Assembly: GCA_031253625.1 (NCBI GenBank)
Contig: JAIRVZ010000021.1
Location: 1 to 33,085 of the forward strand
DNA: 33,085 nucleotides
Source of the DNA: Dysgonamonadaceae bacterium
GTDB lineage: Bacteria; Bacteroidota; Bacteroidia; Bacteroidales; Azobacteroidaceae
Direction of reading: 5' to 3'
Shown: one piece after another, positions 1 through 33,085 of the stretch
How the letters are laid out: each line of letters opens with the position of its first letter
Numbering within the stretch: the first letter of the stretch is position 1
Notes under the pieces: generated by a model
Told to the model about the DNA's origin: nothing
The model's database searches: none
Seen by the model: only the letters and a program-made list of their open reading frames with translations
Made by a program: the position numbers and the translations under genes

Positions 1-55
1 GTACTGCGCGTTCCTTAAAACTTCTGTCATAACGACGCTTAATCTTTTTTTCCAT
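1..55 (-). CDS. IS3-family transposase OrfA, N-terminal fragment
   Basis: Reading down the minus strand from ATG at 55, the frame gives MEKKIKRRYDRSFKERAV and then leaves the window. The very basic start with a YDRSFKERAV segment resembles the N-terminus of IS3-type OrfA proteins, which carry the helix-turn-helix that binds the IS ends. Only 18 residues are visible, so the family call rests on this short match. In IS3 elements OrfB with the DDE catalytic domain would follow further left. A different HTH protein cannot be excluded. Confidence 0.55.
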   Translation of the reverse strand, partial: MEKKIKRRYDRSFKERAV

Positions 56-108
56 ATTGCAAAAGTAAAACTTTTTAAGGTCTTAACTTTTTATGCGGGT
101 AAAGTTAG
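1..108 (-). mobile_element. Edge of an insertion sequence (IS3-like) running off the left end
   Basis: Bases 1-55 carry the 5' end of a transposase gene on the minus strand. About 50 non-coding bases separate it from an open frame that looks like the severed 3' end of an unrelated plus-strand gene. The IS tip therefore probably lies near position 105-115, where that plus-strand frame first meets an upstream stop (TAG at 106-108). The exact terminal inverted repeat and target duplication cannot be defined because the other end is outside the window. Confidence 0.5.
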
Positions 109-234
109 GAATTCCAAAACGTCAAAGTAGAAGGCAATAATTCAAAGTTAATCCTCGACGCTGCAGGCGAGGTTAATATTATCAGTGATTTTGAAGTAGA
201 AATAGGTTCGGAATTAGAAATAAATTATCCTTGA
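109..234 (+). pseudogene. 3' remnant of a Bacteroidota surface protein (C-terminal beta-stack domain)
   Basis: The frame from about 109 to the TGA at 232-234 encodes some 41 residues, including LILDAAGEVNIISDF and EVEIGSELEI. This is typical of the C-terminal repetitive beta-strand ('3-coathanger stack' style) domains of secreted or surface proteins in Bacteroidota, many of them type IX secretion cargo. No start codon or upstream reading frame remains because the IS edge interrupts it. It is best read as the tail of a gene disrupted by the IS. It ends 10 bases before the clpX stop, so the two are convergent. Confidence 0.5.
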
Positions 235-244
235 TAAACGAAAT

Positions 245-1486
245 TCATGCAACACTTCGTTGCTTGGCTTCTGATTTTTCTACTCTCTCACGAGCGTACT
301 CCAAAGTGATATTTAATTTTCTCTCTCCTGTAGACGGAAAATGGAACATGGCATCTATCATAATATCTTCCGAAATAGACCTAAGTCCCCGTGCACCAAG
401 CTTATACTCAATGGCTTTATCAACGATATAGTCATAAACCTCTTCTTCGAAGGTTAATTTTATATCGTCCATTTCAAATATTTTTTTGTATTGTTTGATA
501 ATGGCGTTTTTGGGTTGTGTTAAAATATTTCTTAGAGTATCTCTATCGAGAGGATTTAAATAGGTCAGAATTGGTAATCTGCCGATAATTTCGGGAATTA
601 ATCCAAAGGATTTTAAATCTTGCGGAGAGATATATTGTAGTAAATTCTCTTTGTTTATATTGACATTGGCCTGACTGGCTGCATATCCAACAACCATTGT
701 GTTAAGGCGTTGAGCAATTTTCTTTTCAATGCCGTCGAAAGCTCCTCCGCAGATGAAAAGTATATTTTTGGTATCTACAGCAATCAACTTTTGGTCGGGA
801 TGCTTACGACCTCCTTGCGGTGGGACGTTTACAACCGAGCCTTCCAATAATTTCAGCAAACCCTGTTGCACACCTTCTCCGCTAACATCGCGAGTAATAG
901 AAGGATTATCGCCTTTCCGGGCAATTTTGTCGATTTCGTCGATAAAGACAATGCCACGTTGAGCTGCTTCCACATTATAATCTGCCACTTGCAGCAATCG
1001 GGTAAGAATACTTTCGATGTCTTCTCCTACATATCCGGCCTCAGTCAAAACAGTTGCATCCACGATAGTAAAAGGAACCTTTAACAAACGGGCTATCGTT
1101 TTAGCCAACAAGGTTTTTCCTGTTCCCGTTGAACCGACCATGATAATGTTTGATTTTTCAATTTCCACATCATCGGTTGTTACGTTTTGCAATAAGCGTT
1201 TGTAGTGATTGTATACAGAAACCGACAAATAACGTTTAGCCTCGTCTTGTCCGATTACATACTGGTCGAGAAATTCTTTGATTTCAACCGGTTTGGGCAA
1301 TTCATTTTTAGAGATGTTGAAATCTCCTTTATTATTCTTTGCCTGCGGATTAGAATCTTTAACGATAGTATAAGCCTGTTCCGCACAGGTGTCGCAGATA
1401 TTGCCATGTAATCCGGCTATCAAAAGCGATGCTTCTGAACTCGGTTTCCCGCAAAAACTACAATATTCTTTGGGTGATTTAGCCAT
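245..1486 (-). CDS. clpX: ATP-dependent Clp protease ATP-binding subunit ClpX
   Basis: ClpX is the AAA+ unfoldase that recognises substrates, unfolds them with ATP and feeds them into ClpP in the cytoplasm. The 413-residue length is normal. An N-terminal C4 zinc-binding domain uses C9, C12, C31 and C34. Walker A is GSTGTGKT at 118-125 and Walker B is VFIDEID at 180-186. The sensor/arginine-finger region and C-terminal small domain follow (GARGLRSI near 370). The loop that docks on ClpP, IGF in many bacteria, appears here as VVGYAA (near 266-271). It is the last gene of a tig-clpP-clpX cluster and is separated from clpP by a palindromic repeat, so it may also have its own control. Confidence 0.97.
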
Positions 1487-1503
1487 GATGAGAGTTGAGG
1501 AAC

Positions 1504-1582
1504 GGTTTCCTCACTGCGTTCGGAATGACAACTTTCCTTTGGGAGAGGAGATAAAGCGTCATTTCGAACGCAGTGAGAAACC
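1504..1582. repeat. REP-like imperfect inverted repeat between clpP and clpX
   Basis: Two arms of about 25 bases face each other. GGTTTCCTCACTGCGTTCGG continues to AATGAC (1504-1529), and GTCATTTCGAACGCAGTGAG continues to AAACC (1558-1582). They differ by a few bases and are separated by 28 bases. In RNA this forms a long hairpin between clpP and clpX. The motif looks like a dispersed extragenic palindrome and not a terminator, because neither side has a T-tract. Confidence 0.75.
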
Positions 1583-1591
1583 TAATGCTAT

Positions 1592-2272
1592 TTACTTTTT
1601 AATAAATAAACTATCAATCATTCCGTATTCTAAGGCCTCTTCCGAGGTCATCCAAAAGTCGCGGTCGCCATCCTGCAATACTTTTTCGTAGGGTTGGCCT
1701 GAATGGTCGGCAATAATTGTGTATATTTCTTTTTTGATTTTTAGAATTTCACGTGCTGTGATTTCAATGTCGGAAGCTTGTCCTTGTGCGCCTCCAAGCG
1801 GTTGATGAATCATCACACGCGAATGTTTTAACGCATGCCTTCTTCCTTTTTCTCCGGCAACCAATAAAACAGCGGCCATTGATGCGGCTATACCTGTGCA
1901 GATGGTAGATACCCGGCTTGAAATAAATTGCATCGTGTCGTATATTCCATATCCTGCATAAACCGAACCTCCGGGAGAATTGATGTAAATAGAAATATCT
2001 TTGCCCGGATCGGCTGTGTCGAGATACAACAATTGTGCCTGAATGGTGTTGGCTGTGTAATCATCAATTTGGGTTCCCAAGAAAATGATGCGATCCATCA
2101 TCAAACGGGAAAATATGTCTAATTGCGTTACATTCAATTGTCTTTCCTCCAATATATATGGATTCTGATAGCCTTGGTTCACAATATTGTTGTTTTGTGA
2201 AGCAATATACTGATCCATTGCGAGGCTGTTAAATCCTAAATGCTTTGTAGCATATTTTCTGAAATCGTTCAT
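1592..2272 (-). CDS. clpP: ATP-dependent Clp protease proteolytic subunit ClpP
   Basis: ClpP is the serine peptidase that forms the double-heptamer degradation chamber and works with ClpX. The 226 residues fit the family plus a short N-terminal extension. The catalytic triad is visible as S131 in GIAASMAAVL, H156 in HSRVMIHQPLGG and D205 in DRDFWMTS. The active-site strand SPGGSVYAG is at 99-107. The gene sits between tig and clpX. Only 6 bases separate it from the tig stop/start junction upstream, so it is cotranscribed with tig. Confidence 0.97.
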   Translation of the reverse strand: MNDFRKYATKHLGFNSLAMDQYIASQNNNIVNQGYQNPYILEERQLNVTQLDIFSRLMMDRIIFLGTQIDDYTANTIQAQLLYLDTADPGKDISIYINSPGGSVYAGYGIYDTMQFISSRVSTICTGIAASMAAVLLVAGEKGRRHALKHSRVMIHQPLGGAQGQASDIEITAREILKIKKEIYTIIADHSGQPYEKVLQDGDRDFWMTSEEALEYGMIDSLFIKK

Positions 2273-2278
2273 AATTCC

Positions 2279-3637
2279 TTATTCAAATAATTTACGAAAT
2301 TCATCTACCGTAACTTCTTTTTCTTGTATGGCTACTACGCTTTTCAACCATTCGACAAGTTTATCTTCCAATATTCTGTCGACAAGATTACGCACGGTTT
2401 CTTCTTTTTTCAACATATCTTTTGCATAACTTTCCAAAATATCATCCGGAACGTTAGCCATACCATACTGTGCAAATTGAGCCCTTACCGTCATTCTTGC
2501 AGCAGCATCCAAATCGGTTTCTTCTACTTTGAAACCGTTATTTTTAATGATTTGTTCCTTAATCAAATGGAATTTCAAATCTTCCATGATTTTTGGGAAA
2601 TCTTGTTCTAAAGATTCCGGAGTATTTTTTTCATTACTTGCCAACAGCCAACGTTTCAAAAATGCTTCGGGGAAAACTACATCTCCTGTTTTTTTATCCA
2701 ACAGTTGACGGGCATCTAATAAAAATTTGTAATCACTATCCGGTTTTGTTTGTAATGCTAACGACTCTTTTACTTTAGCCTTGAATTCTTCTTCTGTTTT
2801 CACAGCTCCTTCGCCCAAAATTTTGTCGAATAACTCTTGATTTAGTTCGGCCTCGACATAGCGGGTGATTTCTTTGATTTCAAACTTAAAGTTTACGTTT
2901 TGATATTCGTCTACGGCATCTTTTGAAATTTTCAATAAAGAGGATAATTCGGTAGCGTTGCCTTCGTATGCTTTATATAGGTTAGAAGTGATAACATCGC
3001 CTACTTTGGCACCCATAAATTTGCTTTTTTCTTCTTCATCTTTCATGTAAGAAGGCATCAAAATAGTTTCGGGCAATTCGATTCCATCTTCATTCACTTT
3101 ACTGTCTGCGTTCAATTCGAGCAACAATCCTTTAGCCATATCTTTTCCTTCGATTTGATCAGCCTGAGCGTAAGTACCGTAACTTGCCTTGTAGTTTATG
3201 ATTTGCTTATCCAACATGTCGTCTGAAACAGCAATTGAATAATAAGGAAGTTTATCTCTTTTTGTCAATTTTACTTCGATAGCCGGAGCCATTGCAATAT
3301 CAAAACAGAATTCAAAATCAACATCTTTATCGAAATCGATTTCTTTTTGTTCAGTTTCGTTGGGAAGAGGTTCGCCCAATATATTCAGTTTATTCTCTTG
3401 GATATATTCATAAAGATTTTTGGAAACGACTTTGTTTACTTGTTCCGCGATTATCGATTTTTCGTACATTTTTTTAACGTAGCCCATGGGTACCATTCCT
3501 TTACGGAATCCGGGAATAGAGGCATTTTGTCGTAGATTTTTAAGCGCTTTTTCAGTTTCTCCTGCATAATCAGCTTGTGCTACATCCATTTTGATGATAG
3601 CGTTTACAGGATCAATGTTTGTTAATGTAATGTTCAT
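2279..3637 (-). CDS. tig: Trigger factor, ribosome-associated chaperone
   Basis: Trigger factor binds at the peptide exit tunnel next to protein L23 and shields nascent chains. At 452 residues it is close to family length. The N-terminal ribosome-docking signature GFRKGMVP is at 43-50. The middle peptidyl-prolyl isomerase-like region (about 150-250) is poorly conserved, as is common for this phylum (family knowledge). The C-terminal half is a long helical chaperone arm. It is the first gene of the tig-clpP-clpX unit, and a good promoter lies just upstream, overlapping the end of nadC. Confidence 0.93.
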   Translation of the reverse strand: MNITLTNIDPVNAIIKMDVAQADYAGETEKALKNLRQNASIPGFRKGMVPMGYVKKMYEKSIIAEQVNKVVSKNLYEYIQENKLNILGEPLPNETEQKEIDFDKDVDFEFCFDIAMAPAIEVKLTKRDKLPYYSIAVSDDMLDKQIINYKASYGTYAQADQIEGKDMAKGLLLELNADSKVNEDGIELPETILMPSYMKDEEEKSKFMGAKVGDVITSNLYKAYEGNATELSSLLKISKDAVDEYQNVNFKFEIKEITRYVEAELNQELFDKILGEGAVKTEEEFKAKVKESLALQTKPDSDYKFLLDARQLLDKKTGDVVFPEAFLKRWLLASNEKNTPESLEQDFPKIMEDLKFHLIKEQIIKNNGFKVEETDLDAAARMTVRAQFAQYGMANVPDDILESYAKDMLKKEETVRNLVDRILEDKLVEWLKSVVAIQEKEVTVDEFRKLFE

Positions 3638-3678
3638 CCTTGAGAATTTATTTAAATTTATTGTATTTTTTAAGGGTG

Positions 3679-3709
3679 CAAAGTTACTCTTAATCTTTCA
3701 ATTATCAAA
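3679..3709 (-). promoter_or_regulatory. Bacteroidota-type promoter of tig-clpP-clpX
   Basis: On the minus strand TTTG (3706-3709) is followed by a 19-base spacer and TAACTTTG (3679-3686), an excellent match to the phylum consensus TTTG-N19-TAnnTTTG. It lies 42 bases upstream of the tig start. Its -33 box overlaps the nadC stop codon, so nadC and tig are probably separate transcription units. Confidence 0.75.
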
Positions 3710-4553
3710 TAGCTTTCAGGCTCATATCCAAACTTTTCACGGAATGCGTAAGCGCTCCTACCGATATATAGTCGACACCGCATTCCGCATAATCACGCAA
3801 TGTATCAAAAGTTATGCCACCTGAAGACTCGGTTTCGTATTTGCCGGCAATTCTTTTCACTGCTTCACGGGTGTTTTCTACCGAAAAGTTATCAAACATA
3901 ACCCTGTCAACACCGCCTACTTTCAAGGCTTCATCCAATTCTTTAAAGTTTCTTACTTCTATTTCTATCTTCAAGTCTTTATTTTTCTCTTTACAGTATT
4001 TTTGTGCTCGCTTGATGGCATTTTCTATGCCACCTGCAAAATCGACATGATTGTCTTTCAATAATATCATGTCAAAAAGTCCGATTCGATGGTTCACTCC
4101 ACCACCGATTTTAACCGCCTCTTTTTCGAGCATACGCATTCCGGGTGTTGTTTTGCGAGTGTCTAATACTTTCGTTTTAGTACCCTCCAATTGCTTGGCG
4201 TATTTTCTTGTGGTAGTAGCTATGCCGCTCATGCGTTGCATTACATTTAGCACCAATCGTTCGGTTTGCAATAGAGATTGCACTTTACCTTCAACAGTGA
4301 AAGCAATATCTCCGGGATTCACTTCTGTGCCATCTTTGATAAAAACATTGATTTTCATGTCTTTATCGAAAGTATGAAATATTTTCTCCGCCATTTCCAC
4401 TCCGGCTAAAATGCCTTTTTCTTTGATAATCAGTTGCGCTTTTCCTTGTGCAGATTCCGGAATACAGCATAAAGTGGTATGGTCGCCATCACCTATATCT
4501 TCGGCAAATGCCAAGCGAATTAAATCGTTAATCAAATTTTCTCTTTCTTCCAT
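3705..4553 (-). CDS. nadC: Nicotinate-nucleotide pyrophosphorylase (carboxylating), quinolinate phosphoribosyltransferase
   Basis: NadC converts quinolinate and PRPP to nicotinate mononucleotide, CO2 and pyrophosphate in de novo NAD synthesis. The 282 residues are typical. Diagnostic segments are LDTRKTTPGMR (about 139-149), the KIGGGVNHRIGLFDMILLKD region (about 157-176) and the EIEVRNFKELDEAL barrel strand. The late GITFDTLRDYAECGVDYISVG segment completes the type II PRTase barrel. It stands alone between the tig promoter and a divergent secreted-protein gene. Confidence 0.95.
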   Translation of the reverse strand: MEERENLINDLIRLAFAEDIGDGDHTTLCCIPESAQGKAQLIIKEKGILAGVEMAEKIFHTFDKDMKINVFIKDGTEVNPGDIAFTVEGKVQSLLQTERLVLNVMQRMSGIATTTRKYAKQLEGTKTKVLDTRKTTPGMRMLEKEAVKIGGGVNHRIGLFDMILLKDNHVDFAGGIENAIKRAQKYCKEKNKDLKIEIEVRNFKELDEALKVGGVDRVMFDNFSVENTREAVKRIAGKYETESSGGITFDTLRDYAECGVDYISVGALTHSVKSLDMSLKAI

Positions 4554-4580
4554 AATTTTATATCTCTATAATTTTGACTA

Positions 4581-4609
4581 CAAAGATAACGCAATAATTA
4601 TTTCACACA
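4581..4609 (-). promoter_or_regulatory. Probable nadC promoter
   Basis: The minus strand reads TATCTTTG at 4581-4588, a perfect -7 box of the Bacteroidota type, 28 bases upstream of the nadC start. The best -33 candidate is TGTG at 4606-4609 with a short 17-base spacer, so only the -7 part is convincing. Confidence 0.5.
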
Positions 4610-4718
4610 TCTTCTGTTTTAACTATTATTATGAATTTTACATTAAACGTATACAGACTTTGTTCGTCATATAAGCAAATGGTAACAAATTTATTCATCG
4701 CTAACAAATATCACTGTC

Positions 4719-5795
4719 ATGAAAAACTTAAAAATTACAATCGCAGCAGCGTTTATCGCTTTATTTTCTTTTCAGGCTTCAGGACAAACAGTTGAAGTTT
4801 CTGTTTTTGCATCGATTCCTATTGCTCCGAATATTACTCTCAATGTAGGAATTATGACCCCTCAACCAAGATTCGATGCCATTTGGATTGATGGTTTCTG
4901 GACTTTCGATTATCGCATCATGTCTTATGTTTGGGTACAAGGTTATTGGGCGTTTCCTCCTCACCGGGGAGCCATTTGGATGCCGGGTTATTGGAGTTTT
5001 ACCAATGGCGGATATGTTTGGATAAATGCAGGTTGGCTTCCAAGAAATTTTAGACTACCTTATGGATATTATAGCGGAAGATTCGATTATTACGGACGTC
5101 CGGTATATTATCACAAACCCCATCATACTTCTCGATACGGTTACGCTTACCAATATGATCATCGTCCGGAATACAGAGGCCACAACTATAGCAGTAGTCC
5201 CCGATTCAATGACAATTCGAGATCAGGTTCCGGATCTAGTCATTACAGCGATAATAATAATGGTCGCAATAGTGGTAATAATAATGGTCGAAGCAGTGGT
5301 AATAATAGAAATTCCGGTAATGTTAATAATAATTCGAGAGGAGATAATTCATCTTCTACAAGAACAGCTACCTCTCCATCAACTTCAACTTCGTCAGGAA
5401 GAGGTTCCGGTTCTACTTCCAGTTCTACGACTACCACACCATCGTCAAGAAGTAATGGTAACACAGATATAATTTCAGGAAGAAACAGTAATGAAAGTAG
5501 TGTAAGATCAACAGAATCTTCTCGAAACAGCAGGACAATCGCCTCTCCGCCGGCTTCATCAGGAAGAAGCAATAGCGAAGTAAAGAGTACAATATCAAGT
5601 TCTCCAAGCTCAGGAAGAAGTTCTTATGAATCAAGTGTTTCTACAAATACATCATCATCAAGAAGTAGTAGTGAAGGCAGTGTGAGATCAAGTTCCGGTT
5701 CTACCTCTACCCGGTCAAGTTCCGGTTCTTCTTCCGGTTCTACTTCCGGCAGATCTTCAGGATCTTCTTCTTCAACATCTTCTCGAGGAAGATAA
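4719..5795 (+). CDS. Secreted WxxGxW-repeat protein with Ser/Arg/Gly/Asn-rich tail
   Basis: The 358-residue product starts with a clear signal peptide (MKNLKITIAAAFIALFSFQA, likely cut after ASG near residue 22). Four aromatic repeats follow: WIDGFW (56-61), WVQGYW (72-77), WMPGYW (87-92) and WINAGW (101-106). This is the pattern of YXWGXW/WxxGxW-repeat proteins of unknown function. A Tyr/His/Arg-rich stretch (about 113-155) leads into a low-complexity tail of Ser, Arg, Gly, Asn and Thr to the end. No enzyme motif is seen. The tail is probably disordered and exported to the envelope or surface. A bidirectional terminator follows. Confidence 0.8.
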   Translation: MKNLKITIAAAFIALFSFQASGQTVEVSVFASIPIAPNITLNVGIMTPQPRFDAIWIDGFWTFDYRIMSYVWVQGYWAFPPHRGAIWMPGYWSFTNGGYVWINAGWLPRNFRLPYGYYSGRFDYYGRPVYYHKPHHTSRYGYAYQYDHRPEYRGHNYSSSPRFNDNSRSGSGSSHYSDNNNGRNSGNNNGRSSGNNRNSGNVNNNSRGDNSSSTRTATSPSTSTSSGRGSGSTSSSTTTTPSSRSNGNTDIISGRNSNESSVRSTESSRNSRTIASPPASSGRSNSEVKSTISSSPSSGRSSYESSVSTNTSSSRSSSEGSVRSSSGSTSTRSSSGSSSGSTSGRSSGSSSSTSSRGR

Positions 5796-5810
5796 TATGA
5801 TAATGACTAT

Positions 5811-5850
5811 AAGAAAAGAGGCTGTCAAAAATTTGACAGCCTCTTTTCTT
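5811..5850. terminator. Bidirectional intrinsic terminator between the WxxGxW gene and rpoC
   Basis: A near-perfect palindrome, AAGAAAAGAGGCTGTCAAA paired with TTTGACAGCCTCTTTTCTT around a 2-base centre, begins with A-rich and ends with T-rich sequence. It can therefore end both the plus-strand secreted-protein transcript and the minus-strand rpoC transcript, whose stop lies 18 bases away. Confidence 0.9.
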
Positions 5851-5868
5851 ATAATATATGTCTATTAG

Positions 5869-8800
5869 TTATTCTGCGAAAACTCTTGATTTTCCGGAAG
5901 TAGCATACATTTTATCGAAATCTTCCTTACTTCCAACAACCAATTTGTCGTAATCTCTCAAACCGGTACCGGCAGGAATCAAGTGACCACAAATCACATT
6001 TTCTTTCATACCTTCCAGTTTGTCAACTTTACCGTTGATAGCAGCTTCATTCAATACTTTAGTCGTTTCTTGGAACGATGCAGCCGACATAAAGCTACCT
6101 GTTTGAAGAGCAGCACGAGTAATACCTTGCAAAATCTGACGTGCAGTTGCCGGAATAGCATCACGGGTTTCAACCAATTTCAAGTCGCGACGTTTCAAAG
6201 CACTATTTTCGTCACGAAGTTTGCGTGCAGTAACGATTTGTCCGGGTTTCAAGTTTGGAGAATCTCCGCTTTCAAGAACAACTTTCTTGCCCCAAATTCT
6301 ATCGTTTTCTTCCATCACTTCGTTTTTGTCAATCAATTGTTGTTCAAGGAAACGAGTATCTCCCGGTTCAACAACTTCAACTTTACGCATCATTTGGCGA
6401 ACAATCACCTCGAAATGTTTGTCGTTGATCTTCACCCCTTGCAGGCGGTACACATCCTGAACTTCATTCACGATATATTCCTGTACTGCTGTAGGTCCGT
6501 TGATTGCCAAAATATCTCCCGGAGTAATGGCTCCGTCTGAAAGCGGCATACCGGCACGCACATAGTCGTTTTCCTGTACAAGTATTTGTTTTGAAAGAGA
6601 AACCAAGTATGTTTTGAATTCACCGGTTTTAGAAGTAACAATAACTTCTCTATTACCACGTTTCACTTTTCCGAACGAAATTTCACCATCAATTTCAGAA
6701 ACGACAGCCGGATTCGAAGGATTACGGGCTTCAAATAACTCGGTAACACGCGGAAGACCTCCGGTGATATCGCCTGTTTTACCAACTGCGCGAGGTATTT
6801 TCACCAGTACTTCTCCTGATTTTATCGCATCTCCTTGTTCTTTAATAATATGAGCACCCAAAGGCAAACTATATGATCTCAGAATTTCTCCGCTTTCATC
6901 AACAATTTGAGCAGTCGGAAGTTTAGTTTTATCGCGGCTTTCAACGATAATCTTTTCTCTCAATCCGGTTTGATCGTCGTACTCAACTTTGAAAGTCGTA
7001 CCTTCGATCAAATTCTCAAAAGCAATTTTTCCTGAAAATTCCGAAACAATAACCGCATTGAACGGATCCCATTCAATAATCATATCACCTTTTTTCACTT
7101 TACTTCCCGACTTGAAATACAATTTAGAAGCATAAGGAATATTATGAGAGAGCAACACAATATTGGTATTCGGATCTACAATTCGCATTTCAGACAAACG
7201 GCTGACTACAATCTGAGTTTTCTTGCCTGTTTCGTCAACTATATCTACTGTTCTTAATTCGTCGATTTCAAGAATACCGTCGAATTTAGAAACTACGCTA
7301 CTTTCCGTTGCAATATTGGAAGCGATACCCCCAACGTGGAATGTACGCAATGTAAGCTGAGTTCCCGGCTCTCCGATCGACTGAGCAGCGATAACTCCCA
7401 CAGCTTCACCTTTTTGAACCATTTTATTGGTAGCCAAGTTACGTCCGTAACATTTGGCACAAACACCTTTTTTAGATTCACAAGTAAGTACCGAACGGAT
7501 TTCCACCCTTTCGATAGGAGAATTTTGAATGGCTCTCGCTTTTTCTTCCGTGATTTCTTCTCCCGACTCAACGATAATTTCACCGGTAATCGGATGTTGT
7601 ACATCATGAACCGCTACACGTCCTAAAATACGTTCGTATAAAGACGCAACAACTTCTTCGTTGTTTTTCAATTCGGTAGCAACCAATCCGCGTAATGTAC
7701 CGCAGTCTTCTTCGTTGATAATCACGTCGTGAGAAACGTCAACCAAACGACGAGTCAAATATCCTGCGTCGGCAGTTTTCAAAGCGGTATCGGCCAAACC
7801 TTTACGAGCACCGTGCGTGGAGATAAAGTACTCTAACACTGATAATCCTTCTTTGAAGTTTGAAAGAATCGGGTTTTCGATGATTTGTCCACCTTCTGCC
7901 CCACTCTTTTGCGGTTTTGCCATCAAACCACGCATACCGGATAACTGACGAATTTGTTCTTTAGAACCACGAGCTCCTGAATCAAGCATCATATATACAG
8001 AGTTGAAACCTTGGTCGTCTTCCGACAATTGTTTCATCAAAATGCTCGACAAACGGGAATTAATATGTGTCCATGTATCGATAATCTGGTTATAACGCTC
8101 GTTGTAAGTAATGAAACCCATGTTATAGTTAGCCATGATTTGTTCCACTTCGTCATAACCCTCTTGTACTAATTTTTCTTTTTCTTCAGGAATAATAATG
8201 TCTTCCAAGTTGAAAGATAATCCACCTTTGAAAGCCATTTTATATCCCAAATCTTTCATATCATCGAGGAATTGCGCCGTTTTTGCCACTCCGCAAACTT
8301 TAATCACATTACCGATAATATCGCGTAAAGATTTCTTTGAAAGAACCTCATTGACGTAACCAACTTCTTGCGGAACAATTTCGTTAACAATTACACGACC
8401 GACAGAGGTTTCGCGCAGCACATCAACGATCTTTCCATTTTCGTCCAAGTCTTTCACAATCACTTTAACCGGTGCGTGAATATCTACTCGTCCTTCATTG
8501 TAAGCAATAACTGCTTCTTCGGCTCCGTAGAATGTCAAACCTTCGCCTAAAGCTCCTTTGCGCAATTTGGTGATATAGTACAATCCCAAAACCATGTCTT
8601 GAGAAGGTACGGTAATAGGCGCACCGTTAGCAGGGTTCAAGATATTGTGAGAACCAAGCATTAACATTTGAGCCTCAAGAATTGCTTCATTTCCTAACGG
8701 AAGGTGAACAGCCATTTGGTCACCATCGAAGTCGGCGTTGAATGCCGTACAGGATAACGGGTGCAATTGGATTGCTTTTCCTTCAATCAATTTAGGTTGG

Positions 8801-10143
8801 AATGCCTGAATACCTAAACGGTGCAATGTCGGGGCACGGTTCAATAGAACAGGATGTCCTTTCATTACATATTCCAAAATATCCCATACTTCGGGAGATT
8901 TACGGTCTACAATTTTCTTGGCAGATTTAACTGTCTTAACAATACCTCTGTCAATCAATTTGCGAATGATAAAAGGTTTGTATAATTCAGCCGCCATATT
9001 TTTAGGGATACCGCATTCGTGCATCTTCAACTCAGGACCAACGACGATTACGGAACGTGCTGAATAGTCGACACGTTTACCCAACAAATTTTGACGGAAA
9101 CGTCCTTGTTTACCTTTCAAGCTGTCGGAAAGTGATTTCAACGGACGGTTGGCATCTGTTTTAACGGCACTTGATTTGCGTGAGTTGTCGAACAAAGAAT
9201 CCACAGATTCCTGCAACATACGTTTTTCGTTGCGGAGAATCACATCGGGAGCTTTGATGTCGATCAATCTTTTCAAGCGGTTGTTACGAATAATTACGCG
9301 ACGATACAAGTCGTTCAAGTCGGAAGTAGCAAAACGACCACCATCCAACGGAACCAACGGACGCAATTCGGGCGGAATTACCGGAACAACTTTTACTACC
9401 ATCCACTCAGGACGATTTTTCCCTTTCGACATACGGAAAGATTCAACAACCTGTAATCTCTTCAACGCCTCATTTTTGCGTTGTTGAGAGGCATCATTAC
9501 TGGCTTTGTGACGCAATTCGTAAGAAAGTTCGTCCAAATCCAAACGGGCAAGCAAGTCGTAAACCGCTTCTGCTCCCATTTTCGCAATGAATTTATTCGG
9601 ATCCGTATCGTCCAATAATTGGTTTTCTTTGGGTAAAGAATCCAAAATATCCAAATATTCATCTTCCGAAAGTAAGTCATATACAGCCCTATCGTTCACG
9701 ATACCGGGTTGAATGACAACATATCTTTCGTAATAAATAACTGAATCTAACTTTTTAGTCGGTAAGCCCAACAAATAACCGATCTTATTCGGCAAAGAGC
9801 GGAAATACCAAATATGTACAACGGGAACAACCAAATGAATGTGTCCCATTCTTTCACGACGTACTTTCTTTTCAGTAACTTCAACACCACAACGGTCGCA
9901 AACGATTCCTTTGTAACGGATTCTTTTGTATTTACCGCAATGACACTCATAGTCTTTTACCGGACCAAAGATACGTTCACAAAACAAACCGTCGCGTTCG
10001 GGTTTGTATGTACGGTAATTGATAGTTTCCGGTTTCAAAACCTCTCCACTTGAATTAGCCAAAACCTCATCCGGAGATGCCAAACCAATGGAAATTTTTG
10101 AAAAACTGTTTTTTGCTTTTATATTATCTTTTCTGAAAGCCAT
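5869..10143 (-). CDS. rpoC: DNA-directed RNA polymerase beta' subunit
   Basis: RpoC forms half of the polymerase active centre. The 1,424-residue protein has the N-terminal zinc-binding site C67, C69, C82 and C85. The catalytic NADFDGDQM motif is at 469-477, with Mg-binding D471, D473 and D475. The second zinc site is C814, C888, C895 and C898. The bridge-helix/trigger-loop region is recognisable ([18 protein letters not shown], about 927-944). It is the last gene of the tRNA-tuf-rpl-rpoBC cluster and ends at a strong terminator. Confidence 0.98.
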
Positions 10144-10191
10144 ATTTCTGAAAATTATGAATTATGAATTATTATTTGCTTCGTCATTGTG

Positions 10192-10248
10192 AGGGCTTTG
10201 CCCGAAGCAATCCAGAAATTAGATTGCTTCGCTACGCTCGCAATGACG
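10192..10248. repeat. Palindromic extragenic repeat in the rpoB-rpoC spacer
   Basis: CGTCATTG (10192-10199) pairs with CAATGACG (10241-10248), and inside these GAAGCAATC pairs with GATTGCTTC. The words GAAGCAATC and GCTCGCAATGACG are typical of dispersed palindromes found between genes in many genomes. It occupies about half of the 113-base rpoB-rpoC gap and would fold in the polycistronic RNA. Confidence 0.75.
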
Positions 10249-10256
10249 TAGCACAA

Positions 10257-13200
10257 TTATTCCAAAGTTACGCTAAGTCCAAGACCTCTCATTTCGTGTA
10301 ACAATACGCTGAGTGATTCGGGGATTCCCGCAGCCGGCATCGGATCGCCTTTTACAATTGCCTCATAAGCCTTAGAACGTCCTACGACATCATCAGACTT
10401 GATTGTAAGGATTTCCTGCAAGATGAATGATGCACCGAATGCTTCAAGTGCCCAAACCTCCATTTCTCCGAAACGCTGACCTCCGAACTGAGCCTTACCT
10501 CCCAATGGTTGTTGTGTAATCAAAGAGTAAGGGCCAATAGAACGGGCATGCATTTTATCATCAACCATGTGACCAAGTTTCAGCATGTAGATAATACCTA
10601 CGGTTGCAGGTTGGTCGAAACGTTCTCCGGTTCCACCGTCATACAAATAAGTTTTTCCGTAACGTGGAACTCCGGCTTTATCTGTCCATTCGTTCAAATC
10701 GTCTAAAGATGCACCGTCGAAAATAGGTGTAGCAAATTTCACACCCATATTCTTACCTGCCCAACCCAATACAGTTTCGAAAATCTGTCCGAGGTTCATA
10801 CGAGAAGGCACACCTAATGGATTCAATACGATATCGACAGGTGTTCCGTCTTCCAAGAAAGGCATATCTTCCTGACGAACAATGCGAGAAACGATACCTT
10901 TATTTCCGTGACGTCCTGCCATTTTATCTCCTACTTGCAGTTTACGTTTCTTAGCGATATAAACTTTCGCCATTTGAACAATACCTGTAGGAAGTTCATC
11001 TCCAATAGTTACATCGAATTTTTGGCGTCTCAATTCAGAATCCAGTTCTTTGTATTTTTTCAAGTAATTAACGATGATACTTTGAATCATTTGATTCTTT
11101 TCTTCATCGGTAGTCCATTTACTTACTTGAACAGTACTGTAATCTATTTTATTGAGTTCGGCTTGTGTGAATTTTATACCTTTAGGAATAATTTCCGAAT
11201 TCATAAAATCTTTTACTCCTTGAGAAGACTTTCCTTCTGTAAGCACAAGAAGTTTTTGAACCAAAACCTCTTTCAATTTGTCCATTTTCTTCTCAAACTC
11301 TTCGTCCAATTTAGGAAGAATTGCTTTATCTGCCAATCTCGATTTTCTCTTTTTTACTGCTTTTGAGAAAAGATTTGTACCGATAACCACACCGCTCAAA
11401 GAAGGAGATGCTTTCAAAGATGCATCTTTCACATCACCTGCTTTATCTCCAAAAATAGCACGGAGCAGTTTTTCTTCCGGAGAAGGATCGGATTCTCCTT
11501 TCGGAGTAATCTTACCAATCAAAATATCTCCCGGTTCAACTCTTGCACCCACGCGAATGATACCGTTTTCGTCCAAATCTTTGGTAGCATCTTCGCTGAC
11601 GTTAGGAATATCAGAAGTTAATTCTTCCACACCACGTTTGGTTTCGCGAACTTCGAGAATATATTCGTCAACATGAACCGAAGTGAAAATATCTTCGCGA
11701 ACTACACGTTCGTTGATAACAATAGCATCTTCAAAGTTATAACCTTTCCAAGGCATGAATGCCACTTTCAAGTTTCTTCCGATAGCTAATTCTCCATTTT
11801 GGGTAGAATAGCCTTCGGTTAATATTTGTCCGGCTACAACACGGTCTCCTTTTACGCAAATCGGGCGCAAGTCGACTGTTGTATTTTGGTTTGTTTTTCT
11901 GAATTTCGGAACAATATAGGATTTCACAGCAGTTTCGAAGCTTACAAATTCTTCATTTTCTGTGCGATCATATTTAATATCAATACGGTCGGCATCTACA
12001 TAAACCACTTCTCCCGGTCCTTCGGAAGTAATTTGCGTTCTGGAATCTTTAATCAATTGGCCTTCTACGCCCGTTCCGACAATCGGAGCCTCTGTACGCA
12101 ACAACGGCACTGCTTGACGCATCATGTTAGACCCCATCAATGCGCGGTTAGCATCGTCATGTTCAAGGAAAGGAATCAATGAAGCCGCAATAGATGCGAT
12201 TTGTGTAGGAGAAACGTCCATCAAGTTAACTTCATCAGGAGTAGCCAAAGGATAATCGGCATCCTGACGGGCTTTTACCCTCGAACGAATAAATGTTCCG
12301 TCATCATTCAACGGAGCATTTCCTTGAGCGATAATTTTACCTTCTTCTTCTTCCGCAGTAAGATATACAATGCCTCCCGGTGACAAATCAACCTTAGCAT
12401 CTTCTACTTTGCGGTAAGGTGTTGAAATAAATCCGAGGTCATTGATTTTCGCGTATACACACAACGAAGAAATCAAACCGATGTTTGGTCCTTCAGGAGT
12501 TTCAATCGGGCACAAACGTCCGTAGTGAGTATAGTGTACGTCACGTACCTCGAAACCGGCACGCTCACGAGACAAACCACCGGGTCCTAAAGCCGACATA
12601 CGACGTTTGTGCGTAATCTCAGCCAAAGGATTCGTTTGATCCATGAATTGCGACAAAGCATTTGTTCCAAAGAATGAATTAACTACCGACGAAATTGTCT
12701 TGGCATTAATCAAATCAATTGGAGTAAACACCTCATTATCACGCACATTCATACGTTCGCGGATGGTACGAGCCATACGAGCCAAACCGATTCCAAACTG
12801 GTTGTATAATTGTTCGCCGACCGTGCGGACACGACGGTTGCTTAAGTGGTCGATATCATCAACATCCGCTTTTGAGTTAACCAACTCAATCAGATACTTG
12901 ATAATTTCGATAATATCTTCTTTTGTTAAAACCTTAACTTCGGAACTTGTAGTCAGATTCAATTTTTTATTGATTCTGTAACGTCCCACTTCTCCGAGAT
13001 CATATCTTTTTTCGGAGAAAAACAAGTTTTGGATAACTTCTCTTGCACTGGCATCATCGGCAGGTTCTGCATTACGCAACTGACGATAAATATATACAAC
13101 AGCATCGCGTTCCGAGTTACTCGGGTCTTTTTGTAATGTGTTGTAAATGATGGCATAATCCGAAAGACTTTGCTCTTCCCTGTGCAACAAAATTGTTTGA

Positions 13201-14072
13201 ACGCCCGATTCCAGAATTTCTTCAACATGATCTTCGTTCAAAACGACTTCACGATCGATAATGACTTCATTACGTTCAATTGAAACAACTTCTCCGGTAT
13301 CTTCATCTACAAAGTCTTCCACCCATGATTTCAATACGCGGGCAGCTAATTTCCGGCCTATCGAATTTTTCAATTGAGTCTTGTTGACTTTGATTTCTTC
13401 GGCCAAATTGAAAATTTCAAGAATATCTTTATCACTCTCGAAACCAATAGCCCTCAACAATGTAGTAACAGGTAATTTTTTCTTACGATCGAGATAAGCA
13501 TACATCACGTTGTTTATATCGGTAGCAAATTCAATCCATGACCCTTTGAAAGGGATAATTCTGGCGGAATACAGTTTGGTACCGTTGGTATGGATACTTT
13601 GTCCGAAGAAAACACCCGGAGAACGGTGAAGTTGAGAAACAACAACACGTTCGGCACCATTGATAACAAATGTACCTTTTTCTGTAATATAAGGGATAGG
13701 CCCTAAATACACGTCTTGGATGACGGTATCAAAATCTTCATGTTCTGGATCCGTACAGTAAAGCTTTAACTTCGCTTTCAACGGAACGCTATACGTCAAA
13801 CCGCGCGCGATACACTCTTCAATGGTGTAACGTGGAGGATCAATGTAATAATCCAAAAACTCTAAAACAAAGTTATTACGGGTATCCGCGATAGGGAAAT
13901 TTTCTGCAAAAACTTTGTATAAACCTTCATTTTTTCTTTTTTCTGGAGGTGTGTCTAACTGAAGAAAGTCTTGAAACGACTTTAATTGCACTTCGAGGAA
14001 GTCCGGATACTGATACGGATTCTTAATCGATGCAAAATTTATTCTTTGATTGTTACTACTTATTGGAGACAT
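10257..14072 (-). CDS. rpoB: DNA-directed RNA polymerase beta subunit
   Basis: RpoB is the second large catalytic subunit. The 1,271-residue length fits the phylum. The rifampicin-pocket cluster [18 protein letters not shown] is present with D478, H488 and S493, equivalent to E. coli D516, H526 and S531. It therefore carries the rifampicin-sensitive type at these positions. [12 protein letters not shown] (clamp/active-site loop) and the C-terminal [10 protein letters not shown] segment are conserved. The gene lies upstream of rpoC and downstream of an attenuator-like hairpin after rplL. Confidence 0.98.
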
Positions 14073-14111
14073 CTATGTTGGATATGTTTTTGAACTTAAT
14101 AATATAAAAAT

Positions 14112-14156
14112 AACACAAAAAGGTTAAGAACCTTCTAAACCGGAAGATTCTTAACC
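14112..14156 (-). terminator. Attenuator-like hairpin between rplL and rpoB
   Basis: GGTTAAGAA (14122-14130) pairs with TTCTTAACC (14148-14156), extended by CTTC/GAAG after one mismatch, around a small loop. On the minus strand the stem is followed by CTTTTTGTGTTA, a terminator-like T-tract. A partial terminator here would let more L10/L12 than polymerase be made, as is known for the rplL-rpoB gap in E. coli. Its use here is inferred. Confidence 0.75.
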
Positions 14157-14178
14157 AAAGACCTACAACGAGGATTTG

Positions 14179-14553
14179 TTATTTAAGTTCAACTTGAGCT
14201 CCGGCTTCTTCTAATTGTTTTTTCAATGCGTCAGCTTCGTCCTTAGCAACAGCTTCTTTAAGTGTGCTTGGAGCTCCGTCAACTAAATCTTTAGCTTCTT
14301 TCAAACCAAGACCAGTCAATTCTTTTACTAATTTAACGATTGCCAATTTTTGAGCACCTACTTCTTTCAATACTACGTCGAATGAAGTTTTTTCTTCTAC
14401 TGCGGCTTCAGCAGCAACAGGAGCAGCAGCAACAGCAACAGCTGCAGCAGCAGGTTCAATTCCGTACTCGTCTTTCAAAATTTGAGCAAGTTCGTTTACT
14501 TCTTTTACGGTTAAGTTTACTAATTGTTCAGCAAAAGCTTTCAAATCTGCCAT
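14179..14553 (-). CDS. rplL: 50S ribosomal protein bL12 (L7/L12)
   Basis: This is the acidic stalk protein that recruits translation GTPases. The 124 residues show the helical N-terminal dimerisation domain, an Ala/Val/Glu-rich hinge (about 34-55) and the compact C-terminal domain. The latter has [20 protein letters not shown] and [20 protein letters not shown]. It is cotranscribed with rplJ, 37 bases upstream, and followed by the attenuator-like hairpin. Confidence 0.97.
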
Positions 14554-14590
14554 TTTTGTATGATTTTAAATGTTTATACTTTTTTAAAAA

Positions 14591-15106
14591 TTATCTTTTT
14601 GATAGAGTTTCTAAGACTCCATGGATGGTATTACCACCCGATTGAAGAGCAGAAATAACATTCTTAGCCGGAGATTGTAACAATCCGATAACGTCTCCGA
14701 TAAGTTCATTCTTACTCTTAATGTTAATTAAAGCATCCAAGTTTTCTGCACCGATGTAGAAACTTTCTTGAACATAAGCTGCTTTTAATTTAGGAATATC
14801 AGTTCCTTTAGCAAACTCTTTGATCAATTTAGCGGGAACATTTGCTGCGTTAGAAAACATAACGGCAGTATTTCCCTTCAATACTACATTTAATTCAGAA
14901 AAATCTCCTTCTACTTTTTCAAGTGCTTTCTTAAAAAGGGTGTTTTTAACAACAACCAATTTAATTTCCTGTTTATTACACTCTCTTCTTAACTTAGACG
15001 TTTTTTCCGCATTTAGCGTTGCAATATCTGTAAGATAGAAATTAGTGTATTCGCCTACGGTAGCAGCTATTTGTTCTATGATTGAGCTTTTATTTTCCTT
15101 TCTCAT
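14591..15106 (-). CDS. rplJ: 50S ribosomal protein uL10
   Basis: L10 anchors the L12 stalk to 23S rRNA. The 171-residue protein has the usual N-terminal rRNA-binding domain (YTNFYLTDIATLNAEKTSKL, VVVKNTLFKKAL) and a C-terminal helix that holds L12 dimers. It sits between rplA and rplL, 14 bases after rplA. Confidence 0.96.
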   Translation of the reverse strand: MRKENKSSIIEQIAATVGEYTNFYLTDIATLNAEKTSKLRRECNKQEIKLVVVKNTLFKKALEKVEGDFSELNVVLKGNTAVMFSNAANVPAKLIKEFAKGTDIPKLKAAYVQESFYIGAENLDALINIKSKNELIGDVIGLLQSPAKNVISALQSGGNTIHGVLETLSKR

Positions 15107-15120
15107 GATTTTCGATTGTT

Positions 15121-15819
15121 TTAATTTTCGTCAACTGATTTAGGGTCAATTTTAATACCCGGACTCATAGTACTTGAAAGAAATATGCTCTTAATATATG
15201 TACCTTTAGCAGCAGTAGGTTTTAACTTGTTTAAAGTTGCAACGAATTCTTTCGCATTATCACGAATTTGTTCAGGTAAGAACGATGATTTACCAACTGA
15301 AGTATGAACGATACCGGTCTTGTCTACTTTGAAGTCGATTTTACCTTGTTTCACTTCTTTTACGGCAGTGGCAACATCGTTGGTAACTGTTCCGCTCTTG
15401 GGATTAGGCATCAATCCGCGAGGACCTAAAACACGTCCTAACGCACCGATTTTACCCATGATAGCAGGCATAGTGATGATAACATCAATATCAGTCCAAC
15501 CACCTTTAATTTTTTCGATATATTCATCAAGTCCAACATAATCAGCACCTGCTTCTTTAGCTGCAGCTTCCTGATCAGGAGTACATAATGCGAGAACTCT
15601 AACTTGCTTACCTGTTCCGTGAGGCAATGAAACAACGCCTCTCACCATTTGGTTAGCTTTACGGGGGTCTACTCCCAAACGAACGTCGATATCGACAGAA
15701 GCATCAAATTTTGTCAAGGTAATTTCTTTTACCAAACTTGAAGCTTCTTTGAGAGTGTACAATTTCCCTGCTTCAATTTTACTGAAAGCTAACTTCTGTT
15801 TTTTTGTAAGTTTACTCAT
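15121..15819 (-). CDS. rplA: 50S ribosomal protein uL1
   Basis: L1 forms the mobile stalk near the E site and in many bacteria represses its own operon. The 232 residues are standard. Signature segments include [18 protein letters not shown] (about 60-77) and the [18 protein letters not shown] region (about 129-146). It lies between rplK (16 bases upstream) and rplJ. Confidence 0.97.
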
Positions 15820-15835
15820 ATCTCAATTGAAGTTT

Positions 15836-16279
15836 TTAATTATTTACAGGGAATTCCCCTTTTACTGCAATACCCATACTTCTCGCTGTTCCTGCAACCA
15901 TTTTCATAGCAGCATCAACAGTGAAACAGTTTAAGTCGACCATTTTGTCTTCTGCAATTGTCTTTACCTCATTCCAGGTAATTTCCGCAACTTTCTTACG
16001 GTTAGGCTCTGCAGAACCACTTTTCTGTTTCGATACTTCTAATAATTGTATCGCAACAGGAGGAGTTTTTACAACAAAATCGAAAGACTTATCTGCATAG
16101 TAAGTAATTACCACTGGCAACACCTTACCGGGCTTGTCTTGAGTTCTGGCATTAAATTGCTTGCAAAACTCCATAATGTTGATACCCTTGGAGCCTAATG
16201 CAGGCCCTACGGGAGGAGAAGGATTTGCTGCCCCTCCTTTTATCTGTAACTTAATCTGTCCAGCAATTTCTTTAGCCAT
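15836..16279 (-). CDS. rplK: 50S ribosomal protein uL11
   Basis: L11 binds the GTPase-associated centre of 23S rRNA. The 147-residue protein has the [21 protein letters not shown]-terminal signature (about 15-34) and the C-terminal RNA-binding end [19 protein letters not shown]. Its start codon directly abuts an AT-rich heptamer repeat, so the 5' untranslated region is made of tandem copies. nusG lies 103 bases upstream. Confidence 0.97.
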
Positions 16280-16317
16280 TGTTTAATAATGTTTAGTGTT
16301 TAATGTTTAATGTTTAA
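16280..16317. repeat. TGTTTAA heptamer tandem repeat abutting the rplK start codon
   Basis: The heptamer TGTTTAA occurs at 16280, 16297, 16304 and 16311, with a variant TGTTTAG at 16290 and a 3-base interruption after the first copy. On the transcribed strand this is a run of TTAAACA units ending exactly at the rplK ATG (16279). Copy-number changes would alter the rplK leader. The remaining spacer to nusG (16318-16382) shows no feature I can name. Confidence 0.8.
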
Positions 16318-16382
16318 TATCGGGCTTTTCAACCTTAACTAAACGTTCAACTTTGTAAATCAAACCGCGTAACCAATCCGAT

Positions 16383-16922
16383 TTACTCTTTTTCAACTTG
16401 TAGGTAGCCTAACTCCAATGGGGTTTTACGACCAAATATCTTAACCATTACTTTCAATTTTTTCTTCTCGGTATTGATTTCTTCAATCACACCAAGGAAA
16501 CCATTGAAAGGCCCATGCGTTACCTTAACTGTTTCTCCTACATAGAATTCAACATCCAGTTCTTCCGGTTGATCTTGTAACTGATCGACTGTACCGAGAA
16601 TACGGTTCACTTCGGCAGGACGGAGGGGAACAGGTTTACCTTCTCCCAAGAATCCGATTACATAGTTTAAATTTTTAAGGAAATACATGACTTCTCCAAC
16701 CAAAGCAGCCTCAATAACAACATAACCGGGAAGATAAGCGCGTTCTTTCATCACTCTCTTTCCGTTGCGCACTGTTACTACTTTTTCGGTAGGAATGATA
16801 ACTTGAGAGAGATATTCACCCAAATCACCTTTCTTGATTTCAGTTTCAATGAATTCTTTTACCTTGTTCTCTTTTCCGCTAACAGAACGGAGGACATAAA
16901 ATTTCTTTTCGATTTCAGACAT
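16383..16922 (-). CDS. nusG: Transcription termination/antitermination protein NusG
   Basis: NusG binds the polymerase clamp and links it to Rho or the ribosome. The 179-residue protein has the NGN domain (KFYVLRSVSGKENKVKEFIE at the start, YLPGYVVIEA about 63-72) and a C-terminal KOW domain (VTHGPFNGFLGVIEEI, about 133-148). It lies 9 bases after secE in the canonical secE-nusG-rplKAJL order. Confidence 0.96.
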   Translation of the reverse strand: MSEIEKKFYVLRSVSGKENKVKEFIETEIKKGDLGEYLSQVIIPTEKVVTVRNGKRVMKERAYLPGYVVIEAALVGEVMYFLKNLNYVIGFLGEGKPVPLRPAEVNRILGTVDQLQDQPEELDVEFYVGETVKVTHGPFNGFLGVIEEINTEKKKLKVMVKIFGRKTPLELGYLQVEKE

Positions 16923-16931
16923 GTCTAATTA

Positions 16932-17138
16932 TCAAAAGATAAATTGGTAAATTTTCTTCATAACAAATTCGAAACTGGAATCAATCGCGAGAATAACCAC
17001 TGCAAGTATTAAGGAAGCTGATAATACTACAACTGCACTACTCGTTAATTCCTTTCCTGTCGGCCAAGACACCTTGTGAACAAGTTCGTTATAAGCCTCT
17101 ATGGTATAACTACCTATTTTTCGAAAAAACTTTTTCAT
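16932..17138 (-). CDS. secE: Preprotein translocase subunit SecE
   Basis: SecE clamps the SecY channel in the inner membrane. This is the short single-helix type, 68 residues. An amphipathic N-terminal helix carries ELVHKVSWPTGKEL, the conserved VxWPT signature, followed by one transmembrane helix (about 34-55). It lies between tRNA-Trp and nusG, as in most bacteria. Confidence 0.95.
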   Translation of the reverse strand: MKKFFRKIGSYTIEAYNELVHKVSWPTGKELTSSAVVVLSASLILAVVILAIDSSFEFVMKKIYQFIF

Positions 17139-17159
17139 CTAACTGATAGATTTTATTAG

Positions 17160-17232
17160 CACGGGTTGAAAGGCTCGAACTCTCGACCTACGGTTTTGGA
17201 GACCGTCGCTCTACCAACTGAGCTAAACCCGT
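17160..17232 (-). tRNA. trnW: tRNA-Trp (anticodon CCA)
   Basis: The minus strand folds as a complete cloverleaf. The acceptor stem is ACGGGTT/AACCCGT, the anticodon stem ACGGT/ACCGT encloses CTCCAAA, and a GTTCGAG T-loop follows. The discriminator base is G, and 3' CCA is not encoded. It sits between tuf and secE. Confidence 0.96.
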
Positions 17233-17237
17233 ATGTC

Positions 17238-17305
17238 AGTAGACAAGTTTTTTAGTAGACGAGTAAACGAGAAAAAAATCTCGTTTACTCGTTTACTTGT
17301 CTACT
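17238..17305. repeat. Nested palindromic repeat between tuf and tRNA-Trp
   Basis: An outer perfect 11-base pair of arms (AGTAGACAAGT at 17238-17248, ACTTGTCTACT at 17295-17305) encloses an inner perfect 12-base pair. The inner arms are GAGTAAACGAGA (17261-17272) and TCTCGTTTACTC (17279-17290), around a 6-base A/T loop. The arms are built from repeated words GTAGAC, GTAAAC and GAGT. It could end or process the tuf transcript before tRNA-Trp, but the T-run sits in the loop, so it is not a standard terminator. Confidence 0.8.
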
Positions 17306-17314
17306 CGTTTACTT

Positions 17315-18502
17315 TTATTCAATGATTTCAGTAATCTGACCGGAACCTACTGTACGACCTCCTTCGCGGATAGCGAAACGAAGACCTTCGCTACAAGCTA
17401 CCGGATAAATCAATTCTACAATAATTTCCAAGTTATCGCCCGGCATAACCATTTCTGTTCCTTCAGGAAGAGTGATTTCACCAGTTACGTCCAATGTACG
17501 GATATAGAACTGAGGACGATATTTATTATGGAATGGAGTATGACGACCACCTTCTTCTTTCTTCAAGATATATACGGAAGCTTTCATTTTAGTGTAAGGC
17601 TTCACTTTATTCGGGTGGGTAATAACCATACCACGTTTGATTTCATCTTTATCGATACCACGAAGCAACAAACCTACATTGTCACCAGCTTGACCTTCGT
17701 CAAGAATTTTACGGAACATTTCTACTCCTGTAACAACTGACTTTTTAGCTTCAGCACCTAAACCAATGATTTGAATTTCTTCACCTGTTTTGATAATACC
17801 TGTTTCGATACGACCTGTAGCAACTGTACCACGACCTGTGATAGAGAATACGTCTTCTACCGGCATCAAGAAAGGTTTGTCAATATCACGAGGAGGAAGA
17901 TCAATCCAAGTATCGCAATGGTTCATCAATTCCATGATTTGTTCTTCCCATTGTGGAATTCCGTTCAAACCTCCCAAAGCAGATCCGCGGATAACCGGAG
18001 TGTTGTCGCCATCAAATTCATAGAATGAAAGTAATTCTCTCATTTCCATTTCAACCAATTCCAACATTTCTTCGTCATCAACAGAATCACATTTGTTCAT
18101 GAAAACAACCAATTTAGGAACGTTTACCTGACGAGCCAAAAGGATGTGTTCGCGAGTTTGAGGCATCGGACCATCTGTAGCAGCAACTACGATGATAGCG
18201 CCGTCCATTTGAGCAGCACCGGTAACCATGTTCTTAACGTAGTCGGCGTGACCCGGACAGTCTACGTGCGCATAGTGACGAACAGCTGTTTCATATTCAA
18301 CGTGTGAAGTATTGATAGTAATACCTCTTTCTTTTTCTTCCGGAGCATTGTCAATTTGATCGAAAGACTTAACTTCAGAAAGACCTTTCTTTGCTAATAC
18401 TGTAGTGATAGCAGCAGTCAAAGTAGTTTTACCGTGGTCAACGTGGCCGATTGTACCGATGTTAACATGCGGTTTCGTCCGTTTAAATTGTTCTTTTGCC
18501 AT
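17315..18502 (-). CDS. tuf: Translation elongation factor Tu
   Basis: EF-Tu delivers aminoacyl-tRNA to the ribosome as a GTPase. The 395-residue product has GHVDHGKT (19-26), RGIT (59-62), DCPGH (81-85) and NKCD (136-139), plus both C-terminal beta barrels. It is embedded between four upstream tRNA genes and tRNA-Trp. This is the same tRNA-tuf-secE-nusG order known for tufB in E. coli. Confidence 0.98.
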
Positions 18503-18549
18503 AATTTAAAATGATCTTTATTTAATTAATGATTGCTTTTCAAAAAACT

Positions 18550-18587
18550 AAAAACTAAAAGTGAAAAGTGAAAAAATTTTAGTTTTT
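18550..18587. repeat. A/T-rich inverted repeat between tRNA-Thr and tuf
   Basis: AAAAACTAAAA (18550-18560) and TTTTAGTTTTT (18577-18587) form an 11-base perfect inverted repeat with 16 bases between, inside a longer low-complexity tract (18541-18610). It may act as a processing hairpin separating the tRNAs from the tuf message. Nothing else is recognisable in this spacer. Confidence 0.6.
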
Positions 18588-18611
18588 CGTTTTTAACTTT
18601 TCGTTTTTTCG

Positions 18612-18683
<72 letters not shown>

Positions 18684-18688
18684 GAAAG

Positions 18689-18761
18689 AGCGGAAGACGG
18701 GACTCAAACCCGCGACCCTCAGCTTGGAAGGCTAATGCTCTATCGACTGAGCTACTTCCGC
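18689..18761 (-). tRNA. trnG: tRNA-Gly (anticodon TCC)
   Basis: The acceptor stem GCGGAAG/CTTCCGC is perfect. The anticodon stem TTAGC/GCTGA encloses CTTCCAA, giving TCC. The T arm CGGGTTTGAGTCCCG is regular. It is separated from its neighbours by only a few bases, so the four tRNAs are one transcript. Confidence 0.95.
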
Positions 18762-18769
18762 AATGTTTG

Positions 18770-18852
18770 TGGGCAGTGATGGATTCGAACCACCGAAGGC
18801 GTAAGCCAGCTGAGTTACAGTCAGCCCCATTTGGCCACTCTGGTAACTACCC
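18770..18852 (-). tRNA. trnY: tRNA-Tyr (anticodon GTA)
   Basis: This is a type II tRNA with a long variable arm (TGGCTTACGCC region). The acceptor stem is GGGTAGT/ACTGCCC. The anticodon stem GCTGA/TCAGC encloses CTGTAAC, giving GTA. The T arm is GGTGG/CCATC around TTCGAAT, and the discriminator is A. Confidence 0.95.
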
Positions 18853-18861
18853 ATTTTTTCG

Positions 18862-18935
18862 AGCCTCTTGTCGGATTCGAACCAACGACCCCGAGATTAC
18901 AAATCACGTGCTCTGGCCAGCTGAGCTAAAGAGGC
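18862..18935 (-). tRNA. trnT: tRNA-Thr (anticodon TGT)
   Basis: The acceptor stem GCCTCTT/AAGAGGC is perfect. The anticodon loop TTTGTAA gives TGT. The anticodon stem CGTGA/TCTCG contains a central T-T mismatch, which is unusual but tolerable. It is the first tRNA of the cluster, immediately behind the operon promoter. Confidence 0.92.
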
Positions 18936-18965
18936 ATAAATGAACGACTTAGAAGTCAAAGAACA

Positions 18966-18999
18966 AGCCGTTTCCCCCTTTTTTAGAGGCGAAACGGCT
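18966..18999. repeat. Hairpin at the predicted 5' end of the tRNA-tuf transcript
   Basis: AGCCGTTTC (18966-18974) and GAAACGGCT (18991-18999) are perfect 9-base arms. The predicted start of the minus-strand transcript falls at the right arm, so the hairpin would form at the extreme 5' end or act on DNA. It lacks a T-tract and is unlikely to be the hpf terminator. Confidence 0.6.
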
Positions 19000-19000
19000 G

Positions 19001-19031
19001 CAAATTTAGTAATTATTTTTAAAGTAGCAAA
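19001..19031 (-). promoter_or_regulatory. Strong Bacteroidota-type promoter of the tRNA-tuf-secE-nusG-rpl cluster
   Basis: On the minus strand TTTG (19028-19031), a 19-base spacer and TAAATTTG (19001-19008) match the consensus perfectly. It lies about 65 bases upstream of tRNA-Thr(TGT), in the gap after hpf. It is the only clear promoter seen ahead of the tRNA-tuf genes. Confidence 0.8.
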
Positions 19032-19046
19032 ACTTAACTTGTTTTT

Positions 19047-19346
19047 TTATTTACTCTTCTGTTTTTCTTTAAATTTAGTGATCTGTTTCTCAACTGCCTC
19101 GATAGCATCTACGATTGATTCTTCGAAAGAATCACTTAATTTCTCCGCAAAAAAGTCTTGTCCCGAAGCACTAACTTTGAGAGAAGCATTCTTGTTGTTA
19201 GCACTTTCAGGCTTTACAACCTTCAATACAACTTCAGCCGATAAAATTCCATCATGGAATTTATCCAACTTTGCAACTTTTTTCTGAATAAAATCTTCTA
19301 ACTGTTGACTTGTGTCAAAGCGAATCGCTTGAATTCTGATTTCCAT
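19047..19346 (-). CDS. hpf: Ribosome hibernation-promoting factor (short HPF/RaiA type)
   Basis: The 99-residue protein has the HPF/RaiA beta-alpha fold: MEIRIQAIRFDTSQQLEDFI at the start, then EVVLKVVKPESANNKNASLK, and a basic C-terminal helix FKEKQKSK. Such proteins bind the decoding centre and silence 70S ribosomes or drive dimers in slow growth. It lacks the extra domain of long HPFs. It follows xerC by 18 bases. A perfect AGGAGGA precedes the start, which is exceptional in this phylum. Confidence 0.88.
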   Translation of the reverse strand: MEIRIQAIRFDTSQQLEDFIQKKVAKLDKFHDGILSAEVVLKVVKPESANNKNASLKVSASGQDFFAEKLSDSFEESIVDAIEAVEKQITKFKEKQKSK

Positions 19347-19352
19347 TTTTAT

Positions 19353-19359
19353 TCCTCCT
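19353..19359 (-). promoter_or_regulatory. Consensus Shine-Dalgarno site of hpf
   Basis: The minus strand reads TATAGGAGGAATAAAAATGG, giving AGGAGGA 6 bases before the ATG at 19346. Bacteroidota ribosomes generally ignore such sites because the 16S tail is occluded (established knowledge), and the other genes here have only A-rich leaders. Confidence 0.85.
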
Positions 19360-19364
19360 ATATT

Positions 19365-20270
19365 TTATAGCTCTGCCCGAGGGTGAGCCTGGTGATAAAC
19401 TTTTTTTAATTCTTCGAAAGTAGTATGCGTATAAACTTCTGTTGATGCCAGACTTTTATGTCCCAATAATTCTTTAACAGCATTCAGGTCTGCTCCGTTA
19501 TTCAACATTCCGGTTGCGAAACTGTGTCTTAAAACATGCGGACTTTGTTTCGACAATTCGGGTATCGTTTTTAAACGTTTCTTCACCATATTATATATGA
19601 TGCTATTTGTTAACGAACGACCGTCTTTTCTGACAAAGAACGCTTGAGCCTGATACCCTGTGTTCGGCGGCGTTTGTAACGCCGTCGCTCTGCTTTCAAA
19701 ATAAGATTGTAATATTTCTTTTAATGTAACGGAAAAAGGTATTAACCTCTGTTTGTTTCTTTTTCCTGTTACTTTCAACATGCAAGTATCCAAATCTATA
19801 TCTCCATCTTTTAAAGAAACAAGTTCAGCGCAACGCATCCCCGTTCCGTAAAAAACTTCTAAAATGGCTTTATCTCTTATATCTCCAAAAGAATCATCGT
19901 AAGATTCTTCCGACAAAATTACTTCCATGTCTTTATCTTTAACAAAATTAGGGAGCATTTTGTTCGACTTCGGACCCGAAATTTTCTTAAATGGCTGAGA
20001 GTCAATCAAAGATAATTTATACAAATACTTAAAAAAAGATTTCAAAGAACTTAATTTCCTATTTACAGACAAAGGAGAGTAGCCCTCTCCCATTAGATAA
20101 ACAATCCATTGACGTATGAACGATGCGTCAATTAACTTTGGATCAAATGTTTCCATTTTAGAAACCACAAAGTCTTCAAACTGCTTTAAGTCATTCTGAT
20201 ATGAAACAACCGTATGAGGAGAAAAATTCTTCTCACTACGGATATATTGTAAAAATGATTCTATCAACAT
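19365..20270 (-). CDS. xerC: Site-specific tyrosine recombinase of the XerC/XerD family
   Basis: Xer recombinases resolve chromosome dimers at dif near the septum. The 301 residues include an N-terminal SAM-like core-binding domain (1-90) and a catalytic domain. The latter has R146 (GTGMRCAEL), K170, H245 and R248 (HVLRHSFATGML), H271 (LLGHKSL) and nucleophile Y280 (VYTH), all present. It sits in a housekeeping context between rpsU and hpf, which argues for a Xer housekeeping enzyme over a mobile integrase. XerC and XerD cannot be separated with certainty. Confidence 0.88.
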   Translation of the reverse strand: MLIESFLQYIRSEKNFSPHTVVSYQNDLKQFEDFVVSKMETFDPKLIDASFIRQWIVYLMGEGYSPLSVNRKLSSLKSFFKYLYKLSLIDSQPFKKISGPKSNKMLPNFVKDKDMEVILSEESYDDSFGDIRDKAILEVFYGTGMRCAELVSLKDGDIDLDTCMLKVTGKRNKQRLIPFSVTLKEILQSYFESRATALQTPPNTGYQAQAFFVRKDGRSLTNSIIYNMVKKRLKTIPELSKQSPHVLRHSFATGMLNNGADLNAVKELLGHKSLASTEVYTHTTFEELKKVYHQAHPRAEL

Positions 20271-20314
20271 CGACTCGTTACCTATATGGCAACGAAGATA
20301 ATAAAAATATTGGA

Positions 20315-20506
20315 TTATTCCTCGTTTTGTTGAAGTTTTTGAACGTAAACAGCGTGCATTCTTTGTTTTCTTTTTTCCACAGACGGTTTTGCAAACGCTT
20401 GTCTACTTCTAAGTTCTTTTACGATACCGGTTTTTTCAAATTTTCTTTTGAATTTTTTTAAGGCTCTTTCAATGTTTTCACCTTCTTTTAATGGAACAAT
20501 AATCAT
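20315..20506 (-). CDS. rpsU: 30S ribosomal protein bS21
   Basis: The 63-residue basic protein starts MIIVPLKEGENIERALKKFK and continues with RKFEKTGIVKELRSRQAF, the bS21 signature. In Bacteroidota bS21, with bS18 and bS6, helps bury the anti-Shine-Dalgarno sequence (established knowledge). It heads a minus-strand group with xerC and hpf. No Shine-Dalgarno sequence precedes it. Confidence 0.95.
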   Translation of the reverse strand: MIIVPLKEGENIERALKKFKRKFEKTGIVKELRSRQAFAKPSVEKRKQRMHAVYVQKLQQNEE

Positions 20507-20570
20507 AATTTTTTTGCTGTTATATTTTTATTTTAAAATTATAAACTCAATTTCGTCTGTTTTCGGGCTG

Positions 20571-20602
20571 CAAAGATAATTTAAAGTTTGATTATAGGCA
20601 AC
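20571..20602 (-). promoter_or_regulatory. rpsU-xerC-hpf promoter
   Basis: The minus strand has TATCTTTG (20571-20578), a perfect -7 box, with GTTG (20599-20602) as a near-consensus -33 box after a 20-base spacer. It lies 65 bases upstream of rpsU and is back-to-back with the rplU promoter. Confidence 0.65.
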
Positions 20603-20627
20603 ATATCATAATAAAATTTCTATTTTT

Positions 20628-20657
20628 TTTGTGTATTAAAAAAAAGTCTTATCTTTG
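20628..20657 (+). promoter_or_regulatory. rplU-rpmA promoter
   Basis: TTTG (20628-20631), an 18-base spacer and TATCTTTG (20650-20657) match the phylum consensus. The predicted start is near 20663, giving a leader of about 80 bases for rplU. Confidence 0.75.
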
Positions 20658-20663
20658 CGGGCT

Positions 20664-20742
20664 GAAATTCTGCAGAGGGTAGACAAGATGATTGCAAAAG
20701 AGACAATCCACCCCCGGGAGGTAACCTGTAATTTATAAACAG
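20664..20742 (+). promoter_or_regulatory. Structured leader of rplU
   Basis: The leader contains a hairpin GATTG (20690-20694)/CAATC (20704-20708), enclosed by GGGT (20677-20680)/ACCC (20710-20713). A CCCCCGGGAGGT stretch and an A/T-rich run to the ATG at 20743 follow. GGAGG lies too far (about 21 bases) from the start to be a normal ribosome site. A structured leader fits autogenous control by a ribosomal protein. I do not recognise a named RNA family. Confidence 0.45.
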
Positions 20743-21054
20743 ATGTACGTTATAGTAGAAATCAACGGACAACAATTTAAAGTAGAAAAAGATCAAAAGT
20801 TGTTCGTACACCGCATCAACGCGGAACGCGGCTCAGAAGTTGAGTTCGACAAAGTAATGTTGATCGACAACGAAGGAACCGTAACGGTAGGCGCACCGAC
20901 AGTAGAAGGCGCAAAAGTTGTAGCTGAAGTAATTTCTCATGTAAAAGGAGACAAAGTGTTGGTTTTCCACAAAAAGAGAAGAAAAGGTTATAGAAAGTTG
21001 AACGGTCACCGTCAACAATTCTCAGAGATCACAATAAAAGGAATTGTAGCTTAA
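20743..21054 (+). CDS. rplU: 50S ribosomal protein bL21
   Basis: The 103-residue product starts [18 protein letters not shown] and ends in the basic region [20 protein letters not shown], the bL21 signature. It is first gene of rplU-rpmA, 20 bases before rpmA. Confidence 0.97.
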
Positions 21055-21074
21055 CTCGTTAAAATCTTAGAAAA

Positions 21075-21341
21075 ATGGCACATAAGAAAGGAGTCGGTAG
21101 TTCGAAGAACGGACGCGAATCGGAAAGTAAACGATTAGGCGTTAAAATTTTTGGTGGCGAAGCTTGCACAGCAGGTAATATCATTGTTCGTCAAAGAGGA
21201 ACAACACATCATCCGGGCGAAAACGTAGGTATGGGTAGAGACCATACTTTGTATGCTTTGACTGATGGAACAATTGTTTTCAGAAAGAAAAATGATAACA
21301 GGTCATATGTTTCGGTGCAACCGGTTGTTGCTGACGCATAA
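21075..21341 (+). CDS. rpmA: 50S ribosomal protein bL27
   Basis: The 88-residue product starts [20 protein letters not shown] and has [20 protein letters not shown], the L27 family core near the peptidyl-transferase centre. There is no cleavable N-terminal extension of the Firmicutes type. A-rich sequence precedes the start. tRNA-Phe follows after 10 bases, so both are probably on one transcript. Confidence 0.97.
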
Positions 21342-21351
21342 CAAATAGGAT

Positions 21352-21424
<73 letters not shown>

Positions 21425-21440
21425 CTTTTAAAAGTTTATA

Positions 21441-21476
21441 AAACGTTGTAATCAAATAGATTGCAACGTTTTTTTA
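21441..21476 (+). terminator. Intrinsic terminator after rplU-rpmA-tRNA-Phe
   Basis: AACGTTGTAATC pairs with GATTGCAACGTT (one G-T wobble pair) around a 5-base loop and is followed by TTTTTT. This strong terminator ends the plus-strand unit 17 bases after the tRNA. Confidence 0.9.
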
Positions 21477-22079
21477 TTCTGCCCAGTAAAACAATGGCAA
21501 AGCATTTGCAGGTGATCCGAAATAATGGGTTAAGTGTAAAACCTGCAGATTAAGTGGTGCTATTATATCTTGTTTTTTGCAGAAATTTGTGCATCTCAAC
21601 GTCTTTGCAAACAGACAATAAAGCTACTTCCTTTATAAAGACAATAGCTTTTCCTTTATAAACCCGGTACATCTTCTTTTATAAACCTAAATATCTTCCC
21701 TTTATAAAGGCAACGACATAGAGTCGGCATCTTTAGAGGATTATCGTCCTAATACCTGTCGATTTATCATCCATAGTATAAGTTTTTGAGTAAGAAATAA
21801 TCTGAATATTACGGAAAATAGAGGAAAAAGTTGAGGGATTTTATTTTTAATCCCAATGTTTTCCGCTTGATCATAGATGTGTAAAAAATAAAAATATACA
21901 TAAAAATTTGAAATATACAAAAATAACTATAATTTAGGGGCGAAAAAAATTACAAAGTACATAATTATTTGCAAAAAAGATAGTATTAACGAAAAAGGAC
22001 AGAGACAACACTCGCTTTTTCAACTCATTGGGATTTGTACATTGTATAAGAGTATTTATGCGATTTTTAATCAAGTTTA
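21477..22079. other. 600-base gene-free stretch before the giant gene
   Basis: No convincing gene is seen on either strand. It holds a four-copy 23-bp tandem repeat (see separate entry), a separated inverted pair GCAGGT (21508)/ACCTGC (21541), and a hairpin GGGATT (21835-21840)/AATCCC (21849-21854). From about 21860 it is very A+T-rich and leads to the start of the giant gene. I find no full TTTG/TAnnTTTG promoter here and no copy of the tRNA-Phe 3' end. Confidence 0.6.
21628..21719. repeat. Four tandem 23-bp repeats centred on TTTATAAA
   Basis: TTTATAAA begins at 21632, 21655, 21678 and 21701, exactly 23 bases apart. Each copy is preceded by a pyrimidine run (TTCC, TTCC, TTCT, TCCC). About 12 bases per unit are conserved, and the other 11 vary between copies. 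The first and last units read CTTTATAAAG, a perfect palindrome. Two helical turns of spacing suggest a protein-binding array or a structural repeat. Its position 360 bases ahead of the giant gene is noted without proof of a link. Confidence 0.85.
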
Positions 22080-25000
22080 ATGTTAATCATCATGGAAAAC
22101 AAAAAAACAAAGGGTAAGTCGATAGAAGGATTAGCTGATTTATTTCCTATGAAATCATCTTCGTACTTAGAGGTTAAAGATGATAGAAACTTTAAGAAGG
22201 AATCTACAAAAAAGAAACTTATAAAGAAAAATATTGTTTCTGAGCAAAAAATTCCGAAAATCACAATTAAAGATGAAGAATCTTTCAATCTTTATTTTGT
22301 AAAACCACTTAGGGATTCTTTAAAGGAAGACTCTTCTGACAAGAAATTTGAAGAGCGTTACAACAAACTTCTCGACAATATTCGTTGTATCAGTAACAAT
22401 TCCATCCCGAAATACAGCGTTGAGAATTTCCAAGAAACCGATCATTATGAAAAATTTTGCGAAGAAATATTGGAAAGACCTGTTTTTTGCATATTTCTAC
22501 TGTTATTTCTACTAAAAAAAGAATATGTAAGAAGTTATTTTAATGAGATTTACAAAAAAGAATATGAAAAAATAAAAGGAGAAAAGGAAAGTACAATCAA
22601 TAAAACTACAGAAGAGATAACGGAAAAAATTATCCAAAAATATGTCGATTTTTTAAATCATCAGTTAGATAGTGCGAATGAAATGTTTGATGGCGTATTT
22701 GAATTGGCAAAAAATGTAGTTAATCACGCGAAACGAATTGATGACGAGGGGGAAAAAACTGCGGAAGGAGGCATTGTTATTGAAGTTATAACTAAAAACG
22801 CTTTAGCCAATGATAGAAAAAATAGCAATTTATGGAATGGTTATCTTGACTCCCTTGAGAATAAAAATATAGTTTATTGGAATAATTGGAACAAAAAGGA
22901 TAAAGAGAAAAATCCGCCAACTTACTTAAAAATATCAATAGGTGATGATGGAAATAAGGGCATTATCGAAACTACTTTAGATTATATGTCCGATAAAAGC
23001 AATTTTAGGGGATTGCCAAGAGAAACGAAAAGAGAGGACAGAAAAGGAATAAAAAAGCGGTTAGATGAGTGTAAAAGTAATGATGACGAGGCTCAACTTC
23101 TTTTTGATATGTATTTCAATGGTGGAAATTCCATTTTGAACAGACAGGCAAATCAAGCTCTGAAAGGCCTTGGAATTTATACTTTTATAAAATATTTAAT
23201 CGAAAATAATGGTTTTCTCAATGCACAAACAATAAAAAACAATAGTAGAAGCGAAATAATAGATTTTTCTCTTTATGGTAATCTTGCAAAAAGGCACTCG
23301 CCATTAGTCGATAGTCGGCTTTTTGGCGGCTCTGAATACCATATAATTCTTCCATTGCAAAAACCAAAGATAGAACAAGAGTATAGTTTAGAGATAGAAA
23401 CCAAAGGAGCACCAGCAAAAGGAATGTATGAAAAAATGTTTCCTTTGGAAAATAGAGAGTTGAAGCAACAAGAATTTAATCTTGGACCAGAGTTGGAAAA
23501 ATTTAATTTCCCCAAATATGTGATTAAACAAAAAGGAGCCAAAAAAGATGATATTTTTGTTTTTTCGTTGAAAAATAATCGAGATGCCGACGGAAACTTA
23601 TTGAATATTGACAGAACTATGCTGTTTAGGACTGTCTTCCGATTATTCTATGGAGTCCCCGAAGAAGAAAACAAACCTAAACCGGAAATCGAAACAATTA
23701 TCATAAGAGATGTTCCTAATGCTTTGGTTAAAGGATTATTTAACTTGTATAAGGTATTAGATAATGATGCCTCTCACTTCTTTTATCCAGAAAAGCTATT
23801 GCTACTTATATCCGAAGACGAAGACAATAGGGAATGTGCTGTAATAACCGGAAATAGCAAAGAAGAATGTGTAAAAATAAATCGATATATTGCCTATCGA
23901 AATGGATATTTTGATATATTTACTTGGGCACAGCGCTGTCATGAAGAATTAACAGAAAAAGATAATAACGAAATAAAAAAACAGTTAGCAACCTACACTT
24001 TGTTTGTTGATGACCAACTCATCGAATCTGATATTTTAAATATTGACAAAAATGGCATTTCTCTTTTCGAACAAAGGGTAAAGATAATTTTAGAGACATC
24101 AATAGACAGCCCAAAAGACGATTCAGTCGGTTACAAGTGGGAAAATACCCATCTTAAAATTGGCTCTAAACTTCATTTAGATGATTTTATATATGGCAAA
24201 AAATTGTTTCAACGCAGCAGAGACGCTTCGGGTTTTGCATACCTTTTATCACAAAAAATTCTCGAAACAATAAAAAGCGACATCGAAGAGCTGAAAGAAA
24301 ACAAAAAAGGGGAAAAATTATGTTATACACTCGTTGGATATGGCAATTATTCGGAACTATTAGTAAGTCGAACTTGTGGGTTTGTAGAATTTCTCTTGAA
24401 AAACTATGGTAATGACTTTGAAAAAGAAAGAATCAAATGCGAATATGTTATTGTTAAAGACGAAGAAGAGATAAAATTTTCTCGTTATTTTAAGAATTTC
24501 AAAGAGAGAAAAGATAAACAAACTCTTGAACGGTTAATTATCATCGTACCCATTTCTTCCACATTAACCACCAGCCTTAAAATAGAAAATACTTTCTATG
24601 ATGAGTTACTAAATCAAATCAAAAAGGACATTAAAAAGGATAAAAAGGAGGAGATTGAAAACAATTTAAAAATTGCTAATCCATCTGACAACAAAGAACA
24701 ATTAAGAAAAAAGCGGGACGAGGAAATTAAAAATCGAGCAAAAGATGAGTTGAAACGAAGAAGAGAAGAAAAAGAAATTGATGTTTTAAATCCTTTCCAT
24801 ACCATTGTTGTCGTTGGCGATGAGGTAAGAGATGCGGAAGAGAAAAGGCAAACAGACGAACAAACATCAAAAGAAATAGAAATATATTTTAAGAAGAAAA
24901 AGGAAAAATATGATGTAGAAAAAAAGCAATGGATAAATATTGATGCCGATGAAAAGAAATATATTGAAAAATTTAGCGCTGTAGATAAATGTTGGACAGA

Positions 25001-28000
25001 TTTTAAAGATAAAGAAAGAATAATATTCACTGAAAATCGCGTGGCAAAGGCTAAACTCGAAGAAGCAAAACGCAAAAATCAATTTAATATATATATTCAA
25101 TCTAAATGGCAGTTGCCCGAAAAGTGTGAACATTGTTTTCCAGACAATCCCATACGAGAACGTCCATTGTTTGTTACCGATAAAGTTTCGGTAACACCCA
25201 CTCTTATTTTTGACGAACCTGAATGCTATCAACCCTATGGAAATTGTAGAAAGCCGTATTTCAAGTTTGAAAAAGATTCGACCGAAAAACTGCCTATTAT
25301 TGACGCTGACACAATAGATTGGGTGCATTACGAAGGAGATGGTAGTAAGCACTTCAATTATTACCTGCATTATCTTGATTTTATAAACAAGAATAAAGGC
25401 AAAGACAATGATAAAGATAGTTTAAAAGGATGGGCAAACAGTATTAGAGCTGATATTTTTGAGCAAGAAAAAGCTTTCGGGCGGGAAGAAATTTTATTGA
25501 TAACACCCGACAAAAGCGAAAACGGAGCATTTACGCATTTAATCAATAGAGAAATATTTAACGACAAAGCAAGTGTTATTCGTTTCGACCAACATAGCGA
25601 CCATTATTTGAATTTTGATAAATTTTTCAACGATGAGGTCAAGAAAGCCGACAAAATATATTTCGTGGATAATTCGATGTTTAGCGGCAAAACATTCTTG
25701 TCGCTTGACAATATGTTAAAACTTCTACCAAAAGGAAAATCTATTAATGGCATATTTTGCTTAAACAATCGAATGGATTATGATTGCGACAAAACTATAA
25801 CAAAATGCTTGAATGAAAACAACGACGAAAAAGATAACAACAAACAACACCTATTTTCTTTTGTCAATTTATGCGTCCCTGAGAGCGTAACAACCCCTTG
25901 TCCCTTATGCGAAGAAAAAGAGAAATTAATAGAAACCATAGAAAAAGACGGCTCAATAGAAAAAAAGGGCTTGATAGTGGATGCATCATTAGACTGTATA
26001 AAACAATATTTTTTCGAGAAAGAATTGCCTTATTACAAAGTAGTCGAGAAAGAAAAATTAATAGAAGGAGAATTGCCATATAAGCCATTAGAAAAAAAAC
26101 ACGACAGTACATTATTAAAAGTAACTCTTATCCATTTTCTGAACAAAGCATTTGCAGATTTTGCAAATAAGAAAAGTTTTATTGACTCATTAAAAACGAA
26201 AGCTCTGTCTGATTGGACAAATCCGAAAGATTTTGACTTCAACAGTTTCGTTGAAAATTTCCGTGATTATATTAGAGGACATCAACAATGTAATATAGAA
26301 GATGGTATAATTAACGATTTCAAATTCAAAGCAAACTTGATAAAAGTGTTGTCGTCTCATTCTTTCAAAAAATATCGTGGAGTATATATTGCGGTGTTTT
26401 ATTGGGTGCTTAACGACTTAATTATTGCGACAAAAACTATTTTAGGGGACAAGTACAATTATAAAGGGAATTATGACAATGTTACAACACAGACGAATTT
26501 TGATGCTTTAAATAAATCGAATGACAATAAAAAAGACACAGATGGCTACATTGATACAGCCAATTATTTGCGAGTATTAATAAAGCACGCAGGTTTATTG
26601 AATATCACATATTTACTTCATCAAGATTTCATCGCTGCGATAAATCAGTTGATTTTATCTTTCGACATAGAAAAACTTGAATCAAAGATTAAATCTTTTG
26701 AAGATGAAGATTTATCCCGTAAGTTTAAGGAAATGCGCTATTCGTTTGAAAATTTCAGACTTTTTTGTGCAGCACATATCATTCGTTCTCTGTATAAAAA
26801 TGAACAAAGAGCCATTAGATTTGAGGAAAATATAAACGCTGTTCTGAAAGAAAATGAAGGAAAAGATACATCATTCTTTGATTTATTAATTTTGGAAAAC
26901 ACAAGTATTATCAGACAAATATTAAGAAATCACTATGAAACGGAAGATTTAAGGAACAATAATTTGGACGATTTTCATCGTTTCATGGAAGCGGCAATGG
27001 AAAAGTATGATGAAAATACCGCTTTCAACAAACTAAATCAGATACACAAAATTCAACAAAAAATTAAAGAATATGAAAAAAGTCCGGAAACAAAATCAAA
27101 CTATGGCAAAGACGATAAGGATATAAAATACATAATGCAAAACATCGCGGGAATAGTTAATTGCAGTGAAACAAACGGAAGAGGAATACTTTTGTACAAG
27201 TATCAAAGTTCAAAGAATAAAACAGAGGATAGTAATAACGAAGTTGAAAATTATGCCGTCGTAGGTGAATATGGGAACGAAAAAACTTTATCGTCTTATT
27301 TTGAAACTCAACTGCCTAACAGTTTTGCTACGAAATTTTTAGAGGGAATAAATTATTTAACCGAAACACTTTATTCAACAGAATTTAAAACTGAAAAAAC
27401 AATAGAATACAAATGGACAAGTTGCGCTATATATAAAAATAACGATGGCGAATGGACAGGACAAGATGGAAAACAAACAATAAACATTGAAAGTAAAAAG
27501 TGTAAATATTCCGAATTCGCAGATATTGAGTCTCTTAACGAAAACGCAAACCGAATACTATTTATTCGAGTTTCGAGCTATCATACAAACAAAACAAGGA
27601 AAGATGATGAAGAGGAAGAAATATTGAAAGGTGAAGCCGTTTTTGTTTTCTACGACAACGAAGAGGAAAATAAAGGTAAAAGACCCGATTCCGTTCATAA
27701 TACAAGGTTTGTCCATATCCTTCGAAATGAAATAAGCGAATATTTGAAAAAGAAATATCGGAATGATGCTTTTAGGGCGTGGGTGGAAGCAGACAAGAAA
27801 AATAAGGAATATAAAAAACGGCATAGAAAAAACATGCACGGAGTTAAAGCACATTTGGATAATGTAGCGGGAGAATTAATCAAAAATAAATTAGACGGAG
27901 ACCTTGAGATTTTTGCAATATGTGCAGATTTATATGTCGGAGATATTCATTATTCATTGGTAGCAGAAAATACATATAGTTTTGGAGCGTATTCATATAG

Positions 28001-28460
28001 AATAGAAAATAAATTACCAATAAAGTTTGCAAAAAATATTATAAAATATTTAACCGAGGAAAAGTTTAAAAGAGAAAATATAATAATAGATTTATTGTCT
28101 TTCAAAGGAAAAAACATATATTATACTAATGAAACGCCTTTTCTTTTATTTCAGCTTGTTAAAAATATCGTTGCTCACACACCATCATCAAACCGAGAAA
28201 AGGCGACAATACACATATCCGCGAAAGAAGAATATATAGTAATGAAAAACTCAAATATCACATTTACAAAGGAGGATGCCGTCAGAATAAACAATGCTAA
28301 CGATAGCAAAGAAATTCCCTATGACCATATATCGTTGTATGCCATAAATCATTATTGTCAAAAAATGAACGATGCCGAGGATAGAAAAAAAACAGAGTTG
28401 ATTGTTGACACGGAAAAAAACAATACTTTTGTTGTGAAAATTCCAATGATAAAATTATAA
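22080..28460 (+). CDS. Giant GHKL-ATPase / PRTase-like / histidine-kinase-like fusion protein
   Basis: The product is 2,126 residues of cytoplasmic type with no signal peptide. An N-terminal GHKL ATPase (about 195-430) has the N-box E208-N212-H216, a G1-like GDDGNKG (288-294), GLG at 363-365 and a final SEYHIILPL strand. The first phosphoribosyltransferase-like region (about 690-840) has VGYGNYSELLVSR near 752-764 and IIIVPISSTLTTS to 832. A charged coiled-coil-like stretch follows (about 845-1000). A second, ComF-like region has C1016/C1019, VHYEGDG (1082 on), KIYFVDNSMFSGKT to 1205 as a PRPP-loop-like motif, and C1274/C1277. A helical region (about 1290-1650) and a GAF-like region (about 1680-1895) follow. 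An H-box MHGVKAHL has candidate phospho-acceptor H1920. The C-terminal GHKL fold has Q2025-N2029-H2033 but degenerate glycine boxes. A second ATG at residue 5 could be the true start. Function is unknown; the partner receiver gene suggests phosphosignalling. Confidence 0.8.
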   Translation: MLIIMENKKTKGKSIEGLADLFPMKSSSYLEVKDDRNFKKESTKKKLIKKNIVSEQKIPKITIKDEESFNLYFVKPLRDSLKEDSSDKKFEERYNKLLDNIRCISNNSIPKYSVENFQETDHYEKFCEEILERPVFCIFLLLFLLKKEYVRSYFNEIYKKEYEKIKGEKESTINKTTEEITEKIIQKYVDFLNHQLDSANEMFDGVFELAKNVVNHAKRIDDEGEKTAEGGIVIEVITKNALANDRKNSNLWNGYLDSLENKNIVYWNNWNKKDKEKNPPTYLKISIGDDGNKGIIETTLDYMSDKSNFRGLPRETKREDRKGIKKRLDECKSNDDEAQLLFDMYFNGGNSILNRQANQALKGLGIYTFIKYLIENNGFLNAQTIKNNSRSEIIDFSLYGNLAKRHSPLVDSRLFGGSEYHIILPLQKPKIEQEYSLEIETKGAPAKGMYEKMFPLENRELKQQEFNLGPELEKFNFPKYVIKQKGAKKDDIFVFSLKNNRDADGNLLNIDRTMLFRTVFRLFYGVPEEENKPKPEIETIIIRDVPNALVKGLFNLYKVLDNDASHFFYPEKLLLLISEDEDNRECAVITGNSKEECVKINRYIAYRNGYFDIFTWAQRCHEELTEKDNNEIKKQLATYTLFVDDQLIESDILNIDKNGISLFEQRVKIILETSIDSPKDDSVGYKWENTHLKIGSKLHLDDFIYGKKLFQRSRDASGFAYLLSQKILETIKSDIEELKENKKGEKLCYTLVGYGNYSELLVSRTCGFVEFLLKNYGNDFEKERIKCEYVIVKDEEEIKFSRYFKNFKERKDKQTLERLIIIVPISSTLTTSLKIENTFYDELLNQIKKDIKKDKKEEIENNLKIANPSDNKEQLRKKRDEEIKNRAKDELKRRREEKEIDVLNPFHTIVVVGDEVRDAEEKRQTDEQTSKEIEIYFKKKKEKYDVEKKQWINIDADEKKYIEKFSAVDKCWTDFKDKERIIFTENRVAKAKLEEAKRKNQFNIYIQSKWQLPEKCEHCFPDNPIRERPLFVTDKVSVTPTLIFDEPECYQPYGNCRKPYFKFEKDSTEKLPIIDADTIDWVHYEGDGSKHFNYYLHYLDFINKNKGKDNDKDSLKGWANSIRADIFEQEKAFGREEILLITPDKSENGAFTHLINREIFNDKASVIRFDQHSDHYLNFDKFFNDEVKKADKIYFVDNSMFSGKTFLSLDNMLKLLPKGKSINGIFCLNNRMDYDCDKTITKCLNENNDEKDNNKQHLFSFVNLCVPESVTTPCPLCEEKEKLIETIEKDGSIEKKGLIVDASLDCIKQYFFEKELPYYKVVEKEKLIEGELPYKPLEKKHDSTLLKVTLIHFLNKAFADFANKKSFIDSLKTKALSDWTNPKDFDFNSFVENFRDYIRGHQQCNIEDGIINDFKFKANLIKVLSSHSFKKYRGVYIAVFYWVLNDLIIATKTILGDKYNYKGNYDNVTTQTNFDALNKSNDNKKDTDGYIDTANYLRVLIKHAGLLNITYLLHQDFIAAINQLILSFDIEKLESKIKSFEDEDLSRKFKEMRYSFENFRLFCAAHIIRSLYKNEQRAIRFEENINAVLKENEGKDTSFFDLLILENTSIIRQILRNHYETEDLRNNNLDDFHRFMEAAMEKYDENTAFNKLNQIHKIQQKIKEYEKSPETKSNYGKDDKDIKYIMQNIAGIVNCSETNGRGILLYKYQSSKNKTEDSNNEVENYAVVGEYGNEKTLSSYFETQLPNSFATKFLEGINYLTETLYSTEFKTEKTIEYKWTSCAIYKNNDGEWTGQDGKQTINIESKKCKYSEFADIESLNENANRILFIRVSSYHTNKTRKDDEEEEILKGEAVFVFYDNEEENKGKRPDSVHNTRFVHILRNEISEYLKKKYRNDAFRAWVEADKKNKEYKKRHRKNMHGVKAHLDNVAGELIKNKLDGDLEIFAICADLYVGDIHYSLVAENTYSFGAYSYRIENKLPIKFAKNIIKYLTEEKFKRENIIIDLLSFKGKNIYYTNETPFLLFQLVKNIVAHTPSSNREKATIHISAKEEYIVMKNSNITFTKEDAVRINNANDSKEIPYDHISLYAINHYCQKMNDAEDRKKTELIVDTEKNNTFVVKIPMIKL

Positions 28461-28539
28461 ATGAAATTTCTATGATTTTTTTATAAAAATACACAAATCG
28501 AAATAATTATAATTCAATGACTTATAAAATTATATACAC

Positions 28540-29346
28540 ATGAATAAATTGTTAATAATTGAAAATAACGAGACGCATTTTGATGAGATAAAAAAAGTGT
28601 TCGAAGACTGGAATGTTCTTCCTGTAAATCATAAAGATATTTCTTCCTATAGTAATAAAGATGCCGTTGTTTCATATATAAACAATAGCATAAAGGAATC
28701 AAATATTAGTGCTATAATAATGGATATTTCATTGCAGGCTTCGGATAATGATGATGAAACTGGCTTAGAAATAATTGAATTAATTAGAGCTGTTGATGAT
28801 GATAAAAATAAAACTATCCCCATCTATTGTTATTCTCAACATGGAAAAAGCGATAGTATGAGAAGTAAAGCATTCAAAATGGGTGCAACTAATATTTTTT
28901 CCAAAGCAAGTATGAATGTCTCCGATGAAGTCATATTTTTAAAGCAATCATTAACTGCATTAGCTATTATTTATACTTCTGTTCGTGATAAAGGAGGATT
29001 GTCTATAGAAGATATAAACAAACAATTCATTACCATAATAGAGAAATTAAACTCTATCAAAGGACAAAATAATGTATTACAACAATCCATTATCAAATTG
29101 TTATCTTTAGATGATATTACTTCAATAACCGAACTGAGTGACGAAAATTATAATCAGATAGTTGAAGCAATTGGTGGAGAAAGTAGTTGGCAGGCACTAA
29201 AAGAGGAGAAATTTTTTAAAGAAAATAGAGAAGGTAACATCGCTTTAGTTGATGATGTTGCTAATATTTTGTCAGATATAGTAGCACTAGCACCTATTGC
29301 TGCGATTTTAAAAGTATTCACTATGCTTGCCAAAAGAATAAAATAA
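28540..29346 (+). CDS. Receiver-domain protein with helical C-terminus, partner of the giant protein
   Basis: The 268-residue protein begins with a response-regulator receiver domain (1-145). LLIIENNE gives E8/N9 where most receivers have two acids. Phospho-acceptor D62 lies in IIMDIS, S99 in YCYSQH and conserved K122 in FSKAS. The rest (about 155-268) is helical, has no recognisable DNA-binding domain, and ends in a hydrophobic segment (about 237-265, IVALAPIAAILKVFTML) followed by basic residues. It lies 79 bases after the giant gene, whose H1920 could be its phosphate donor (inference). thyX starts 7 bases later. The output is unknown; a membrane- or partner-binding helix is possible. Confidence 0.75.
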   Translation: MNKLLIIENNETHFDEIKKVFEDWNVLPVNHKDISSYSNKDAVVSYINNSIKESNISAIIMDISLQASDNDDETGLEIIELIRAVDDDKNKTIPIYCYSQHGKSDSMRSKAFKMGATNIFSKASMNVSDEVIFLKQSLTALAIIYTSVRDKGGLSIEDINKQFITIIEKLNSIKGQNNVLQQSIIKLLSLDDITSITELSDENYNQIVEAIGGESSWQALKEEKFFKENREGNIALVDDVANILSDIVALAPIAAILKVFTMLAKRIK

Positions 29347-29353
29347 ATATGAA

Positions 29354-29983
29354 ATGAAAATAATTCAACCAACATTCATCATCGAATCACCAATCAACGG
29401 GAACGAAATATTAAAACACATAGAAAAAGCCGGAAGAACAGCCTACAAAAGCGAAGACAAAATAACCGAAGATTCATCATCCAAATTTATTGAAATGATA
29501 ATGAATCGTGAACATTTATCAGTTATCGAACATTCATTTATTACCGTTAGAGTTATTTGCGATAGAGGTGTTTCGCACGAAATCGTCCGGCATCGTTTAG
29601 CAAGTTATACGCAAGAATCTACAAGGTATTGTAATTATACCAAAGGTAAATTCGGAAACGAAATTACAGTAATAAAACCCTGTTTTTGGAACGAAAATAG
29701 TGAAGAATATAAGGTTTGGTCGGAAACAATAAACTATATTGAAAATTCTTATAACAAATTAATTTCTTTGGGAGCAAGTCCGCAGAAAGCGAGAAGTATT
29801 TTACCTAATTCCTTAAAAACCGAAATTGTGATAACCATGAACTTGCGCGAGTGGTATCATTTCTTCAAATTAAGAACGGCTAAAACTGCACATCCACAAA
29901 TGAGAGAAATAGCAATACCTTTGTTAATGGAATTTCAAAAAAAAATTCCCGTTATTTTTGATAAAATTATCATAAATGATTAA
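29354..29983 (+). CDS. thyX: Flavin-dependent thymidylate synthase ThyX
   Basis: ThyX makes dTMP from dUMP with FAD, NADPH and methylene-tetrahydrofolate. The 209-residue product has the family signature RHRLASYTQESTR at 79-91. Other family segments are EHSFITVRVICDRGVSHEIV (59-78), ARSILPNSLKTEIVITMNLR (about 145-164) and HPQMREIA near the end. It is short for the family but complete. Only 7 bases separate it from the receiver gene, so it is likely cotranscribed with it, which is an unusual context for a nucleotide enzyme. Confidence 0.93.
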   Translation: MKIIQPTFIIESPINGNEILKHIEKAGRTAYKSEDKITEDSSSKFIEMIMNREHLSVIEHSFITVRVICDRGVSHEIVRHRLASYTQESTRYCNYTKGKFGNEITVIKPCFWNENSEEYKVWSETINYIENSYNKLISLGASPQKARSILPNSLKTEIVITMNLREWYHFFKLRTAKTAHPQMREIAIPLLMEFQKKIPVIFDKIIIND

Positions 29984-30085
29984 CATATAGCACTTAATAG
30001 TATGCATGAATAATAAAAACATCAAATTCAAACAAAGTGCCAAAATAATAATATAATTACCACAGAACAAATAAAATAATAACCA
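29984..30085. other. thyX-dinD spacer
   Basis: About 100 A+T-rich bases. No terminator hairpin and no clear promoter of the TTTG/TAnnTTTG type is seen, so dinD may be read from upstream or from an unrecognised promoter. Confidence 0.4.
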
Positions 30086-30952
30086 ATGGACAAGCAACGT
30101 ATTATCCAACACCAAACCAATTTTGATAAAATCGCCCATTTTATCAACAACGAAGACAACAGTGAGCAAATCGAAGTATGGTTTGCTCGAGAACTACAAA
30201 CCTTATTGGGCTATGCCCGCTGGGAGAATTTTCTTGTTGCCATCCATCGGGCAATAGATTCGTGTAAAACGCAGAGTATCAATGTGGATGATCATTTTCG
30301 TGACTTCACGAAAATGATCGAAATAGGGAAAGGAGGTAAACGTGAAGTTAGCGATTTTATGCTTACTCGCTATGCCTGTTACCTGATAGCACAAAACGGA
30401 GATCCGAAAAAAGAAGAAATCGCTTTTGCTCAAAGTTATTTTGCCATTCAAACACGCAAAACCGAGTTGATTGAAGAACGCATCAAACTGTTATCCCGTT
30501 TAGAAACGAGAGAGAAATTGCGAGCGGCAGAAAAACAACTCTCACAAAATATTTACGAGCGAGGTGTTGACGATAAAGGTTTCAGCCGTATTCGTTCAAA
30601 AGGTGACACAGCATTGTTTGGCGGACATACCACCGAAGACATGAAAAAGCGTTTGGGAGTCAAAACAAGTCGTCCACTGGCAGATTTCTTGCCTACTCTG
30701 ACCATTGCCGCCAAAAATTTAGCTACAGAAATGACGAACTATAATGTAGACGAAAAGGACTTGTTCGGTGAACAACCTATTACGATTGAACACATACAAA
30801 ACAATATAACAGTTCGTGAGATGTTGGGAAAACGAGGAATCAAACCCGAAGAACTTCCTCCTGCCGAAGATATAAAGAAACTGGAACGTCGTGTAGCAAG
30901 TGATGAAAAATCCATCGAAAAGACAACTCGAAAATTACCTAAATCAGAGTAA
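30086..30952 (+). CDS. dinD: DNA damage-inducible protein D homologue
   Basis: The 288-residue product matches the DinD family along its length. An N-terminal Bro-N-like region has ELQTLLGYARWENF (36-49), TRYACYLIAQNGDPKKEEIA (94-113) and FAQSYFAIQTRK. The C-terminal signature GIKPEELPPAEDIKKLERR is at 251-269. E. coli DinD is LexA-controlled and reported to act on RecA; no LexA-like site is recognisable here. A 30-base perfect palindrome lies inside the gene. Its stop nearly touches that of the convergent WYL regulator. DinD genes are frequent in accessory and defence-rich regions. Confidence 0.9.
   Translation: MDKQRIIQHQTNFDKIAHFINNEDNSEQIEVWFARELQTLLGYARWENFLVAIHRAIDSCKTQSINVDDHFRDFTKMIEIGKGGKREVSDFMLTRYACYLIAQNGDPKKEEIAFAQSYFAIQTRKTELIEERIKLLSRLETREKLRAAEKQLSQNIYERGVDDKGFSRIRSKGDTALFGGHTTEDMKKRLGVKTSRPLADFLPTLTIAAKNLATEMTNYNVDEKDLFGEQPITIEHIQNNITVREMLGKRGIKPEELPPAEDIKKLERRVASDEKSIEKTTRKLPKSE
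30290..30319. repeat. Perfect 14-bp inverted repeat inside dinD
   Basis: GATCATTTTCGTGA (30290-30303) and TCACGAAAATGATC (30306-30319) are exact reverse complements with only 2 bases between. They cover codons 69-78 of dinD (DHFRDFTKMI). A palindrome this long is not expected by chance in coding DNA. Confidence 0.9.
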
Positions 30953-30956
30953 TAAC

Positions 30957-31895
30957 TCAAAGTTTTATTTTTTCAACTAATTCCCTCGCCACAACCCTCA
31001 ATTCTTCAGGTTCAAGGATTGTCGCCTTATCGGCAAATGACAAATACCATCGGGCAAAATAATCCAATGAATCGGTTTTGTAGGTTTGTATAATGTAGCC
31101 GTTTTCTTCTGTTTCGTCGCAAAAACCGTATGCGTATTTTCCCCAATTTATCCGATGCAGGGCATCATTTTCCAGTATCTTTATTCGGATTTTGTATGTG
31201 GTATGAACACAATACAAGGTATCAATCAGGATTTTTAAAGAAGGATGCTCTTTCTCAAAACCGGAATCACCGGCAATCAACGAGCAAATCCGACCCAAAT
31301 TAAATGTGCGGTAATCCGACCTGAGTTTACACCAAGCCAATAAATACCAACTTCCGGTCATGTAAAAAATACCTTGAGGCTCGACTGTTCTATTAGTAAG
31401 TTGATTATTATACGCTGCAAAATATTGTATGGTTATGGCTTTTTTATCAAGAATGGCTTTAAGCAAAGGTTGTAGAATATTGGCAGGTTCCTGACGCGGT
31501 GAATTATGAAACTCTATTAATTGAATGTGTTGATCGAAATCTTCCAAAATGTTTTTTTCGGCAGTTTTCAATACAGCTCTTATCTTATCCATGCCACTCC
31601 GGTACAATTCGAGCGTGTCACCGTCGGATTGATTACTTACCAATTTTTCCGCCATCAAAAATGCAATGGCCTCTTCGGTGGAGAACATCAATGGCGGTAG
31701 TTTAAAACCTTGTACCAACGAATAGCCCAAACCTGCCTCTCCGCATATCGGAACACCTGCCTCTTCGAGCACTCTGATGTCGCGGTATACAGTGCGCATG
31801 CTTATCCCGAATCGTTCGGCAATCTGTCCGGCTGTAATCACATTTCGCGATTGCAGGCTGACAAGAATTGCCGATATTCGTTCGAGTCTGTTCAT
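30957..31895 (-). CDS. WYL-domain transcriptional regulator (HTH_11 + WYL, YafY-like)
   Basis: The 312-residue protein has an N-terminal winged helix (TAGQIAERFGISMRTVYRDI at 21-40, then RVLEEAGVPI and a GLGYSL wing). The WYL domain contains GSWYLLAWCK (181-190) and RTFNLGRI (196-203), followed by a C-terminal extension. WYL regulators bind a ligand, often nucleic acid or nucleotide, and many control stress or defence genes. It is downstream of a VOC protein gene (39-base gap) in a minus-strand pair and convergent with dinD. Confidence 0.9.
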   Translation of the reverse strand: MNRLERISAILVSLQSRNVITAGQIAERFGISMRTVYRDIRVLEEAGVPICGEAGLGYSLVQGFKLPPLMFSTEEAIAFLMAEKLVSNQSDGDTLELYRSGMDKIRAVLKTAEKNILEDFDQHIQLIEFHNSPRQEPANILQPLLKAILDKKAITIQYFAAYNNQLTNRTVEPQGIFYMTGSWYLLAWCKLRSDYRTFNLGRICSLIAGDSGFEKEHPSLKILIDTLYCVHTTYKIRIKILENDALHRINWGKYAYGFCDETEENGYIIQTYKTDSLDYFARWYLSFADKATILEPEELRVVARELVEKIKL

Positions 31896-31934
31896 ACCGT
31901 ATAATTATTTTCGGATAAAGGTATGAAATAAATT

Positions 31935-32354
31935 TTATTTGGTTTCTTCTTGCATGATATTCCAGCAAATGCCAAATTTGTCAATAACACAACCGAATTG
32001 TTCTGTCCACGAAGTTTTTGAAATCGGGCATAATATTTTTCCGTTTTCCGACAATGCATCAAAAATCGGTTTTACTTTTTCTGCTTTTAGTTCGAGATCC
32101 ATAAAAACCGTATTTCCTTCTTTTTCTTCACTTCCGGGGCACATGTCGCAAATCGCGACTATATTGTTTTCTCCAAAACTGAAAGCGGAATACATAACTC
32201 GATCTAAATTCTTTTTGTCAAAATTTTCAGGTAAATCTGCCTCGCAATCTTTGTAAGTGTAAACAACTTCGATTTTTCCGTTCAAAGCAGAAGTGTAAAA
32301 CGCTAAGGCTTCTTTAGCCCGTGAATCAAACATGAAATGAGGTGTAAGTTTCAT
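31935..32354 (-). CDS. VOC-superfamily PhnB-like protein (glyoxalase fold)
   Basis: The 139-residue product starts MKLTPHFMFDSRAKEALAFY and includes GEKNN-like turns, MYSAFSFGENNIVAICD and the closing WTEQFGCVIDKFGICWNIMQ. This is the pattern of PhnB/3-demethylubiquinone-methyltransferase-like VOC proteins. The substrate is unknown. It is the first gene of a pair with the WYL regulator, an association common for small VOC proteins. Confidence 0.85.
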   Translation of the reverse strand: MKLTPHFMFDSRAKEALAFYTSALNGKIEVVYTYKDCEADLPENFDKKNLDRVMYSAFSFGENNIVAICDMCPGSEEKEGNTVFMDLELKAEKVKPIFDALSENGKILCPISKTSWTEQFGCVIDKFGICWNIMQEETK

Positions 32355-32389
32355 TGTTTTAAGTTTTTAATGTTGATATTATTTTACTT

Positions 32390-32414
32390 TATCATTAATG
32401 ATACTGCAAACATA
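32390..32414 (-). promoter_or_regulatory. VOC-WYL promoter with overlapping palindromic operator
   Basis: On the minus strand TATGTTTG (32407-32414) is a -7 box. Three bases after it lies the perfect 14-base palindrome TATCATTAATGATA (32390-32403), covering the predicted start point. An imperfect TTGACAT-CA-ATGACAA palindrome lies upstream (32417-32432). The -33 box is weak. The WYL regulator is the obvious candidate to bind. Confidence 0.45.
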
Positions 32415-32514
32415 ATTGACATCAATGACAACAGTATGTCAGTAGAATCCGATTAATTCAGAAAAATCGCATAATTTTTTTTGCGTTTTTGATATATCAT
32501 ATTTATTAATTGTA

Positions 32515-32522
32515 TACTTTTG
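32515..32522 (+). promoter_or_regulatory. argR -7 promoter box
   Basis: TACTTTTG fits TAnnTTTG and lies 25 bases ahead of the argR start. The nearest TTTG upstream is 23 bases away, so the -33 match is poor. Confidence 0.4.
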
Positions 32523-32531
32523 CACTCCGTT

Positions 32532-32545
32532 TGTATAAATATTCA
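32532..32545 (+). promoter_or_regulatory. ARG-box-like operator before argR
   Basis: TGTATAAATATTCA differs at one position from the half-site pair TGAATnnnnATTCA known for ArgR/AhrC boxes. It ends 2 bases before the argR ATG and lies downstream of the -7 box, a good place for autorepression. Confidence 0.45.
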
Positions 32546-32547
32546 AT

Positions 32548-33018
32548 ATGAGTTCGAAAAAAGACAGATTAATTGCCATCAGAAATATCATCAGAGAATA
32601 TGCTGTGGAAAATCAGGAAGAATTGCTGAATCTCTTGAAATCAAAAGGATTTGAAGTAACTCAAGCGACACTTTCAAGAGATATGAAACAGCTTAAAATC
32701 ATCAAATCTCCCGATGTTGAAGGTAACTATATTTATACATTGTCGAAAGAGAATAATTATGCAAACATTCCCGATCAGGAGAAAACAAGAGAACAAACTC
32801 CTTATGGATTTGCAACCATTGAATTTTCCGGACAATTGGCTGTGATGAAAACCCGTCCGGGGTATGCATCGGCTATTGCATCTGATATTGATGCAAAGGC
32901 ACAACACGAAATTATGGGAACGATCGCAGGAGATGACACCATATTAATTATTCCTAGAGAAGGGATTACGAGAAAAGAAATTATTGACGTTTTATCAGGG
33001 TTTATTCAAATTAAGTGA
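32548..33018 (+). CDS. argR: Arginine repressor ArgR
   Basis: The 156-residue protein has an N-terminal winged helix with VTQATLSRDMKQLKIIK (about 37-53) and a C-terminal hexamer/arginine-binding domain with GTIAGDDTILII (about 128-139). With arginine as corepressor it binds ARG boxes; one candidate lies just upstream. The stop overlaps the next ATG (TGATG), so it is translationally coupled to an acetyltransferase gene, as in Bacteroidales arginine operons. Confidence 0.95.
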   Translation: MSSKKDRLIAIRNIIREYAVENQEELLNLLKSKGFEVTQATLSRDMKQLKIIKSPDVEGNYIYTLSKENNYANIPDQEKTREQTPYGFATIEFSGQLAVMKTRPGYASAIASDIDAKAQHEIMGTIAGDDTILIIPREGITRKEIIDVLSGFIQIK

Positions 33019-33085
33019 TGGAAATTGAAGTTGTTGTAGCAAACGAAAGTCACATCAAATATGTGCCAATCATTTTAGATACTAT
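33018..33085 (+). CDS. GNAT-family N-acetyltransferase, 5' fragment
   Basis: From ATG at 33018 the frame reads MEIEVVVANESHIKYVPIIL and on to the window end, 22 complete residues. The start resembles GNAT acetyltransferases found directly after argR in arginine biosynthesis operons of Bacteroidales. It overlaps the argR stop by one base. The family call is from a short N-terminus and from position. Confidence 0.6.
   Translation, partial: MEIEVVVANESHIKYVPIILDT

Follow-up and report, generated by a model that had tools for sequence, protein, structure and literature searches.

A giant kinase with PRTase-like domains and its receiver partner: a candidate immune relay in Bacteroidales and Lachnospiraceae

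What does a bacterium do with a protein of 2126 residues that joins ATPase, PRTase-like, and kinase-like parts and is followed directly by a receiver? The pair lies in a stretch of 33,085 nucleotides from a Dysgonamonadaceae bacterium (hereafter the window), contig 42 of a 3.14-Mb assembly, and the chromosome segment around it is of the Bacteroidales type, with genes for tuf, rplJ, trigger factor, bL21, and bL27. A first-pass annotation had read the locus as one long fusion with a receiver gene 79 bases downstream, and both the open reading frame coordinates and the existence of homologs elsewhere confirm that layout.

22080 to 28460, + strand: giant sensor kinase open reading frame, 2126 amino acids, 2126 codons open; a homologous family exists
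28540 to 29346, + strand: receiver protein open reading frame, 268 amino acids, starting 79 bases after the giant

The giant frame is not a chance one, since homologs of about 1900 to 2300 amino acids occur in other genomes, with roughly 17 to 28% identity along the protein. Direct searches gave no significant Pfam, NCBIfam, or PADLOC match for either protein, and PADLOC matched neither one at E values up to 1. We propose that the pair forms a cytosolic two-component immune relay, in which the giant kinase signals to the receiver and the receiver to an exchangeable effector, and we consider this reading reasonably probable.

The family was entered through two relatives within the same bacterial family, and profile and pattern searches extended it to 24 members with the window counted. 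These come from Bacteroidales and Lachnospiraceae/Clostridia, and one locus with split genes (L082) was added from a further genome of the class. It is rare and patchy in these groups. With the query genome counted, it was found in 3 of 61 relatives, in 6 of 393 order-level genomes, in 8 of 397 genomes from the family of G814, and in 2 of 331 from the class of G853; a draw of 395 genomes from the phylum returned the window alone, besides two ordinary kinases. Searches of plasmid, phage, and viral-contig collections found no relatives. One member, L036, is titled Gastranaerophilales yet nests among the Lachnospiraceae members in the tree, and its taxonomy is doubtful for that reason.

The sensing core of the proposed relay would be an N-terminal, Hsp90-like GHKL region together with two PRTase-like domains and their CxxC pairs. 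Structure was modeled for two halves of the window giant with 22 homologs aligned (mean pLDDT, 61 and 70).

22632 to 23369, + strand: N-terminal GHKL (Hsp90-like) ATPase region, residues ~185 to 430, from motifs and a weak Foldseek match to the Hsp90 NTD
24057 to 24794, + strand: PRTase-like domain 1 (orotate PRTase/PurR-like), residues ~660 to 905, from VIA-align and motif
25125 to 25136, + strand: first CxxC, C1016-C1019, invariant across the 24 members
25284 to 26051, + strand: PRTase-like domain 2, residues ~1069 to 1324, from Foldseek (HPRT) and alignment with HP1257
25659 to 25694, + strand: PRPP-loop motif YFVDNSMFSGKT of domain 2, residues 1194 to 1205, from the family alignment
25899 to 25910, + strand: second CxxC, C1274-C1277

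The N-terminal region had been called an intact GHKL ATPase. Its motif residues are in place in the window (N-box N212; G1 D289-G291-G294; G365; G417), N212 is invariant in the first three homologs, and nearly all others that have the region carry an EN or KN box. Bacteroidales members have the N-box, DxGxxGI, and the later G-rich motif. Lachnospiraceae members have lost the G1 glycines, and the whole part is missing from L025 and L041. The sole fold support is a weak Foldseek match to the Hsp90 NTD (probability 0.72; E = 0.056), and one family member gave a weak HATPase_c match for the region (E = 0.068). The GHKL identity is plausible, resting on motifs that are present and on fold support that is weak.

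The two PRTase-like regions of the same annotation are supported by predicted structures and profile comparisons, and the requirement that they adopt a type I PRTase fold was met by Foldseek and VIA-align on the models. Residues 660 to 905 aligned in VIA-align with PfOPRT (4fym; Z = 10.2) and B. subtilis PurR (7rmw; Z = 9.7), and the motif of this domain, VPISSTLTT, lacks the acidic pair of the catalytic PRPP loop. A SLOG reading of domain 1 (STALD; E = 0.003; three members) was set aside, since orotate PRTases and PurR were what the fold search returned for it. Domain 2 matched HPRT in Foldseek (probability 1.00) and HP1257 (Z = 11.9). Its PRPP loop reads VDNSMFSGKT in the window versus the canonical VDDTIISGHT in Lachnospiraceae members, and D1197 of the motif is nearly invariant across the family. 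Profile-profile comparison of the two regions with each other and with three PRTases of the genome was weak (best, 4.7%); the best match of domain 2, weak in score, was aligned in a way that fits the PRPP loop. Four of the seven reference frames in this comparison had been misread and are excluded. The CxxC pairs held only in part, the first being kept throughout and the second being lost from the Symbiothrix-type clade and L041. The signal that the core reads is inferred; it would probably be a nucleotide or PRPP-like ligand, or else some different indication of infection.

The remainder of the giant is helical, then beta rich, and ends in a kinase module.

26094 to 27146, + strand: alpha-helical region, residues ~1339 to 1689, from the secondary structure of the model
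27147 to 27719, + strand: beta-rich, possibly GAF-like region, residues ~1690 to 1880, from the model
27765 to 27962, + strand: DHp-like helical hairpin, residues 1896 to 1961, with H1920 at 27837 to 27839, from the conserved H and the VIA alignment
28014 to 28457, + strand: CA (HATPase) domain, residues ~1979 to 2126, from hhalign, a PDB profile match, and fold alignment

The annotation's GAF-like call for the beta-rich region is tentative, as this region taken with the kinase gave only loose phytochrome alignments (rmsd 17). The H-box and second, degenerate GHKL fold predicted for the C terminus proved well founded. In structure alignment, the DHp-CA module (residues ~1896 to 2126; placed at ~1916 to 2126 by the fold searches) matched DivL (Z = 13.5) and HK853 (Z = 13.3). 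VIA-align with HK853 (2c2a) put model residue 916 at HK853 position 254, which brings H1920 close to H260, and H1920 lies within a long predicted helix. Of the 24 kinase-bearing members, a set that includes L082, 23 keep this putative phosphoacceptor, and L038 has M in its place. The CA domain matched a true Bacteroidota histidine kinase in hhalign (probability, 93.7%; E = 1.9e-7), a PDB sequence profile search with 22 homologs had ThkA as its top match (E = 0.013), and one family member gave an HATPase_c match for the domain (E = 3.9e-5). The same PDB search with only three homologs returned chance matches only. In further support of the CA domain, the whole-protein profile retrieves ordinary kinases from other genomes. 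In the window, the CA domain keeps N2029 of the N-box, and the G-boxes are degenerate, with none clear. A two-component kinase is expected to have a DHp histidine and a CA domain, and the giant has both, degenerate G-boxes aside. Typical sensor kinases are membrane bound. The giant has only a single borderline hydrophobic stretch and is thus probably cytosolic.

The partner protein supplies the other half of a two-component pair, a cognate receiver with a phospho-Asp.

28540 to 28944, + strand: receiver domain with E8, D62 (28723 to 28725), and K122, from the family alignment
29242 to 29343, + strand: C-terminal hydrophobic tail of the receiver, a candidate output element, from hydropathy and similar tails in L038 and L040

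Related receivers match Response_reg (L038, E = 1.2e-5; L037, E = 1.2e-3). Wherever a kinase-bearing locus has downstream sequence to assess, a receiver-like frame comes directly after the giant, which answers the annotation's question of co-occurrence. The frame usually overlaps the giant (by 4 bases at several loci) or sits a few bases off. The phospho-Asp is kept at all of these loci except L036. Phosphotransfer from H1920 to the receiver is inferred, not shown. In some members it may be inefficient or absent because the CA domain of the window has no clear G-boxes, the G1 glycines of the N-terminal GHKL are lost in Lachnospiraceae, and L025 and L041 lack that GHKL part.

The output of the pair differs from locus to locus. 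The window, L038, and L040 have receivers with a common C-terminal tail, hydrophobic in the window (hydropathy, 1.96 over 19 residues) and L040 and less so in L038, and no further effector gene was seen there. The receiver of L037 is fused to an SduA_C nuclease domain (E = 1.6e-13), a Shedu SduA domain that was found in L037 alone and in neither of the window's two proteins. The receiver of L041 is fused to four predicted TM helices, and L024, L025, L026, L028, and L031 have a separate TM protein. Lachnospiraceae loci carry a DUF2971 protein. The assignment passes the Pfam cutoff in L035 and L056; elsewhere it rests on a weaker score, as in L059 and L061, or on similar motifs. Finally, in L060 (1129 to 8031), a C-terminal calcineurin-like metallophosphoesterase (PF00149; E = 3.9e-11) replaces the kinase module, and no receiver lies downstream of the giant. 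A tree of the PRTase core places the window, L037, and L038 in one clade (98/98), with L037 and L038 as sisters at moderate support (87/88). As this single clade holds the Shedu fusion of L037 and the tail of L038, the output was exchanged and the sensor was retained. With the pair wired to interchangeable effectors at about 25 related loci, the module has the look of a two-component immune system that has yet to be described.

Some loci have features outside this pattern. A long C-terminal extension with GNNSPIIIGDGN in it sets the receiver of L033 (13703 to 14608) apart from the other outputs. Upstream of the L025 giant, the one without the GHKL part, a large frame (5950 to 9153) with a metallophosphoesterase-like start matches a PADLOC effector model and PDC-S60. 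A small XRE-type HTH frame abuts the giant or lies within a few bases upstream of it in L026, L028, L031, and L033; it is a possible regulator of the giant and was not seen in the window.

Around the window module, a tRNA-Phe gene (21352 to 21425) sits just to the left and has an almost identical duplicate on contig 14. As an integration site it was rejected, since no repeat of its 3' end was found within the window and no clean insertion site could be defined. Several relatives have a serS-like gene after bL21/bL27, and none of those examined has the giant there, so that the region differs between them and the window. A ThyX gene (29354 to 29983) begins 8 bp after the receiver. It is treated as a mere neighbor, given that it was not found beside the other family members examined and that a separate ThyA is present elsewhere in the genome. 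A DinD homolog (30086 to 30952) is the PADLOC phage defense candidate PDC-S13.

The first-pass annotation had argued for defense from base composition, the tRNA, and dinD. The module is A+T rich as described (GC of 0.28 to 0.34, against mostly 0.35 to 0.44 to its left), but A+T richness is not specific to defense and is weak as an argument; the tRNA argument is weak too, as its 3' end is not repeated in the window. The case for defense is carried instead by the exchange of effectors (Shedu, metallophosphoesterase, membrane proteins, and DUF2971). The annotation also asked whether the loci lie in defense islands. The split locus L082 (3473 to 16467), with a GHKL gene, a PRTase-kinase gene, a receiver, and a DUF2971-like gene, has a divergent BREX brxA-brxB-brxC starting 350 bp away. 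Other members are flanked by RhuM, Fic-type, AlbA-type, and KAP genes, transposases, and conjugation genes, and PADLOC calls among neighbors include KAP as PDC-S20 and an endonuclease effector. No matched random-locus control stands behind this neighborhood. Structure predictions without GHKL or PRTase folds, or homologs without the receiver and confined to housekeeping contexts, would have refuted the original proposal; the PRTase folds are supported, the receiver co-occurs, and loci lie among mobile and defense genes, one of them beside BREX, so neither refutation arose.

How might the parts work together? The module is most likely antiphage, a role inferred from these computed patterns. Once the core had bound its ligand, the DHp-CA module would autophosphorylate at H1920, and the phosphate would pass to D62 of the receiver. 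The receiver would then switch an effector able to halt either the phage or the cell it has infected, and both the direction of switching and the action of the effector are inferred. In the window, the only candidate for an effector is the receiver's own hydrophobic C-terminal tail; in relatives, the part may be played by the Shedu nuclease, membrane proteins, or the DUF2971 protein. Tentatively, we would go further and suggest an undescribed class of immune relay in which catalytically altered PRTase domains sense infection through nucleotide state and act through a giant cytosolic kinase and receiver on exchangeable killing effectors. The relay is supported by the receiver pairing, the kept H1920 and Asp, the kinase fold, effector exchange, defense neighbors, and patchy spread. 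Against it stand the lack of any experiment, the M in place of H1920 in L038, the receiver of L036 without its Asp, the absence of relatives from plasmid, phage, and viral-contig collections, and a window without a separate effector gene.

The same parts could instead make a nonimmune stress regulator, one that tunes membrane or nucleic acid processes to the nucleotide or PRPP status it senses, with its sparse spread as niche adaptation. The PRTase folds do resemble ligand-binding PurR and salvage PRTases, a receiver partner is present, and some loci lie beside ordinary genes. Shedu and metallophosphoesterase outputs, adjacency to BREX, patchiness, and effector exchange are, however, typical of conflict systems, and we think such a regulator unlikely. 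Alternatively, the PRTase pair might make a nucleotide-like second messenger by the logic of the Ter system, with the kinase-like C terminus a noncatalytic adaptor and the receiver an allosteric sensor. That the Lachnospiraceae loop is canonical, that one member has a weak PRTase_2 (Ter-type) match (E = 0.052), and that the CA G-boxes are degenerate would suit synthesis, but conservation of H1920 and of the receiver Asp is strong, the kinase module and the receiver are jointly absent from L060, and PRTase domain 1 has no acidic pair, which leaves messenger synthesis quite improbable. That the window copy is a decaying relic is very hard to credit, as an A+T-rich locus without a separate effector gene nonetheless keeps a 6.4-kb frame free of stops, intact key residues, and a receiver tail in common with L038 and L040.

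This family, for which no curated model exists, combines PRTase folds, a putative Hsp90-like ATPase, and a kinase in a single protein, and among related members it connects the same sensor to different effectors. To our knowledge, few immune systems that work by phosphorelay have been described. The family makes it possible to test by what means a cytosolic kinase detects infection and whether immune sensing can be done by PRTase folds, and the Shedu and metallophosphoesterase versions offer outputs that can be assayed.

The annotation knew of no characterized system with this layout, and within the papers searched we likewise found no description of it. PRTase domains occur in conflict signaling in the Ter system (PMC7824862), a setting to which the weak PRTase_2 match also points, but those of the giant are fused to GHKL and histidine kinase parts, and no Ter genes were noticed, short of a dedicated search for them. 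HATPase and REC labels appear among the predicted, unvalidated defense systems of DefensePredictor (PMC13092281), as far as the legend to its Fig. 6F tells, and those entries may or may not be the same family. Shedu resembles the family through the SduA_C domain of L037, but here that output sits behind a receiver, in that one locus and not in the window. Bacteroidota hybrid and LytS-type histidine kinases have a homologous CA domain, as hhalign and the profile matches indicate, and the giant differs from them in its ~2100 amino acids, its PRTase domains, and its probable cytosolic location. Detocs pairs a kinase with receivers. It is a three-gene defensive two-component family (Rousset et al. 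2023; PMC11249213; also PMC10952713), and the lack of a PADLOC match sets the giant apart from it only provisionally, as the library dates from 2023 and the presence of Detocs models in it was unchecked. No PNP-type ATP-cleaving effector was found among the TM, DUF2971, Shedu, and metallophosphoesterase outputs. By analogy, the family may work like Detocs, without membership having been shown: the two share the logic of two-component defense with a swappable effector, and the giant departs from Detocs in its core of twin PRTase-like domains and an N-terminal GHKL region.
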